Shown here: one piece after another, positions 1 through 59,007 of the stretch
Position numbering within the stretch: the first letter of the stretch is position 1
Layout of the letters: each line of letters starts with the position of its first letter
Source: Armatimonadota bacterium
Lineage (GTDB): Bacteria; Armatimonadota; Fimbriimonadia; Fimbriimonadales; Fimbriimonadaceae
Assembly (NCBI GenBank): GCA_020161505.1
Contig: JAIUNY010000019.1
Coordinates: 1 to 59,007 of the forward strand
Length of the DNA stretch: 59,007 nt
Direction: 5' to 3'
Translations under genes and position numbers: made by a program
The notes under the pieces: model-generated
What the model saw: only the letters and a program-made list of their open reading frames with translations
Told to the model about the DNA's origin: nothing
The model's database searches: none

Positions 1-36
1 ACTACTGCCTTCGACCAGAACGCGATGAACAAGTAA
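1..36 (+). CDS. Possible C-terminal end of a CDS entering from the left
   Basis: Reading frame 1 is open from the first base and closes at TAA, giving the tail TTAFDQNAMNK. A window edge inside a gene would look like this, but eleven codons are too few to prove coding. No function can be assigned. Confidence 0.3.
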   Translation, partial: TTAFDQNAMNK

Positions 37-262
37 AAGACGCGAATCCATAACCGACCAACCCGAGAAAGGCATGTGTCAACAATGTCCTGTCTCGGAG
101 TGTCAAGGATGTCATGTCACAGCACACCCGGAAGCGGTGGGGTGCTCTTTTGAATTGATCCGCTGTGCAGTGCGTCTGGCTCTAAGTAACTCCCTGTCAA
201 GGTCCCTTGATGAACCTACGGGGGTGGTGATAGCGTCCCGATCATGGTATTATGTGCGGCAC

Positions 263-354
263 GGACAGGTGGCTGAGTGGCCGAAAGCGCCCGCCTGCTA
301 AGTGGGTAGGGGGCGATAGCCCCCTCGTGGGTTCGAATCCCACCCTGTCCGCCA
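263..354 (+). tRNA. tRNA-Ser(GCT)
   Basis: A complete class II tRNA is visible. The acceptor stem GGACAGG pairs with CCTGTCC, the discriminator is G, and CCA is encoded. The anticodon stem CCCGC/GTGGG closes the loop CTGCTAA, so the anticodon is GCT (297-299) and it reads AGC/AGU serine codons. A long variable arm (GGGGGCGATAGCCCCC region) and a T arm with GTTCGAATC follow. TATTAT at about 247-252 could serve as a -10 element, but no convincing -35 was found. Confidence 0.97.
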
Positions 355-376
355 GCTTTTTCCGAGGACGCAGACG

Positions 377-1456
377 ATGACTCTTCGAACCGGGCTCTTG
401 ATGGGGTTGGCCGTGGCCGGAGCATCGTTCAGCTCTGCCCAGACCTTCACCCAGTATCTCCAATCGCGCAAGCAATTCGGGATTACCCAAGCCGCGTCCC
501 CCGCTGCACTGGAGAGCTTTGTCGGGCAGCGCGTGGTGGAAGTGCGCGGTCTCATCCGAGGATTCCTCGAAGTCGATGGACGCCAGCTCCTGGTGCTCGA
601 GAATCCGGATACGAAGCGCGAACTTTATGTCACGGCGATCGATGCCCCCTCATGGTTGAAAAACACAAACACCCTTGCCCGACTGATCATCAAAGCCGAC
701 CGCAAGACCGATTCTTCCCCCATTGAAGCGAGCCTCATCACCGCCATCGCTGATTACCCGGTGACCGAGCACGAGAACAAGCAACGCAAAACCTTGGAGG
801 AAAAGGCCCGCAAAGAGGCCGAAGCCAAGGCAAAAGCCGAGGCTCAACGCAACGCCCGCAATACGCGCAGCAACAACAGCACTACTTCCCGAGGCGGCCC
901 GGCCCGGATGGCGGGAGACATTCCTCCCCTGCAAGGCGCCGTGCAGAAAGGCACGCCTCAACTGAGCGCGGAGACCCTCGCAGTTCTGCCGGAATACAGT
1001 GCTTTTATCCGCAAGCAAAACAAGAGACTATCCCAGTCTCAAGCCGATCATATCGCGCAAACAGTGTTACTGTATTCAGTTCACTACGGGGTCGATCCTC
1101 GGCTCATCATGGCTCTGGTGCTGACGGAAAGCGGATTCGATCCCTCGGCGCGCAGTCATGCGGGCGCCCAAGGATTAGGGCAGCTGATGCCAGGCACCGC
1201 GCGAGGACTCGGGGTGAGCAACAGCTACGACACCGAGCAGAATATCTACGGAACCGTTAAACTTCTGCGCGGAAACATTGATAAATACTCCAAGCAGACC
1301 GGGGACGATTTCGAGGGCTTGATCCTTGCTTTGGCGGCCTATAACGCTGGCCCTGGCGCGGTTCGACGACATGGCGGAGTGCCGCCGTATCGCGAAACCC
1401 AGAATTACGTAAAGAAGGTCATCGCGACCTACCGAAGACTGATCGGCGAAGAATAG
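377..1456 (+). CDS. Exported lytic transglycosylase (SLT domain, GH23)
   Basis: This is predicted to cleave the MurNAc-GlcNAc bond of peptidoglycan outside the membrane. A signal peptide covers about residues 1-21, ending FSSAQ. An unassigned N-terminal domain (about 30-115) is followed by a Lys/Glu/Ala-rich, probably coiled-coil segment (about 130-165) and a low-complexity linker. The SLT domain occupies about 225-345. It contains the catalytic glutamate at about residue 251 in LTESGFDP, then the family motifs [10 protein letters not shown] and [10 protein letters not shown]. It is longer than a minimal SLT enzyme because of the N-terminal region, which may position it in the envelope. It lies 22 bases after the tRNA and appears to be a single gene. 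Confidence 0.9.
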
Positions 1457-1568
1457 TTAACGGATTTCCGTGGGCCTCCCGAAATCCAGGCCCAGCCCAC
1501 GAGTAACACCTTTTTGATCAAGGCGTAAGTTCCTTGCAGCCCTTTCTCATCGTGGAAATGAGGCGCGT

Positions 1569-2522
1569 TTGAGAGAACTTATGATTGATCGCCGCCCCCG
1601 AGCCCTGATGTTCCAAATCGGAACAAAAGCGGCTCTGTTTAGCTCATTTGTTGTTGCTGCCGCTTCGGCTTCTGCTTTAAGACTCCCCACTTTTGATGAG
1701 ATCGACTATCCCAAGCCGGTCGTTGCCATTGCACCTTTCGGATTCCCCAAGGAACTCCAGAATGCAGGATTTGCCGAGAGCTCGGTGGTCGCCGCTTTTG
1801 GCGCTTCCGTGGCTGATCACTTGACCGAGCAATTGAAAGATAAGTATCCGGAAATGCGCCTCCCCGCCCGCCGCGATATGGACAAGGCTCTCGCAGAAAT
1901 CAAGCTTTCCGCAGAAGAGCTGGTGGACAACACTGGTGGATCTCTCGCACTCGGAAAATTCCTGAAGGCAGACTATTTGATCGTCGGGAGCGTGATTGGT
2001 TTTGAGACGAAGTCTTATACCGTAACCGATCAAGGTTACCGGCCCCTGGGCGACAACAATGCAGCGATTGTGCGCGTGTCGGCCAAGTTGATTGATATCG
2101 AAACAAGTGACATTCTGGATGTCGTCAACTCAGCGGGCGAGCGTCGATTCGGGAACGCCAATCAGGTTTCCATCGCGTTCTTCTCAGAAGCATCCATCCG
2201 GGCGGCGGAGATGATCGCTAAGTCATTTATCCCGATGTTCTCCCCGGAAGTGGAAGCCAAGGAGCGGAAGGGCAAACCGGGCGAGTTTGTGATTGGACAT
2301 GGTCGCAAGCAGCGGGCTCAGAAGGGCGACAAGTACATGGTTTTCCGCTATGTGCCGGATAAGGATCTGCCCGGATTTGTCGCCAAGGACGACCCGGTGG
2401 GAGAGGGCGAAATCATTGATGTCCAAGCTGACACCAGCCTCGTGAAGGTCACGAGTCCGCGAGGCAAAAGCTTGAAAGGCGAGAAATTCCTTGCGATCAG
2501 GGTCGCGCGGGCCGGTGGCTAA
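1569..2522 (+). CDS. Exported CsgG/FlgT-like envelope protein
   Basis: An N-terminal hydrophobic segment (about 18-37, ending ASASA) looks like a signal peptide. The body (about 45-225) has the alpha/beta pattern of CsgG/LpoB-type periplasmic domains: VVAIAPFG strand, a middle ADYLIVGSVIGF strand, then VSAKLIDIETSDIL. The C-terminal part (about 240-317) resembles the small beta domain at the end of FlgT-like proteins (KGDKYMVFR, GEGEIIDV, SLVKVTS). No lipobox cysteine is seen, so it is probably soluble or peripheral. It is the first of three adjacent genes, and its C-terminus overlaps the next gene. The third gene carries a second CsgG-like domain. The substrate or partner is unknown; family assignment is from pattern only. 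Confidence 0.6.
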   Translation: MRELMIDRRPRALMFQIGTKAALFSSFVVAAASASALRLPTFDEIDYPKPVVAIAPFGFPKELQNAGFAESSVVAAFGASVADHLTEQLKDKYPEMRLPARRDMDKALAEIKLSAEELVDNTGGSLALGKFLKADYLIVGSVIGFETKSYTVTDQGYRPLGDNNAAIVRVSAKLIDIETSDILDVVNSAGERRFGNANQVSIAFFSEASIRAAEMIAKSFIPMFSPEVEAKERKGKPGEFVIGHGRKQRAQKGDKYMVFRYVPDKDLPGFVAKDDPVGEGEIIDVQADTSLVKVTSPRGKSLKGEKFLAIRVARAGG

Positions 2523-3228
2523 GGGCATCTTCGCGGCGATTCTGGTGGGTGCCTGCTGCCTAGCTGCTCAAGCGCAGCCGCAGCACTCCGAGATCTCCGC
2601 GATTCAAAAAGCCTTCATTGGCAAGATTGACCGCATCTACAAGATGGTGCTCATCAAGCCCGTGATTGCGCAGGAATTGGGCCTCGATCGGGACGGCTTG
2701 CTCTTGTATGAAAAGGTGATTCTGCAGTCGGCTTCCGATATGGAGAAACGCATTTTCGAGGAAGCGAAGGACAAAAAGTTCGAGTCCGAAGAAGCTCTGG
2801 CCAAGTGGGTGCAGTCACGGATTGACTACCACGGTACGCAGATCAATCCTCTCGTTTTGGCTTACCGCGAAAAGGTCTTTCCCAAGATCCATGCGCGCTG
2901 GAGTCAGGTGGATGCATGGCTGGTGTTCTACACCCTGGGGCCAGAGGCTTTCTATAAGAATCGCCTCTTTGAATCGCTTAAGCTGACGGAAACTCAAGCG
3001 GAAGAGCTGCGAAGGATGGTGAATCCCTTTAAAGCAGATCTCATGCATCTGAGAGCCACTGGTGAACCCGATCCGCTTCAGCCAGGCCAAGACAAGATCC
3101 TGGCAGAAAAGGAACGACCCATCTACCGGAAGTATCACGAGCGATGTCGCGCCGTCTTCACCGGGCCGCAGCTGACGACATTCGACAAGCTCTTCGGCAA
3201 GCCATTCGATATTGACTTCTGCTTGTAA
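2515..3228 (+). CDS. Exported protein of unknown function in the CsgG/caspase cluster
   Basis: I do not recognise a family. Starting at GTG 2515, which overlaps the stop of the previous gene, gives a clean signal peptide (AKGIFAAILVGACCLAAQA). A TTG at 2491 would add eight residues. The mature part is about 215 residues, mostly helical and rich in Lys, Glu and Leu. Features include EKVILQSASDMEKRIFEEAK, a segment with TETQAEELRRMV, and a final FDKLFGKPFDIDFCL. The helix pattern recalls Spy/CpxP-like periplasmic proteins only loosely. The overlap upstream and the 20-base gap before the caspase-like gene indicate one transcript of three exported proteins. Confidence 0.75.
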   Translation: MAKGIFAAILVGACCLAAQAQPQHSEISAIQKAFIGKIDRIYKMVLIKPVIAQELGLDRDGLLLYEKVILQSASDMEKRIFEEAKDKKFESEEALAKWVQSRIDYHGTQINPLVLAYREKVFPKIHARWSQVDAWLVFYTLGPEAFYKNRLFESLKLTETQAEELRRMVNPFKADLMHLRATGEPDPLQPGQDKILAEKERPIYRKYHERCRAVFTGPQLTTFDKLFGKPFDIDFCL

Positions 3229-3248
3229 GGCAGGAAAAGGAGTATTTT

Positions 3249-4619
3249 ATGAAGAAAACTTTAACATTGATGACAACAATGGTGGCCGCTTCGGTCATAG
3301 CGCAAGGCGATGTTGATTTTCACATCGTCTCGGCCGGGGTGATTCTCCCGGGGGACACTCTGCGCTACACCACCAACGACGCCCAGCTGATCTCCGATGT
3401 GTTTGGAGAGTCGGCAAAGACCAACGTGCTCTTGCTGAGTGGATCTGGCAAGGCCCCGACTCTCGCGAACATCCAAGCTGGGGTTGCCCAGGCTCTCAAG
3501 GCGGCAGACGAAAACGATGTCGTCTGGTTCCACTTCTCGGGCCACGGGGCTCCGCACCCTTCCAATGGCCGCACAATGCTGTTCCCGCAGGATTTCAAGG
3601 CCGGAGACCTCAACTCCTTCCTCGATATCAGTGAGTTCCGACGCCTCATGCGCGATGGGACGAAAGCGAGGCTCGTGGTTCTCAGCCTCGATGCCTGCTA
3701 TTCCGGCGGGACGCGGTCGATGGCCTTGAGTAATGCAAACACGATGCTCACGCCATTCTCTGGAACCGTGGTGATGGCTTCGTCGCTGCCGGACCAAACG
3801 TCGCTGGAACTCCCGCAGCTGCGTCACGGGCTCTTCACGTATTACCTGGCTCGCGGCATCGCGGGCGAGGCGGGGAATCCGATCTCGATGGGCGGACTCT
3901 ATGAATACGTGAAGGCAAAGATGGCCGCGTGGGCTAAGTCGGGAGCGATTCCCGATACCCGCCCGCAGACCCCCGTCTTCCTGATCCCGCAAGGGCAAGG
4001 CAACCAACCTCCGACCCTGACCCCTCCCGCAGGTGGTGCCGACGCGATTCCTGCCGAAACGGATAACACTCAGGTCACTGCGGTCACTCCTTTGCCTCCC
4101 TCAGTGATCGTCGTCGGGCGAGGAACGGGTGAACAAGCCGAAACCGTGGCAAAGCTGGCTCAATCCAAGATCCGGCAAGAGCTCCTCAACGGCAAGTACC
4201 CCGTGGTGAGTGAAGACTTGGCTGGAGACTTCAAGACTTCGTACACGCAATCGGGCACTCAAGCGGGGAAGGTTGCCTACCAGCGATTTGGCGCGGCGTT
4301 CCTCCTGGACATCAATACAGAATCCGTGGTGGAAACCAACAGTGCCGGTGGCTACACCGCGCGCGTGACGATCTACGCGAAAATCCTCACCGCGAAGGGT
4401 GCCGTGCTTGCCGAGGTGAATTCCGAGCGCGTCGATGGAAAGGCCCACAGTGCTGCAGACTTCAGTGCCTCGTCGGCGATGCGCAAAGCGACGGATTCCG
4501 CCGTTAAGCAAGTTGCCAAGCTGCTGATGGAGTCGCTGAATCAGGAGGTTCGACCACGGCTCACGGCGGGAATGCCAACGGTCGGCGAGGTCGCCGAGGC
4601 TGCTTTCCCACGACGATAG
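3249..4619 (+). CDS. Exported caspase-like (peptidase C14 family) protein with C-terminal CsgG-like domain
   Basis: A strong ribosome binding site (AAGGAG, 8 bases before ATG) fixes the start. After a short signal peptide (about 1-20, ending SVIAQ), residues about 25-245 form a caspase-fold domain. The catalytic dyad is histidine about 99 in HFSGHG and cysteine about 150 in DACYSGG. Caspase-like enzymes cleave after Arg/Lys or Asp; specificity cannot be read here. A Pro/Thr-rich linker (about 250-282) leads to a second domain (about 283-445) with a CsgG/TolB-N-like pattern (VIVVGRG, AAFLLDINTES, RVTIYAKIL). It is the last gene of the three-gene exported cluster. An extracytoplasmic processing role is inference. 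Confidence 0.85.
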   Translation: MKKTLTLMTTMVAASVIAQGDVDFHIVSAGVILPGDTLRYTTNDAQLISDVFGESAKTNVLLLSGSGKAPTLANIQAGVAQALKAADENDVVWFHFSGHGAPHPSNGRTMLFPQDFKAGDLNSFLDISEFRRLMRDGTKARLVVLSLDACYSGGTRSMALSNANTMLTPFSGTVVMASSLPDQTSLELPQLRHGLFTYYLARGIAGEAGNPISMGGLYEYVKAKMAAWAKSGAIPDTRPQTPVFLIPQGQGNQPPTLTPPAGGADAIPAETDNTQVTAVTPLPPSVIVVGRGTGEQAETVAKLAQSKIRQELLNGKYPVVSEDLAGDFKTSYTQSGTQAGKVAYQRFGAAFLLDINTESVVETNSAGGYTARVTIYAKILTAKGAVLAEVNSERVDGKAHSAADFSASSAMRKATDSAVKQVAKLLMESLNQEVRPRLTAGMPTVGEVAEAAFPRR

Positions 4620-4633
4620 AAGGTCAAGCAGAA

Positions 4634-4672
4634 AACGCCACCGAGCCGAGGGAGATCTGGTTCGGTGGCGTT
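4634..4672 (-). terminator. Rho-independent terminator for the tmRNA gene
   Basis: An 11-bp perfect inverted repeat, AACGCCACCGA / TCGGTGGCGTT, is separated by 17 bases. Read on the minus strand it is followed by GTTTTCTGC, a short T run, and lies 37 bases beyond the tmRNA 3' end. It may also stop the plus-strand caspase-like gene ending at 4619. Confidence 0.75.
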
Positions 4673-4708
4673 GATTGGTGAAGCTGAGCCTGGCTCAGCG
4701 AGAAAACT

Positions 4709-5062
4709 TGGTGGAGGCGCCGAGAATTGAACTCGGTTCCAAAGCTGTCGTCCCCAAAGTATCCACGAGCGTCTCCTTCTGTACTTTTCTCGGCGCGGGG
4801 ATCTCGAGAAGGCATCGCTACCCCGTCGCTCAGTTCGGTTGGTTTAACCAGTCAGCTCCGAACAGAAGCCGATGAGGCGAGTTCTCATTTGCGACGCCAG
4901 TTTCAAGCGAGGAGAACACCCTCTTGGCTGACGCGCTGCTCAATTAGGCAGCGTAGGCGAAATTGTTTTCCGCGTTTACTTTTTTGCCGCTTTTTACGTG
5001 GCCAACGGCGCCACGGCTCGCAACTCTGAAGCGATCCAGCCCTGTCGAAGCCTGTCGCCCCC
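4709..5062 (-). ncRNA. ssrA: tmRNA (trans-translation RNA)
   Basis: This RNA rescues stalled ribosomes and adds a degradation tag. The 5' end GGGGGCG pairs fully with CGCCTCC before the discriminator A and encoded CCA. The 5' tRNA-like part has the diagnostic GGCTTCGACAGGG, and the 3' half has GTTCAATTCTCGGCGCC. The tag frame reads AAC GCG GAA AAC AAT TTC GCC TAC GCT GCC TAA (4976 to 4944), giving NAENNFAYAA. It ends in AA, as usual for ClpXP recognition. The resume codon is either this AAC or the preceding GTA. The 354-base length is normal. Confidence 0.96.
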
Positions 5063-5074
5063 AGTTGTTCATCC

Positions 5075-5080
5075 ATTATA
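5075..5080 (-). promoter_or_regulatory. -10 element upstream of tmRNA
   Basis: On the minus strand a perfect TATAAT lies 12 bases before the mature tmRNA 5' end, the right distance for a stable-RNA promoter. No good -35 was found 17 bases upstream. Confidence 0.45.
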
Positions 5081-5215
5081 ACGTCGGTTGGGCTTGGGGG
5101 GTTTCGTAGTCCTGAGATTTGCCGGTTCAGCGGGGGTTCTTCTTGCTGGTCCGCCGAACTTCCGGGTCCTTGAGTGGCACCTCGCCCACCCGAGGTAAAA
5201 TGAGTTTTCTGTTGA

Positions 5216-5289
5216 GCGGGCGTAGCTTAATGGTAAAGCTCCAGCCTTCCAAGCTGGCCACGTGAGTTCGATTCTCATCGCCCGCTCCA
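5216..5289 (+). tRNA. tRNA-Gly(TCC)
   Basis: The acceptor stem GCGGGCG/CGCCCGC, the D arm with TAGCTTAATGGTA, the anticodon stem CCAGC/GCTGG around CTTCCAA and the T arm with GTTCGATTC are all present, and CCA is encoded. Anticodon TCC (5248-5250) reads GGA/GGG. TAAAAT at 5196-5201 is a possible -10 element. Confidence 0.97.
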
Positions 5290-5344
5290 GTTCTCCCCCT
5301 TCCACCTTGATCGATGGCATCGGTTTTCGCGTAAGCTGAATCCC

Positions 5345-6793
5345 GTGATCCACGCGACTGTCCTTGTCCAGCCCAACCGAGGCGTCCACCCGATTCCCCG
5401 CACGATTTTTGGCAGCTTTTTGGAGCACATGGGGCGGGCGGTTTACACCGGAGTCTACGAGCCGGGCCACCCGACCGCAACCCCCGAGGGGTATCGCCAG
5501 GATGTGATGCAGGCCACCCAAGAGATGGGGGTCTCGGTGATCCGCTATCCCGGCGGCAACTACGTGAGCTTCGCGGATTGGAAAGACGCCGTGGGCCCGA
5601 AGCACGAGCGCCCGCGCACCAGAGACTTCGCCTGGCGATCCATCGAGACCAACCAGTTCGGGCCGGATGACTTCTGCGACTGGTGCGAGAAAGTCCAGAC
5701 CGAGCCGATGCTCGCGGTGAATCTGGGCACTGGAACACCCAAGGAAGCCGCCGAATTGGTGGAGTTCACAAACCTTGAGCCAGGCACCTTCTGGGCCGAT
5801 CAACGCGCGCGGCCCGAGCCTTACGGCGTGAAGTATTGGTGCCTCGGCAACGAGATGGACGGCCCCTGGCAAGCCGGTCAGGTTCCGGCGAAGGAGTACG
5901 CCCTCAAAGCCCGCGCGGCTTCTCGCCTGATGAAGGGTATGGATCCCAGCATCAAAACGATTCTCAGCGGATCGAGCGGGTGCTTCATGGACACCTATCT
6001 CGCCTGGGATCGAGAGATTTTGGAGATCTGCGGCGATGATGTCGATCTCATCGCGTGCCACCTCTATAGTCACAACCGCGACGACAATACGCCTTGGTTC
6101 CTTGCCGAAGGGTTGTTCATCGAAAAAATGATCGAGGACTATCGCGCTCTGGAGCGCATCGTGCGCACGCAGCGGCGAGGCAAAAAGCCGATCAAGCTCA
6201 GCTTTGACGAATGGAATGTTTGGTACAAGGCCATGCACATGGATGGAGCCTGGACGGAGGCTCCTGCCCTGATCGAGGAGGTCTACAACCTGGAAGATGC
6301 GCTGGTTGTGGCGACGATTCTGAACGCCTTTATCCGGCAGTGTGACTTTGTTGAGATCGCCTGCCAGGCGCAACTGGTCAACATCATCGCGCCCATGCTG
6401 ACCCGCCCAGAAGGGCTTCTCAAACAGACGATTTACTATCCCTTCCAGCTCATCAGCGCGGCCGCTCAGGACGCGAGTCGAGTGGATTCCTGGGTGGATG
6501 TCGTGGCGTACGATGCCGGTGATCGACTGAACACTCCCTACCTCGATTGCTCGGTGTTTCGCGTGGGAGACCAGCTACGGGGCTGCTTTGTCAACCGATC
6601 CATGGACGAAGAAATGGTGGTGCACCTCAACCCCGCTTCCTGCGCATTCGGGAGCACTGGGGCACTCTTCGGCGGGCAAAATGCCAAGCAGGAGAACACC
6701 TGGGAAAACCCCACCGCTCTCGTCCCCTCGCCGATCGAAATCCAGGGCAACCAGTTCACCCTTCCCCCTCTCAGCTTTGCGGTGCTGGGGTGA
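5345..6793 (+). CDS. abfA: Alpha-L-arabinofuranosidase, GH51
   Basis: This retaining glycosidase removes terminal arabinofuranose from arabinan or arabinoxylan fragments. The GTG start gives a protein of 482 residues, normal for intracellular GH51 enzymes, and no signal peptide is seen. Typical segments are FGSFLEHMGRAVYTGVY near the N-terminus, IRYPGGNYVS, and LGNEMDGPWQ with the acid/base glutamate at about 169. FDEWNVWY carries the nucleophile at about 289. The C-terminal part is the usual beta domain. It stands alone after the tRNA gene with no sugar transporter beside it, so it probably acts on imported oligosaccharides. Confidence 0.93.
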   Translation: MIHATVLVQPNRGVHPIPRTIFGSFLEHMGRAVYTGVYEPGHPTATPEGYRQDVMQATQEMGVSVIRYPGGNYVSFADWKDAVGPKHERPRTRDFAWRSIETNQFGPDDFCDWCEKVQTEPMLAVNLGTGTPKEAAELVEFTNLEPGTFWADQRARPEPYGVKYWCLGNEMDGPWQAGQVPAKEYALKARAASRLMKGMDPSIKTILSGSSGCFMDTYLAWDREILEICGDDVDLIACHLYSHNRDDNTPWFLAEGLFIEKMIEDYRALERIVRTQRRGKKPIKLSFDEWNVWYKAMHMDGAWTEAPALIEEVYNLEDALVVATILNAFIRQCDFVEIACQAQLVNIIAPMLTRPEGLLKQTIYYPFQLISAAAQDASRVDSWVDVVAYDAGDRLNTPYLDCSVFRVGDQLRGCFVNRSMDEEMVVHLNPASCAFGSTGALFGGQNAKQENTWENPTALVPSPIEIQGNQFTLPPLSFAVLG

Positions 6794-7001
6794 ACAGTGA
6801 AGATTGCGCCGGCTTCCCGGGGGACGACTCATCCTCAATCGAACAAGCAATTGCGATGCAACTGGCATGAGTGCTTGGGTGACGGCCAGCGGATTCGTCC
6901 AGTAGTCGTACTCGTCGGACATGCCATAGAGGAAATGAGAGTGAGGAAAACGACTTCGCCAGGTGATCGACCTGTGCCCCACTGCACGGTACTCTCCTAT
7001 C

Positions 7002-7349
7002 ATGCCAATTTCGCGAATTGAATATGTCCATGGTTCCGTATTTGGGTGCACTGTGGAGTGGGTTGGGCCGACGATACCGGTATTTGAACTTCATACAAGT
7101 GGTCCGAAAGGTGGAGATGCGGGCCACGGGGGGTTCCTTAGTATCACCTTTCGGAGCGGGGGAGGCTTCATCGACGTTGGCGGGATTTCGCGAGGCGGGA
7201 AAGAGTTTGGGTACGACACTTGCGAAAACGTTTCAATAAGATTCAACGGCGACGACGAAATGGCTGCGGCGGCAGCCTTCTTTGAAATTGCTGCCAGCGA
7301 GTTAAGGCGGTTAGCAGCCGACAAAGCGCGCTTTCGCCAAAATTCGTAG
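7002..7349 (+). CDS. Small protein of unknown function
   Basis: The frame is open from 6963, but ATG at 7002 (MPISRIEYVHGS) looks the more natural start, giving 115 residues. It contains FLSITFRSGGGFIDVGGIS, predicted beta strands, then a helical, Ala-rich C-terminus (AAAAAFFEIAASELRRL). There is no signal peptide or membrane segment. I do not recognise a family, and the region on both sides is poor in recognisable coding sequence, so this call is only moderately supported. Confidence 0.45.
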   Translation: MPISRIEYVHGSVFGCTVEWVGPTIPVFELHTSGPKGGDAGHGGFLSITFRSGGGFIDVGGISRGGKEFGYDTCENVSIRFNGDDEMAAAAAFFEIAASELRRLAADKARFRQNS

Positions 7350-7437
7350 GTTTCAAGGCAGTTGTCTGGATCCTGAACATAGCTATTCCTGAAGGAATGG
7401 AAGAGTTTCCCACACCCCGAGGTACGATGCGCACACC

Positions 7438-7950
7438 ATGGGATCGATGCCTCCGTTTCAAGGACAATCGCCGTATCCGCGCGATCAGGTAAACGTTCCG
7501 CCCGGTGGCTCGGCGGAAAAGCTCGAGGCGCTGGGATCCGGGTACCACGGGCTGAACCTGGTGTTTGTGGGCAATATTGTGGTGGCACTGGGGATCAACC
7601 TGTTTGCTCGCAGCACCGAGGGTGATCTCGGGGCGGGCGTGATCATTCTGGGATTGTTCGCTCTGATGGGGGTCGGCGTGGCCTTTGCGACTTTCCCCCA
7701 GAACAAAAAGATCGGTTTTGGTTTGGACTGGCAACCCTCGGGAGCCATCATTGCCTCCATCTTGATGGGCTTGAATTCGGCACTTTGCTGTGGTGTGATT
7801 GGGTACGTCGTCATGCAGCAATTGGCAGGGAATCGCATGAAGCAGTACGGGTTGCGCACAGGGTTCCTCGGGGTGAAGAAGGCGGACATCGCGGCCCGTG
7901 TCTCGGAGCTGCGCCAATCACCCGCGGGCTCGCCTCCGCCGATGTTCTGA
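7438..7950 (+). CDS. Small integral membrane protein of unknown function
   Basis: The protein has 170 residues. A Pro/Gly/Gln-rich N-terminus of about 35 residues precedes three predicted membrane segments: about 40-58 (LNLVFVGNIVVALGINLF), 65-85 (GVIILGLFALMGVGVAFA) and 100-122 (AIIASILMGLNSALCCGVIG). A cytoplasmic-looking tail contains GVKKADIAARVSELRQ. No family is recognised. It is followed 23 bases later by a strong terminator, so it is probably monocistronic. Confidence 0.7.
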   Translation: MGSMPPFQGQSPYPRDQVNVPPGGSAEKLEALGSGYHGLNLVFVGNIVVALGINLFARSTEGDLGAGVIILGLFALMGVGVAFATFPQNKKIGFGLDWQPSGAIIASILMGLNSALCCGVIGYVVMQQLAGNRMKQYGLRTGFLGVKKADIAARVSELRQSPAGSPPPMF

Positions 7951-7973
7951 GCCATTGTCAGGGTGAACAAAAA

Positions 7974-8007
7974 ACCGGCCTCGTACGAAGCGAGGCCGGT
8001 TTTCTTT
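7974..8007. terminator. Bidirectional rho-independent terminator
   Basis: ACCGGCCTCG / CGAGGCCGGT form a perfect 10-bp stem with a 7-base loop. It is flanked by AAAAAA on the left and TTTCTTT on the right, so it can terminate the plus-strand membrane protein gene and the minus-strand PEP-CTERM gene that converge here. Confidence 0.9.
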
Positions 8008-8034
8008 GAGAACAGTCTTCTCCAGAATCAGCGA

Positions 8035-8724
8035 TCAGCTGTTCTTGCGACGTCGGCGAGCAGCCAATGCACCGAGGGCGAGAAGCGTCATCGTCGCCGG
8101 TTCGGGGACGACTTCGACTCGGTAGCCGAGGTTGTTCGATGACGGCGGGGCAAATGCGAAGAGGCCTTCACCGGCAGGCGAGGTCGACTGTCGATACCAG
8201 CTCGCAGCCGAACCGGTGCCGACGACGTCTTGCGTGAAGCTGACCACGCCCAGTCGAGTGGATCCGCCGGTGGAGGAGATCACTTGCTGAGTGATGAACA
8301 GATTCTGCGTCAGGTTGATATTCGCCGTGGCCAGACCTGTCCCGCTCACCGTCGTGAAGAACCCTGCGTTGAGCCCCGTTCCGAAGTTGACGTTGAAGTC
8401 AATCGAGCCCAGAAGAGGCAAGACCGACTGAAGGTCGCCGGTGGTGTAAGGGGTCGTGTTGTTGTAGAACGAGAGGCGGATGACGGCCGTCAGGACCGGC
8501 AGGGTGTTGCCCGTGGACGAATTGAAGACAGTGAAACCAAGGCCATTGAGAATGCCACCCTGGGTCAGGGTCATGCTGTCGCCATAAATGGTGTTCAGGT
8601 CGGTGCTACTGGTCGCGGCGCTGAGAGCAGATGGGGCGGACAGGTTATCGTAAACGACTTGCGCCGAAGCAGAAGTCGCGGCAAGGACGGCCGAGGCGGC
8701 CAAGAGCGTGAGTCGGATGTTCAT
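8035..8724 (-). CDS. PEP-CTERM sorting-domain protein
   Basis: This exported protein of 229 residues has a signal peptide (MNIRLTLLAASAVLAATSASA). It has a Ser/Thr/Asn-rich beta-type body and a C-terminal PEP-CTERM signal: VPEPATM, a short hydrophobic stretch (LLALGALAA) and RRRRKNS. PEP-CTERM tails are processed by an exosortase (EpsH/XrtA type), and the proteins are usually surface or extracellular-matrix components. The start at 8724 was chosen because GAGGA lies just upstream and the signal peptide begins there. The open frame itself runs back to 8766. It is divergent from another PEP-CTERM gene, with 282 bases between. Confidence 0.88.
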   Translation of the reverse strand: MNIRLTLLAASAVLAATSASAQVVYDNLSAPSALSAATSSTDLNTIYGDSMTLTQGGILNGLGFTVFNSSTGNTLPVLTAVIRLSFYNNTTPYTTGDLQSVLPLLGSIDFNVNFGTGLNAGFFTTVSGTGLATANINLTQNLFITQQVISSTGGSTRLGVVSFTQDVVGTGSAASWYRQSTSPAGEGLFAFAPPSSNNLGYRVEVVPEPATMTLLALGALAARRRRKNS

Positions 8725-8835
8725 CTTTGTTCCTCTTCCGAAAGGGAAGCCCGGCACTCTAACCACATAAATTCTTCCAGGGCACCTAGGGCAGGCTCAG
8801 CCTGCGGTTTGATGTTATTGATTTCCCTGGTGACC

Positions 8836-8874
8836 TGTACGAATTTCCGGGGTAAAGCCCCAGAATCCCGTACA
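8836..8874. repeat. Interrupted inverted repeat in a divergent promoter region
   Basis: TGTACG at the left end is complementary to CGTACA at the right end, and the centre is GGGG-TAAAG-CCCC. The intervening bases are partly symmetrical (GAATTTCC / AGAATCCC). It lies between two divergent PEP-CTERM genes, so it could be an operator or an mRNA hairpin for the minus-strand gene. Confidence 0.4.
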
Positions 8875-8919
8875 TTTGCGGGCCAATCTTAATACGATGA
8901 TAGGAAAAAAGTCTTTCGC

Positions 8920-8948
8920 TTGACAACCTCAAGTTTTTTTGATACAGT
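8920..8948 (+). promoter_or_regulatory. Sigma-70-type promoter of the PEP-CTERM gene at 9007
   Basis: TTGACA (8920-8925) and TACAGT (8943-8948) are separated by 17 bases. The first is a perfect -35, and the -10 keeps the key T, A and final T. About 50 bases of leader precede the start codon. Confidence 0.7.
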
Positions 8949-9006
8949 AGAGACTGTCACGGATTTCCGGGATTTGCCCCCGGGCCGGACACCAACTGGA
9001 GTGGAC

Positions 9007-9750
9007 ATGAAAATCACATCCCGATCTCTCTTTTTGCTGTCTCTGGCGATGATTGCCGGCGCAGCCCACGCACAATTCGCGGTCACCAGTCGCCTCTCAG
9101 AAACCCAGGCGCGTTACTTCATTGGATACGCGGCCGATTTTACCGAGCAGAACTTCACCAACAATGAAAACGATCTTCTGCTCAGCGACTCCACGGCCCT
9201 TGTGGGGAGCCAGACGGTGAGCGGCTTTTATCCGCCGACCAACAACAACTGGACCGGAACCGCCACTTGGAATGTGACGCAGAGCTACAGCATTTCCGGG
9301 TCGCTCGCATCTGCCACGAAATTGGAATCCAGCGGCAGCATTAACGTGGGGATCTCGAGCGTGGGTTGCACCGCCGAAGTCGATTCGCTGAACCCCGGCA
9401 ACGCCTTCACGGTGGACATTGCCCTGAGCAGTGCCCAAGCCCTGACTTTCAAAGGGACGCTGGCTTCAGAGCTTCCAGCAAACCTGGTCACCAGTCAGAT
9501 GTATGGCTACTTCTGGAACGGATCCTCGTGGCAGACCTTCCTCGTCAAGTTCCCCAACTCAACCTGGGATGAGACCCTGAATCTGAACACCGGGCTGTAT
9601 CGATTTGTCACGTTCTCGACGGCAAAGGCCAGCGGAAATGCCTCGAAGACCGCCTCCTGGAACTACTCGATCGAGGCCGTGCCGGAACCCGCCACGATGC
9701 TCTTGCTTGCTCCCGCGGTCGCGATGCTCCGTCGGCGAAAGAGTCGGTGA
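9007..9750 (+). CDS. PEP-CTERM sorting-domain protein
   Basis: ATG 9007 begins a signal peptide (MKITSRSLFLLSLAMIAGAA, cut near HAQ). The frame is open further upstream to 8920, but the promoter found at 8920-8948 lies inside that extension, which excludes it. The mature body is about 200 residues, rich in Ser, Thr, Asn and aromatics with a beta-sandwich character. The end is VPEPATMLLLAPAVAMLRRRKSR, with the PEP motif, hydrophobic stretch and basic tail. It is a surface or matrix protein sorted by an exosortase; its ligand is unknown. It converges with the minus-strand operon ending at 9764. Confidence 0.87.
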   Translation: MKITSRSLFLLSLAMIAGAAHAQFAVTSRLSETQARYFIGYAADFTEQNFTNNENDLLLSDSTALVGSQTVSGFYPPTNNNWTGTATWNVTQSYSISGSLASATKLESSGSINVGISSVGCTAEVDSLNPGNAFTVDIALSSAQALTFKGTLASELPANLVTSQMYGYFWNGSSWQTFLVKFPNSTWDETLNLNTGLYRFVTFSTAKASGNASKTASWNYSIEAVPEPATMLLLAPAVAMLRRRKSR

Positions 9751-9763
9751 TCGCGCTCCCTCA

Positions 9764-10114
9764 CTAAAGAACCTCGGGAGGCTCGGTGGGTTTGACTTGG
9801 ATCATCCGCCAGGCCTCCGCGAGCATCCAGCACGCAAGGGCAGCCCCACCTGGATAAAGGATCATCGCGTGTTCGGCTTCTCTCAGGCCGAACTCCTGGA
9901 CGACCCCAAACCCAATCCACCCGCCTGCACCGAGGGGTGCTCCGTGTTTCCACATAAACGGAAACAGGACGCGATACCAGTTTTCGCGTTCCCGAATGAC
10001 TTCGTCACGATAGAGGCCGAAGGTCAACATCTTGCTGATCTCCCAACCCAATGAGGTGATGGTCGGCGAGCAGAACGCCACCCACAGCAAAGCCATCAGG
10101 AGACCACCAATCAC
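9764..10114 (-). CDS. Small membrane protein, last gene of a four-gene unknown operon
   Basis: The start is the GTG that overlaps the TGA of the preceding gene (GTGA), giving 116 residues. Predicted membrane segments are about 2-22 (GLLMALLWVAFCSPTITSLG) and about 85-103 (MILYPGGAALACWMLAEAW). Between them lies a charged stretch with YRDEVIRERENWYRVLF. No family is recognised. The long upstream extension of the open frame is shadow of the neighbouring gene. Confidence 0.6.
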   Translation of the reverse strand: MIGGLLMALLWVAFCSPTITSLGWEISKMLTFGLYRDEVIRERENWYRVLFPFMWKHGAPLGAGGWIGFGVVQEFGLREAEHAMILYPGGAALACWMLAEAWRMIQVKPTEPPEVL

Positions 10115-10293
10115 GCCCGATCCTCCCCGACCTGCGCGGCTCGCCGTTGCCTCATCATCACCATCACGCAGACCGCCATCAAGGGTGGGCAAAGGAAGGT
10201 GAACCAGAGGCCAAGGAAGGAGAGTGGCTCTGGCCACGCATGCAAATCGGGCCTGGTGTGCAGGGCAATCAGCAGAGCGGCGTTGATCATCAC
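10111..10293 (-). CDS. Very small membrane protein
   Basis: The 60-residue product has two predicted hydrophobic segments, about 2-12 and 24-47 (LSFLGLWFTFLCPPLMAVCV), and a basic tail (MRQRRAAQ). It sits 21 bases after the 153-residue gene and overlaps the next gene by four bases, which supports translation. The function is unknown. It may form a pair with the downstream membrane protein. Confidence 0.55.
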   Translation of the reverse strand: MMINAALLIALHTRPDLHAWPEPLSFLGLWFTFLCPPLMAVCVMVMMRQRRAAQVGEDRA

Positions 10294-10314
10294 TGTTTTC
10301 GAATTGAAACTTGC

Positions 10315-10776
10315 TCAATACCGATACATTTTCAGGAAGTCTCGCACTTCCTCGAAGATCCAGTAGAGCTCGTCATCGTGGCAGACCACATAAAGATCCT
10401 CGTGTTCGGTGAAGTGAACTTCGCAAAAAGGCGTTGCTTGGTCTGCTGTTCGAACGAACTTAGCCACGAAGTCCGATTCATATCCCAGATACAGCGAGTA
10501 GCGCATCAAAGTATGGCCATCGGTTGTGAATCGCCGACACGGATCGCCGATGAGTCGCTGAGGAAGCAAGGGAGCATTTCCTCCAAGAACTTTTTCCTCC
10601 ACATAGTCCGGGATCGCCTGATCCTCGATGAAGCCCTCACAGAAAACTTCCACTTCCCACACGCCATCAAAGAAATCGGCTGAGTTCACATTGGCAACTG
10701 TGGTCAGCATGCGGAAGACATCAACCAGGCGCGAGTCCCGTGGCATCTCAATCCGATTTGATGTGTCGTCGATCAC
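10315..10776 (-). CDS. Cytoplasmic protein of unknown function
   Basis: The 153-residue acidic protein has no signal peptide. Notable segments are FFDGVWEVEVFCEGFIEDQ, IGDPCRRFTTDGHTLMRYS and CHDDELYWIFEEVRDFLKM. The pattern suggests an alpha/beta immunity-like or SMI-type fold, but no family can be named. Its ATG overlaps the stop of the upstream gene (ATGA), so the two are translationally coupled. Confidence 0.65.
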   Translation of the reverse strand: MIDDTSNRIEMPRDSRLVDVFRMLTTVANVNSADFFDGVWEVEVFCEGFIEDQAIPDYVEEKVLGGNAPLLPQRLIGDPCRRFTTDGHTLMRYSLYLGYESDFVAKFVRTADQATPFCEVHFTEHEDLYVVCHDDELYWIFEEVRDFLKMYRY

Positions 10777-11243
10777 CTCTCCTTGCTCCTTTCTCCGAAA
10801 TCGAGCGCAGCTTGTCCAAACTGCAACTCGGGCAAGGCGCTGATGCGCAAGTCTTCAGGCATCGCACCCCAAACGTCTCTCAGCATTGAATAGTATTGCT
10901 CCGCCGGGATGGTGTAGGCTGTTCCATCAATTACAGCAATGTTGGGGAAATGGACGAGCATCTCATCTTTCCCATTCCGCCGGACGATCATCCTGAAGTC
11001 GTGTCGATACTTTTCGATGGGTAGCCCGACTTCAACTGCCTCACGCTTCCACTCATCCACCTTGCCAGCCTTAAGCAAGCTCGAAATATTGTGTGCCGCC
11101 AGAACCTGATTGCGAGAAACGGGCGAGACACTCCGAATTAACGGATAGTAAAAAACCTGCGGCTCCTCGTTTGAAGGAACTGGCTTCGGCACAAAAACCG
11201 CAGCACCGATGATCAATAGCAGTCCTTTTCCGTAGACGGACAT
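10773..11243 (-). CDS. Membrane-anchored or exported protein of unknown function
   Basis: ATG 11243 follows AGAGG and starts a hydrophobic N-terminus (YGKGLLLIIGAAVFVPKP) that is either a signal peptide or an anchor. The total is 156 residues. The rest contains SRNQVLAAHNISSLLKAG, YRHDFRMIVRR, LVHFPNIAVIDGTAYTIP and YYSMLRDVWGAMPEDLR. It is the first gene of the four-gene minus-strand operon. I do not recognise a family. Confidence 0.62.
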   Translation of the reverse strand: MSVYGKGLLLIIGAAVFVPKPVPSNEEPQVFYYPLIRSVSPVSRNQVLAAHNISSLLKAGKVDEWKREAVEVGLPIEKYRHDFRMIVRRNGKDEMLVHFPNIAVIDGTAYTIPAEQYYSMLRDVWGAMPEDLRISALPELQFGQAALDFGERSKER

Positions 11244-11456
11244 TTTGCCTCTCTCAGGCGAAATCGAGGTTTTCGAAATCTGCCTTGTGAGCTCGAGCCT
11301 ACCCCCGCTGCGCTCCCTAAGCCCGCTTTGTAGTCTGAGACATCCGGGTGCCCGTTCAATCCCCCACCGTCGGATTGTCAGGGCAACGCGGTTCTGCTGA
11401 CACGAAAGCGCGCACATCCCACCAGGCACCTGATGTACACTAGGGTCGAACAACAA

Positions 11457-11531
11457 GCGGGCGTAGTTCAGCGGTAGAACGTCAGCTTCCCAAGCTGAAT
11501 GTCGCCAGTTCGATTCTGGTCGCCCGCTCCA
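11457..11531 (+). tRNA. tRNA-Gly(CCC)
   Basis: The acceptor stem GCGGGCG/CGCCCGC is identical to that of the tRNA-Gly(TCC) in this window. The anticodon stem TCAGC/GCTGA closes TTCCCAA, so the anticodon is CCC (11489-11491). The T arm GTTCGATTC and an encoded CCA complete it. Confidence 0.96.
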
Positions 11532-11538
11532 GATTCCT

Positions 11539-12777
11539 CTACCGACGAATCAAGCCCGGGGCGTTGTGTATGTATTCCGCTTCCGTCACATTCTGCGCCA
11601 GGTTCCGACCGATGATCACATCGTTCGCATCGAGCACCAGGAACCCGTAGACCACGTTGCTCGCCGTGTTGTTGGTGAACACATGGGAACCTCCACCACT
11701 GATGGCGAATCCGTGGGCGTTGGCGATGTTCTGTGCCGTGTTGTGCTGAAGGGCGGACGTGTGACTGTTCGTCATGTAGAACCCGAGGGTAAAGCTATTG
11801 GTGATGGTGTTCCTCACCACGCTGGCATCGCGGACGCCGTCCAGCCACATGCCATAGCAGCTCGCATCAACGCCCGCATTGTCGGCCACGGTCAGCCACT
11901 GGCTATTCACAAAGGTGTAGGCATCGCCGCTTTGATCCGGCAAGGCGTAGACGTGGTCTCCCACCGCACGATTCCCAACCACATGAACCTGGCTGCATCC
12001 TCGAACAAAAAAGCCGGCGAGCCGATGATTCTCCACCCGAGAGTTGGAGATCATCACGTCGGTGCTGCTGGAGGCAAAGAAACCTCCACCCATCGCATTC
12101 ACCGACACACAATCGCGAATCCGCCCGCGCAGAGTGCGATAGAACACAGCGTAAAGCTCAGAGTTCTCGATTCTGAGGTTCGAGAGCGTCAGATCCCGGG
12201 CAAAAGAGAACCAAAACGGATTGCTCGTGTTGCGAATCGTCAAGCCGCTAATCTCGACGGCGTGGAGCGGAGTCACCACCGCGACGGTCGATCCCTGGCC
12301 AACGAAATAGGGCACAGGGTGTCGCAGGCGGAGCACTCCTCCCGGCTCAATGGCGACAAGCTCGTTGGGGTGGGAATCGAGGCCGGTTCCAAACTCCAAC
12401 ATGTCGCCGATCTGCAATTCCGTGGCATCCTCCACCTTCAAAAGGTAGGGAGCGTCCGGCATCATCTCGCTCACTGTCGTCTGAGGGGTTGCGGCCCCGG
12501 TGCCGGAAAATGCGACCTTTGTCGATGTCTCTTCCGCATCAATGATCGCGCCTGGCTCGCCGACAATCCGCAGCCCGCTGTAGAGATTGATCGTTTCCTT
12601 CAATCGGTAGATTCCCGCAGGGAGGGTCACGATGCACTGCTCGGCGATTCCGCAGGCTTTCACGGCGGCGTCCAATGAAGGATGCTCTCCGGCATCCACA
12701 TAAACCGTCTGCGCCAGGCCAAAGGCAGCGGCCAGCGAGGCAACGATCGTAGTCAACATCATACGCGGCGACACCAT
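11539..12777 (-). CDS. Secreted right-handed beta-helix (PbH1 repeat) protein
   Basis: ATG 12777 gives a good signal peptide (MVSPRMMLTTIVASLAAAFG, cut near LAQ). The frame is open to a GTG at 12840, with another ATG at 12813. After TVYVDAGEHPSLDAAVKAC, typical of pectate-lyase-like N-terminal caps, comes LPAGIYRLKETINL. About 200 residues of parallel beta-helix coils follow, rich in Asn and Val (ISGLTIRNTSN, LSNLRIENSE, MISNSRVENHR, VVRNTITNSF, FTNNTASNVV). This fold is found in polysaccharide lyases, hydrolases and surface adhesins. No catalytic set can be assigned. It is divergent from the glycan cluster beginning at 12886, so a link to that polysaccharide is possible but unproven. Confidence 0.8.
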   Translation of the reverse strand: MVSPRMMLTTIVASLAAAFGLAQTVYVDAGEHPSLDAAVKACGIAEQCIVTLPAGIYRLKETINLYSGLRIVGEPGAIIDAEETSTKVAFSGTGAATPQTTVSEMMPDAPYLLKVEDATELQIGDMLEFGTGLDSHPNELVAIEPGGVLRLRHPVPYFVGQGSTVAVVTPLHAVEISGLTIRNTSNPFWFSFARDLTLSNLRIENSELYAVFYRTLRGRIRDCVSVNAMGGGFFASSSTDVMISNSRVENHRLAGFFVRGCSQVHVVGNRAVGDHVYALPDQSGDAYTFVNSQWLTVADNAGVDASCYGMWLDGVRDASVVRNTITNSFTLGFYMTNSHTSALQHNTAQNIANAHGFAISGGGSHVFTNNTASNVVYGFLVLDANDVIIGRNLAQNVTEAEYIHNAPGLIRR

Positions 12778-12885
12778 GATTGTACGAGCAAGGTCTCCAG
12801 TCTCTTTTTCCATAGTCGGATATAAATCCTCAAGGTTCACTCTGGGCGGGCGTTTTGATGAAATCTTTAGGTTAGACTTGCTCTG

Positions 12886-13509
12886 ATGACCCGCTCCCCC
12901 CGATTAAGCCTCGTCAAGCGGTTGTTCGATGTGATCGTGAGCACAGTGGTGTTGATTTCCTTTTCCTGGCTGATCCTGATCCTTGCCCTCTTGGTGAGGC
13001 TCAATCTCGGCGCTCCGGTGTTTTTCCGTCAAAAGCGCCCGGGGCTTGATGGCAAAATCTTTGAAATGGTGAAGTTCCGCACCATGCGCAACGCCACTTC
13101 CTCTGACGGAACCCCCCTCCCAGACGACCAGCGCATGACCAAGTTCGGCAACCTCTTGCGCAAACTCAGCTTGGATGAGCTGCCTGAACTTTGGAATGTC
13201 GTCAAAGGGGACATGAGCCTCGTCGGCCCGCGCCCTCTTTTGGTGCAGTACCTCGATCGATACTCCCCACGGCAAATGCGCCGCCACGAAACTCGGCCCG
13301 GGGTCACGGGCTGGGCGCAGGTGAACGGCCGGAATGCCGTCGCGTGGGAAGATCGCTTTGAAATGGACGTGTGGTACGTCGAAAACTGGAGTTTTGCGCT
13401 GGATCTCAAAATCCTCTGGATGACCGTGCTCACGGTGTTCAAACGCAGCGGTGTCTCCGCCGAGGGCCATGTGACGATGCCCGAATTCATGGGGAGCCAG
13501 CAACCTTGA
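12886..13509 (+). CDS. Undecaprenyl-phosphate sugar-phosphate transferase, PglC type
   Basis: This initiating enzyme moves a sugar 1-phosphate from UDP-sugar to undecaprenyl phosphate at the cytoplasmic face of the membrane. The length (207 residues) matches the minimal PglC/WcaJ C-terminal catalytic unit. It has a single re-entrant hydrophobic helix (about 12-38), then FRQKRPG, KFRTMR, and KLSLDELPELWNVVKGDMSLVGPRPLL, which is split here into its two halves. The Asp-Glu pair of LDELPEL is the catalytic dyad. It is first in a run of tightly packed genes, and its stop overlaps the start of the acetyltransferase gene. Confidence 0.92.
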   Translation: MTRSPRLSLVKRLFDVIVSTVVLISFSWLILILALLVRLNLGAPVFFRQKRPGLDGKIFEMVKFRTMRNATSSDGTPLPDDQRMTKFGNLLRKLSLDELPELWNVVKGDMSLVGPRPLLVQYLDRYSPRQMRRHETRPGVTGWAQVNGRNAVAWEDRFEMDVWYVENWSFALDLKILWMTVLTVFKRSGVSAEGHVTMPEFMGSQQP

Positions 13510-14126
13510 GCCGCCCGATTGTCGTGCTGGGAAGCGGGGGCCACGCCAAGGTCGTCATCGCAACCGCCCGGGCGATGGGGCGCGACGTTCTCGCTTGCCT
13601 CGATGGCAACCCGGCAAGGCACGGCGAATCGATCCTCGGCGTCCCGATTCCCGGCGATTTCTCCCTTGCTTCGAGCTATCCAGACGCAGAGTTCATCCTG
13701 GCCATTGGCGACAACGCGACGCGGGCCAAGCTGGCAGATTCTCTCGATCTCCCCTGGGCCACCCTGATCCATCCCGCTGCGTGCGTCGAAACAGACCTCC
13801 CCATCGGCGAAGGCACGGTGATCTTCGCTGGCGCGATTGTCCAACCCGACACGAGGATTGGGCGCCATGCGATTCTCAATACCGCCTGCAGTATCGACCA
13901 CGATGGAGTGGTCGGCGATTTTGCCCACCTCGCCCCGGGGGTTCATCTCTCCGGAAACGTCACGGTCGGGAAGCGCGTGCTTCTGGGTGTGGGATCGTGT
14001 GGCAAGCCAGGTGTGAGCATCGCCGCAGGAATCATTGTGGGAGCGGGAGCCGCAGTGGTCAACCATCTGACCGAACCAGGGACGTACGTTGGCGTGCCGG
14101 CTCGACTCCGCCTGGGAACCTCGTAG
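13506..14126 (+). CDS. Sugar O/N-acyltransferase, PglD/NeuD family
   Basis: The chosen TTG start overlaps the previous stop (TTGA) and places VVLGSGGHAKVV, the UDP-sugar-binding alpha/beta motif of PglD-like proteins, at the N-terminus. From about residue 85 come hexapeptide repeats of a left-handed beta-helix (GEGTVIFAGAIVQPDTRIG, GRHAILNTACSIDHD, GKRVLLGVG). The histidine of CSIDHD corresponds to the catalytic base in this family. It would acetylate an amino group of a UDP-amino-sugar. Pairing with PglC suggests a bacillosamine-like first sugar, but no PglF dehydratase is in the window. Confidence 0.88.
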   Translation: MSRPIVVLGSGGHAKVVIATARAMGRDVLACLDGNPARHGESILGVPIPGDFSLASSYPDAEFILAIGDNATRAKLADSLDLPWATLIHPAACVETDLPIGEGTVIFAGAIVQPDTRIGRHAILNTACSIDHDGVVGDFAHLAPGVHLSGNVTVGKRVLLGVGSCGKPGVSIAAGIIVGAGAAVVNHLTEPGTYVGVPARLRLGTS

Positions 14127-14185
14127 GTTCACTGGTATCCTCTCACCCGGGAGAGATCGGGGTTTGCGAGGCCCCGTGGAGTGTT

Positions 14186-15526
14186 ATGAGCCAGGTGGAA
14201 TCCCCTCCGATGAACAGTCATGCCGACGCCCTTCTGACCAAAATTGCCAACACCACCGCCGTGGTCGGAGTCTTTGGACTAGGCTACGTCGGGCTTCCCT
14301 TCGCGGTCGAGAAGGCCAAGGTCGGATTCAAGGTTCTGGGATTCGACCGGAGCGAACCGCGAGTTGCGGAGGTCAATCGGGGTGAGAGCTACATTCTCGA
14401 TGTTGCGAGCGAAGAGCTCAAGCCTCTCGTGGATCAAGGCCTCATCCATGCCACTACCGACTTCAGCCGCATCCCCGAGTGCGATGTCATCGTCGTCGCT
14501 GTGCCAACTCCTCTGACCAAAAACCTGACTCCCGACCTTCAATATGTTGAGGCCGTGAGCCGAGAAGTTGCCAAATATCTGCGCCCCGGGCAGCTCGTTT
14601 CGCTAGAGTCCACCACTTACCCCGGCACAACCCGGGAGGTGATGCAACCGATTCTCGAGCAAAGTGGCCTGCAGGCTGAGAACGAATTTTTCCTCGCCCA
14701 CTCTCCGGAACGCGTGGATCCGGGCAACCAGCGATACACCACCAAGAATACGAACAAGGTCGTCGGCGGCGTTGGGCCGGATTCGCTCCAGGTCGCTGAA
14801 GCTTTCTACCAACGCACGATCGATCATGTGGTGACCGTGAGCAGCGCCGATGCGGCCGAGCTCGTGAAGGTGTTCGAGAACACCTTCCGCGCGGTGAACA
14901 TCGCCCTGGTCAACGAGATCGCCCTGCTGTGCGACAAGATGGGCCTGAACGTCTGGGAGGTCTTGAGCGCGGCGCACACCAAGCCGTTCGGCATCATGCC
15001 CTTCTTCCCTGGCCCGGGCGTGGGAGGGCACTGCATCCCGCTTGATCCCCACTACCTTGAGTGGAAGGCCCGCGAATACAACTTCGCCACCCGGTTCATC
15101 GCTTTGGCGGGCGAAGTTAATCGCTCGATGCCTCGATTCGTCGTCGAGAAAGCTCAGCGGATTCTCAACGAAAGCGGCAAGGCCCTCCACGGGAGCAAGA
15201 TTCTCATCCTCGGCATGGCCTACAAGCGCGATATCGCCGACTGGCGCGAATCGCCCTCGCTGGAGATCTTCGAAATGCTTCAACATGCGGGGGTCGAAGT
15301 GACTTACCACGACATCTTCGCCCCGGAAATTGAGATTCACGGCACTTGGTACAAGGGTGTGGATCTCACGGATGAGGCGGTGAAGTCGAGCGATTTGGTC
15401 ATCATCACCACCGACCACACGAGCGTCGATTACCAACACATTGTTGATCTCGCACCCGCCGTGTTCGACACGCGCAACGCGACCAAGAGCGTGACGGACG
15501 AAAACAAAAAGGTGGTTTTGCTTTGA
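14186..15526 (+). CDS. wbpA: UDP-N-acetyl-D-glucosamine 6-dehydrogenase, WbpA type
   Basis: This enzyme oxidises C6 of a UDP-HexNAc to the uronic acid with two NAD+. ATG 14186 gives 446 residues, as expected for WbpA/WecC-type enzymes. The N-terminal Rossmann motif is GVFGLGYVGLPFA. Further segments are VAVPTPL, LVSLESTTYPGTT, HSPERVDPGN and the catalytic cysteine in GPGVGGHCIPLDP. The C-terminal domain has LGMAYKRDIADWRESPS. The upstream 59-base gap contains two short hairpins (CTCTC...GAGAG and CGGGG...CCCCG). The stop overlaps the next gene's TTG start. It begins the WbpA-B-D portion of the cluster. Confidence 0.92.
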   Translation: MSQVESPPMNSHADALLTKIANTTAVVGVFGLGYVGLPFAVEKAKVGFKVLGFDRSEPRVAEVNRGESYILDVASEELKPLVDQGLIHATTDFSRIPECDVIVVAVPTPLTKNLTPDLQYVEAVSREVAKYLRPGQLVSLESTTYPGTTREVMQPILEQSGLQAENEFFLAHSPERVDPGNQRYTTKNTNKVVGGVGPDSLQVAEAFYQRTIDHVVTVSSADAAELVKVFENTFRAVNIALVNEIALLCDKMGLNVWEVLSAAHTKPFGIMPFFPGPGVGGHCIPLDPHYLEWKAREYNFATRFIALAGEVNRSMPRFVVEKAQRILNESGKALHGSKILILGMAYKRDIADWRESPSLEIFEMLQHAGVEVTYHDIFAPEIEIHGTWYKGVDLTDEAVKSSDLVIITTDHTSVDYQHIVDLAPAVFDTRNATKSVTDENKKVVLL

Positions 15527-16455
15527 AAGTTGTCGTGATCGGGGCTGGAGCCTGGGGGCAGAACATCTGCAAGACTCTCAAGTCGCTCGGGGCGCTCGCT
15601 GCGATTGTCGATGCCGACGAAGCCCGCCGCGCCACTCTCACCGAGACCTTCGAGGTTCCGGTGTATGGATCGTGGGATGAGGTTCCGGCGGGAACGGCTG
15701 AGGCCGTGGCGATTGCCACTCCCGCTCCCGCCCACTACGAAGTCGCCCTCCAAACCCTGCGCGCGGGCCTACCGACCTTTGTCGAGAAGCCTGTGGCTCT
15801 CAGCGCCCAGGAAGCAGAACACCTCGCTGACGAAGCCGAGAAAGCTGGCGTCACGCTCATGGTTGGGCACCTGCTGTTGTTCCAACCGGCCGCCGCTTTT
15901 CTCAAGGAGCAGATCGAGAACGGCTCGCTCGGCGAGCTTCGATCTATTCATGTTCGTCGGGCCAGCCTTGGACGCGCGCGGAATGTCGAAAACGTTCTCT
16001 GGAGTCTCGGCGTCCATGATGTCGCCGTCGTTTTGAATCTGATTGGAGCCGAGCCCACGCAAGTTCTGGCCACCGGCGATGCCTTCCTCAATCCGGGCAT
16101 CGAGGACGACACCCACGTCCACATGACCTTCCCTGGCGGGGTGAAAGCCCACATTCACAACAGTTGGCTCTGGCCCACTCGTGAGCGGTCGACTCTCGTC
16201 ATTGGCTCCAAAGGGATGCTCTTCTACGATGAGATCGCCCAGACCGTGACTCGCCACAAGAAGTGGATCGACGCCAATCTCGCCAATCAAGACGAGGGCG
16301 AAGAACTCGCCTTCGAAGGCGCGGCCGCTCCCCTCACTCTGGAGATGGAGGAGTTCCTGCGATGCGCCGCCACCGGCGAAGCCTCTCGGAGTTCCGGCCG
16401 ATCTGCCATCACCGTTGTCCGCGTTCTGGAGGACGCCAGCAAACTTCTCTCATGA
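15523..16455 (+). CDS. wbpB: UDP-GlcNAc-uronate 3-dehydrogenase-like oxidoreductase (Gfo/Idh/MocA)
   Basis: The TTG start overlaps the wbpA stop. The Rossmann motif [11 protein letters not shown] is at residues 3-13, the family motif FVEKPVAL at about 86-93, and a second-domain segment [19 protein letters not shown] contains the conserved GxHD. It is predicted to oxidise C3 of UDP-GlcNAcA so that an aminotransferase (WbpE type) can add an amino group. Placement between a WbpA-type and a WbpD-type gene supports this substrate. The protein is 310 residues, normal for the family. Confidence 0.85.
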
Positions 16456-17033
16456 GCAACTTCTTTGCCCACGAATCCGCCTACATCGACGAAGGTGCCA
16501 CGATTGGCGAGGGCTCCAAAATCTGGCACTTCAGCCACGTCTTCCCAAAAGCCGTGATCGGCAAGGGGGTCATCATCGGCCAAAACGTGCTGGTGAGCAA
16601 CAACGTCACCGTGGGTGATAAGTGTAAGATTCAGAACAATGTCTCTCTTTATGAAGGCGTGGTTCTGGAAGATTTCGTGTTCTGCGGCCCGTCGATGGTC
16701 TTCACAAACGTCAAGACTCCGCGCAGCGAGTTTCCCCGTGCCACGAGCGAGCACTATGCCACGACCCTGGTCAAGCGGGGCGCAAGCATTGGCGCGAACG
16801 CGACAATCGTTTGCGGCACCACGCTCGGCGAGTGTGCGTTTGTCGCCGCTGGGGCGGTGGTCACCAAGGATGTCCCTGCCTACGCGATGGTCGCAGGTGT
16901 TCCGGCGCGGCAGATCGGCTGGATGAGCGCTTACGGCGATGTGATGGACTTCAGCCAGTCCGATACCTTCACCGACTCTCAAGGCCATGTCTACGAAAAG
17001 CGCGGCCCGAGTGAAGTTGTTCGCCTGAAGTAG
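16452..17033 (+). CDS. wbpD: UDP-amino-sugar N-acetyltransferase, WbpD/WlbB type
   Basis: ATG overlaps the previous stop (ATGA). The 193-residue protein is a left-handed beta-helix of hexapeptide repeats, starting [16 protein letters not shown]. It then has [49 protein letters not shown] and [14 protein letters not shown]. These are characteristic of WbpD/WlbB acetyltransferases that make 2,3-diacetamido uronic acids. The C-terminal tail has a second short region ending GPSEVVRLK. No terminator is obvious in the 222 bases that separate it from the converging minus gene. Confidence 0.9.
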
Positions 17034-17255
17034 GCCTCCGGGCAGGCTCTGCTGAATCGAGGCCGCCGCCTGGTGGAACGCGGTCTTGCAACCCCAGCAA
17101 CTGCCAATCGGCGTCCTCCACAAAAACTCCCGATTTGGGGGAGGATGCCCCAAGGGGGGACCGGACTCGATTGGACGTGAGCTCAGTCGAGCCCAATCAC
17201 CACTTTGTTTGAAGGAACTGCAATTTCGGAAACCAGACCACGAGTCAGGTCCCTC

Positions 17256-18332
17256 TCACCCGACCGACCAGGCGTACTGATTCGGCCAAGGGGCTTCCAC
17301 TTCGAGAGCCAGCGCGGCCTTGAGCGCCCAGTGGGGATCGCGCAGCATCTCGCGGCCGATGAACACGAAATCGGCACTTCCCGACGCCACGATCTCCTCC
17401 GCTTGAGCTGGCTCCGTGATCTGGCCTACCGCACCGCTCAGCATCCCGGAACCCTCGCGGACGCCTCGGGCAAGGTGAACCTGATACCCTGGCCCGGAGG
17501 GAATCGGAGCATCCATCGTGGATCCGCCACTGCTGCAGTCAAACACATCGACCCCCAGCGGCATGAGCGACTTCGCGAGCGCCACCGAGTCCTCCAGCGA
17601 CCAAGCCCCGTCGATCCAATCCGTGGCACTGATGCGCACAAAAAGCGGTTTGTGTGCGGGCCAAACATCGCGAACCGCCTCCACGACTTCGTGGTGAATC
17701 CTCGTGCGACCGGCCCAGTCTCCGCCATAGGAATCGGTGCGTTGGTTGCTGATCGGGCTCAAGAATTGGTGGAGCAAGTAGCCATGCGCCGAGTGAAGCT
17801 CCACGATATCGAAACCGGCTTCGTCAGATCGCCGGGCCGCCTGAGCGAAAGCCTCCACAACCACACGAATGTCTTCCACTGACATCTCCAGCGGCGTTGG
17901 AACCCCCTCACGAAAAGGGATCGCGCTCGGGCCCCAGCGATCCGTGATGCCCCCTTCGGAATCCGGAACGAACCCTCTCACTTTCGACCAAGGGCGGTAG
18001 GTGCCCGCCTTGCGACCGGCGTGAGCGAGCTGAATGGCGCTTGCCGCGCCGCCGAGCCGAATCGCCTCGGTCACCGGACGAAGCACACCCACGTGCGCAT
18101 CATCCCAAATCCCAAGATCTTCGAGGCTGATCCGCCCATTGGGGAGCACCGCCGTGGCTTCCGACATCACAATCCCGCAACCCCCAAGAGCTCGCGCTCC
18201 GAGGTGGGCGGCGTGGAAGGACGAGGCCATTCCGTCACGGTTTTCGCACGAATACATGCACATAGGAGACAGAACGATGCGATTCCGCAGCGTTAGGCCC
18301 CGGATGGTGAGAGGAGAAAAGAGCGCGCTCAT
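17256..18332 (-). CDS. namA: Old yellow enzyme family NADPH dehydrogenase, YqjM type
   Basis: This FMN enzyme reduces activated C=C bonds. The protein is 358 residues. Near the N-terminus LSPMCMYSCE carries the cysteine typical of YqjM-like enzymes at about residue 25. IQLAHAGRKA and ELHSAHGYLLHQFLSP hold the substrate- and flavin-binding histidines. Later FVRISATDW and FVFIGREMLRDPHW are family features. Its start overlaps the stop of the 5'-nucleotidase gene (ATGA), so they are co-transcribed. The link between them is not obvious; stress response is a guess. Confidence 0.92.
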   Translation of the reverse strand: MSALFSPLTIRGLTLRNRIVLSPMCMYSCENRDGMASSFHAAHLGARALGGCGIVMSEATAVLPNGRISLEDLGIWDDAHVGVLRPVTEAIRLGGAASAIQLAHAGRKAGTYRPWSKVRGFVPDSEGGITDRWGPSAIPFREGVPTPLEMSVEDIRVVVEAFAQAARRSDEAGFDIVELHSAHGYLLHQFLSPISNQRTDSYGGDWAGRTRIHHEVVEAVRDVWPAHKPLFVRISATDWIDGAWSLEDSVALAKSLMPLGVDVFDCSSGGSTMDAPIPSGPGYQVHLARGVREGSGMLSGAVGQITEPAQAEEIVASGSADFVFIGREMLRDPHWALKAALALEVEAPWPNQYAWSVG

Positions 18333-19900
18333 TGGCTTTTCGCGACGATTCGCCCCTCGGTTGTCATCTTCACCGGGTTGTTCTTCTGGAAGTAGGCAAT
18401 CAGGGCATCGACGTCAATGAATCCTGTGTCGGTACGGGTGCCTTTGGCGTTCTTCAGCACTTCGTGGGCATCTCCGCCACCGGCGACGAAGTTGCTGAGG
18501 GTCACCTTGTAGACTCGCTTCGGATCGATAGCCTCTCCGTTGAAAGTCGCCGAGATCAGCCTCGATCCTGCCGCCCCCGAAGGATTGAACGTATAGCTGA
18601 AGCCTTTGCTCGGGAGAAGCATGCCGCCCCCCGAACTCACCCCGTGTTCCAGTGACTTCAGGATCTCTTCGCCGGTCAGTTCATTCACCGTCAGAGTGTT
18701 GCCGAAGGGGCACACCTCAATCAGATTCCCATAAGTGATCTGCCCAGCATTGAGCGGTGAGCGAACGCCCCCGGCATTCCAGAACGCAAACTCAGCCCCG
18801 ACGTGCTTGGTGGCATCGAGCACCGCATCTGCGATCACGTTGCCCATCAGGGGTTCGCCTAGCTTCTCATCGAACCTCTGAGTCAGGTCGTTGGCAAGCT
18901 CGGAGATTTTGCGATTCCGCAGTTCCGCAATGGGCTTGGCAAACGCCTCCATCATCGTTAAAACGTAAGGATTCGGCTCAAACTTATCGTCAATAAGAAT
19001 CGGGCCACCGTTCCACTTTTCAAGTTTGCCCGTTTCATCGAAGGTCACTTCAAGCTTTCCGAGCACCTTGCCCCATTCCCAGGCTTGCACAATGAGCACG
19101 GTCTCGCCGGTCGCATCTTTGCCAAGCGTGGGGTACTCGCCGCGCGACCCTTCAAACCCGGGGATATCCACCTGACCGAGAAGCGTGTGGCTGTGCCCCC
19201 CAACGATGATGTCCACGCCACGCAACTGCCCCACCGTGCTCGTGTCGTGTTCGAACCCTGCGTGGCTGAGCAGAATGATCTTGTTGATCCCCTGATCCCG
19301 CAGGCCATCGACCGCAGCTTGGACGCTCGGCAGATAATCCTTCATGGCGATCGTGTCGCCCGCCGCCGTCACGGTCAGGAGATTCGGCGGAGTGGTGCCG
19401 ACGACGCCAATTTTTTCGCCTCCGACCTCAATGACCATGCTCGGCTTGATCACATTTTGCAGCTTCGGCTCCTGGCTCAGATCGAGATTCGCGGCGAGGA
19501 GCGGGAAGCGAGCGAGCCGAGCGAAGTTCGCCAGCGGCTCGGGCCCGCGATCAAATTCGTGGTTCCCCACCGCCATCACTTGGTAGCCGATCAGGTTCAA
19601 AAACGAGAGATCCGCCAGGCCCTCGTAGACGTTGAAGTAGAGGGTGCCTTGGAACACATCTCCCGCATTGAGCAGGATCGGGTTTGTGCTCGATTCTCGG
19701 GCCTGGAGAATCGCGGTCGCCTGCCGGGCGTAGCCGCCAATGCTCTTACCGCGTACCGTCACAGGATCGACTCGGGCGTGCAAATCGTTGGTGTGCAGGA
19801 TCGTGAAGGTGAACGATTCGGCATGCACCAGGGAGGCAGTCAGAGCCAGCGCGAGGAGGAATCCGCTGCGCATGCGGTCGATGATTCGACGGCCTTTCAT
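18329..19900 (-). CDS. Exported 5'-nucleotidase / metallophosphatase (UshA family)
   Basis: The start at 19900 gives a signal peptide (RMRSGFLLALALTASLVHA). The N-terminal calcineurin-like domain shows the metal ligands in ILHTNDLHARV, LNAGDVFQG, VGNHEFDRGPE, LLSHAGFEHD and IVGGHSHT. The C-terminal 5'-nucleotidase domain (about 330-523) has FWNAGGVRSPL and NFVAGGGDAHEV. It would hydrolyse nucleotides or UDP-sugars outside the cell membrane. The size of 523 residues is normal. It is upstream of and coupled to the old yellow enzyme gene. Confidence 0.92.
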   Translation of the reverse strand: MKGRRIIDRMRSGFLLALALTASLVHAESFTFTILHTNDLHARVDPVTVRGKSIGGYARQATAILQARESSTNPILLNAGDVFQGTLYFNVYEGLADLSFLNLIGYQVMAVGNHEFDRGPEPLANFARLARFPLLAANLDLSQEPKLQNVIKPSMVIEVGGEKIGVVGTTPPNLLTVTAAGDTIAMKDYLPSVQAAVDGLRDQGINKIILLSHAGFEHDTSTVGQLRGVDIIVGGHSHTLLGQVDIPGFEGSRGEYPTLGKDATGETVLIVQAWEWGKVLGKLEVTFDETGKLEKWNGGPILIDDKFEPNPYVLTMMEAFAKPIAELRNRKISELANDLTQRFDEKLGEPLMGNVIADAVLDATKHVGAEFAFWNAGGVRSPLNAGQITYGNLIEVCPFGNTLTVNELTGEEILKSLEHGVSSGGGMLLPSKGFSYTFNPSGAAGSRLISATFNGEAIDPKRVYKVTLSNFVAGGGDAHEVLKNAKGTRTDTGFIDVDALIAYFQKNNPVKMTTEGRIVAKSQ

Positions 19901-19987
19901 GCTTGTCGGTATACCTGGGAGTCGGGCTCGTTGCGTGGTTCTGAACCCCCGGATTGTCTGCCCAGAAGAGGGATCATCAACAAAATT

Positions 19988-20009
19988 GCCCTGCACGATC
20001 GTGCAGGGC
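19988..20009 (-). terminator. Rho-independent terminator after the cysteine-rich gene
   Basis: GCCCTGCAC / GTGCAGGGC form a 9-bp stem with loop GATC. On the minus strand AATTTTG follows; on the plus strand GTTTTAA follows. It lies 28 bases beyond the stop of the minus-strand gene. Confidence 0.7.
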
Positions 20010-20036
20010 GTTTTAAGCAGTACTTTCCGAGAGCGA

Positions 20037-20666
20037 TTAGCTCATCAGGACGGTGCCGACGACCGGTTGGGGTTTGCCCACGTTCATCGCACCCTTGGCC
20101 ACGAGGTCAAGGCGACCCTTGTTGGCCGAGCCTTCGCAACCGAAGAAGCTGTACTTGCCATCGGCCCAGACCTTGAACTTGGCCGCTTCGCCCTTCGCGT
20201 TGCAGCAACCCTTGTCGCCCTTGGCCATCGGCTTGGCGGCGGTGGACTTGCAGCATGCCGACTTGCCGTTCACGCTGGCTTCTGCCTTGGCTTCCTTGTC
20301 GCCACAGCTTCCGCCGGAGCAGGCTCCGTCCTTAGCATAGGAAGCGCCATTGCTGACCACAGCGTTGGTTTGGGTGTCTTCGCTCTTCGGCTTGTCGCCC
20401 GGGCAGCTGGAGCAGTCGCTCTTTTCAACGGCGGCCATCGCCTTATCGGGGCAGGATCCGCAGTCGGACTTTTGAATCGAAGAGGCTTGGACAGCTCCCT
20501 TGTCGGCACATCCACCGCAGTCGCTCTTCGGAGCGGTCGCTGCGGGGGTGCTCATCGTGCTGATCTCTTGGTTCTTCACCGGAGCCGGCGCGCTGAACGC
20601 GGAGAAGGCCACAGCCGCTCCCGTCAGAGCAACCACCACGGCGGCAGGAATGATGAACTTCTTCAT
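20037..20666 (-). CDS. Exported cysteine-rich protein with repeated CxxC motifs
   Basis: ATG 20666 starts a signal peptide or anchor (MKKFIIPAAVVVALTGAAVA). The low-complexity Ala/Lys/Ser body has three near-identical motifs SDCGGC, SDCGSC and SDCSSC. These are followed by ACSGGSCG, SACCKS and KGCCNA, giving 13 cysteines in all with the one in FFGCEG. The final 50 residues (FKVWADGKYSFFGCEGSANKG...) are ordered and resemble a small YHS-like or periplasmic cap. Such clusters suggest metal binding or disulfide storage outside the cytoplasm. I know no named family. A TetR gene precedes it on the same strand. Confidence 0.75.
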   Translation of the reverse strand: MKKFIIPAAVVVALTGAAVAFSAFSAPAPVKNQEISTMSTPAATAPKSDCGGCADKGAVQASSIQKSDCGSCPDKAMAAVEKSDCSSCPGDKPKSEDTQTNAVVSNGASYAKDGACSGGSCGDKEAKAEASVNGKSACCKSTAAKPMAKGDKGCCNAKGEAAKFKVWADGKYSFFGCEGSANKGRLDLVAKGAMNVGKPQPVVGTVLMS

Positions 20667-20743
20667 TGCTTCGGATTGTAGCAATGTTTGAGCCTGTTGA
20701 AAAGTTCCCGACGAAAGAGAATCTTTCGGCTAAGACGAAAAGC

Positions 20744-21355
20744 CTAACGGTTTGCCTGGGTTTGAACCTGAATTCCGAACACGGGAAGCACCGAATCCAA
20801 TAGACGATCTACTAAAGAATGGTTCAGCTCTTCGTGCCCCATGACGAGCCGGAAATAGATCGGGGCATAGAGGAGGTCGAGCATGAGGTCGGCATCGACC
20901 ACCGGATTCATCTGACCGCGATCAACCGCCAAGGCCATGGCTCGCTCGATCACAAATTTGCGTTTGAGAAGCCACCGCTCGCGGAAGACCGCCGCGACTT
21001 CTTCATCCGTTTGAACCGCGGCAAGGATCGCGCGAACGGTGACTTGATGATCTCCGACAAAAAAATCGACCAGCGCGTGCATTTGCGTGCGCAGGTCGCG
21101 GCGAAGGTCTCCGGTGTCCCGAAGCTGAAGGCTCTCATCCTCCAGATCCAGCAAGGCTTCTAGGAGAAGCTGGGCCTTGCTACACCATCGGCGATAGATG
21201 GTGGCTTTGCCGACTCCGGCTCGCTGGGCAATGGCATCGACCGTGAGATTCTCCCAACCCACTTCGCGGAGCTCTTCCAAGCCCGCCTCCAGGATCTTGT
21301 GGTGAACGAGTGGGCATCGGGGCCTTCCTAGCTTGCGTTCGCACTCGTGGTTCAT
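20744..21355 (-). CDS. TetR/AcrR family transcriptional regulator
   Basis: ATG 21355 follows AAGGA at 11 bases. The N-terminal helix-turn-helix spans about residues 15-60, with the typical ENLTVDAIAQRAGVGKATIY and RRWCSKAQLL. The C-terminal ligand-binding region is all helical (about 80-200) with no recognisable ligand signature. The 189-base gap to the divergent S9 peptidase gene is a likely site for its operator. It also lies just upstream of the cysteine-rich gene on the same strand, so either may be its target. Confidence 0.88.
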   Translation of the reverse strand: MNHECERKLGRPRCPLVHHKILEAGLEELREVGWENLTVDAIAQRAGVGKATIYRRWCSKAQLLLEALLDLEDESLQLRDTGDLRRDLRTQMHALVDFFVGDHQVTVRAILAAVQTDEEVAAVFRERWLLKRKFVIERAMALAVDRGQMNPVVDADLMLDLLYAPIYFRLVMGHEELNHSLVDRLLDSVLPVFGIQVQTQANR

Positions 21356-21544
21356 CGTCGATTTCGTTCCTTGTCGGCTTCCCGAAACAATCTTCGGTTG
21401 CGACACTTTGCTGGCTTAACTTGTTCCTTTCCTCAAGACGCCAGTCGAGCCCGGTCTGTTGCGAGACGGGAACCTTGGTCTACGTGACTCGCGCTCAGAA
21501 AACTGCGAAACCAGAATCTTTGCCAGCCGCGTAGAATAGCGGGT

Positions 21545-24364
21545 ATGCGCGTTTGCCTTCTCGCCGCGTCGTTATCGCTGCTCTTCGCCTCGGCGGTTGC
21601 TGGCCCAATCTCCGCCACGCTCTCCACCTCGGCCCTCCTTGCTCAGGATGCGGCTCCCGTGGCCCAGCCTGCTGCCCCGGCTCGACTCAAGACACTCGAT
21701 GTCAGCGAGTACGAAAGCTGGCAGATGTTGGGTTCCTCGGGCATTTCACCTGACGGACGCTGGATCAGCGCGGTGGTCAGTCGGTTGGACGGCACCAACG
21801 TGATGACGATCCGCAACAGCGATAGTCCGGAGAAGTGGGAGACGGCGAACGCCGCTCGCGCCACGTTCTCGGCGACAAGTGCCTTTGCCGCCTACACCCT
21901 GAACTCCACGCCCAAGGAACGCGATCTTGCCGCCAAGCAAAAGCGACCGATCACCCCTCGCGTGGGCCTTCGAAACCTGGTGGATGGATCCGAGCGAATT
22001 CTCACCGGTGTCCGATCAGCTCAGTTCAACAAGTCAGGATCGCACCTCGTCGCTCTTCAGGTCGATGACAAAGCCCCTCAGGCTCCCGGCACGCTCCTCG
22101 TGATCCGTCTCAGTGATGGGCGCACCACCCCGATCAGCGATGTCGCTCGCTTCACGATCGATCCAGAAGGTCGATATGTCGTGATGGTCACCAAGACGGC
22201 GGGCGGCGAAACCTCGCTCCAACGCCTGACGCTCTCCAACATGACTCTGACCAGCCTCCGATTTGGCCTCGCCGATATCGCAGAGTGGGATTGGGACAAG
22301 AAAGGCAACACACTGGCCGCTCTGGAAACCAGCAAGCAAGAAGGCAAGGAGGGCAATCACCACACGGTCACCCTCATCACGGGCATGGGCGATGAGGAGC
22401 CGACGGTGCGAACTCTGGACCCCAAAACTCTCGCGGGATGGACGGAAGGGCACCGCGTTTCCGGCGGCATCACGATTAATGAAGCTGGTACGGCTCTCGG
22501 ATTCCTCAGCCAGCCCTGGAACGCCCCGAAGCCTCCTGCTGACCCCAACGCGACCACCAACGTCGAGATTTGGCACACCAAGGATGTGATTGTTCAGCCG
22601 CTGCAGAAGTCGATGGTTCCCTTTGAGCAGCAAAAGGGCGATCTTTGGGTGGTCAAGGCAAGCGATCTTTCGGCAACCCGAGTCGGAACCGCCGAGGAAG
22701 GTGCCAGCCTCGTCGGAGACTTCAATTCGGCTTACATTGTGGATGAGAAAACCCACGCCAGCGCGGTGAAACCCAACGGTCACGAGTTCGCCGACCTGAT
22801 CGCCGTGGATGTCTGGTCGGGCACCCGCACCAAGGTCGAATCCAAGATGATCAACAACGTGGGTGGTCTCGGACTCGCGACCCTCAGCCCCTCACGCAAG
22901 GGCAAGTATCTCGCCTACGCCAAGGGCGGCGATTGGTGGGTTTACGACTTCGCCGCCAAGCAATCCAGAAACATCACGAAGGGCTTGAAGGATAGCTTCG
23001 TCGAATTCAACGACGACCGCACCAATCCAGAAAAGGGCATGGCCTGGAGCGCGGTCTGGCAAGCCGACGACGCGGGCCTGTTGCTCTGCACGGACTTCGA
23101 CATCTATCGCTGGGATGCCAAAACCGGCGAAACCACCCGTCTCACCGAGGTTCGAGAGGAAAAGCTCCGGCTTCGCCCACTCGCGATCGGCCTGAATCCG
23201 GAGGATGATCTCCAAGCAAGCGATCCCGTGTACGTCTCGATTTTCGATACGGTCGGCAAGGGATCGGGCATTGGTCGAATCAAGCCGGGTGGCGAGTTTG
23301 AACCTCTTACCTTCGACGCGAACCACGAGGTCTTGTTTGTCGGCAAAAGCAAAGACACGGATCGCATTCTGATGCGCATGGAGAGCTTCACCCAATCGCC
23401 GATGCTGCTGCTCTCCAACACCGATTTCGCCGCGGCGAAGCCCGTGATGACGACGAATCCTCAGCAGAAGGACTACGCGTGGGGCAGTGCTTCTCTCATC
23501 AGCTACACCGATAAAAAAGGTACCCCTTTGCAGGGAATCCTCTACAAACCGGCGAATCACAACCCCAATCGCAGCTACCCGATGATCACGATCATTTATG
23601 AGCGCATGAGCGATGGTCTGCACAACTATCTGCCCGCCGGAGTGGGTCAGGCGTATGATGTTCAGCACTATGTCCAGAACGGCTACTTCGTTCTGTTGCC
23701 GGATATCGCCTATCAGTCTGGCGACCCCGGGATGAGCGCCGTGGACTGCCTGGAAGCGGCTCTGAAAGCGGCATTCAAAGCGGACCGCACGATTGACCGG
23801 GATCGGGTCGGCCTCAGTGGCCACAGTTGGGGTGGCTACCAGGCCGCCTTCGTCGCCACGCAGAGCAAGATGTTCGCCGCCTATTCGGCGGGAGCCCCTC
23901 TCACCGAATACATCACGATGTCGAATAGCTTCTACTGGAACTGGGGTCAGGCCAACCAGGTGATCTTCGAGAGTTCACAGGGTCGCATGCCGAAGGCGTG
24001 GTTCGATGATGTCGATGCCTTCATCCGCAACTCGCCGCTGTTCCACGCCAAGCAGATCACCAAGCCGATGCTGATCCAAGCCGCCGACGGCGATGGCGCG
24101 GTGGATTGGACGCAGTCGCAGTTCCTCTACAACACCCTTCGCCGAATGGGTAAGGAAGCGATTCTGTTGGTGTATCCGGGTGAGAACCACAACGTGGCCC
24201 GCCGCGCGAATCAAAAAGACTACTCTCGCCGCATCTCGCACTTCTATGACGTTCATTTGAAGCGCGCCAAGCCCGAGCCGTGGCTCAGCAGCGGCGTGAA
24301 GGCGATTGATCTCGCCAAAGAGCAGGAGAACTCCAGCAAGCAAGATCCGCCGCTCGGTGGATGA
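21545..24364 (+). CDS. Exported S9 family serine peptidase (prolyl oligopeptidase type)
   Basis: A signal peptide covers about residues 1-30. Residues about 50-650 have WD-like beta-propeller character (SPDGRWISAVVSR, AEWDWDKKGNTLAALE). The C-terminal alpha/beta hydrolase domain holds the nucleophile at about residue 760 in GLSGHSWGGYQAAF. The acid is near 850 in AADGDGAVDW and the histidine near 881 in YPGENHNV. The length of 939 residues is long, but usual for secreted Acidobacteria/Armatimonadota-type S9 peptidases. It would act on oligopeptides in the periplasm or outside. It is divergent from the TetR gene and ends just before a strong terminator. Confidence 0.9.
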   Translation: MRVCLLAASLSLLFASAVAGPISATLSTSALLAQDAAPVAQPAAPARLKTLDVSEYESWQMLGSSGISPDGRWISAVVSRLDGTNVMTIRNSDSPEKWETANAARATFSATSAFAAYTLNSTPKERDLAAKQKRPITPRVGLRNLVDGSERILTGVRSAQFNKSGSHLVALQVDDKAPQAPGTLLVIRLSDGRTTPISDVARFTIDPEGRYVVMVTKTAGGETSLQRLTLSNMTLTSLRFGLADIAEWDWDKKGNTLAALETSKQEGKEGNHHTVTLITGMGDEEPTVRTLDPKTLAGWTEGHRVSGGITINEAGTALGFLSQPWNAPKPPADPNATTNVEIWHTKDVIVQPLQKSMVPFEQQKGDLWVVKASDLSATRVGTAEEGASLVGDFNSAYIVDEKTHASAVKPNGHEFADLIAVDVWSGTRTKVESKMINNVGGLGLATLSPSRKGKYLAYAKGGDWWVYDFAAKQSRNITKGLKDSFVEFNDDRTNPEKGMAWSAVWQADDAGLLLCTDFDIYRWDAKTGETTRLTEVREEKLRLRPLAIGLNPEDDLQASDPVYVSIFDTVGKGSGIGRIKPGGEFEPLTFDANHEVLFVGKSKDTDRILMRMESFTQSPMLLLSNTDFAAAKPVMTTNPQQKDYAWGSASLISYTDKKGTPLQGILYKPANHNPNRSYPMITIIYERMSDGLHNYLPAGVGQAYDVQHYVQNGYFVLLPDIAYQSGDPGMSAVDCLEAALKAAFKADRTIDRDRVGLSGHSWGGYQAAFVATQSKMFAAYSAGAPLTEYITMSNSFYWNWGQANQVIFESSQGRMPKAWFDDVDAFIRNSPLFHAKQITKPMLIQAADGDGAVDWTQSQFLYNTLRRMGKEAILLVYPGENHNVARRANQKDYSRRISHFYDVHLKRAKPEPWLSSGVKAIDLAKEQENSSKQDPPLGG

Positions 24365-24376
24365 TTGGTCAAGCGC

Positions 24377-24416
24377 AGGGCACCTTCCGATCCGCAGGAA
24401 GGTGCCCTCTTTCTTT
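24377..24416 (+). terminator. Rho-independent terminator of the S9 peptidase gene
   Basis: AGGGCACCTTCC / GGAAGGTGCCCT form a perfect 12-bp stem with an 8-base loop, followed by CTTTCTTT. It lies 13 bases after the stop codon. Confidence 0.93.
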
Positions 24417-24520
24417 CTGCCGCGACCGGGGCGGGAGAAGGCCGCGCTGCCCTTTTGCGCTCCTGCGGAGGGCTCTCTCGCGGGCTTCGGGGGATTGGCC
24501 TTGGGCCGGGCGCGGCAGAA
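24415..24520. repeat. 106-bp element bounded by perfect 10-bp inverted repeats
   Basis: TTCTGCCGCG at the left end and CGCGGCAGAA at the right end are exact inverted copies, and both are followed inward by CCGG. The GC-rich interior (CTGCCCTTTTGCGCTCCTGC, GGGCTTCGGGGG) has no coding frame I trust. It looks like a REP- or MITE-type intergenic element. No target-site duplication is evident. Confidence 0.45.
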
Positions 24521-24576
24521 CGCCCACCCCGGCAAACTCACCATCTGGAATACTTACGGGCAGACGGAGTTCCCTT

Positions 24577-25689
24577 ATGACCCTGGAAAAGATTCCCCTG
24601 CTTGACCTGAAGCCAGAAATCGACGAGATTCGCGACGACATCATGGCGGCGGTGACCCGTGTCATCGACAGCACCGCCTTCATCATGGGCCCCGACGTGA
24701 AGGCCTTTGAGGAACAGTGCGCCGCGTATTTGGGCGTCAAGCATGCGGTCGGCGTCAACAGCGGTACCGATGCCTTGGTGCTGGGCATTCACGCCATGGG
24801 GATCCGACCCGGCGATGAGGTCATCACCACTCCGTTCACCTTCTTCGCGACGGGTGAATGCATCAGCCACATGCGCGCGACCCCGATTTTCGTGGACATC
24901 GACCCGAACACGTTTAACCTCGACGTCGACCAGGTCGAAGCCAAGATCACGCCGCGCACCAAGGCGATTGTTCCGGTTCACCTCTACGGCCACGCCGTGG
25001 ATATGGATCCCCTGATGGCACTGGCGAAGAAGCACAACCTGCTTGTGCTGGAAGATGTCGCCCAGGCGTGGGGTTCGGAATACAAGGGCACCAAGGTTGG
25101 CACGATCGGAGACGCAGGAGCCTACAGCTTCTTCCCCAGCAAAAACCTCGGCGCGTTCGGCGACGGCGGATTGTTCGTCACCAACAACGATGAGCTGGCC
25201 GACACGGTCCGCATGCTCCGCGTCCACGGTGCGCGAAAGAAGTATCACAACGAGACCGTTGGGGCCAACTCTCGACTGGACACGCTGCAAGCGGCGATTT
25301 TGCGCGCCAAACTTCCTCATATCGACCGCTGGAACGAGGGCCGACGCGCGGCCGCCGCGCGGTACAACGAGTACTTCTCAGCGGTTCCAGGGGTCATCAC
25401 GCCGAGCGAGGCGGATTACACCAAGCACGTGTATCACCAGTACACAATCCGCATCGAGGGCGGCAAGCGCGACGCCGTGCAAGCCTTCCTGAACGAGCGC
25501 AACATCGGCAGCTTTGTGTACTACCCCGTGCCGCTTGACAAGCTTCCGGTTTACAAGAATCTGCCCCCGACCGAACTCCCGGTCAGTGATCTGTGCACCA
25601 GCCAAGCCCTGAGCCTGCCGATTTGGCCCTCGATTGCTTCGGATGTGCAGAAGCGCGTGGTGGATTCCGTCGCAGAAGCCCTGAAGTAA
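24577..25689 (+). CDS. DegT/DnrJ/EryC1 sugar aminotransferase, WbpE-like
   Basis: This PLP enzyme transfers an amino group to a keto-sugar nucleotide. ATG 24577 (MTLEKIPLLDLK) gives 370 residues, the normal size; the frame is open upstream through the repeat element. The family pattern is complete: NSGTDALVLGIHAMG, TPFTFFATGECI, IVPVHLYGHAVDMDP, EDVAQAWGS and the PLP lysine in FFPSKNLGAFGDGG. GVNSRLDTLQAAI-like GANSRLDTLQAAI and YYPVPLDKLPVY complete it. It is closest in motifs to WbpE/QdtB-type 3-aminotransferases. The WbpA-, B- and D-like genes at 14.2-17.0 kb lack an adjacent aminotransferase, so this gene may supply that step. Confidence 0.88.
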   Translation: MTLEKIPLLDLKPEIDEIRDDIMAAVTRVIDSTAFIMGPDVKAFEEQCAAYLGVKHAVGVNSGTDALVLGIHAMGIRPGDEVITTPFTFFATGECISHMRATPIFVDIDPNTFNLDVDQVEAKITPRTKAIVPVHLYGHAVDMDPLMALAKKHNLLVLEDVAQAWGSEYKGTKVGTIGDAGAYSFFPSKNLGAFGDGGLFVTNNDELADTVRMLRVHGARKKYHNETVGANSRLDTLQAAILRAKLPHIDRWNEGRRAAAARYNEYFSAVPGVITPSEADYTKHVYHQYTIRIEGGKRDAVQAFLNERNIGSFVYYPVPLDKLPVYKNLPPTELPVSDLCTSQALSLPIWPSIASDVQKRVVDSVAEALK

Positions 25690-25739
25690 GCCCATACTCG
25701 GGAACTCCCAAGGCCCGGCAGAGATAGACTGAAAGTAAG

Positions 25740-26405
25740 TTGTCTCGCCGGGCCTTTACTCTGATTGAACTCCTTGTCGTGATTGCGATCATCGCGATCC
25801 TTGCCGCGATTCTCTTCCCCGTTTTCTCCCGGGCCAAAGCGGCGGCGCTCAAGACCACCTGTACCTCGAATCTGCGGCAACTGGGCACGGTCTGGATGCT
25901 GTATCTCAGCGACCATGATGATCGGATGCCGGATCGACGGGATCTCAAGCTGACGAGCGAAGGAGGGTTCCGTCCGTGGACAGGCTGGCCCCCCAGTGAT
26001 CCCCGCGCAGGATGGCTGGTCGAACTGATCGCCCCCTACCAGGCCAAATCGATCCTCACCTGCCCCAGCACCGAAGCTCTGTGGAAGACCGAGCCCAGAG
26101 TTGCACAAAACGGCACCACCATCTGGATGTGGCGATTTGACCAAGTTACTGATCCTGTAGCCTTAGACAATTTCTGGGGCAAGACTCCGGATCAGGCAGT
26201 GGGTGATCTCCAAACTGCGGCGAATCCGTTTATCGGAATCCCCACCGGACAAGCGGATACCGAGCTGGCTGTCGATCCCTACTTCCCCGCGACCAACCCT
26301 ACGATTCCGGCGAGTTTACGAGGCAAAGCTGTTCATTTCGGAGGCAGAAATCGACTCTTCCTCGATGGACACGTCAAGTTTCTGCGCGACCCTCGCACGA
26401 ACTAG
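25740..26405 (+). CDS. Type II secretion/pseudopilin-like protein with prepilin N-terminus
   Basis: The TTG start gives [20 protein letters not shown]: a short basic leader, the prepilin peptidase site before F, glutamate at position 5 of the mature form, and the hydrophobic helix. It continues [21 protein letters not shown] with SNLRQLG, which is typical of the large H-X9-DG protein group in Armatimonadota and Planctomycetes. The C-terminal motif [18 protein letters not shown] is the family ending. It is presumably assembled in a pilus-like or secretion structure. The last bases overlap the converging M50 gene by four. Confidence 0.88.
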
Positions 26406-27106
26406 GATCGAACGGCGAGGGTGCCGTTCCAGGCCAGTTTCAGGCTGCCAAATACGCTGAAGACAGCAAGAATCGCCCACAGACTTGCCCATAGTACAGC
26501 AGGGATCCCTGTTGCTTGCTGCAGGATCATGGCGTCGGTCGTCGCTGGGCTGGAGGTCGTGATCGCCATCAGGGCAAAGAAGGCGTGCAGCGAGGTCACG
26601 CAGAGCTGAAGGCCGAGGAACTTGCCCGCGAAGATCAAATGATCTGCTTTGAGCCGGGGAACCACAAACAGAAGAGCAATGGACCAAAGAAGACCAGAGA
26701 TCACCCCCACCAGGTCGCCGCGAACAAACAACAAGAGCGATCCCGTCATCGCGCCCGCCACAATCCAGAGCACCTTCTTGGCTCGATCTGCGACTCGGGA
26801 GTGGGCGATCATCAGTCCGCCGGCCACGGCGGTGCCCAGATAGCCCGCACTGGCGACCAGAACAAGGTTGCCCCCTCGAATCTGCGCGACTCCGCTTCCA
26901 TCGGCATACACATGGATGTATCCCACCGATCCACCGGTGAGGATCCCCGTGAGGGCGTGGAAGAGCTCGTGCAGGTGCGTGTTGAAGTAGACGAGGGGAA
27001 TGAGCAGCGGTCGCAGAGCCGGGATCATCCAAAGCGCCAAAGAGATGCCCGCCGCAATGAGCAGCATGGACTGACTCTTTTTGAGGGGCGCGGTGTCGCT
27101 CATCAC
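26402..27106 (-). CDS. M50-like membrane metallopeptidase family protein
   Basis: The 234-residue protein has about six predicted membrane helices. The zinc motif HELFH is at about residues 45-49, preceded by YFNTHL. The second ligand region expected in this family may be the loop with [14 protein letters not shown]. It resembles the M50B-like (YwhD/DUF-type) single-copy membrane proteins seen in actinobacteria and Armatimonadota, whose substrate is unknown. It could be an intramembrane protease, but the later conserved Asp motif is not clear. It converges with the pseudopilin gene. Confidence 0.75.
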
Positions 27107-27180
27107 TTCTTGGTCTCAAGTACGCGCTCCGTGATCCAGACGATGCGGAGACCCACCAGAATCCGACCTTGATAAAAGCC

Positions 27181-27208
27181 GATCCCCCGTGCCGGAGCAC
27201 GAGGGATC
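27181..27208 (-). terminator. Rho-independent terminator after the SLH porin or upstream M50 gene region
   Basis: GATCCCCCGTGC / GCACGAGGGATC pair with one mismatch around the loop CGGA. On the minus strand the hairpin is followed by GGCTTTTATC. It lies 42 bases after the porin stop codon. Confidence 0.7.
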
Positions 27209-27249
27209 GGTGGTTGAACGTTAAGCGTTCACCAGAAGCGAGCTTCTGA

Positions 27250-29148
27250 TTAGAACTTGACGGTCAGTTGGGTAGCCAGGAGGCCGCCCTTGAATCGGTT
27301 GCCATCGAAGTTCGGGTTGGCAGCCGGTCGACCTTGCAGCGTTCGACCCTTGAAGTCGACGTCGCTGTAGGTGTAGGTGAAGGACAGCTTAGCATTCTCG
27401 CTGACGCTGTAGCCGAGCATGAGGGTCAACCATCGCTGATACGGATCCGTACCGGCGTTGTAGTCGAACTTCACATCTTCGTACTTCAGGCCGAGGTCGA
27501 GGAAGTTGCTGAGCTTGTAGTCGAGTCCGACGGTCAGGCTCAGAGCCTCGTCGTCTTCGCCCAGGAAGCCACCAGCGCCGTTCTCGACGCCTTGGAGCAG
27601 TTCGCCCTTACCGTACAGCTTGAGGCTGTCGGACGGCTTGAAGCTGACCATGGCGTTGAAGCCTTCGACGTTGCGCGGGTTGTACCAGGTACCGGTGCGG
27701 CCCCAGTCACCATCGGCATCGAAGTTAGCTTCGACGCGTCGGTAACCAGCACCGAATCCGAAGGCGCCGGAGTTGTAGCCCAGGCGGACATCGTAAGCGG
27801 TGTTGTCGTCATCCAGTCGGGTGGTGGTGTTCTCGGTCAGGACGCTTTGAGCGAACGAGCCGTAGAAGTTGATGTTGCTGAAGGTCAGGTTGACATCAGC
27901 GCCATAGACGTTTCGTCGGTTGACGACGCCAAAGCCACCGAGGTTAGCGCGGGTGTCGCTGTCTTGCCAGAGGTAAGCCAGGTTCACTGCACCGGTTTCG
28001 CCGAACGGGAACTGAACTTGCACGCCGAGGGTGCGATCGACCGGGCCGAGCACGCCTTGGTAGATGCTGGACGGGTTGATGTCCGCACCGTTGGTGGTGT
28101 TCAGGTTGCTGTTTTGGCCACCGAAGACCTTCAGGCTGACGTTACCGAACATGAAGTCCAGGATGCCGCCGTCGAAGTACCAGTCACCGCTGTCGCGCCA
28201 AGCATTGCTGTAGTACTCCTTGGTGAACGAGGTTCGCTTGAGGATGTACGGGCTCACTTGGTGTCCAACTCGACCGATTTGAGCCTTGACGCCTTGACCA
28301 GCCAGTTGGCTGTTGAAGGTCACAGCGAACTTGCCGAACGCAATGTCGGTGTCGTTGTCGCTGCTGAAGGTTCCCGGGCTGTAGGAGCTGATGTCGCCGA
28401 GACCGAGGGTGTTGCCAACCTTGAGGATGGCGTCCCAGGTCACGTCGCCCTTGCCACCGTTGAGGGTGATGAAGGCGGAGTGGTAGATGTTCAGGTCGCG
28501 ATCGAGGCCGACCACAGCATCGCTGTAGCTGCCTTCGCCGACGCCGACAACCGATCCGTCCGGCATGAGGCCGCGGAGGTCGTCGCTGCTGTGACCAGCA
28601 AGCACGAGAAGGTCAACGAAACCACCGATGTTGATGGCGTTGCTCTTGCCTTCGAGAGCAGCGAGTCGCTCCTTCACGTCGGCCATATCCTTCATCATGT
28701 CGTCAACCTTCACGCCGAGCTCGGTGAGCTGCGGGCGGAATTCCTTGACGAGCTTGTCGAGCTCATTGATCTTGCCTTCCCAGCCCTTCATGCCATTGAC
28801 TTGGCTCTTCAGGTCGCTGAGTTGCTTGGCGAGGTCGCTGTTGTCGCTGCCGCCGCCGGTCGGTCGCTTTTCGAGGGCTTCGATCTTCGCGTTGACGTCG
28901 TCAAACTGAGCCATCATGGCCTTCCACAGCTTGTCGATAGCAACCGCGAACTCGTAGCGGGTCATCATTCGGCTGCCGCGATAGAATCCATCGGGATAAC
29001 CGAAGACGATCTTGTCCTTGAGGTTAGCGAGGGCGCCGTAGGCCCAGTGATTTTCCGGAACATCCGGGAAATTGTCTTGTGCGAACGCCGGTGCAACCAG
29101 CGCAACGCCAAGAACTGCGCTCAGTGCGAGCTTCAGTGTGTTGTTCAT
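27250..29148 (-). CDS. S-layer homology domain outer-membrane porin (SlpA/cyanobacterial porin type)
   Basis: ATG 29148 begins a signal peptide (about 1-24, ending APAFAQ). One SLH domain covers about 25-75 (DVPENHWAYGALANL, GYPDGFYRGSRMMTRYEFAV), which binds pyruvylated or amidated cell-wall polymers. A coiled coil (about 80-170, AQFDDVNAKIEALEKR, LAKQLSDLKSQVNG, LTELGVKVDDMMKDMADV) follows. About 450 residues of amphipathic beta strands run to the C-terminal aromatic pattern ending LLATQLTVKF. This architecture links the outer membrane to peptidoglycan in Cyanobacteria and Deinococcus-Thermus. It implies a diderm organism. The 632-residue size is normal. Confidence 0.9.
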   Translation of the reverse strand: MNNTLKLALSAVLGVALVAPAFAQDNFPDVPENHWAYGALANLKDKIVFGYPDGFYRGSRMMTRYEFAVAIDKLWKAMMAQFDDVNAKIEALEKRPTGGGSDNSDLAKQLSDLKSQVNGMKGWEGKINELDKLVKEFRPQLTELGVKVDDMMKDMADVKERLAALEGKSNAINIGGFVDLLVLAGHSSDDLRGLMPDGSVVGVGEGSYSDAVVGLDRDLNIYHSAFITLNGGKGDVTWDAILKVGNTLGLGDISSYSPGTFSSDNDTDIAFGKFAVTFNSQLAGQGVKAQIGRVGHQVSPYILKRTSFTKEYYSNAWRDSGDWYFDGGILDFMFGNVSLKVFGGQNSNLNTTNGADINPSSIYQGVLGPVDRTLGVQVQFPFGETGAVNLAYLWQDSDTRANLGGFGVVNRRNVYGADVNLTFSNINFYGSFAQSVLTENTTTRLDDDNTAYDVRLGYNSGAFGFGAGYRRVEANFDADGDWGRTGTWYNPRNVEGFNAMVSFKPSDSLKLYGKGELLQGVENGAGGFLGEDDEALSLTVGLDYKLSNFLDLGLKYEDVKFDYNAGTDPYQRWLTLMLGYSVSENAKLSFTYTYSDVDFKGRTLQGRPAANPNFDGNRFKGGLLATQLTVKF

Positions 29149-29432
29149 TGTTGTTGTGTTCTCCAGAGAGAAGGACTCCACTGGAATCACGCTGAACCGG
29201 CTCGCAGTTTGGTTCTTGGTTGGACCCACAACTTTCCTTAAGTTCCCTGTAGGCGCCAAGCCCCGCTCTGCACACTGGCTTAGCGATGCTTCCTGCATCG
29301 TCCTGGCATCGAGACGTACTCGTTACCATCTGCAATTATGTCCAAGGCATTCGCAAGCAAAGTCCGCCCCGGTGGAATTACTGGGACTTGTGGCCTATCC
29401 ACCTTGACAGAACAGGTCCTTAGGCGCGGAGG

Positions 29433-30299
29433 TTAGAGCGGCGAGGCCTCGGACGCCCAATGCCAGAGCTTGGTCACGTTCGCCTGGTGCATCGGCACAG
29501 CATCGGGGGTTTCGACGACCATGGGAGTTTCCTCGAAGAGTGGATCGTGCACCAGGCACCGGAAGGCGGTCTCCCCGATCTCCCCCTCGCCCAGGTGGTT
29601 GTGGCGATCGACTCGCGTGCCCAGTGCCTTCTTGCTGTCGTTGACGTGGAGCACCTTGATCTTCTCGCGGCCCACCAGGCGATCCCATTCGGCAAACGTG
29701 GCGGAATAAGCCTCCGGGGTTCGGATGTCGTACCCCGCGGCGAAGATATGGCAAGTGTCGAGACAGACACCCACCCTTGGGTGATTCCCCAGAAGCTCGA
29801 ACATCGTCGCCATCTGGTCAAATCGGTAGTTGAGCGAGCTCCCTTGGCCCGCCGTGGTCTCCATAAGTACGGTGACGAAATCGGGAGTCTCGGCGAGCAC
29901 CTGGAGCAGGCTCTCCGCAGCCGCCTTCATGCCAGCCTCCTCACCTTGTGACATGTGTGCGCCTACGTGACTGACCACCCAAGGAATGCCGAGTTCATTG
30001 CAACGCAGAATCTCTCGAATCATGCCTTGGCGGCTTTGCTCGCGCTTCTCAAGATCCGGGGCGCAGAGATTGATGAGATAGCTATCGTGGCTCACAAGAT
30101 GCCGACGCTCGATGCCTGTTTCTTCCAGCGCTAAGGCGAGGGCACTGACGGCATCGCAAGTGATCGCCTTGGCTGCCCACTGCTGGGGAGAATTCGTGAA
30201 GACTTGGATCGCGGTGCACCCAATCTTGCTCCCCTCCCGAACTGCCTTGTGTAGGCCTCCGCTTGTGGGCATGTGGGCTCCGATCCATCGCGCTGGCAT
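29433..30299 (-). CDS. nfo: Deoxyribonuclease IV (AP endonuclease)
   Basis: This enzyme cuts DNA 5' to abasic sites. The 288-residue protein is a TIM barrel with the expected metal ligands: GAHMPTSGG (His), HDSYLINL, VSHVGAHMSQGEEAG, VLMETTAGQGSSLN (Glu), GVCLDTCHIFAAGYD, VLHVNDSKKALGTRVDRHNHLGEG. No strong Shine-Dalgarno precedes the ATG. It begins 23 bases after the SelW-like gene on the same strand, so both are likely on one transcript. Confidence 0.95.
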   Translation of the reverse strand: MPARWIGAHMPTSGGLHKAVREGSKIGCTAIQVFTNSPQQWAAKAITCDAVSALALALEETGIERRHLVSHDSYLINLCAPDLEKREQSRQGMIREILRCNELGIPWVVSHVGAHMSQGEEAGMKAAAESLLQVLAETPDFVTVLMETTAGQGSSLNYRFDQMATMFELLGNHPRVGVCLDTCHIFAAGYDIRTPEAYSATFAEWDRLVGREKIKVLHVNDSKKALGTRVDRHNHLGEGEIGETAFRCLVHDPLFEETPMVVETPDAVPMHQANVTKLWHWASEASPL

Positions 30300-30322
30300 G
30301 GGTGGGAGGATACCGGTTGCCG

Positions 30323-30559
30323 CTATCCAGAAACGAAGGGTCGCATCGCTGCGATTGCTTCTTCGTTGCTTGGCTTCACGCCGCGACGATCGTTGTTCGT
30401 CCAGACAATCTCGCCCTGATACCGAATCTCCAGAATCCCACCGCTCCCGGGGATGTATTCAGTCTCGAGGCCGAATTCGGATTGAAACGCTGCCGCCAAC
30501 CTGGCGGCATGAGGCATATAGTTTCAGGCCTGGCAATAGAGAATCGAGATCGGCTTCAC
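30323..30559 (-). CDS. SelW-like (Rdx family) selenoprotein candidate, in-frame UGA read as Sec
   Basis: A GTG at 30559, with GGGGA upstream, starts KPISILYCQA, then TGA (30526-30524), then NYMPHAARLAAAF. Reading the TGA as selenocysteine gives a 78-residue protein with CxxU at residues 9-12. This is exactly where SelW/SelT/SelH thioredoxin-like proteins carry CxxU or CxxC after the first beta strand. The rest matches the family: helix PHAARLAAAFQSEFG, strand YIPGSGGILEI, and EIVW. A bacterial SECIS-like hairpin follows the UGA. A conventional reading would give only a 64-residue fragment starting at MPHAARLAA and lacking the redox motif. The role is thiol-redox; no selA, selB, selC or selD is in the window. 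Confidence 0.8.
30491..30526 (-). promoter_or_regulatory. Bacterial SECIS-like hairpin immediately after the in-frame UGA
   Basis: On the minus strand, UGA is followed by 14 bases and then the perfect 7-bp stem TGCCGCC / GGCGGCA with loop AGGTT. The loop begins 21 bases after the UGA. It carries GGU near its 5' side, like the AGGUCU apical loop of E. coli formate dehydrogenase mRNA that SelB binds. The spacing is within the range reported for bacterial SECIS elements. Confidence 0.72.
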
Positions 30560-30617
30560 AGAGTCATTATCCCCGAACGAGGTTGAGCCAGCCCGCGCCT
30601 TGCGCACAATAGAGGGC

Positions 30618-31307
30618 ATGGCCCTTCCGAAAGGTGCAGTCATTGGCGGAATCGTTGCCGTGCTCGTCGGCGGCGCGGTGTGGATGCAAACCCAAAGCTC
30701 CGGGTTTTCGGACGTCAAGAGCAACTCCTACAACATGAAGGACGTTCCGCGCCACCCTGTGACTGAGGCCATGGTCAGCACGGCCAAAGCCCAAAAAGGA
30801 GAACTAGCTCCGGAATTCAAGCTCCTTGATTCCGAAGGGAAAGAGCAAACCCTTGCCGGAATCCGCGGATCGAGGCCTGGAGTTCTGGTGATGACCAAGG
30901 ATGGCTGCCCCTGTAGCGTGGAGTCTCAGCCCTTCTTCAATAAGATCGCCGAGCATTTTCAGGAGCGGGTGGCCTTTCTGGGGATCATCGACGCTGATTC
31001 ACAAGCCGGCAAGAAGTATAAAACCGACTTCTCCGTACCGTATCCCATGCTCTCCAACACCGAGATCGAAGTGTTTAAGCGCTACCAGGCGAAGCAGTCG
31101 GTGTACATCTTCCTGATTTCGGCTGACGGCACCCTGGAGCATGTGTGGCCTGGATACAGCAAGTCGATGCTGGAAGATCTGAACGCGAAACTCGCGGCGG
31201 TCAGCGACATGCCGGCTGCTCAGTTGGATTTGAACATGGCCCCGGAAGAGATGACGAGCGGGTGCTACTTCTTCAAGCCGGTGGGCACCGAAGAACCCGC
31301 CTGGTAA
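30618..31307 (+). CDS. Membrane-anchored redoxin (AhpC/TSA-like) with CPC motif
   Basis: ATG 30618 was preferred to the TTG at 30600. A hydrophobic N-terminus (KGAVIGGIVAVLVGGAVWM) acts as an anchor or uncleaved signal. The thioredoxin-fold domain (about 58-205) begins GELAPEFKLLDSEGKEQTL. The redox motif is at residues 97-99 in TKDGCPCSVESQPFF, with cysteines one residue apart rather than CxxC. A cis-proline region with VYIFLISADGTLEHVWPG follows, and a C-terminal extra segment has TSGCYFF. It is divergent from the SelW-like gene with 58 bases between, which suggests a shared thiol-redox function. Confidence 0.82.
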   Translation: MALPKGAVIGGIVAVLVGGAVWMQTQSSGFSDVKSNSYNMKDVPRHPVTEAMVSTAKAQKGELAPEFKLLDSEGKEQTLAGIRGSRPGVLVMTKDGCPCSVESQPFFNKIAEHFQERVAFLGIIDADSQAGKKYKTDFSVPYPMLSNTEIEVFKRYQAKQSVYIFLISADGTLEHVWPGYSKSMLEDLNAKLAAVSDMPAAQLDLNMAPEEMTSGCYFFKPVGTEEPAW

Positions 31308-31356
31308 TGCAATCCCGCTGAATCTGCCCTCCGGTTCTCCGGGCTAGACTGAGACT

Positions 31357-32532
31357 GTGCGCGTTTCCGCCTGGCCGCTGATCATTGCCGTTGCCCTCGA
31401 CATGATGGGCTTTGCGATGATCATCCCGGACATTCAGCTTCGGGCCGAAGGCCTGGGGGCGCCGGGATGGATGATCGGCGCGATTCTCGCGAGCACGTTT
31501 GTCATCCAGTTCTTCATCAGCCCGTGGTGGGGAGCGCGCAGCGATCGACTCGGTCGCAAGAATGTGTTTCTGTTCTGCACCAGTCTCAGCGCAATCAGCA
31601 TGGCTTTGTATGCGATGGCGGATGCTCCGGGGTGGTTGTTGCTCAGCCGGATTCTGGCGGGATTCGGGGCGGCCAACATCGCGGTGGCCCAAGCGAGTGT
31701 GGTGGATGGCGAAACGCATGAAGATCGCACTCCTGCCTTGGCTCGGCTTAGTGCCGCCCAGAACTTTGGGATGATTCTCGGGCCGGGGCTCGGGGGCTGG
31801 ATCGCAACGGCGATCGGATCGTCACAACTCGGCTGGATTGCCTGTGGGCTCTCTGCTTTAGGGGTTCTGATTGTCGCCATCAAGGGTCAGTTTCCAGCGG
31901 TGGAAGAGATTTCGACTCGCCGTGCCTTTGGATTCGGAGCGTTGCTGAAATCCTTCCCGCACCTCGTCCCTTTGGTTGTGCTCGCCGCGATTGCTTGGTT
32001 CTCCCTCTCAGCCCTTGAGGGCACGTTCGGACGGCTTCTCAAGGCGGAGTGGGGTTACGGATCATTCGAGTTTGGGATGCTGTTCAGTTTCGAGAGCGCC
32101 TTGATCCTCCTTGTGCAGGCGGTATTTCTGACCGTCATCACTAAGCGGTTCAAGCCACGGATGATTTTGGTGGTTGGCTATCTCTTCCAGGGCTTGGGGC
32201 TTGCGATGACTCCCTTTGCGCCAGGTTTGGCGGTTCTGTTCCTCTGCAGCGGGCTCTATGCGTTTGGGGTCAGCGTCGCCAATCCGACGGTGAACGCTTT
32301 GTGCAGTCAGCAGGTGCCGGATGATCGTCAGGGGGAGCTTTTCGGGGTTCTGCAGTCAGCCCGGAGCGTTGGATTTGCCCTTGGGCCCCTCCTCGGCGGG
32401 ATCCTCTTTGACTGGAAGCATGCGGCTCCCTATCTTCTCGCGGGAGGCGTTTGTTTGTTCGCGGCGATGCTTGCTCCTTGGGCCTCGCGGAATCGGGGCG
32501 GAGAGACTCCCAACCTCCACCCGGGGAATTGA
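31357..32532 (+). CDS. Major facilitator superfamily transporter
   Basis: The GTG start gives 391 residues and about 12 membrane helices. The MFS loop 2-3 motif appears as GARSDRLGRKNVF (about 58-70). The central charged loop is near ISTRRAFGFGALL, and the second half has KRFKPRMILVVGYLFQG. It is closest in pattern to the drug-efflux/tetracycline type (TetA-like N-terminus AVALDMMGFAMIIP), but the substrate cannot be read from sequence. It is the first of four closely spaced plus-strand genes. Confidence 0.87.
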   Translation: MRVSAWPLIIAVALDMMGFAMIIPDIQLRAEGLGAPGWMIGAILASTFVIQFFISPWWGARSDRLGRKNVFLFCTSLSAISMALYAMADAPGWLLLSRILAGFGAANIAVAQASVVDGETHEDRTPALARLSAAQNFGMILGPGLGGWIATAIGSSQLGWIACGLSALGVLIVAIKGQFPAVEEISTRRAFGFGALLKSFPHLVPLVVLAAIAWFSLSALEGTFGRLLKAEWGYGSFEFGMLFSFESALILLVQAVFLTVITKRFKPRMILVVGYLFQGLGLAMTPFAPGLAVLFLCSGLYAFGVSVANPTVNALCSQQVPDDRQGELFGVLQSARSVGFALGPLLGGILFDWKHAAPYLLAGGVCLFAAMLAPWASRNRGGETPNLHPGN

Positions 32533-32549
32533 GGGTAAGACATCCAGCA

Positions 32550-33020
32550 ATGAAGCATCGATACCTCGTGCCTGGCCTGCTCAATGGGGGCGAACTCCTT
32601 GCCCAGATGGCACGAGACCTCCCCGAATCGCTCTATGATCAGGATCTCGGAAAGGATCGCTTCACCCCTCGCGAGATCATCGCTCACCTGGCAGACTGGG
32701 AGCCGATTCTGCGTGCGCGGGTGGAGTTGGCGATCAACTCCCCGGGTTCAACGATCCAAGCCCACGATGAAGGGCAGCGGGCGATTGACCAGAACTACGC
32801 CGGGCAGGATTTCATGGAGTGCGTGGTGCGGTTCCAGCAAGAACGTGCTCGCACGGCGGCGTTGGCCCAAACCACAGCGGAAGATCGGCTGGCTCAAGTG
32901 GTGCACCACCCAGAAGCTGGGCCGATGAGCGGGTTTGACCTCTTGGCCTTCATTCCCGGCCACGACCTTTACCACCTCCAGCAGTTCTATGCTCTGCTGA
33001 CTCCTGGTTCAGAATCGTGA
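32550..33020 (+). CDS. DinB/YfiT-like four-helix protein
   Basis: ATG 32550 gives 156 residues. It has the DinB-like pattern of a four-helix bundle with histidine ligands: FTPREIIAHLADWEP (first His), and the C-terminal FIPGHDLYHLQQFYALL (two His spaced HxxxH). Members may act as metal-dependent thiol S-transferases, such as those using mycothiol or bacillithiol, but many have no known reaction. It overlaps the next gene by four bases. Confidence 0.82.
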   Translation: MKHRYLVPGLLNGGELLAQMARDLPESLYDQDLGKDRFTPREIIAHLADWEPILRARVELAINSPGSTIQAHDEGQRAIDQNYAGQDFMECVVRFQQERARTAALAQTTAEDRLAQVVHHPEAGPMSGFDLLAFIPGHDLYHLQQFYALLTPGSES

Positions 33021-33778
33021 TCGACACCCCTCTCGGCATTGGGGCGATGTTCCTCGCCGGGATGATCGCGGCAGCGGTGAACTCGATTGCTGGAGGCGGA
33101 ACCCTTGTTTCCTTTCCTACCTTGTTGGCCCTGGGTTTGCCGGAGAAGATCGCGAACGCGACCAACGCGGTCGCGCTTTGGCCAGGATCGCTTGCCGGAG
33201 CATTTGGATTCCGTGAGCATCTCAAAGATGCCAGATCTGAGCTGAAGCTCCTGCTTCCCCCGACGATTGTCGGCTCGCTCCTGGGGTCGGTTCTTCTCGT
33301 CGTGACTCCCGAGAGCATTTTTAAGGTGCTGGTGCCCTTCTTGATCCTGGTCGCGACCCTGCTGCTCGCCTTCCAGCCTCAGATCAAGAAGAAGGTGGCG
33401 GAGACCGGATTTGCGCTCTCCCCGTTTTGGGTGGCGACGCTCCAGTTCCTGGTGGCTCTTTACGGAGGCTACTTTGGCGCTGGCATGGGGATCATGATGC
33501 TGGCGATCATGTCGCTGTACATCCACGACGACATGCACCGGATGAACGCGATCAAGAACTGGCTTGCCGTGGTGATCAATTTCGGGGCGTCGGTGCTCTT
33601 GATCTCTCAGCGGTTGGTCTCGTTGGTTCCGGCTTTGGCGCTGATGACGGGAGCCTTGATCGGCGGCTACGTCTCGGCGCGGATTGCCCAAAAGGTAAAG
33701 TCCGAAACACTTCGCAAGGTCGTGGTGGCGTACGGGCTGGTGATGACCGGGGTGCTGATGGTGAGGCTATGGATGTGA
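33017..33778 (+). CDS. TauE/SafE family membrane transporter
   Basis: The 253-residue protein has about eight hydrophobic helices in two halves. The first half has the family motif AGGGTLVSFPTLLALGLP, followed by ANATNAVALWPGSLAGAFGF. The second half repeats it as YGGYFGAGMGIMMLA. Family members export sulfite, sulfoacetate or related organosulfur anions; the substrate here is unknown. GTG overlaps the DinB-like gene's stop (GTGA), and the end overlaps the next gene. Confidence 0.9.
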   Translation: MIDTPLGIGAMFLAGMIAAAVNSIAGGGTLVSFPTLLALGLPEKIANATNAVALWPGSLAGAFGFREHLKDARSELKLLLPPTIVGSLLGSVLLVVTPESIFKVLVPFLILVATLLLAFQPQIKKKVAETGFALSPFWVATLQFLVALYGGYFGAGMGIMMLAIMSLYIHDDMHRMNAIKNWLAVVINFGASVLLISQRLVSLVPALALMTGALIGGYVSARIAQKVKSETLRKVVVAYGLVMTGVLMVRLWM

Positions 33779-34557
33779 GCCTGAAGGACTGGGGGGTCGT
33801 GATTCCGGCGGGCGGTCTGGTGCCAGATCCTCTTGCCACGCGGCTCGGTACGCCCCGCAAGGCTCTGGCCCAGATTCTCGGGCGCACGAGTATCGAGTGG
33901 ACGCTCGATGCAGTTCGTGGAGCCGGATTCACTCAGATCGCGGTGGTGAGTGGCGAGGATGTCCACGAAGTGATCGGCGACGACCACTGGGTGCCGGAAT
34001 CGAGTGGTCAGATCGAGAATGCTCAGGCTGGCCTGACCGCCTTGGGGAGTCCGAGCAAGATTCTCTTTCTCCCGGCCGATTCCCCTTTCTTGGATCCAGC
34101 CGGGCTCCGCGAGTTCGTCAGTGAGATCGAAATGCGGCGGAATCTCGACGAGCCAAAGTGGTACGCGGCTGGCCTCTGCACGCGCGCGCGATACGAGGAG
34201 GTGTTCCCTGGCTGGTCGAATCCAAGTATTCGTCTGCGGGACGCGGATCTGATGAGTGGAGCCTACTTCGCGACGAGTCTGGACGGTTTTCAGCATGGCG
34301 CGGATCTCTTCCGAAGCATCAGCGAAAGCCGGAAAAGCCAGTTCAAAATGCTCCTCCGGTTTGGCCTGGTGCCTCTGGTGCGGTACTTCTTCCACCGGGT
34401 GAGTTTGGGAGAAGCAGAGTCTCGGCTGAGCAAAGCGTTCTCCGGTCAGGCGTTGATCGTGCCCAGCGCAGACGCCCGGAGCATCGCGGATATCGACACC
34501 GTCGAGGACTACGAGCGGCTGATCGGAGTGGCCGAGAAGTTCCTGAATCACCCTTGA
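33769..34557 (+). CDS. MobA-like nucleotidyltransferase
   Basis: ATG 33769 overlaps the end of the TauE gene by ten bases. The 262-residue protein begins with the Rossmann-like NTP-binding motif VVIPAGGLVPDPLATRLG, followed by PRKALAQILG. It has a metal-binding segment ILFLPADSPFLDPAG (about 100-114). These fit the MobA/IspD-like NTP transferase fold. The substrate is unknown; a sugar or cofactor phosphate is usual. The C-terminal part (DADLMSGAYFATSLDG, ISESRKSQFKMLLRFG, DIDTVEDYERLI) is also typical of that group. Confidence 0.8.
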   Translation: MDVSLKDWGVVIPAGGLVPDPLATRLGTPRKALAQILGRTSIEWTLDAVRGAGFTQIAVVSGEDVHEVIGDDHWVPESSGQIENAQAGLTALGSPSKILFLPADSPFLDPAGLREFVSEIEMRRNLDEPKWYAAGLCTRARYEEVFPGWSNPSIRLRDADLMSGAYFATSLDGFQHGADLFRSISESRKSQFKMLLRFGLVPLVRYFFHRVSLGEAESRLSKAFSGQALIVPSADARSIADIDTVEDYERLIGVAEKFLNHP

Positions 34558-34660
34558 GATCCATGCTCTGCAGGGCGAGCGGCAATCAAGCCCCGTCGTC
34601 CCGGCCTCGAGTCCAGAGGTCTGTTCCGGGGGCCAAGCTCGGGCGGAGAAGACCAACTTT

Positions 34661-34730
34661 CAGTCACGGATTCCTCCCCCAAAGTGGGGGAGGGCAGGGA
34701 GGGGGCCGCCCGCGCGGGAGTCGGTGATCT
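34661..34730. repeat. REP-like GC-rich repeat, copy 1
   Basis: CCTCCCCC (34673-34680), a 5-base loop AAAGT and GGGGGAGG (34686-34693) make a perfect 8-bp hairpin. A GCCGCCCGCGCGGGAGTCGG block follows. It is related to the copy at 34835. Such elements are often dispersed between genes. Confidence 0.55.
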
Positions 34731-34834
34731 GCCAGCCCCTCCCGGCATTTGGCCACCCTCCCGAGGCAAGCTCTGAGAGGGCGAGTCCAAGAATCGGCTC
34801 TGAGGGCAAAGCTCAGTCAAAGCCAAGAAACCCC

Positions 34835-34895
34835 CAGTGACGATTCCTCCCCCAACGTGGGGCAGGGTGCCGCCCGGGCGAGAGCCGACGAGACG
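34835..34895. repeat. REP-like GC-rich repeat, copy 2
   Basis: It matches copy 1 from CAGT-ACG-ATTCCTCCCCC through the following GTGGGG and GCCGCCCG blocks with several changes. The hairpin here is weaker (CCTCCCCCAACGTGGGGCAGG). Confidence 0.5.
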
Positions 34896-34975
34896 TACGC
34901 CGCCCCCCGACAAATTCACCAGACCCTCACCCTCCAGTTGAGGTTTTTTCGCCCGAAAACCTCAAGTAGAGGATC

Positions 34976-36886
34976 ATGGTTGAACTCATTCTGCGTGGAT
35001 TGATCGCCCTGAGCGTTGGGCTGGCAGCGGCGATTTGGCCGGACTTCACTGGCCCGATTGGGTGGCAGGTGTCGATTGGCTTCCTCGCGTTAGCATTTGC
35101 CGTCTATGGACTGGAGTTCAAAGAGAAGCGCAACGCGGGCGCGTCGGGACTGATCGCGGTGATTGACGCGATGTACCTCGCGACGATACTCGCCGCGCAA
35201 GGATCTCTGGACCGATACGGATTCATCGTGCTGGCTCCGATGCTGTGGGCAACGGGACGATTTGCCGCCGATGCCGCCTCCATGTCCCCTCTGGTTGCCG
35301 CGACGGTCATGGTCGCCAGTAACTTCTTTGGCGGAGATGGCTTCACCATTCCGGTGCTCCTCCACACGGCAGGCATCCTCGTGATTGGCCTTCTGACCAA
35401 CCAAGCCAAGGTGATTGTCAAGGAGACTCAGATTCCGTACGAAGTCACAAAGGAAGTCCCGGTGCTGGATCCTGCGACCGGGCGAATCAAGGAGAGCTAC
35501 CAATCTTTGCGAGATCACGTGCAGGAGCTTGAAAGGCTCTCGCGCCGAGATCGGCTCTCGATGAAGCTCTGGAATGCGGCCCATGCAGCGAGCCATTCTC
35601 CGCTCTCCGCCATGGCGACCAAGCTTTCGGAGGAATCCTCGGTCGAAGGGTTGATTCTCTACTCTCTTGATCCGGCGGAACGCCGACTCGTCGTCGCCAG
35701 CGGAACCGGACGCGTGCCAGAGAACCTGCGCGATCGAGCATTTGAGTTCCCCAGCGGGCTCGGCGATGCGCAGATTCGTCACGAAATGGACAAGCAGATG
35801 CGAAGCCTACGCGATTCCGATCGCCTGGTGCATCTGGCCACGGTTTTGCTGAAGCACAAAGGTCGCCCGGTTGGACTCGTCGCCTTGTTCGATCCGAGCC
35901 GCCCGGCGGTCGAGGAAGCCTTCACGACCGTCCACGAGCTCAACGAGGCGATGGGAGGCTTGGTGAAACAAGCCCTTGATCGCGACGATGAGCGTCGACG
36001 GCTTCGTGAAACCGAGCTGATGTACGGCGTCGCCAGCGTCTCTCTGGGAGCAGAGAGTCGGCAGAACTTGATTGCCCGCGTCGTGCGTGAGCTCAGTGAA
36101 GCGGTGACTCTGGATCACCTTGCCGTCTGGCTCCTTGATGATGCCGAGGCCACCCTGGTGAGCTCTTCGGGGGCGACGCATCGCGTGTTTGAGAAGATGA
36201 GCTTTGCTCAAGGGCCAGGTCTCCGGGGCTGGCTTCTGACGGGATCGCCCGAGGTGGTGGCCCTGGATGCTCTGGAAGATGGTCGGATTGATCGAAAGGA
36301 ATCTCTTCTCGCCCGGGTCGGAAGCTTTGTGATGTTCCCGCTCTTGGGTGCTGATGGCCCGATTGGATTCCTCACCGCATCAACTCACAGCGTCGGCGGG
36401 ATTGATCGCGCCAAGCACGAAACCATCCGGGTGATCGCGAGCGAGCTTGCCCAAGCTCTCAACCGCCTGGACACCACCAAGGAATCGGCCCACGGTGTGA
36501 TGACCCCTCAAGAGTTCGCAGCGGCCGTTCGGAGCGGTGGCTCTGGTCACTTTGTGTACTTTGAAGTTCCTCGACGGGCCGAGTTGAGTGATGAGTTCGG
36601 CAAGCCAGCCATCGAGGCCGCTCTCAAGCGGATCACCCACCGGCTCCGTATCAGACTTCCTGGGATGGGTGGGTTGTGTCGACGGGATGTCGGCGACTAT
36701 GTGGCATTCATCCCGATTCAGGACACCGAGCAGGCGCGACGATGGGCGAACGATACGGTGGGCGTCCTGAACGGACTCAACCTGATGACCCCAGATGGAC
36801 GTCAAAAGCTCCCCCTCACGTTGCGGGCAAAGGTCGCACCTTTCTCCCCGCAAAACAACCAGGTTTCGGAGGCGAACGCGGCATGA
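34976..36886 (+). CDS. Membrane sensor with GAF domains and a degenerate GGDEF-like C-terminus
   Basis: ATG 34976 follows AGAGG. Four or five hydrophobic helices occupy about 1-140. A short linker with a coiled coil (about 165-195, ESYQSLRDHVQELERLSRR) leads to two GAF-like domains: about 200-320 (LILYSLDPAERRLVVASGTG) and about 340-500 (LIARVVRELSEAVTLDHLAVWLLDD, FPLLGADGPIGFLTAST). The last 120 residues resemble a GGDEF fold: FVYFEVPRRAELSDEFGK, then LRIRLPGMGGLCRRDVGDYVAFIP, where an active enzyme has R-GGDEF-ll-P. The GGDEF signature is lost, so no diguanylate cyclase activity is expected. It may be a signal-sensing scaffold. Confidence 0.78.
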   Translation: MVELILRGLIALSVGLAAAIWPDFTGPIGWQVSIGFLALAFAVYGLEFKEKRNAGASGLIAVIDAMYLATILAAQGSLDRYGFIVLAPMLWATGRFAADAASMSPLVAATVMVASNFFGGDGFTIPVLLHTAGILVIGLLTNQAKVIVKETQIPYEVTKEVPVLDPATGRIKESYQSLRDHVQELERLSRRDRLSMKLWNAAHAASHSPLSAMATKLSEESSVEGLILYSLDPAERRLVVASGTGRVPENLRDRAFEFPSGLGDAQIRHEMDKQMRSLRDSDRLVHLATVLLKHKGRPVGLVALFDPSRPAVEEAFTTVHELNEAMGGLVKQALDRDDERRRLRETELMYGVASVSLGAESRQNLIARVVRELSEAVTLDHLAVWLLDDAEATLVSSSGATHRVFEKMSFAQGPGLRGWLLTGSPEVVALDALEDGRIDRKESLLARVGSFVMFPLLGADGPIGFLTASTHSVGGIDRAKHETIRVIASELAQALNRLDTTKESAHGVMTPQEFAAAVRSGGSGHFVYFEVPRRAELSDEFGKPAIEAALKRITHRLRIRLPGMGGLCRRDVGDYVAFIPIQDTEQARRWANDTVGVLNGLNLMTPDGRQKLPLTLRAKVAPFSPQNNQVSEANAA

Positions 36887-36971
36887 AAACAAGATTCAGC
36901 ACGATTAGCAGGTACGCGAGTGGCACGTCATACGCTAGGATGATCTCAAGGCGGTCGCACCGAGATCCAAG

Positions 36972-37499
36972 GTGTGGGGTTCGACAGTGAGGCCGCCCTT
37001 TTCTTTTTCTTCTTCGGATAGGCAACAGTCTCAGCAGGCTAAGCGTGCTGTCTTTGAAGAAGGGACGGTTCGGCTTATGCTGCAATCATTCGATTGGCGA
37101 AACGCGATGGATTCCTGTCAGGAGGTTCTGAGAACTGATCCTGACCATTTGGGTGCCCTGGAGACACTGGCGCAAGCGCAGTGGCTCGGCGGTGCCTTTT
37201 CTGATGTTATTACAACGACGACGCGCTTGCTCCAGTTGAATCCTCATGAGCCCGGATACCGTTACACTCGCGGCATGGCTCATCTGAGCATGGGGGAACT
37301 CCTCCGAGCGGCGGAAGACTTCCGTCGGGCCATGGATCAGAGCAAGAATCCCGCTTTTCAGGCCCAGGTAGCGAGCTCTCTCGACGCGGTCGAACTTTGG
37401 CTGGAAGACCAGCATTCTCGAACCCGGCGCACCCTGCGGCCAGTGTCACTGGGAGCCTTGGTGGTGCCCGGAATGGGATCAGCAGCACGCTTCCATTAG
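36972..37499 (+). CDS. TPR-repeat protein
   Basis: Two to three TPR motifs are visible at about residues 38-135: NAMDSCQEVLRTDPDHLGAL, ETLAQAQWLGGAFSDVITTT, HEPGYRYTRGMAHLSMGELL, RAAEDFRRAMDQSKNPAF. They fit helical repeat scaffolds for protein binding. The start is uncertain: GTG 36972 or 36987, or ATG 37077, which would remove a Ser/Gln-rich N-terminus. There is no signal peptide. The gap to the sensor gene is 85 bases, so a shared transcript is possible. Confidence 0.68.
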   Translation: MWGSTVRPPFSFSSSDRQQSQQAKRAVFEEGTVRLMLQSFDWRNAMDSCQEVLRTDPDHLGALETLAQAQWLGGAFSDVITTTTRLLQLNPHEPGYRYTRGMAHLSMGELLRAAEDFRRAMDQSKNPAFQAQVASSLDAVELWLEDQHSRTRRTLRPVSLGALVVPGMGSAARFH

Positions 37500-37523
37500 G
37501 CTTGTGGGAAGAGAATCAGCTTG

Positions 37524-37547
37524 GGGCTCACGGGAATCCGTGAGCCC
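37524..37547 (+). terminator. Hairpin after the TPR gene, probable terminator
   Basis: GGGCTCACGG / CCGTGAGCCC form a perfect 10-bp stem with loop GAAT, 25 bases after the stop codon. No T run follows, so it may be a processing or weak termination signal. Confidence 0.5.
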
Positions 37548-37599
37548 TGAGTGCGTTTGGGGGCGCACGAAACCCGCTCTCAGGATGGCAGAATGAGTC

Positions 37600-37947
37600 A
37601 TGAACCTCTACGAGATCTGGGTGGATGTTGCCCCGGGGGCCACGGCGGACGAGCTGGTGGAGGCCATCCACCGTTGGCTGGGCTTTCTCAAGAACCGAGG
37701 CGAGTGCGAGGGGTTCCGGGTCTCTCGTCGGAAGTTCGGATTCGGGCCTTCGGAGCTCGGAGAGTTTCACATCACGATAGAATTCAAGTCCTTGACGCAG
37801 CTAGATGAGGGGTTCTTCACCGCCGCCTCGCGTCACCCTGATGTCGAAGCTCTCCATGCCGAGGTCTATCGCCGCGTGACGAACTACAAGAGCGGCCTCT
37901 GGCGCGACTACCCGGATCAGGGGTTGCCGGAGTATTCAACGAAGTAG
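37600..37947 (+). CDS. DUF6614-like protein
   Basis: The 115-residue protein has the pattern I associate with DUF6614: MNLYEIWVDVAPGATADE, then LGFLKNRGECEGFRVSRRKF, and GFGPSELGEFHITIEF. The C-terminal part has VYRRVTNYKSGLWRDYPD. No function is known for the family; it is probably a ferredoxin-like alpha/beta dimer. It has no signal peptide. AGGA lies about 15 bases before the ATG. Confidence 0.7.
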   Translation: MNLYEIWVDVAPGATADELVEAIHRWLGFLKNRGECEGFRVSRRKFGFGPSELGEFHITIEFKSLTQLDEGFFTAASRHPDVEALHAEVYRRVTNYKSGLWRDYPDQGLPEYSTK

Positions 37948-37998
37948 GGGTGGAATCACCTGGTTTCGGCCTCGGTTCGGCCCAGTTTTCACAAATCA

Positions 37999-38028
37999 TT
38001 GAAAATTCGCTGGAATTCGCCGTACAAT
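37999..38028 (+). promoter_or_regulatory. Sigma-70-type promoter of the menG operon
   Basis: TTGAAA (37999-38004) and TACAAT (38023-38028) are 18 bases apart. Transcription would start just before the ribosome binding sequence AAAGAGG and the ATG at 38042. Confidence 0.65.
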
Positions 38029-38041
38029 CAAAAAGAGGCCG

Positions 38042-38764
38042 ATGCCCGATTCCAGCCAACCCACGCCCTGGACCGTTCAGGGTGAAGACAAGCGCGTAGC
38101 CGTGCGATCCATGTTTGCCGAGATCGCTGGCACCTATGATCGCGTGAATGGGTTGATGTCTTTCAATCAGCACAATGCATGGCGAGCGGCAGCAATCAAG
38201 CGACTTGATCTCAAGCCAGGCGAGAGCGTGCTGGACGTCTGCTGTGGCACGGGTGATTTCCTGATTCCTGCCCAGAAGGCCGTGGGGGAGTCGGGTCGAG
38301 TGACGGGGATTGACTTCTGCGAGCCGATGCTGCGCCAGGCTGGCCCGAAGTTGAATGGAGCAGCGCGGCTCAGTGTCGCGGATGCCTGCGCGCTTCCGTT
38401 CGCGAGCGCACAGTTTGATGCCGTGACCATCGGTTGGGGGCTCCGCAATGTGCCGGATATGCCGCTGGCCCTGAAGGAAATGGCGCGTGTGCTGAAGCCG
38501 GGTGGTCGCATTGCGATCCTCGACATGGCCCGTCCGCGTGGACCGCTGGGGCCGATCATCGAGAAGGTGACGCAGTCGGGGCTTCCCATGCTCGGCAAGC
38601 TGATTGGTAAGTCGAGCGCTTACACCTACCTCCCCAAGAGCATTCTGACCTTCGCAAGTCGGGAAGAGATTGCCAAACGCATGGAAGAAGCGGGATTCAC
38701 AAACGTCCGCATGAAAGATTTTTGTTTCGGAAATATTTGTTTGCACTGGGCTGAGCGTCAATGA
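38042..38764 (+). CDS. menG: Demethylmenaquinone methyltransferase
   Basis: This SAM-dependent enzyme methylates demethylmenaquinol in the last step of menaquinone synthesis. The 240-residue protein shows the UbiE/MenG signatures VRSMFAEIAGTYDRVNGLMSF near the N-terminus, the SAM motif VLDVCCGTGDFLIPA and DAVTIGWGLRNVPD. The C-terminal SSAYTYLPKSILTF is also typical. It overlaps the prenyl diphosphate synthase gene by four bases (ATGA), which makes menaquinone rather than ubiquinone likely. Confidence 0.94.
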   Translation: MPDSSQPTPWTVQGEDKRVAVRSMFAEIAGTYDRVNGLMSFNQHNAWRAAAIKRLDLKPGESVLDVCCGTGDFLIPAQKAVGESGRVTGIDFCEPMLRQAGPKLNGAARLSVADACALPFASAQFDAVTIGWGLRNVPDMPLALKEMARVLKPGGRIAILDMARPRGPLGPIIEKVTQSGLPMLGKLIGKSSAYTYLPKSILTFASREEIAKRMEEAGFTNVRMKDFCFGNICLHWAERQ

Positions 38765-39774
38765 GCACTACCACCTTTTTCGACCGATTGCAGGAGCAAA
38801 TCCCGCGCGATCTGATGCTGGAGTTAGGCAGTGCGGTTCTGGAGGTGGAGTCTGAGCTTCGCACTCAAGTTGCTTCGCAAGTGGCTTTGGTCAGCGATGT
38901 CGGCGAGTTGACTCTTCATGCCGGCGGCAAGCGGCTTCGTCCCGCTTTGGTTTACCTCTCCGCCCTGGCAACTGGTTTGCAGGTTGAGCGCGAGCGCCTG
39001 ATTCGACTTGGTGCGTGCATGGAGATGATCCACATGGCGACGTTGATCCACGACGACGTGATCGACGATGCGGCGACGCGGCGCGGCGCGCCGACGGCAT
39101 TCAGTCGGTATGGCACGACCGCGAGCATTCTGGGGGGAGACGTTTTGCTTGCAAAAGCGATGGCCTTGCTGGCCGCTGATGGCGATTTGGCGATTATTCG
39201 ATCCGTGAGTTCAGCAGTGGTCGAGCTTGCGGAGGGTGAGGTACGCGAACTGGAGCTCCGGGGTCAATTTGATCTCACCACCGATGACCACATGCATGTT
39301 CTTCGCATGAAGACGGCGAGCTTTATCGAATGCTGCTGCCGAGTCGGAGCCATGGCTTCGGGCGCGGACAAGGAAGTGACGGAGGCCCTGGCGGCGTTTG
39401 GTCATCACCTGGGAATGGCCTTCCAGATCGTGGACGACGTGCTCGACTTCCAAGGTGATTCCGCGAAGACCGGAAAGCCTCTTGCCACCGACTTCCGCGA
39501 GGGTCAGGCTACTCTTCCCTTGTTGCTTCTGCTCCCGCTCTTGAGTGCAGATGAGCGTGCCTTTACGCAGCATAAATTTGGCAATGGATCGACGGAAGCT
39601 GACCTGGCTCAGATTGTCGGTTGGATGCAGGATCGAGGCAGCCTCGGCGAAGCTCAGGCCCTTGCGGTCGAGCATATTCGCCAGGCCGAGCGAAGCCTGT
39701 GCGCCTTGCCCGATTCCGCCGCTGCTTCGGTGATGAACCTGGTGGCCCAGTTCGTGATTGCTCGAGAATCGTGA
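38761..39774 (+). CDS. hepT: Polyprenyl (heptaprenyl/octaprenyl) diphosphate synthase
   Basis: This enzyme builds the isoprenoid side chain of menaquinone. The 337-residue protein has the first Asp-rich motif in LIHDDVIDDAATRRG (about residue 96) and the second in FQIVDDVLDFQGD (about 225). GGKRLRPALVYLSA (about 58-71) supplies substrate-binding basic residues. Chain length cannot be fixed by eye. It is coupled to menG upstream and to the HAD phosphatase downstream through overlapping stop/start codons. Confidence 0.92.
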   Translation: MSTTTFFDRLQEQIPRDLMLELGSAVLEVESELRTQVASQVALVSDVGELTLHAGGKRLRPALVYLSALATGLQVERERLIRLGACMEMIHMATLIHDDVIDDAATRRGAPTAFSRYGTTASILGGDVLLAKAMALLAADGDLAIIRSVSSAVVELAEGEVRELELRGQFDLTTDDHMHVLRMKTASFIECCCRVGAMASGADKEVTEALAAFGHHLGMAFQIVDDVLDFQGDSAKTGKPLATDFREGQATLPLLLLLPLLSADERAFTQHKFGNGSTEADLAQIVGWMQDRGSLGEAQALAVEHIRQAERSLCALPDSAAASVMNLVAQFVIARES

Positions 39775-40529
39775 GCCGACCCCGCGCTTATCTCTTTGAC
39801 CTCGATGGCACGGTCTACCGTGGATCCGAGCCGTGCCCGTACGCCGCCGACGTTCTGGGAGAATTGTGCCGGGAGGGCTTCGTGGTGCGGTACCTGACCA
39901 ACAATTCCGCTGCGCGACCGGATCAGGTGACCCACAAACTTCATGCGATGGGGATTCCTTGCGAGCCGGAGTGGGTGATTTCCAGTACCCATGTCGCGGC
40001 AGCGTGGTGTCTGTCGGATGGGGTGAGCCAGGTGGCGGGGATTGGCGAAATCGGGCTCTTCCAGACTCTTAACGATGCGGGCGTCGAGGCGGTTCCTGCG
40101 GAAGAATGTGGTTCTGCGGAGGCGCTGGTCGTGGGAATCTGCCGAAGCTTTACCTACGCGATGATGTCGGCGGGCTTGGATTTGGTGAGGGGCGGGGCGA
40201 GGTTCATCGCGACGAACCGGGATGCGACCTATCCTCTGGAAGGAGGTCGATTTCAGCCGGGAGCCGGGGCGCTGGTGGCCTCTTTGGAAACCTGCACGGG
40301 CGTTGCGCCTCTGGTGATGGGCAAACCGGAGCCTGCCATGATTTCTCTGGCCTTGTCGGGCACAGGGATAGAGGTTTCTGAGGCGTTGATGGTCGGTGAT
40401 CGGAGAGATACGGACATCGCCTGTGGCCTCGCCGCAGGTTGCCCCACGTGGCTGGTTCTGACGGGAGTCGAGACGCAGTTGATGCCGGGCGAGTCCGGGT
40501 CGGATGATTTGCGCGAGCTACTCAAGTAG
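39771..40529 (+). CDS. HAD superfamily hydrolase, subfamily IIA (NagD/PGP-like)
   Basis: GTG 39771 overlaps the previous stop (GTGA) and begins SRPRAYLFDLDGTVYRG, which holds HAD motif I. The cap-type motif is RYLTNNSAARPDQVTHKL. Motif III-like GKPEPAMISLAL and motif IV MVGDRRDTDIACG are present. The product of 252 residues is a typical NagD/PGP-like phosphatase of sugar or metabolite phosphates. It is the third gene of the menG operon; the reason for that linkage is unknown. Confidence 0.88.
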   Translation: MSRPRAYLFDLDGTVYRGSEPCPYAADVLGELCREGFVVRYLTNNSAARPDQVTHKLHAMGIPCEPEWVISSTHVAAAWCLSDGVSQVAGIGEIGLFQTLNDAGVEAVPAEECGSAEALVVGICRSFTYAMMSAGLDLVRGGARFIATNRDATYPLEGGRFQPGAGALVASLETCTGVAPLVMGKPEPAMISLALSGTGIEVSEALMVGDRRDTDIACGLAAGCPTWLVLTGVETQLMPGESGSDDLRELLK

Positions 40530-40643
40530 CCCTTACTTTGCCCCCAAAACAGGCCATAATTCATTTATAGAAAATGGGCTAGAAACTAGCTTGGAATCAC
40601 TTTCCAAATCAGTCCGTTTCTGCCTCGTGACAACCCCACCACT

Positions 40644-41837
40644 ATGCCACGCAAACATCTCTCAAGCCATCCATGGATAGATTTTCTGACTCATTCTGAA
40701 AAATATGCGGCCCAAACATGGCTTTTACTTGGAGAGGCATCTTCAAAGATCGAACACTTGTCTCGTGCTGCTCTGCGCCCAGATCTTGCCCAAAAACTGC
40801 TCCAAATTACGCTCGTAAAAGGGATTCAAGCCACGACAGCGATCGAAGGTAACACGCTGTCGGAAACGGAAATCCAAGACCATCTGTCCGGGCTCAAGCC
40901 TGTGCCACCGTCGAGGGAGTATCTTGGACAAGAAGTCTCAAACGTTCGCGATGCCCTCAATCAGGCAATGCGCGAAGCTCTCGCGACTCCTCAGACGAGG
41001 TTGACGACTGAGGAAGTTTGTAAATTCAACGAGATGGTGCTCCGAAACCTCGATCACGAGGATCACGTCGAGCCAGGTCACTTCCGCCTCGCTGCAGTTG
41101 GAGTCTCTGACTACCTCGGAGCTCCGGCGGAGGATGTCGAATTCCTCACGGATCGCCTTTGCCACTGGATCAACGAGATGGACACTCCTTCAGGAGGCCA
41201 TCAGTATTCCTTCGCCCTGATTCGGGCCATCCTCGCCCATCTGTACATAGCCTGGATTCACCCATTTGGAGATGGGAACGGACGAACCGCCAGGCTGGTC
41301 GAGTGGAAGATTCTTGTGGCGAGCGGAGTGCCCCAGCCAGCCGCTCACCTCCTGAGCAACTTTTACAACAAGACGCGCACTCAGTACTACCGTGAGCTCG
41401 CAAAGGCCTCCAAGATCGGCCAACCTGCGTCGTTCGTTCACTATGCAGTCGCAGGATTTGTTGATGAAATTCGGGCTCAACTCGAAGAGGTTTGGGAGCA
41501 ACACTACGATCTCACCTGGCGGGCGGTGCTTCACGACGCCTACCCAGAAGAGGATGGCAAGGTGTCGAACCGAAAGCGTCACTTGCTCATTGATTTAGCC
41601 GATCACGGGATCATTGACGAGAGCCGGGCCATCTCACCCAAGCAGCTGGGTCGTATTGGACTTCTTCGATTTGGTGCAGACTACGGACGGCTCAGTAACC
41701 AGACGCTCTCCAATGACTTGGCCGACATGCTCAAGGAAGGATTCCTTGCAAACACCCACGACGGGAGAGTCTACGCTCAGAGATCAAAGGTACTTGCATT
41801 CCTGCCCGCGCGTGTAGACCCGCAGCTCGACATTTAG
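40644..41837 (+). CDS. Fic family AMP transferase
   Basis: Fic enzymes attach AMP, or another nucleotide, to a protein hydroxyl. The catalytic loop is HPFGDGNGRTAR at about residues 206-217, complete. The N-terminal inhibitory helix motif TxxxEGN (TTAIEGN, about 64-70) is present, so this is a class II, self-inhibited Fic protein of 397 residues. The C-terminal region (about 300-390) looks like a winged helix (LGRIGLLRFGADYGRLSNQTL, DLADMLKEGFLAN). The 5' end is less GC-rich than the neighbours (for example GATAGATTTTCTGACTCATTCTG-like stretches), so recent acquisition is possible. The target is unknown. Confidence 0.9.
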   Translation: MPRKHLSSHPWIDFLTHSEKYAAQTWLLLGEASSKIEHLSRAALRPDLAQKLLQITLVKGIQATTAIEGNTLSETEIQDHLSGLKPVPPSREYLGQEVSNVRDALNQAMREALATPQTRLTTEEVCKFNEMVLRNLDHEDHVEPGHFRLAAVGVSDYLGAPAEDVEFLTDRLCHWINEMDTPSGGHQYSFALIRAILAHLYIAWIHPFGDGNGRTARLVEWKILVASGVPQPAAHLLSNFYNKTRTQYYRELAKASKIGQPASFVHYAVAGFVDEIRAQLEEVWEQHYDLTWRAVLHDAYPEEDGKVSNRKRHLLIDLADHGIIDESRAISPKQLGRIGLLRFGADYGRLSNQTLSNDLADMLKEGFLANTHDGRVYAQRSKVLAFLPARVDPQLDI

Positions 41838-41882
41838 CGTTGGTTGCACCATCACTCGATCCGGGTAACCTGCGGGCTCGCT

Positions 41883-43238
<1,356 letters not shown>

Positions 43239-43267
43239 GTCGAAATTGAGCTAAGGGGAGAGAAATA

Positions 43268-43299
43268 TGACACCATATATGGTGTCAGGGCGTTATAAT
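43268..43299 (+). promoter_or_regulatory. HicAB promoter/operator: 20-bp palindrome and TATAAT
   Basis: TGACACCATATATGGTGTCA (43268-43287) is a perfect 20-bp palindrome, and TATAAT (43294-43299) follows. The expected -35 position falls inside the palindrome, so a repressor bound there would block transcription. Antitoxins of HicAB modules commonly autoregulate in this way. Confidence 0.65.
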
Positions 43300-43582
43300 G
43301 GGGAAAGAGCCTCTGATTGAGAAGTGGAAGCGTGGTCACTGCGCAGGTTATCGTCTGCCGGAGGTCATCGCAGAGCTACAGCGGCTCGGTTTTGAAGCCG
43401 AGCAAGGAACCAGGCATTGGAAGGCGCGTCATCCCTTACTTGCCGAGCACGCTGAGCGTGGGCTGAGAGTTCTGACATTCAGTGCTCACTTCTGAGGAAA
43501 GCAGGGAGAAGTCTCCCCGGATGCTCTGCGAGATGTCGTGAAGGCGATGAGGTGGATTGAAGAGAATGAGAAGTCTGACTGA
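43298..43582 (+). pseudogene. hicA: HicA-like mRNA interferase toxin interrupted by a TGA
   Basis: The first open part (43298-43495, 65 residues) has the HicA pattern: PEVIAELQRLGFEAEQGTRHWKARHP, split here as PEVIAELQRLGF and GTRHWKARHP with the catalytic histidine. It stops at TGA (43493-43495) after LTFSAHF. Reading on in the same frame gives 28 more codons, GKQGEVSPDALRDVVKAMRW and IEENEKSD. These match the missing C-terminal half of HicA toxins (G-K-x-x-E-V-x-P and a final helix). The extended frame ends four bases before the HicB start, as in intact modules. The simplest explanation is a CGA-to-TGA nonsense mutation. The TATAAT overlaps the ATG, so the true start may be slightly downstream. 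Confidence 0.62.
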
Positions 43583-43586
43583 GTTG

Positions 43587-44015
43587 ATGGCCCGTTACAT
43601 CGTCAGGATACGCCCCGTGTCGGAGGAGGATGGCGGAGGATTCAAGGCGTTCTATGAAGAGTTGGGCGAGGGAATCAAAGGATACGGCGATTCCCCTGCT
43701 GAGGCCGTTGCGGAGCTTGAGGACGTCATGCTCGACGTAATGGCGACTGAGGATCTAAGCCGATTCCCAGAACCCAAAACCGAGCAGGAGTGGACGGAGT
43801 ACAGCGGTCGGCTCACGCTTCGGCTCTCAAAGACCCTTCACCATAGAGCAGACAAAGCTGCCGCCGAGCAAGGAGTCAGTCTCAACAGTTTTGTGAGCGA
43901 GGCGGTTCATGAGTACATTCGGCAGCTCTCCGGTGAGAAAACCTTGCCTCAACCCTCGACCAAGACCGCCGAGAAGACTCAAGAAGCCCCCGTCAAAAAA
44001 CGCTCTGCGAGCTAA
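43587..44015 (+). CDS. hicB: HicB-type antitoxin
   Basis: ATG 43587 (MARYIVRIRPVSEEDGGGFK) gives 142 residues; the frame is open from 43557. The N-terminal HicB RNase-H-like fold spans about 1-60 (FKAFYEELGEGIKGYGDSPA, EAVAELEDVMLD). The C-terminal ribbon-helix-helix DNA-binding motif is LTLRLSKTLHHRADKAAAEQ followed by GVSLNSFVSEAVHEYI. An acidic/basic tail ends KKRSAS. It would neutralise HicA and bind the upstream palindrome. It appears intact although its toxin partner is broken. Confidence 0.85.
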   Translation: MARYIVRIRPVSEEDGGGFKAFYEELGEGIKGYGDSPAEAVAELEDVMLDVMATEDLSRFPEPKTEQEWTEYSGRLTLRLSKTLHHRADKAAAEQGVSLNSFVSEAVHEYIRQLSGEKTLPQPSTKTAEKTQEAPVKKRSAS

Positions 44016-44021
44016 TGCCGC

Positions 44022-46433
44022 CTACTTCCCTGCCGCGGCCGTAAACTTCATTCTGGTCAGTTGTCGGATTTGCACCATCGTGAATCCGATGAGAATCGCG
44101 CCCATGACCCAGGCGGCAGCGGTGGCGTAGCCGAACTTGAGATACATAAAGGCATTCTCCCAGATCTCGAGTCCGATCACACGCGTTGCCCGCAGGGGGC
44201 CGCCGCCGGTGAGAATAAAGATGTTCTCCATCGCCTTGAATCCAGCGATGAACACCCCAAGCAAGTTGATGAGCATGAGCGGCTTGAGCCCGGGCAGCGT
44301 GATCCGCACGATCTTCTGCACCCAGTTCGCCCCGTCCAAGTCGGCCGCTTCATAGCGTTCTTCAGGGATGTTTTTGAGCGCAGCGAGGTAGAGAATTGAC
44401 CCCGGCCCCGCTCCCGCCCAAATGCCAGGGATCACAACCGCAAACAAGGCAAGCCGCTCATTTCCGAGCCAATCTGCCGCGAAGGGCACGTGGGCCTGGC
44501 CTGTCAGGTTTGCCCAAAAAGCCAGCGGAGCATCGATCAATGAGTTCAAGATTCCGGTCGGAGCTTTATCATAAATCTGCCTCCACAAGAACGCAATCAC
44601 GATTGGACTCGTCATCGCAGGGAGATAGAACACCGTTCGGAAGAACAGCTTCGCCCGGGGGATTTCGTTCAGAGCAATCGCCAGGATGATCGGCAAAAAG
44701 AACCCGATCAAGATCGTGAGAGCGACGTAGAGGAACGAGTTGAGAAGCGATTTGTAGAAGATTGGCTGGGTAAAGACGTCGATAAAGTTATCCAGTCCCA
44801 CCCATCGTGCACCCTGAATCACGCGATAATCCTGGAAGGCAATCACCAGGCCCCGCAGCAGCGGATAGTACGCCCACACTACCAAACTCAGCACGGCGGG
44901 GGCCAAGCAAAGGCCGATGAACCGCACCACCTTCCATCGCCCCGCTCCTTTGGGAAGTCGATCAGGAATGTCATCAAAAGCCTGGCTCGTCTTTTTGAGC
45001 CCGCGGTAGACAAGCACCGAACCCACCACTCCGGCGACCAACAGAATCCCCAACGCCCAGGCCCGCTGACGCGCCCGAACTTCGGGCGGTGTATAGCCCA
45101 AGAGCACCTGATCCATTTCCGCCTGAACCTCCTTCAGGATGGTCATGGAATCGGTGTCGTAGAGCCGCGCGCGATCCATGGCGGAATCGAGCACGGTGTA
45201 GACCTGGCTGCAGTTGCGACCGTAAGGCTCCGGCTTGCCTCGACTGAATAGCTTCTCGTTGGCCTCCACATAACCCGGATCCACTTTTGCGGCAAGATCC
45301 TCGTAGCCAAACTCTTTGAGCAGGCCGGGGTTCACCAAGTTGGCCATGCCGAAGTCGACAAACTTATCCGTGCTGACGCGGGCTGCTTTCTGGCTGACGA
45401 AGAACTCGATGAACTTCCAGCAGGCCTCCAGCTTCTTGGGATCCTTCACGTTGGCGTTGATCGCCCACATGCCCGCATTGATTTCGTTGTAGCTTCCCGC
45501 TGGCCCGGCAGGCATCGGCGCGATCCCGATGAGCGAAGGCGGAATGTCGCTGATGTTCAGCACCACATCCTGGGAATAGCTGAACCACATGCTCACCTTC
45601 CCTGCCGCGATGTCAGGCGAATAGGTGGCGATGACCGAGGCAGCAGGGCCGTGTTTTTTGCCATCTGCGCCGATCCAGGTGTCCTTGGTGAGTCTTCGGT
45701 AGAAGTCGAGCGCCTTCACGCCCTCGGGCGTCGCGATGCTGGATCGCCATATTCCACTCTTGCCGTCTTCTTGGACGACTTCGCCGCCTGCTTGCCACAT
45801 CAGGTTGATCCAGTGGTAAGCCTGACCCTGAGGGTTCGCGCTGAAGGCAAATCCGGAGCGCCCAGGGGTGCTCTCGGTGATGCGCTTGGCATATTGGTAA
45901 AACTCTTCCCAAGTGGTCGGAGGCTTGTTCGGGTCGAGCCCGGCTTCGCGGAAGTGATCCTTGCGATAGTAGAGCCCCTGCGCGACTTGGAAGAACGGAA
46001 GTGCGTAAATCTTGCCGTTGTAGCTCTTAATAATGTCGAGGATCGTCGGGTTGACCCGCTCCATCAGGCTCGGATCCTGGGCGATCAGGTCATCCAGCGG
46101 GCGGCAGAATCCTTGGTCGATGTAGTTGTAGTACTGGCGAAAGTTGACGTAGAAGACATCAGGCGCGGTATCGCCCGCCATCGACATCAAGAAGTTGCTC
46201 TCCGCTTTCTCACCCGGGAGCTCGAGGCCGCCGGCATTGACCACCCGCATTCCTGGGTTTTGGCGATGGAATTCCTCGAAAACCGCCCGCCGCGCGAGCG
46301 ATCTCGGATCCGTCGCGTTGGGAGAAGGCAACCCAAGCGTGGCTGCCATCATGCGAATGGTGACGGGCTCTTCGGCTTGGGCAAGCGTGGCAAGCCCAAG
46401 CACGATCCAGAGGCAGAGGAGCCAGCGTCGCAT
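44022..46433 (-). CDS. ABC sugar transporter: substrate-binding protein fused to MalF-type permease
   Basis: ATG 46433 follows GGGGAG. After a signal peptide (about 1-20), residues about 22-450 form a family 1 extracellular solute-binding protein (FYVNFRQYYNYIDQG, KIYALPFFQVAQGLYYRKD, TWEEFYQYAKRI). A first membrane helix is at about 460-480 (WALGILLVAGVVGSVLVYRG). A MalF/UgpA-type permease (about 505-800) starts APAVLSLVVWAYYPLLRGL and has the EAA loop EAADLDGANWVQKIVRITLPG. The two parts are normally separate proteins, and here they are one frame of 803 residues. The partner permease and ATPase are not adjacent. The substrate is probably an oligosaccharide. Confidence 0.88.
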   Translation of the reverse strand: MRRWLLCLWIVLGLATLAQAEEPVTIRMMAATLGLPSPNATDPRSLARRAVFEEFHRQNPGMRVVNAGGLELPGEKAESNFLMSMAGDTAPDVFYVNFRQYYNYIDQGFCRPLDDLIAQDPSLMERVNPTILDIIKSYNGKIYALPFFQVAQGLYYRKDHFREAGLDPNKPPTTWEEFYQYAKRITESTPGRSGFAFSANPQGQAYHWINLMWQAGGEVVQEDGKSGIWRSSIATPEGVKALDFYRRLTKDTWIGADGKKHGPAASVIATYSPDIAAGKVSMWFSYSQDVVLNISDIPPSLIGIAPMPAGPAGSYNEINAGMWAINANVKDPKKLEACWKFIEFFVSQKAARVSTDKFVDFGMANLVNPGLLKEFGYEDLAAKVDPGYVEANEKLFSRGKPEPYGRNCSQVYTVLDSAMDRARLYDTDSMTILKEVQAEMDQVLLGYTPPEVRARQRAWALGILLVAGVVGSVLVYRGLKKTSQAFDDIPDRLPKGAGRWKVVRFIGLCLAPAVLSLVVWAYYPLLRGLVIAFQDYRVIQGARWVGLDNFIDVFTQPIFYKSLLNSFLYVALTILIGFFLPIILAIALNEIPRAKLFFRTVFYLPAMTSPIVIAFLWRQIYDKAPTGILNSLIDAPLAFWANLTGQAHVPFAADWLGNERLALFAVVIPGIWAGAGPGSILYLAALKNIPEERYEAADLDGANWVQKIVRITLPGLKPLMLINLLGVFIAGFKAMENIFILTGGGPLRATRVIGLEIWENAFMYLKFGYATAAAWVMGAILIGFTMVQIRQLTRMKFTAAAGK

Positions 46434-46838
46434 GGACTCCCCAGTATACGACACGGAGCTCTCCTCAGCTTCAAATCAAGCGACCCGAAATTAAGGACGC
46501 CCCCCCGTTTCCGAGAGAGCGCCTGTTGTTCGCGTCAGAGAGTAAGTTGTCTTGGCGTGAAGGGTCGGGACCCTCGCGCATCGATCGAGTGGTGGAAAAG
46601 AGAGACGAACAGGCACCGCAGGAAAAGCGGAATCCACTATTCATCCTCTCAATTGTTTTGCAAGGCCACTCGCCTCGACATCTCTACTATAGCGAACTCC
46701 CGGCAATTTGTGCGCGGTTGATTGCACCTTCGGAGAAAACCCGGCAATCCTGGCAGGATTCAAACGAGAAGCCGTTGCCTCTCTTCGAGTAGAGAAGCAA
46801 CGGCTTGCTTTGCGCTCGACGCAGATGCGCGGGAGAAC
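46434..46838. other. 405-bp intergenic region
   Basis: No coding frame here looks real. It holds a small palindrome AGGGTCGGGACCCT at 46561-46574 and the terminator described below. TATACT occurs on the minus strand ten bases before the ATG of the ABC gene, but a promoter there would make the mRNA nearly leaderless. Confidence 0.5.
46769..46806 (-). terminator. Rho-independent terminator of the PEP-CTERM gene at 46839
   Basis: AAGCCGTTGC / GCAACGGCTT are perfect 10-bp arms around a partly paired middle (CTCTCT/AGAGAA). On the minus strand TCTCGTTTG follows. It lies 32 bases after the stop codon. Confidence 0.75.
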
Positions 46839-47417
46839 TTAGCTCTTGCGCTTGCGAGCAGCGATGGCGGCCACGCCGAGACCGAGCAGGGTCATGGTTG
46901 CCGGTTCGGGAACCACGTCGCCGGAGCTGGTCATGGAGGCGGTGTAGGTGTTGCCGTTGGCGCCGATCACAGGGTTCGCAAAGCTAAAGCTGAATTGCGT
47001 GCTGGTGATCGGAGTGAGGCCTGCGAGACCGGAGCCGGAGAACACAACGCCGCTTGCGACGAGATAGCTCCCACCAAGGCCGAACGGTTCAGCGATGTAA
47101 CCATTTGCCAGAGTGATCTGGAAGATCGGGTTGTTGATGTCGCTGGTGTAGTAAGTCACCGTGCCAGCGCCGAGGCTGTTCGCACCCGTGCGGGCGATGT
47201 TCGCGACCATGTTCACGTTGTTGAACGTGAGGCTGTTCGCAGGAATTTGAAGGGTCAGACCGGGCTGAGTCCAGCCTCCGGTGATGGCACTGCCCGTGAC
47301 CGAGAAGACGGGATTGGCACCATTGCCGGACGGATCTTGGTGAGTCGCAATGGTAACGACCGCAAAAGCCGGGGTGACGAAAAGCGCAGCAGCGCTGAGA
47401 GCAAAGAGCTTCCTCAT
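46839..47417 (-). CDS. PEP-CTERM protein, tandem paralogue B
   Basis: ATG 47417 follows AGGAAAGG and begins a signal peptide (MRKLFALSAAALFVTPAFA). The 192-residue protein matches its upstream neighbour over nearly the whole length (TIATH-DPSG, GANSLGAG-VTYYT-DINNPIF, GSGLAGLTPI). It ends VPEPATMTLLGLGVAAIAA with RKRKS, the PEP-CTERM motif. The body is beta-rich and presumably displayed on the surface or in the matrix. It probably arose by tandem duplication. Confidence 0.87.
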   Translation of the reverse strand: MRKLFALSAAALFVTPAFAVVTIATHQDPSGNGANPVFSVTGSAITGGWTQPGLTLQIPANSLTFNNVNMVANIARTGANSLGAGTVTYYTSDINNPIFQITLANGYIAEPFGLGGSYLVASGVVFSGSGLAGLTPITSTQFSFSFANPVIGANGNTYTASMTSSGDVVPEPATMTLLGLGVAAIAARKRKS

Positions 47418-47618
47418 ATTAACCTTTCCTAAAATCAACTTGAACGGGCCGCATTCGGCGCGAACATCACCACTTTACCAAAGGCCGCCGAATCTGTGGG
47501 GTTATTTCGGTCTTTGTAAGAATATTCAAACGGAAACCCGGTAAATGTCCTAGGCTTCAGATTCAAAAGCGAGGGATTTGCGGGATAAGCCCGACTGAAA
47601 GGTCCTACAGAAATCAAA

Positions 47619-47651
47619 AATCGCCCAACCTCACGTTGAAGTTGGGCGATT
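47619..47651 (-). terminator. Rho-independent terminator of the PEP-CTERM gene at 47677
   Basis: AATCGCCCAAC / GTTGGGCGATT form a perfect 11-bp stem with an 11-base loop. On the minus strand TTTTGATTT follows. It separates the two tandem paralogues into different transcripts. Confidence 0.88.
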
Positions 47652-47676
47652 GAAGAGTCCCTTTGGGGGAACAGGC

Positions 47677-48255
47677 TTAGCTGCGTCGCTTGCGGGCAGC
47701 CATTGCCGCGACACCGAGGCCGAGCAGGGTCATCGTTGCCGGTTCCGGAACCGGGTTGCCCGAGCTGGTCATCGAAGCGGTGTAGCTGATCGAGTTCGCA
47801 CCTTGCACCGGGTTGGCAAAGCTGAAGCTGAACTGGGTTTGGCTGATCGGAGTCAGTCCCGCGAGGCCCGAACCGGAGAATTGAACGTTGCTCGCCACTA
47901 GGTAGCTGCCGCTGACGAGGAACGGCTCGGCGATGAATCCGCTATCCAGCGTGATCTTGAAGATCGGATTGTTGATGTCGGTGGTGTAGTAAGTCACCGA
48001 TCCTGCACCGAGGCTGTTCGCGCCAGTGCGGACGATGTTGGCGACCATGTTCACATCATTGAAAACCAAGCCGTTGGCGGGAATCGACAGGGTCAAGCCC
48101 GGTTGCGTCCAAGAGCCAGAAACCAAGGCGCTCGTGACGGTGAAAACAGGGTTGCTTCCAACGCCCGACGGGTCATCGTGAGTGGCGATTGTGACAATCG
48201 CGAACGCAGGTGAAACAGCGCACACGAGTGCGCCCAGAGCAATAAACTTCCTCAT
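47677..48255 (-). CDS. PEP-CTERM protein, tandem paralogue A
   Basis: The start follows AGGAAAGG and the signal peptide is MRKFIALGALVCAVSPAFA. The 192-residue product is closely related to paralogue B, with the same length and the same segments (NSLGAGSVTYYTTDINNPIF, GLTPISQTQFSFSFANPV). It ends VPEPATMTLLGLGVAAMAA plus RKRRS. The two have separate terminators and similar leaders (GTGGGGATTTTCTGAAAT versus GTGGGGTTATTTCGG), so each may have its own related promoter. The function is unknown. Confidence 0.87.
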   Translation of the reverse strand: MRKFIALGALVCAVSPAFAIVTIATHDDPSGVGSNPVFTVTSALVSGSWTQPGLTLSIPANGLVFNDVNMVANIVRTGANSLGAGSVTYYTTDINNPIFKITLDSGFIAEPFLVSGSYLVASNVQFSGSGLAGLTPISQTQFSFSFANPVQGANSISYTASMTSSGNPVPEPATMTLLGLGVAAMAARKRRS

Positions 48256-48458
48256 TGTGAACCTTTCCTAAAAAAGAGTGCATGCGAGCCAACGCGGCTC
48301 ACTTGCTCAACATACCAAAAGATTCAGGTTCCGTGGGGATTTTCTGAAATCCAGACGCCCGGAATGGGACTAAGTCTGGTAATTCATCCAGGTCGAGAAC
48401 CGGAAACCGGGGGCAACGTTCCGCGACCCGGTATTTATCTCGGGAATTTCGACCCATC

Positions 48459-48489
48459 TTGCAATCTTCGTGAATCCTTTATGTATACT
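48459..48489 (+). promoter_or_regulatory. Probable recA promoter
   Basis: TTGCAA (48459-48464) and a perfect TATACT (48484-48489) are 19 bases apart, 38 bases before the chosen start codon. No clear LexA box was recognised near it. Confidence 0.55.
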
Positions 48490-48526
48490 GATGTTCACCA
48501 CTTTGGTAAATCAGGAGAACAAAGCA

Positions 48527-49579
48527 GTGCCCCCCGAAAACAAGCAAGCCCAAGACCGCGAGCGAGCTCTCCAGCTCGCCCTGCAAGAGATTGAGAAGTC
48601 CTTTGGAAAAGGATCCGTGATGCGCATGGACTCCGCGCAATCGGAGCCTGTGGCCGCCATTTCCACTGGGTCGCTGAGCCTGGATCTTGCTCTTGGAATC
48701 GGCGGTGTGCCCCGCAGCCGAATCACCGAGATCTACGGTTCGGAATCCAGCGGTAAGACGACACTGACCCTGCAAATCATTGCGGAAGCCCAAAAGCGCG
48801 GCGGCTTGGCTCTCTTTGTCGATGCAGAGCACGCGCTCGACATCGAGTACGCCCGCACCCTGGGGGTCGATGTGGATCGGCTCTACGTCTCGCAACCCAC
48901 AACCGGCGAAGAAGCCCTGGAGATCATGGACAGCATGATCAAATCGGGAGCCATGGACGTCGTGGTTCTGGACTCGGTGGCAGCCCTGGTTCCGAAGGCA
49001 GAAATTGAGGGAGACATGGGCGACACTCACGTGGGCATCCAGGCCCGCATGATGTCGCAAGCCATGCGGAAGCTGGGCGGCAACGTGAACCGCGCCAACA
49101 CCGCAGTGATCTTCATCAACCAAATTCGAGAGAAGATCGGCGTGATGTTTGGCAATCCTGAAACCACACCGGGTGGACGAGCCCTGAAGTTCTGGGCATC
49201 GTGCCGACTGGAAGTTCGCCGCGGCGAGTATCTGAAAAATGGAACCGAAGCCGTTGGTGCCCGCACCAAGGTCAAGGTCGTGAAGAACAAGGTGGCTTCT
49301 CCCTTCCGCCAAGCGGAGTTCGACATTATTTTCGGCAAGGGAATCAGCCGGTCTGGGGATGTGCTCGATTTGGCGGTTGAGCGAAGCATCGTCAACCGAT
49401 CCGGAACTTACTACAACTATGGCGAAACTCGTCTCGGTCAAGGCCGCGACAATGCCAAGAACTTCTTGGAAGAAAATCCGCAGATCCTGGAAGAGATCGA
49501 CCAAATTCTGCGTAGCCAGCTGGGTCTACCCTCCTCGGTCAAGCCGGGCGCGGCCGAAGCTCTCGTGACTCTGGAGTAG
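48527..49579 (+). CDS. recA: RecA recombinase
   Basis: This ATPase forms filaments on single-stranded DNA for recombination and SOS induction. The start is GTG 48527 because AGGAG lies nine bases before it and the promoter -10 lies at 48484-48489. The frame is open to 48470. The product has 350 residues. Features include [11 protein letters not shown], Walker [21 protein letters not shown], the L1/L2 loops near [19 protein letters not shown] and [13 protein letters not shown], and the C-terminal acid tail. It is followed 10 bases later by recX. Confidence 0.98.
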
Positions 49580-49589
49580 GAGCCGTCGC

Positions 49590-50030
49590 GTGGCCCTCGC
49601 GCATGCGCTGAAGATGCTGGAGAAGTCCGCCCGCTCGATCGCCGAGATCGAGCGGGCGCTCCGGGATCGCGGCCACGAAGATGGCGAGGTGCAAGAAGTG
49701 ATCGAGAAGCTCCGGTCGTATGGCTACCTGGACGATCAGGGGGTCGCTGCGATGGAAAAGGAGCGCACCATCGATCGCCAAAAGTACGGCAAAGGCCGCC
49801 TGATCCAGCGTTTGGAGCAACGGGGGATCGAGGGAGACGCGATCTCGGATCAATTGGAGACTCTCACCGACGAGGCCGAACTGAGCCGGGCCATGGCGGC
49901 GATTGAGCAGCGTGATCCAGCGCGATCTCAGGCGGTGGGCAAAATCGCTCGGTGGCTCGCCGGGCGCGGATTCGACGAGGAGATCATCGAAGGTGCCCTC
50001 GACCAAGCCTATCCTGAGTGGAGAGACTGA
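49590..50030 (+). CDS. recX: RecX regulator of RecA
   Basis: RecX binds the RecA filament and limits its activity. The GTG start gives 146 residues of three-helix repeats with typical RecX segments: LKMLEKSARSIAEIERALRD, VIEKLRSYGYLDDQGVA, RLIQRLEQRGIEGDAI, WLAGRGFDEEIIEGAL. It lies directly after recA, a common arrangement, and is two bases before the next gene. Confidence 0.93.
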   Translation: MALAHALKMLEKSARSIAEIERALRDRGHEDGEVQEVIEKLRSYGYLDDQGVAAMEKERTIDRQKYGKGRLIQRLEQRGIEGDAISDQLETLTDEAELSRAMAAIEQRDPARSQAVGKIARWLAGRGFDEEIIEGALDQAYPEWRD

Positions 50031-50031
50031 A

Positions 50032-50946
50032 ATGAGCGACGCGGAACAAGCGCAAGCGTGGGCGAAAGCGCTGCTGCGATGGAAAGAGCAATCGCGCAAC
50101 ACCCCCACCACGCGCACCGTCGCCCTCCCCGAAGACCGCCTGAAATCGAAGCTCATCGGGCGTGAAGGCCGGAACGTTGCCGCGTTGGAAGAATCAACCG
50201 GATGCGATCTTCTTGTCGATTCTCTGCCCGGCGAGGCTCAGGTTGTGTCCTATTCTCCCGAGAGACGCCTCCTCGGGGAGCTGGCCCTGACCAATCTCAT
50301 CCTTGAGGACCGAATCCATCCTGATCGTATCCGCGAATGGGCGGCCGAATCCGAGGAGATCTTGAGACGCCCCGAGTCCATGCGCGCGCTCGGACGAGAA
50401 GCTGTTTTGCTCGGCGGTGGTTCGATGCTCTCAGACGCTCAGTTCGAAGCGATTGGTCGCCTGTATGATCTCACGGAGGCTGGGCAACCGGCCCTCATCG
50501 CGGCGATCGAAGCGGCCCGGCTTGTTGGAAACCTCTTGGGCGACCTGAACTATCCTTCCCCGCCTGCATGCTCCTTGGCTTTCCTCGCTTTCCTTCCTCC
50601 GGGATTCGAGGCGGACGAAGAGCAGGAGATCGTCCTCAACGAAGTACGGAACGAACAGCCGAGCTCCCTAGTTGCGGCAGCCCTCTGCGCCGCGATTGAT
50701 GCGATCAGGCATCGTCCCGGTGCCCGCCGCGAAGGATTGAGTCCCTACCAGGCGTTCACCCACGAACTTCAATCGACACCGGAAGTAAAGCATGCATGGC
50801 TGATGCGTCGAGGCCGAGAAGTCTGGCTCTTCCCGGCGGATCCTGAGCTCTCCGATGAGTCCGCCTCCCGACTGGTCGAAGGCATTCGGAGAAGCTGCGA
50901 GTATCCTCACGCAGTGAAGACCCGCGTCGTGAGGCAGCCCGAGTGA
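50032..50946 (+). CDS. RNase Y-like protein with KH domain and degenerate HD domain
   Basis: ATG 50032 gives 304 residues. Residues about 30-90 match the RNase Y KH domain (ALPEDRLKSKLIGREGRNVA, ALEESTGCDLLVD, LILEDRIHPDRI). The rest aligns with the RNase Y HD and C-terminal regions (IEAARLVGNLLGDL, DAIRHRPGARRE, GREVWLFPADPELSDESA). The HD ligands are gone: where active enzymes have HSIEVAHLAG, LLHDIGKA and HHGD, this has AAIEAARLVG, LAFLPPGF and no histidines. Only the late aspartate (AIDAIR) remains. The N-terminal membrane helix and coiled coil are also missing. A catalytic role is therefore unlikely; RNA binding is possible. Its position before ymdB is the usual rny locus. Confidence 0.8.
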   Translation: MSDAEQAQAWAKALLRWKEQSRNTPTTRTVALPEDRLKSKLIGREGRNVAALEESTGCDLLVDSLPGEAQVVSYSPERRLLGELALTNLILEDRIHPDRIREWAAESEEILRRPESMRALGREAVLLGGGSMLSDAQFEAIGRLYDLTEAGQPALIAAIEAARLVGNLLGDLNYPSPPACSLAFLAFLPPGFEADEEQEIVLNEVRNEQPSSLVAAALCAAIDAIRHRPGARREGLSPYQAFTHELQSTPEVKHAWLMRRGREVWLFPADPELSDESASRLVEGIRRSCEYPHAVKTRVVRQPE

Positions 50947-51710
50947 GCAAATACCGCATCCTATTCCTCGGTGATATTGTGGGAAAACCGGGCCGTGAGG
51001 TCGTTCTTTCCAGCCTCCCCACCTTGATCAACAAACACGATCCCACGTTTGTGATTGTGAATGGGGAAAACAGCGCGGCAGGTGTGGGAATCACACCGAG
51101 CATCGCGGATAGCCTCTTCGAGGCGGGCGTCGATGCCATCACGCTCGGCAATCACGCCTTCAACAAGCGCGAAATCTACGACTATCTCGACGAGGGCCGC
51201 CCAATTGTTCGACCGGCAAACATGCCCGCAGGGACTCCGGGCCGAGGCTGGTGCCATGTCACCGTCGACCGGATCAAGCTCGCGGTGATCAATCTGTGCG
51301 GGCGGGTTTACATGGATAGCTACGATGACCCCTTCGCGGGGATCGACCAGATTCTGAGCCAGATTGAGACGCCTCATATCTTCCTCGACTTCCACGGCGA
51401 GGCCACCAGCGAGAAAATCGCGATGGGGTTTCATGTCGAAGGCAAGGTGAGTGCGGTGGTGGGAACCCACACCCATGTGCAGACCGCTGACGAGCGAATT
51501 CTGCCCGGAGGGACCGCGTATATCACGGATGTCGGCATGTGCGGACCCTGGCCAAGCGTTCTCGGGATGGATAAAGATGTGATTTTGAGGCGGTTTCGCA
51601 CAACCTTGCCCACAAGATTTGAGGTTGCGGAGTCTCCTGGTGTAATCTGTGGGGTAGTTATCGACGTCTTATCCACAACGGGTCGCGCGGTGAGCATTCA
51701 ACGAATCTAA
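50943..51710 (+). CDS. ymdB: YmdB-type metallophosphoesterase
   Basis: Family members are 2',3'-cyclic nucleotide phosphodiesterases (TIGR00282). GTG overlaps the stop of the RNase Y-like gene (GTGA). The 255-residue protein has all the metal-binding segments: FLGDIVGKPGREVV (Asp), VNGENSAAGVGI, ITLGNHAFNKREI (Asn/His), FLDFHGEATSEK and VVGTHTHVQTADERI. YITDVGMCGP is also characteristic. The link to RNA decay comes from the conserved rny-ymdB pairing in other bacteria. Confidence 0.94.
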   Translation: MSKYRILFLGDIVGKPGREVVLSSLPTLINKHDPTFVIVNGENSAAGVGITPSIADSLFEAGVDAITLGNHAFNKREIYDYLDEGRPIVRPANMPAGTPGRGWCHVTVDRIKLAVINLCGRVYMDSYDDPFAGIDQILSQIETPHIFLDFHGEATSEKIAMGFHVEGKVSAVVGTHTHVQTADERILPGGTAYITDVGMCGPWPSVLGMDKDVILRRFRTTLPTRFEVAESPGVICGVVIDVLSTTGRAVSIQRI

Positions 51711-51741
51711 CCGACAAGGCGCAGAACAGGACAGTAACACG

Positions 51742-52734
51742 ATGAAGAGCTGGATGGCAATGGCGAGCGGACTCGCGCTGATGGGCGTGGCCGCAACTGC
51801 TTACGGACAAAACCTTTACGAACCGACGCGCACTCTGCCCGATCAAGGGATTCAGGTGCGTGGATGGGGCAGCGGCACCATTGCCGAAACCGATGAAATG
51901 GCGTTTGAAGGCCCAGGATCGATTCGGATCTCGAGTCGCAACTATTTCCAAGGCGGAGTGATCCGCTACACCAAGCCGATTGACGTCAGCTCAGCCTTTA
52001 CCGATAAGGCCAAGTTACTCCTGCTGACCTTGAACGTACCAGGCTTCTCTGGGTCGTCGGGTGGCCCGACGGGAGCCCCGGGTGGATTCGGTGCCGCCGG
52101 TGGCCCTCCGGGAAGCGGAGATGGTCGAACCGGTGGTGGTGGTCGTGCCGGCGGTGGTGGCGCAGCTGGTGCCGGTGCCGATCTGGGTGGATCTCCGACG
52201 GGAGGCGGCGGCGGAGCAACGGGCGACATTGGCCTTCGCAAACTCCGGGTGGTCGTGACCACGAGCGACGGAAAGAATGCTGAGGCCTATATCGACCTCA
52301 CCTCTGTGGTGCGCGATTCGCGCGGATGGTTCTCGGTGGGCGTTCCTCTTCAGGCGATCAATGGTCTGGCGGCCACGAACAAGCAAATCACCTCGATTTC
52401 ACTGTCCGGCGACTCTGTGGCGACCTTCTATCTGGGTCAGCTCCGGGTTCTGGCGGATAACACTCCCGTCTTCGCCGAGCCCGATGTCCGCGAACTGAAC
52501 TTGGCCTTTGGCGATGAAGTCACCTTCACCGCCTCCGGATCTGCGGGATCCACTCCGGTCAAGTACACGTGGGACTTCAACAGCGCTGACGGAATCCAAG
52601 TAGATGCCGAGGGCGCAAGCGTCACCCGAAAGTTCCGACGCGAGGGCACCTACACCGTGACCTTGACTGCGGTTGACATCTTCGGCTTGAAGCAGCCCTA
52701 CACGACAACCATCAAGGTTGTTGTCAACCCGTAA
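51742..52734 (+). CDS. Exported glycine-rich protein with C-terminal PKD domain
   Basis: A signal peptide (about 1-22, ending TAYGQ) is followed by a beta domain split by a Gly/Ala/Pro-rich insert at about residues 105-160, which includes poly-Gly runs such as TGGGGRAGGGG. The first domain resumes with LRKLRVVVTTSDGKNAEAYI and looks like a carbohydrate-binding-like beta-sandwich. The C-terminal PKD domain (about 245-330) has VKYTWDFNSADGI and REGTYTVTLTAVD. PKD domains are often found in surface proteins. The glycine-rich part would be a flexible linker. It has no lipobox or anchor. Confidence 0.78.
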   Translation: MKSWMAMASGLALMGVAATAYGQNLYEPTRTLPDQGIQVRGWGSGTIAETDEMAFEGPGSIRISSRNYFQGGVIRYTKPIDVSSAFTDKAKLLLLTLNVPGFSGSSGGPTGAPGGFGAAGGPPGSGDGRTGGGGRAGGGGAAGAGADLGGSPTGGGGGATGDIGLRKLRVVVTTSDGKNAEAYIDLTSVVRDSRGWFSVGVPLQAINGLAATNKQITSISLSGDSVATFYLGQLRVLADNTPVFAEPDVRELNLAFGDEVTFTASGSAGSTPVKYTWDFNSADGIQVDAEGASVTRKFRREGTYTVTLTAVDIFGLKQPYTTTIKVVVNP

Positions 52735-52753
52735 ACGCGGAACCCATTCTGTT

Positions 52754-53638
52754 ATGTCCATGAACGAACCCGGAGCCGGCACCGCCGATTCCGGGTTTGT
52801 TCATGCCCAAAGGGCCAATCTTGCACAAAGAATTCGCGCAGCCTTCCTCGTTGGGGGCATCGCGTTTCTCGTCATGTGCCTCACGGTCGAATGGCCGTTG
52901 TACATTCTGGCTTCCCTCATCGCTTTCCTGGGCGCCACTGAACTGCGCAAGATGCTGGGCCACACTCAGGTATGGCCGCTTCTCACGGGGCTCATGGCAA
53001 CCGTGGGAGGAGTTTGGGCTCTTCAACACTGGATGAAGGCGCCCTATGCGGCTCTGATTGCGGTCGGGGTTGGCTCGCTCGCTCTCTGGGCTCGAGTCAG
53101 ACGCAAAACCGCCGCTTGGCCGGATATGCTCATCGCGGCTTGGCTCGCTGGGCCGATTGCGTGCGCTCTCTGGTTGCACAACGTCAGCGTCGACAACACG
53201 CGCCTGTTTTCTCCGAATCTCCTCCTGCTTGTCACGATTCCTCTCTGGATGGGCGATTCTGCGGCCTATTTCGCAGGCAAGAGATTCGGGAAACACCCGC
53301 TGGCTCCCAAAATCTCTCCCAAGAAGACGTGGGAAGGAGCAATTGCCAACTTCCTGACCTGCATCCTCACCGCATGGATTGTCGGGAGTGTGGTGTCGCA
53401 AGGTTTTGGCGACGATTTGCCGTGGACGGCATCGGTGGCAGTTGGCGCCGTGGCAGGAATCCTCGGTCAGGCCGGAGACTTGCTCCAGAGCCTGCTAAAG
53501 CGCACCGTTGGCATGAAAGATAGCGGCGATGTGATCCCTGGGCACGGCGGCATCCTCGATCGCATCGACTCGTTTCTTCTCTCATCCGTCCCCGCCAGCC
53601 TCGTGCTCTGGATGCTCGCCCGGGGGTGTTTCACGTGA
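52754..53638 (+). CDS. cdsA: Phosphatidate cytidylyltransferase (CDP-diglyceride synthase)
   Basis: The enzyme makes CDP-diacylglycerol from phosphatidic acid and CTP in the membrane. ATG 52754 gives 294 residues with about seven hydrophobic helices. The family signature is complete near the C-terminus: SLLKRTVGMKDSGDVIPGHG, then GILDRIDS. Upstream, FFGKHPLAPKISPKKTWEGA-like text reads KRFGKHPLAPKISPKKTWEG, another CdsA hallmark. The last 12 bases overlap the first parS site. Confidence 0.96.
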   Translation: MSMNEPGAGTADSGFVHAQRANLAQRIRAAFLVGGIAFLVMCLTVEWPLYILASLIAFLGATELRKMLGHTQVWPLLTGLMATVGGVWALQHWMKAPYAALIAVGVGSLALWARVRRKTAAWPDMLIAAWLAGPIACALWLHNVSVDNTRLFSPNLLLLVTIPLWMGDSAAYFAGKRFGKHPLAPKISPKKTWEGAIANFLTCILTAWIVGSVVSQGFGDDLPWTASVAVGAVAGILGQAGDLLQSLLKRTVGMKDSGDVIPGHGGILDRIDSFLLSSVPASLVLWMLARGCFT

Positions 53639-53642
53639 AACA
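53627..53642. promoter_or_regulatory. parS site 1
   Basis: TGTTTCACGTGAAACA is a perfect 16-bp palindrome identical to the consensus ParB-binding parS. It overlaps the 3' end of cdsA. ParB spreads from parS to load SMC and segregate the origin region. Confidence 0.95.
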
Positions 53643-53655
53643 ATTTGGGGGGCCT

Positions 53656-54630
53656 GTGATTCATGTGGACGGACTCCGGAAGGAATTTCGCCTAGCTGAG
53701 AAGCAAGCGGGCTTCTCTGGAACCCTGAAGGCTCTGTTCAACCCCACGTATAAGGTCGTTGAAGCTGTAAAGGGTGTAAGCTTCAGCATCCAGCAGGGCG
53801 AATTTGTTGGTTTCCTCGGCCCCAATGGGGCGGGCAAGACCACAACCATCAAGATCCTCACCGGAATTCTTTATCCATCCGGTGGGACCGCCTTGGTTCA
53901 TGGTCATGTCCCCTTTGACCGTAAGCCTGAGATGCTCCAACAAATTGCCCTCGTGATGGGAAATCGGCAACAGCTCTGGTGGGATCTCCCCGCTCAAGAG
54001 AGTTTCACTTTGCTGAAAGAGATTTACGGCATCCCCGAGTCCGACTACAAGCAACGGCTCGACCTTCTGGTGGGACCTCTTCAGTTAGAAGAGAAGCTCA
54101 CCACGCAAGTGCGCAAGCTCTCTCTGGGAGAGCGCATGAAATGCGAGCTGGTGGCGGCACTTCTGCATCGTCCAAGCGTAGTTTTTCTCGATGAACCCAC
54201 CATCGGGTTGGACCTGACGAGTCAACGAAACATCCGCAGCTTTCTCAAAGAGTACAACCGAGAGACCGGCGCAACCATCGTTCTCACGAGTCACTACATG
54301 CAAGATGTCGAGGAGCTTTGCGAGCGCGTCATCGTCATCAACCACGGCACATTGGTTTACGACGGAACACTCACGGCTCTTTCCGCAGAAATGTCGGGTC
54401 AGCGACGTCTTCGCATCACGTCCACCGCCCAGGACTTCGACTTCACGCCCTATGGCAACGTGATCTCCCAGGTCGATGGCGTCACCGAGATCGAGGTGGC
54501 CTCGGCGGATGTCGCCGATATCACGGCAAAGTTGTTTGCCCAAATCCCGATCTCCGATCTGGCCATCGACGAGCCTGGCCTGGAAGAGACCATCGAGAAG
54601 GTCTTCTCCACTCCTGCCCAACCCCAGTAA
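53656..54630 (+). CDS. ABC transporter ATP-binding protein (ABC-2/NatA type)
   Basis: The frame is open to GTG 53626, but that would translate the parS site (MFHVKQ). GTG 53656 has a GGGGGG purine tract five bases before it, so it is preferred. The roughly 324-residue protein has Walker A FLGPNGAGKTTTIK, Q-loop VMGNRQQLWWDLP, signature RKLSLGERMKCEL, Walker B VVFLDEPTIGLD and the H-loop VLTSHYMQDVEEL. A C-terminal regulatory domain follows. The permease (ABC-2) partner is not adjacent; the next gene is valS. The exported substrate is unknown. Confidence 0.88.
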   Translation: MIHVDGLRKEFRLAEKQAGFSGTLKALFNPTYKVVEAVKGVSFSIQQGEFVGFLGPNGAGKTTTIKILTGILYPSGGTALVHGHVPFDRKPEMLQQIALVMGNRQQLWWDLPAQESFTLLKEIYGIPESDYKQRLDLLVGPLQLEEKLTTQVRKLSLGERMKCELVAALLHRPSVVFLDEPTIGLDLTSQRNIRSFLKEYNRETGATIVLTSHYMQDVEELCERVIVINHGTLVYDGTLTALSAEMSGQRRLRITSTAQDFDFTPYGNVISQVDGVTEIEVASADVADITAKLFAQIPISDLAIDEPGLEETIEKVFSTPAQPQ

Positions 54631-54638
54631 TCCAGCCC

Positions 54639-54654
54639 TGTTTCACGTGAAACA
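54639..54654. promoter_or_regulatory. parS site 2
   Basis: A second perfect TGTTTCACGTGAAACA, 1012 bases after the first, lies between the ABC ATPase stop and the valS leader. Paired parS sites are normal near bacterial origins. Confidence 0.95.
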
Positions 54655-54662
54655 TTTCGGTA

Positions 54663-54697
54663 CACTTACCTCACTCTTACACGACAGGTAAGTGACA
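54663..54697 (+). promoter_or_regulatory. Hairpin covering the valS ribosome binding site
   Basis: CACTTACCT (54663-54671) and AGGTAAGTG (54686-54694) are a perfect 9-bp inverted repeat with a 14-base loop. The right arm ends two bases before the ATG. It contains the only purine-rich Shine-Dalgarno-like bases (AGGT), so folding would block initiation. No T-box tRNA-binding sequence is visible. Confidence 0.6.
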
Positions 54698-57315
54698 TGA
54701 GCGAACAAGAAACCGCGACAGCGACAGGCTACGATGCCCTGTCCGCTGAGCAAAAATGGTATCCCCGTTGGGAATCGGCGGGCCTCTTCGCCCCCCATGA
54801 TGACCCCGAGGCCCCCCTCTACACCATCACGATTCCACCGCCGAACATCACAGGGTCGCTGCACATGGGGCACGCCTTGTGCTACTCCATCCAAGATCTT
54901 TTGGGGCGCTATCACCGCATGAGGGGTCACCGGGTTCTCATCCTCCCGGGCCAAGATCATGCAGGAATCGCCACCCAAAGCCTGGTCGGCAAGAACCTCA
55001 AGAAGCAAGGAATTGACCCCGTCGCCATTGGGCGCGATGCCTTTATTGAGAAAGTCTGGGAGTGGCGACACGAGAGCGGCAACACGATTCTCGAGCAGTT
55101 CCGGGCATTGGGCTGTGCCTTCGACTGGTCACGTCTCCGCTTTACGCTCGATGAGGGCTATACCGCGGCCGTTCACAAGGTGTTCATTGATTGGTTCGAG
55201 CGCGGCCTCATTTATCGAGGCATGCGCGTCGTCAACTGGGATCCAATCCTCAAAACCAGCGTCAGCGATATTGAAACCGAGCGCAAGGATATCCAGGGCA
55301 AGCTCTACCATATCCGGTACCCGTTCGCCGATGGGGGCGGCGAGGTCATCATCGCCACCACCCGTCCGGAAACGATGCTTGCCGATGTTGCCGTCGCCGT
55401 GCACCCCAGTGACAAGCGCTACGAAGGCCTCGTCGGAAAAGAGCTCCAGCTGCCCTTAACCGATCGGTTGGTCCCCCTCATCTCCGATGAATATCCCGAT
55501 CCTGAGTTCGGTACCGGCGCGGTCAAGATCACCCCGGCCCACGATCCGAACGACTTTGAAGTCGGCACTCGGCACAACCTCCCCTTGCTGCGCATGCTCG
55601 ATGAGACAGGCAAGGTCACCGAGCTCGGCGGAATCTACGCGGGACTCGACCGCTCAGAAGCTCGCAAACGAGTCGTCGCCGACTTGGAAGAGCAGGGATT
55701 CCTCGTGAAGATCGAGGATCACACGATTCCTATTCTCATCAGCCAACGCAGCGGCGAAATCGTGGAGCCCCTGGCCAGTGAGCAGTGGTTCGTGAATCAG
55801 CGAACGCTCGCGGTCCGCGCCATCCAAGTGGTCGAATCAGGCGAGATCGAGTTCTTCCCGCCACGCTTCAAGGATGTCTATCTGGACTGGATGAACAACA
55901 TCCGCGATTGGTGCATCAGCCGCCAGCTGTGGTGGGGTCACCGGATTCCCATTTACTACACCGAGGATGGCACTCCCTTTGCCGCCACCAGCTGGGAAGA
56001 AGCTCAATCAAAGGCGGGCGAAGCAAAGATCGTGCGCCAAGAGGATGACGTCCTCGACACTTGGTTCTCCAGCGGACTTTGGCCGTTCGCCACGCTTGGC
56101 TGGCCCGAATCCACCGAAGATCTCAAGACGTTCTATCCCACAAACGTGCTCGTCACTGCGCGGGACATCATCTATCTCTGGGTGGCCCGCATGATCATGA
56201 TGGGTCTTGACCTGGTGGATGAGATTCCTTTCAAGCACGTGTACATCTACGCCACGGTGCTGACCAAGGATGGAAAGCGGATGAGCAAGTCGCTGGGCAC
56301 GGGCATCGACCCGATGGACGTGATCTCAACGAAGGGTGCAGACGTTCTCCGTTATACTCTTCTTGCACAGACTGGTACAAATCAAGACTTGCGTTACAGC
56401 GAAGAGCGCACCACGGACGCCCGAAACTTCTGCAACAAGGTCTGGAACGCCTCCCGATTCGTGGCGATGAATCTTGACGGATACATGCCGGGGTCTCTCG
56501 ACCAGTTGGAGGACTTCGACCGTTGGATTCTCCACCGCTTGGCGGAGTGCGAGAAAACAGTGAGCCAAGCCTACGAGAGCTACGAAATGCAAGATGCCCT
56601 CGGAGCCCTCTATCGGTTCTTCTGGAGCGAGCTCTGCGACTGGTACATCGAAGTCAGCAAGTCGCGTCTCCAGAACCCGGAAACTCGGGCGATCCCGCAG
56701 CGTGTACTCGTGAAGTGCCTGCACGACTTCCTCCGCATGCTCCACCCGGCTCTGCCGTTTGTGAGCGAGGAGGTCTACGAGATGCTCCCGATCCCTGGAA
56801 AGCAGCCGTTCCTCATGGCCGAAACCTGGCCCAGTGACCTCACCGCATGGTGGGACCCGGCCATTGATGCGAAAATCGAGAATTGGCTGGAGGCCACGCG
56901 AGGGCTCCGCGCTCTCCGGGCGGAGTTCGGCCTCGCCGCCATGAAGTCAATTCCGAAGGTTTACTTCGAGGGCGCACTCCACGGAGGCGAGAAGGTCGTC
57001 GCAAGCCAGGCATGGGTTCAAGAGCTGGTGCCGGGCAAGCCGGACGGGCAGAAGTTCGTGAGCACAACGGTTGCGGGCATCGACTTCCACCTCCCTCTGG
57101 AGGGCGTGGTCGACACGGAAAAGGAGCTCACACGCCTCGATCGCGAAATCGCAAAGGCCAGTGAAGAGCTGGGCAAGCTCAACCAGCGCCTCCAAAGCCC
57201 CGCTTTTGTCGAGCGGGCAAAGCCAGAAGTCGTTGAGCGCGAGCGGGCCGCCGCCCAAGCCCTCGAAGACAAAATCGCCAAGCTCAGAGAGCGAATGGCT
57301 CTCTTCGCGGGCTAA
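54697..57315 (+). CDS. valS: Valyl-tRNA synthetase
   Basis: This class I synthetase charges tRNA-Val and edits threonine. The 872-residue protein has the HIGH-like motif NITGSLHMGHAL (about 45) and the KMSKS-like GKRMSKSLGTG (about 530). The editing domain has TTRPETMLADVAVAVHP (about 222). The anticodon-binding domain is followed by the C-terminal coiled coil (about 800-870, LTRLDREIAKASEELGKLNQ). ATG was chosen with the hairpin described above. It lies after the second parS site. Confidence 0.97.
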   Translation: MSEQETATATGYDALSAEQKWYPRWESAGLFAPHDDPEAPLYTITIPPPNITGSLHMGHALCYSIQDLLGRYHRMRGHRVLILPGQDHAGIATQSLVGKNLKKQGIDPVAIGRDAFIEKVWEWRHESGNTILEQFRALGCAFDWSRLRFTLDEGYTAAVHKVFIDWFERGLIYRGMRVVNWDPILKTSVSDIETERKDIQGKLYHIRYPFADGGGEVIIATTRPETMLADVAVAVHPSDKRYEGLVGKELQLPLTDRLVPLISDEYPDPEFGTGAVKITPAHDPNDFEVGTRHNLPLLRMLDETGKVTELGGIYAGLDRSEARKRVVADLEEQGFLVKIEDHTIPILISQRSGEIVEPLASEQWFVNQRTLAVRAIQVVESGEIEFFPPRFKDVYLDWMNNIRDWCISRQLWWGHRIPIYYTEDGTPFAATSWEEAQSKAGEAKIVRQEDDVLDTWFSSGLWPFATLGWPESTEDLKTFYPTNVLVTARDIIYLWVARMIMMGLDLVDEIPFKHVYIYATVLTKDGKRMSKSLGTGIDPMDVISTKGADVLRYTLLAQTGTNQDLRYSEERTTDARNFCNKVWNASRFVAMNLDGYMPGSLDQLEDFDRWILHRLAECEKTVSQAYESYEMQDALGALYRFFWSELCDWYIEVSKSRLQNPETRAIPQRVLVKCLHDFLRMLHPALPFVSEEVYEMLPIPGKQPFLMAETWPSDLTAWWDPAIDAKIENWLEATRGLRALRAEFGLAAMKSIPKVYFEGALHGGEKVVASQAWVQELVPGKPDGQKFVSTTVAGIDFHLPLEGVVDTEKELTRLDREIAKASEELGKLNQRLQSPAFVERAKPEVVERERAAAQALEDKIAKLRERMALFAG

Positions 57316-57336
57316 GGTCCACCAAACGGTGGTAGT

Positions 57337-58176
57337 TCATGGGTTCCTCAGAATTCTTGTGAACTGCCACCCGTTTTGTGTGGGAATGAACTCTAAGTGT
57401 CCCATCAAATCAGTGCGCATCACTCGTGCGCCGACCGCTTCGCCCTCCGCCACGACACGGGGAGAAGGGTGCCCAAATCGGTTACGGCGTCCGCAACTCA
57501 CGAGCAAGTAGTTGGGCTTCCACGCTTGAAGAAGGCCAGTCGATGTCGATTCATCGCTCCCGTGGTGACCGGCCTTGAACCAATCAGCCCCCGACCATTC
57601 GCGCAGGATCGCCTGCTCCTCGCGGAATCCAGCATCCCCCGTAAAAACGGCGGTGCTTCCCCGCCATTTCACTCTCGTGATCAACGAACGCTCGTTGTCA
57701 TCTGGTCCGAACAGGTAGCTCCGAAAGTCTAACTCAGCAGTCCCGATCTGCACCGATTCCCCGCTCCGAATAAACCGCAAATCCAAACTTGGAAAGCTTG
57801 TGACCATAGGGTGGTACCGAAAAGCTTCACTCATCACCACTTGGTCAATAGGGATCAATTCGGCGAGGCTGGACAGACCTCCGACGTGGTCTAGATCCGG
57901 ATGGGTCAGGATCAAGAGATCAATCTTGCGGACGCCCAGCCGACGAAGCATCGGCCATACAACCCGCCTTCCAGAGTCAAAATTAGCTCCCGCCGGGCCG
58001 GCATCAATCATCACCGTCCGACCTTCGACTTGCAAAACGGTGCAATCACCTTGCCCGACTTGCAGGGCCACCATCCGGTCGGACCCGACTGGTTGGGTTG
58101 CGAAGACCCATCCAAACCCGGCCACCAGGCAACCCAACCCTACCAGGAAAGCCCCATCACTTCGCCAACCGTTCAC
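57337..58176 (-). CDS. ComEC C-terminal metallo-beta-lactamase domain, separate protein
   Basis: A hydrophobic N-terminus (about 9-27, FLVGLGCLVAGFGWVFA) anchors a metallo-beta-lactamase fold: DRMVALQVGQGDCTVLQVEG, LILTHPDLDHVGGL, AVFTGDAG and FKAGHHGSDEST. This is the domain normally fused to the C-terminus of ComEC/Rec2, which has been proposed to act as a nuclease during DNA uptake. The GTG start overlaps the upstream ComEC gene by 20 bases, with GGTCAC before it. The 279-residue length includes an extra C-terminal stretch of about 30. Confidence 0.9.
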   Translation of the reverse strand: MNGWRSDGAFLVGLGCLVAGFGWVFATQPVGSDRMVALQVGQGDCTVLQVEGRTVMIDAGPAGANFDSGRRVVWPMLRRLGVRKIDLLILTHPDLDHVGGLSSLAELIPIDQVVMSEAFRYHPMVTSFPSLDLRFIRSGESVQIGTAELDFRSYLFGPDDNERSLITRVKWRGSTAVFTGDAGFREEQAILREWSGADWFKAGHHGSDESTSTGLLQAWKPNYLLVSCGRRNRFGHPSPRVVAEGEAVGARVMRTDLMGHLEFIPTQNGWQFTRILRNP

Positions 58177-59007
58177 GTGACCTCCACATCAGCACCCCAG
58201 CGAGCAAGAACAACACCATCGCGCCGCTCGGCAGAACCGGGAGCACTATTGACGAGCCAGGGAGTCCGGAACCCCATTCCACAATCCCCAGGAAAGCCAT
58301 GCACAACCATTCGGTCGGACCGCGCCAAAGCAGATCACCAAGAGGTGGGACCACGATCCCGATCAACCAGGAAATGACCCCAAGCCAGACCAAGATCGAC
58401 ACCACTGGCAGCAGCAGTACGCTTGCTAACACACCCCAAAGAGTCATCTCTCCGAACACGAACCAGATCAAGGGCAAGGTGGAGAGGGTCGAAGCGAAGC
58501 TGGCCCGAAAGGCATAGCCAACAAGCTCGCCAAGTTTCGGACGTGACCCGAAACTCACCGATACGTAGGTGACCAACACCGCCACCGATACCACCGAGAG
58601 GTGAAATCCCAGATCATTCACGCTCGGCGGATCCAGAAGCAAGGATCCCACCACTGCGGCGGCAAGCCCCGAAAGACCATCACCTTCCCGACGCCAAAAG
58701 TGCGCACCGAGGGTCAGGCCAGACATCATCACCGCTCTCACAATCGGGGGCCGAAACCCTGCTGCGGCCGCATAGGTGATCAACACCAGTCCCAGCACGA
58801 TCAACTGGACAATGCGTGGCACCGGCAGCAGGGAGAGCAAAACAAGCATCAGCCCGGTCACCACGGCCACGTGAAACCCACTGGCGCTCAAAATGTGGAT
58901 CAAACCGGTGCGTCGGAATTGCTCCCAGTCATCCAAACGGAGACCACTAGTCTCGTTGAAGACCATTGCCGCCATCGCCCGCGATGATCCCTCCGACAGC
59001 CCACGGT
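58157..59007 (-). CDS. comEC: ComEC/Rec2 competence domain, truncated by the window edge
   Basis: The frame is open to the right edge of the window (RGLSEGSSRAMAAMVFNETS), so the N-terminus is missing. The visible part is the ComEC channel domain with about eight hydrophobic helices and the conserved HILSASGFHVAVVTGL, typical of the competence domain (HlLAvSGlHv). FRPPIVRAVMMSGLTLGA and LLDPPSVNDLGFHLSVVS are also family motifs. It forms the inner-membrane DNA channel. It ends before the metallo-beta-lactamase domain, which is encoded by the next gene. Confidence 0.92.
   Translation of the reverse strand, partial: RGLSEGSSRAMAAMVFNETSGLRLDDWEQFRRTGLIHILSASGFHVAVVTGLMLVLLSLLPVPRIVQLIVLGLVLITYAAAAGFRPPIVRAVMMSGLTLGAHFWRREGDGLSGLAAAVVGSLLLDPPSVNDLGFHLSVVSVAVLVTYVSVSFGSRPKLGELVGYAFRASFASTLSTLPLIWFVFGEMTLWGVLASVLLLPVVSILVWLGVISWLIGIVVPPLGDLLWRGPTEWLCMAFLGIVEWGSGLPGSSIVLPVLPSGAMVLFLLAGVLMWRSRERLAK

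Follow-up and report, generated by a model that had tools for sequence, protein, structure and literature searches.

The minus strand of the 59,007-nucleotide stretch of Armatimonadota DNA analysed here (contig JAIUNY010000019.1, hereafter the window) carries a SelW-like gene of the Rdx family whose in-frame UGA codon is, with a probability of about 0.96, decoded as selenocysteine (Sec). The sequence itself, the family assignment, the predicted fold, the UGA and hairpin conserved among relatives and the Sec-decoding genes of the same genome carry this reading, and Sec decoding in this organism is predicted from them. As bacterial SelW selenoproteins are already known, the novelty is mainly for the phylum: a selenoprotein and a full Sec machinery are added for Armatimonadota. 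In our literature search, neither Armatimonadota nor Fimbriimonas appeared together with selenocysteine in any paper, and the one paper found to pair Armatimonadetes with a selenoprotein had Planctomycetes genomes as its subject. The features of the locus are collected in Table 1.

Table 1. Features at the selW locus of the window
Feature	Position	Strand	Description	Evidence or remark
selW-like gene, predicted selenoprotein	30323..30559	-	78 residues, Sec12; GTG start at 30559, TAG stop ending at 30323	Translation, Pfam Rdx, fold, 38 UGA-bearing homologous genes
UGA predicted to be read as Sec	30526..30524	-	U of CxxU (C9-Q-A-U12)	Column TGA in 38/39 phylum Rdx genes, TGC in one
Standard-code fragment	30323..30517	-	64 aa, from internal ATG	Redox motif missing
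SECIS-like hairpin	30491..30509	-	7 bp stem, loop AGGUU, 14 nt past UGA	Offset, compensatory changes, loop G in 38/38 UGA genes
-10-like hexamer GATAAT	30566..30571	-	6 nt before GTG	Probable leaderless mRNA
Divergent AhpC/TSA redoxin gene	30600..31307	+	CPC motif, C-terminal TSGC	Pfam AhpC-TSA E 8.2e-12
AP_endonuc_2 gene	29433..30299	-	Xylose isomerase-like TIM barrel; starts 24 nt after selW

A UGA codon at the redox motif of an Rdx protein

Read on the minus strand, the gene begins with GTG AAG CCG ATC TCG ATT CTC TAT TGC CAG GCC TGA AAC TAT ATG, and with the UGA taken as Sec the product is VKPISILYCQA-U-NYMPHAARLAAAFQSEFGLETEYIPGSGGILEIRYQGEIVWTNNDRRGVKPSNEEAIAAMRPFVSG. The first-pass annotation had placed this UGA exactly at the U of CxxU, and both the coordinates and the translation agree with it. 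It had also anticipated that a standard annotation would list a short fragment, which is what the standard code yields; standard annotation of selW retains this fragment only, and the active site is missing.

The readthrough product matched Pfam Rdx (PF10262) with an E-value of 1.2e-11 and 45.1 bits (cut-off 22.6), and TIGR02174 (SelW/T/H) with 35.7 bits (cut-off 34.2). The solved relatives found by sequence, 3dex, 2fa8, and 2ojl, are Rdx proteins. An AlphaFold2 model built from six sequences of the genus reached a pLDDT of 91.8 with the order strand-helix-strand-strand-strand-helix, and its best PDB matches were Rdx/SelW structures, the TM score being 0.83 for 2fa8 and 0.66 for mouse SelW (2npb). 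C9-Q-A-U12 falls in the model between strand 4-9 and helix 15-29, which is the usual thiol/selenol redox site. The product is probably a small thiol-disulfide oxidoreductase with a thioredoxin-like fold, and would be redox active.

Conservation of the UGA across Armatimonadota

An Rdx gene was found in 39 of 291 phylum genomes, and in 38 of the 39 the matched stretch contains exactly one TGA, always three residues past a conserved Cys and with the start codon 9-13 codons upstream. The single gene without UGA (G062) has Cys, with the codon TGC, in the TGA column. When the readthrough translation was aligned with homologues, as the first-pass annotation had proposed, the protein proved conserved both upstream and downstream of the UGA, and the third residue ahead of the UGA is Cys; the opposite pattern, close relatives with a stop and nothing conserved upstream, had been named as grounds for rejection and does not hold. 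In G062 (G062:C22, L026), the only genome of the phylum with a Cys-type Rdx gene, a tRNA-like sequence lies about 56 nt upstream of that gene; it passes the tRNA-Sec model (55.9 bits) and is called tRNA-Cys (GCA, 92 nt) by ARAGORN.

Among the 39 genomes with an Rdx gene, selA was detected in 35; the corresponding count for the remaining 252 genomes is 107 (Fisher p 1.6e-8). The Rdx genomes in which selA was not detected (G004, G006, G070, and G209) are all fragmented drafts. G004 has a tRNA-Sec, and neither selA nor tRNA-Sec was found in G006, G070, and G209, which are 72%, 73%, and 88% complete, respectively. As SelW in this phylum is nearly always the Sec form and almost never the Cys form, the distribution suggests that the Rdx family is lost, not converted to Cys, when Sec decoding is lost. 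One member of the window genus (G156) has selA and lacks selW, and SelW is therefore dispensable.

A profile search with a set of close queries returned five named Armatimonadota loci and a single locus from Krumholzibacteriia. The named relatives in the phylum are Fimbriimonadaceae metagenome-assembled genomes (MAGs) and Armatimonadetes bacterium Uphvl-Ar1, and they assign the window to Fimbriimonadaceae. The Krumholzibacteriia locus, a close SelW-like gene in a MAG (L072 2941-3261), has the motif CVQU in the sequence CVQ-U-NYLPHAAR and an FSK-type stretch. A search of viral contigs found no relative. The window genus forms a supported clade (99/97) on a long branch together with G104, G068, and G071, and in this subclade a TNR-type stretch, e.g., WTNRxNRG, replaces the FSK...GR of other members.

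A SECIS-like hairpin conserved at the codon level

The perfect 7 bp hairpin described by the first-pass annotation, with loop AGGUU and starting 14 bases past the UGA, is present as TGCCGCC-AGGTT-GGCGGCA (30509-30491). A full 7 bp stem arises in 2.3% of synonymous recodings of the window sequence alone, and the hairpin taken singly is only moderately unlikely by chance. Comparison with relatives, 38 of 39 of which share the single TGA at the same site, lifts it far beyond chance. As free minimum-energy folding of 43-nt segments was not discriminating and did not pick out the hairpin in many relatives, we used a codon-constrained test in which synonymous codons were redrawn with local codon usage. 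The offset from the UGA was identical in all 38 UGA genes, and across them 186 of 190 cells of the five-pair core stem were paired, compared with 139 (sd 4.4, max 153 in 5000 draws) in the recoding null; the resulting z of 10.7 treats related sequences as independent and is hence overstated. All five core pairs were present in 34 of the 38 genes, compared with 5 of 38 under recoding.

The stem covaries as well, one pair being seen as C-G, U-A, G-C, and A-U and another as G-C and U-A, and loop position 2 is G in every UGA gene. A stem-loop a few nucleotides past the UGA, a G in a small loop and covariation are the marks of a bacterial SECIS, and the selW hairpin has them all. In the Cys homologue of G062, two of the five core pairs are left and the loop G is absent, which is what a role of the hairpin in Sec insertion would predict. 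An Rfam search of the locus gave chance matches below gathering scores only, none of them a SECIS.

Sec-decoding genes of the genome and alternative readings of the UGA

The genome of the window is 99.94% complete. It contains one tRNA-Sec gene (selC; 71.5 bits, anticodon TCA), the secondary tRNA-Sec matches being Leu and Ser tRNAs, together with selB (336 bits), selA (424 bits), and selD (349.5 bits). All four genes that define the Sec-decoding trait thus occur in one genome; their absence had been put forward in advance as an outcome that would have overturned the selenoprotein reading. selD has an in-frame TGA of its own near the N-terminus, MRLTHLVACAG-U-ASKLGP (L049 1500-2490; G000:C6:62822-63739), because of which selD is probably a selenoprotein gene as well.

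If the UGA were an ordinary stop and the locus a decayed rdx pseudogene or the product of a sequencing error, the 64-aa fragment without the redox motif would be all that the standard code leaves, and the loss of selW from G156 would fit such decay. However, the same single UGA stands at the same site, in an otherwise intact frame, in 38 independent genomes, coding constraint is seen on both sides of it, and codon choice preserves the hairpin; the conserved UGA already refutes this explanation, which we regard as very improbable. A variant code, with UGA read generally as an amino acid such as Trp, would also leave the frame open, as would any residue at this codon. Against it stand the tRNA-Sec (TCA), selA, selB, and selD, the use of UGA to terminate genes in this organism (the selD frame closes with TGA), and the UGA-less homologue, which has Cys and not Trp, and we give it even less credence than the pseudogene.

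The UGA might, alternatively, normally stop translation, with the hairpin tuning readthrough to selenium supply and the truncated state acting as a sensor. Bacterial decoding of Sec is dependent on the supply of selenium, and a leaderless start with so short a frame would release an 11-residue peptide. However, conservation of the downstream protein extends across the entire Rdx fold, which indicates that selection maintains the full-length product, and a sensor is in our view as improbable as a variant code. The sel genes, the conserved UGA and hairpin, and the Cys homologue support decoding as selenocysteine, as the first-pass annotation had proposed. In that case, SelB with Sec-tRNA-Sec would bind the mRNA hairpin just downstream of the UGA, and the ribosome would then insert selenocysteine at position 12.

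Start region and gene neighbours of selW

Each of the seven genus members with the gene has a -10-like hexamer exactly 6 nt upstream of its start codon (p 5e-4 versus shuffles), and this spacing suggests that the selW mRNA is probably leaderless. In a generic promoter scan, no complete -35/-10 pair was detected at selW. The divergently transcribed redoxin gene, for which the ATG at 30618 is a possible start, adjoins selW in 7/7 genus members that have selW; an MFS gene follows the redoxin wherever the locus reaches that far, and G156 has retained a redoxin. SelW and the redoxin may be functionally linked, and a review notes that elsewhere Prx genes and SELENOW-like selenoprotein genes cluster in operons (PMC13188914). 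Judged by sequence, the redoxin is doubtful as a direct electron partner, since it has a hydrophobic N-terminus and looks exported, whereas SelW has no signal peptide. On the other side, the 24-nt gap to the downstream endonuclease gene led us to consider an operon, which was rejected because relatives carry a trypsin-like protease there.

A candidate redoxin selenoprotein family with C-terminal Sec

In a search with relatives of the redoxin as queries, at least 25 genomes had a copy carrying one in-frame TGA, and selA was present in 25/25 of the genomes with such a copy. All 17 inspected loci (L084, L085, L087-L097, L099, and L110-L112) end in G-U-x-[FY]-stop, and beyond the stop codon most of them have a GC-rich hairpin whose loop is, for instance, CGGU, GGUC, or AGGUU. 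The Cys homologues, including that of the window, have TSGC and a longer tail. No NCBIfam model matched the UGA redoxins above its cut-off, and no description of G-U-x-[FY] redoxin selenoproteins was found in the literature, the coverage of which was incomplete. Other C-terminal selenoproteins, termed 'UXX-star', have been listed (PMC13188914); they belong to different families. From their sequences, AhpC/TSA redoxins with the G-U-x-[FY] ending and a SECIS-like hairpin downstream of their stop codon are candidates for a new selenoprotein family. We tentatively propose, as a possibility that we hold to be rather unlikely as a whole, that in the window genus the divergent leaderless SelW pairs functionally with the redoxin, and that this redoxin corresponds, with Cys in place of Sec, to another selenoprotein family of the phylum, apparently not yet described, which has Sec third from the C-terminus and the SECIS beyond the stop.

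Comparison with known systems

SelW-like proteins are a known prokaryotic selenoprotein family (PMC13188914, PMC9312934); they are abundant in Sargasso Sea data (PMC1088965) and have been reported in Symbiobacterium, Geobacter, and Desulfotalea (PMC1794560). The window gene resembles bacterial SelW-like members (Rdx, PF10262) in size, CxxU, fold, the single Sec and a SECIS just past the UGA, and differs by its TNR-type stretch (WTNRxNRG) in place of FSK...GR.

That such selenoproteins exist in bacteria, which the first-pass annotation took as established, is published and includes an experimental case in Campylobacter jejuni, where UGA readthrough of SelW was shown by Ribo-seq and mass spectrometry (PMC11955535). 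Similar to the window gene, C. jejuni SelW (CJnc60) has about 80 residues, was missed by annotation and has its UGA read by tRNA-Sec; its readthrough is experimental, whereas that of the window gene is predicted. The NCBIfam Campylobacter model NF041051 gave the best E-value for the window protein (1.3e-16), and the score of 60.6 bits is below the cut-off of 88 for this Campylobacter-type SelTWH equivalog.

In E. coli fdhF, the SECIS spacing is about 15 nt. The minimal bacterial SECIS has been described as a 5/6 bp apical hairpin with an invariant loop G (PMC4607533). Compared with this fdhF type, the hairpins of the phylum are likewise short, GC-rich and near the UGA, with a small loop containing G, and differ in having AGGUU or RGUYU loops on a stem of 5 to 7 bp, which in the window copy is without a bulged base.
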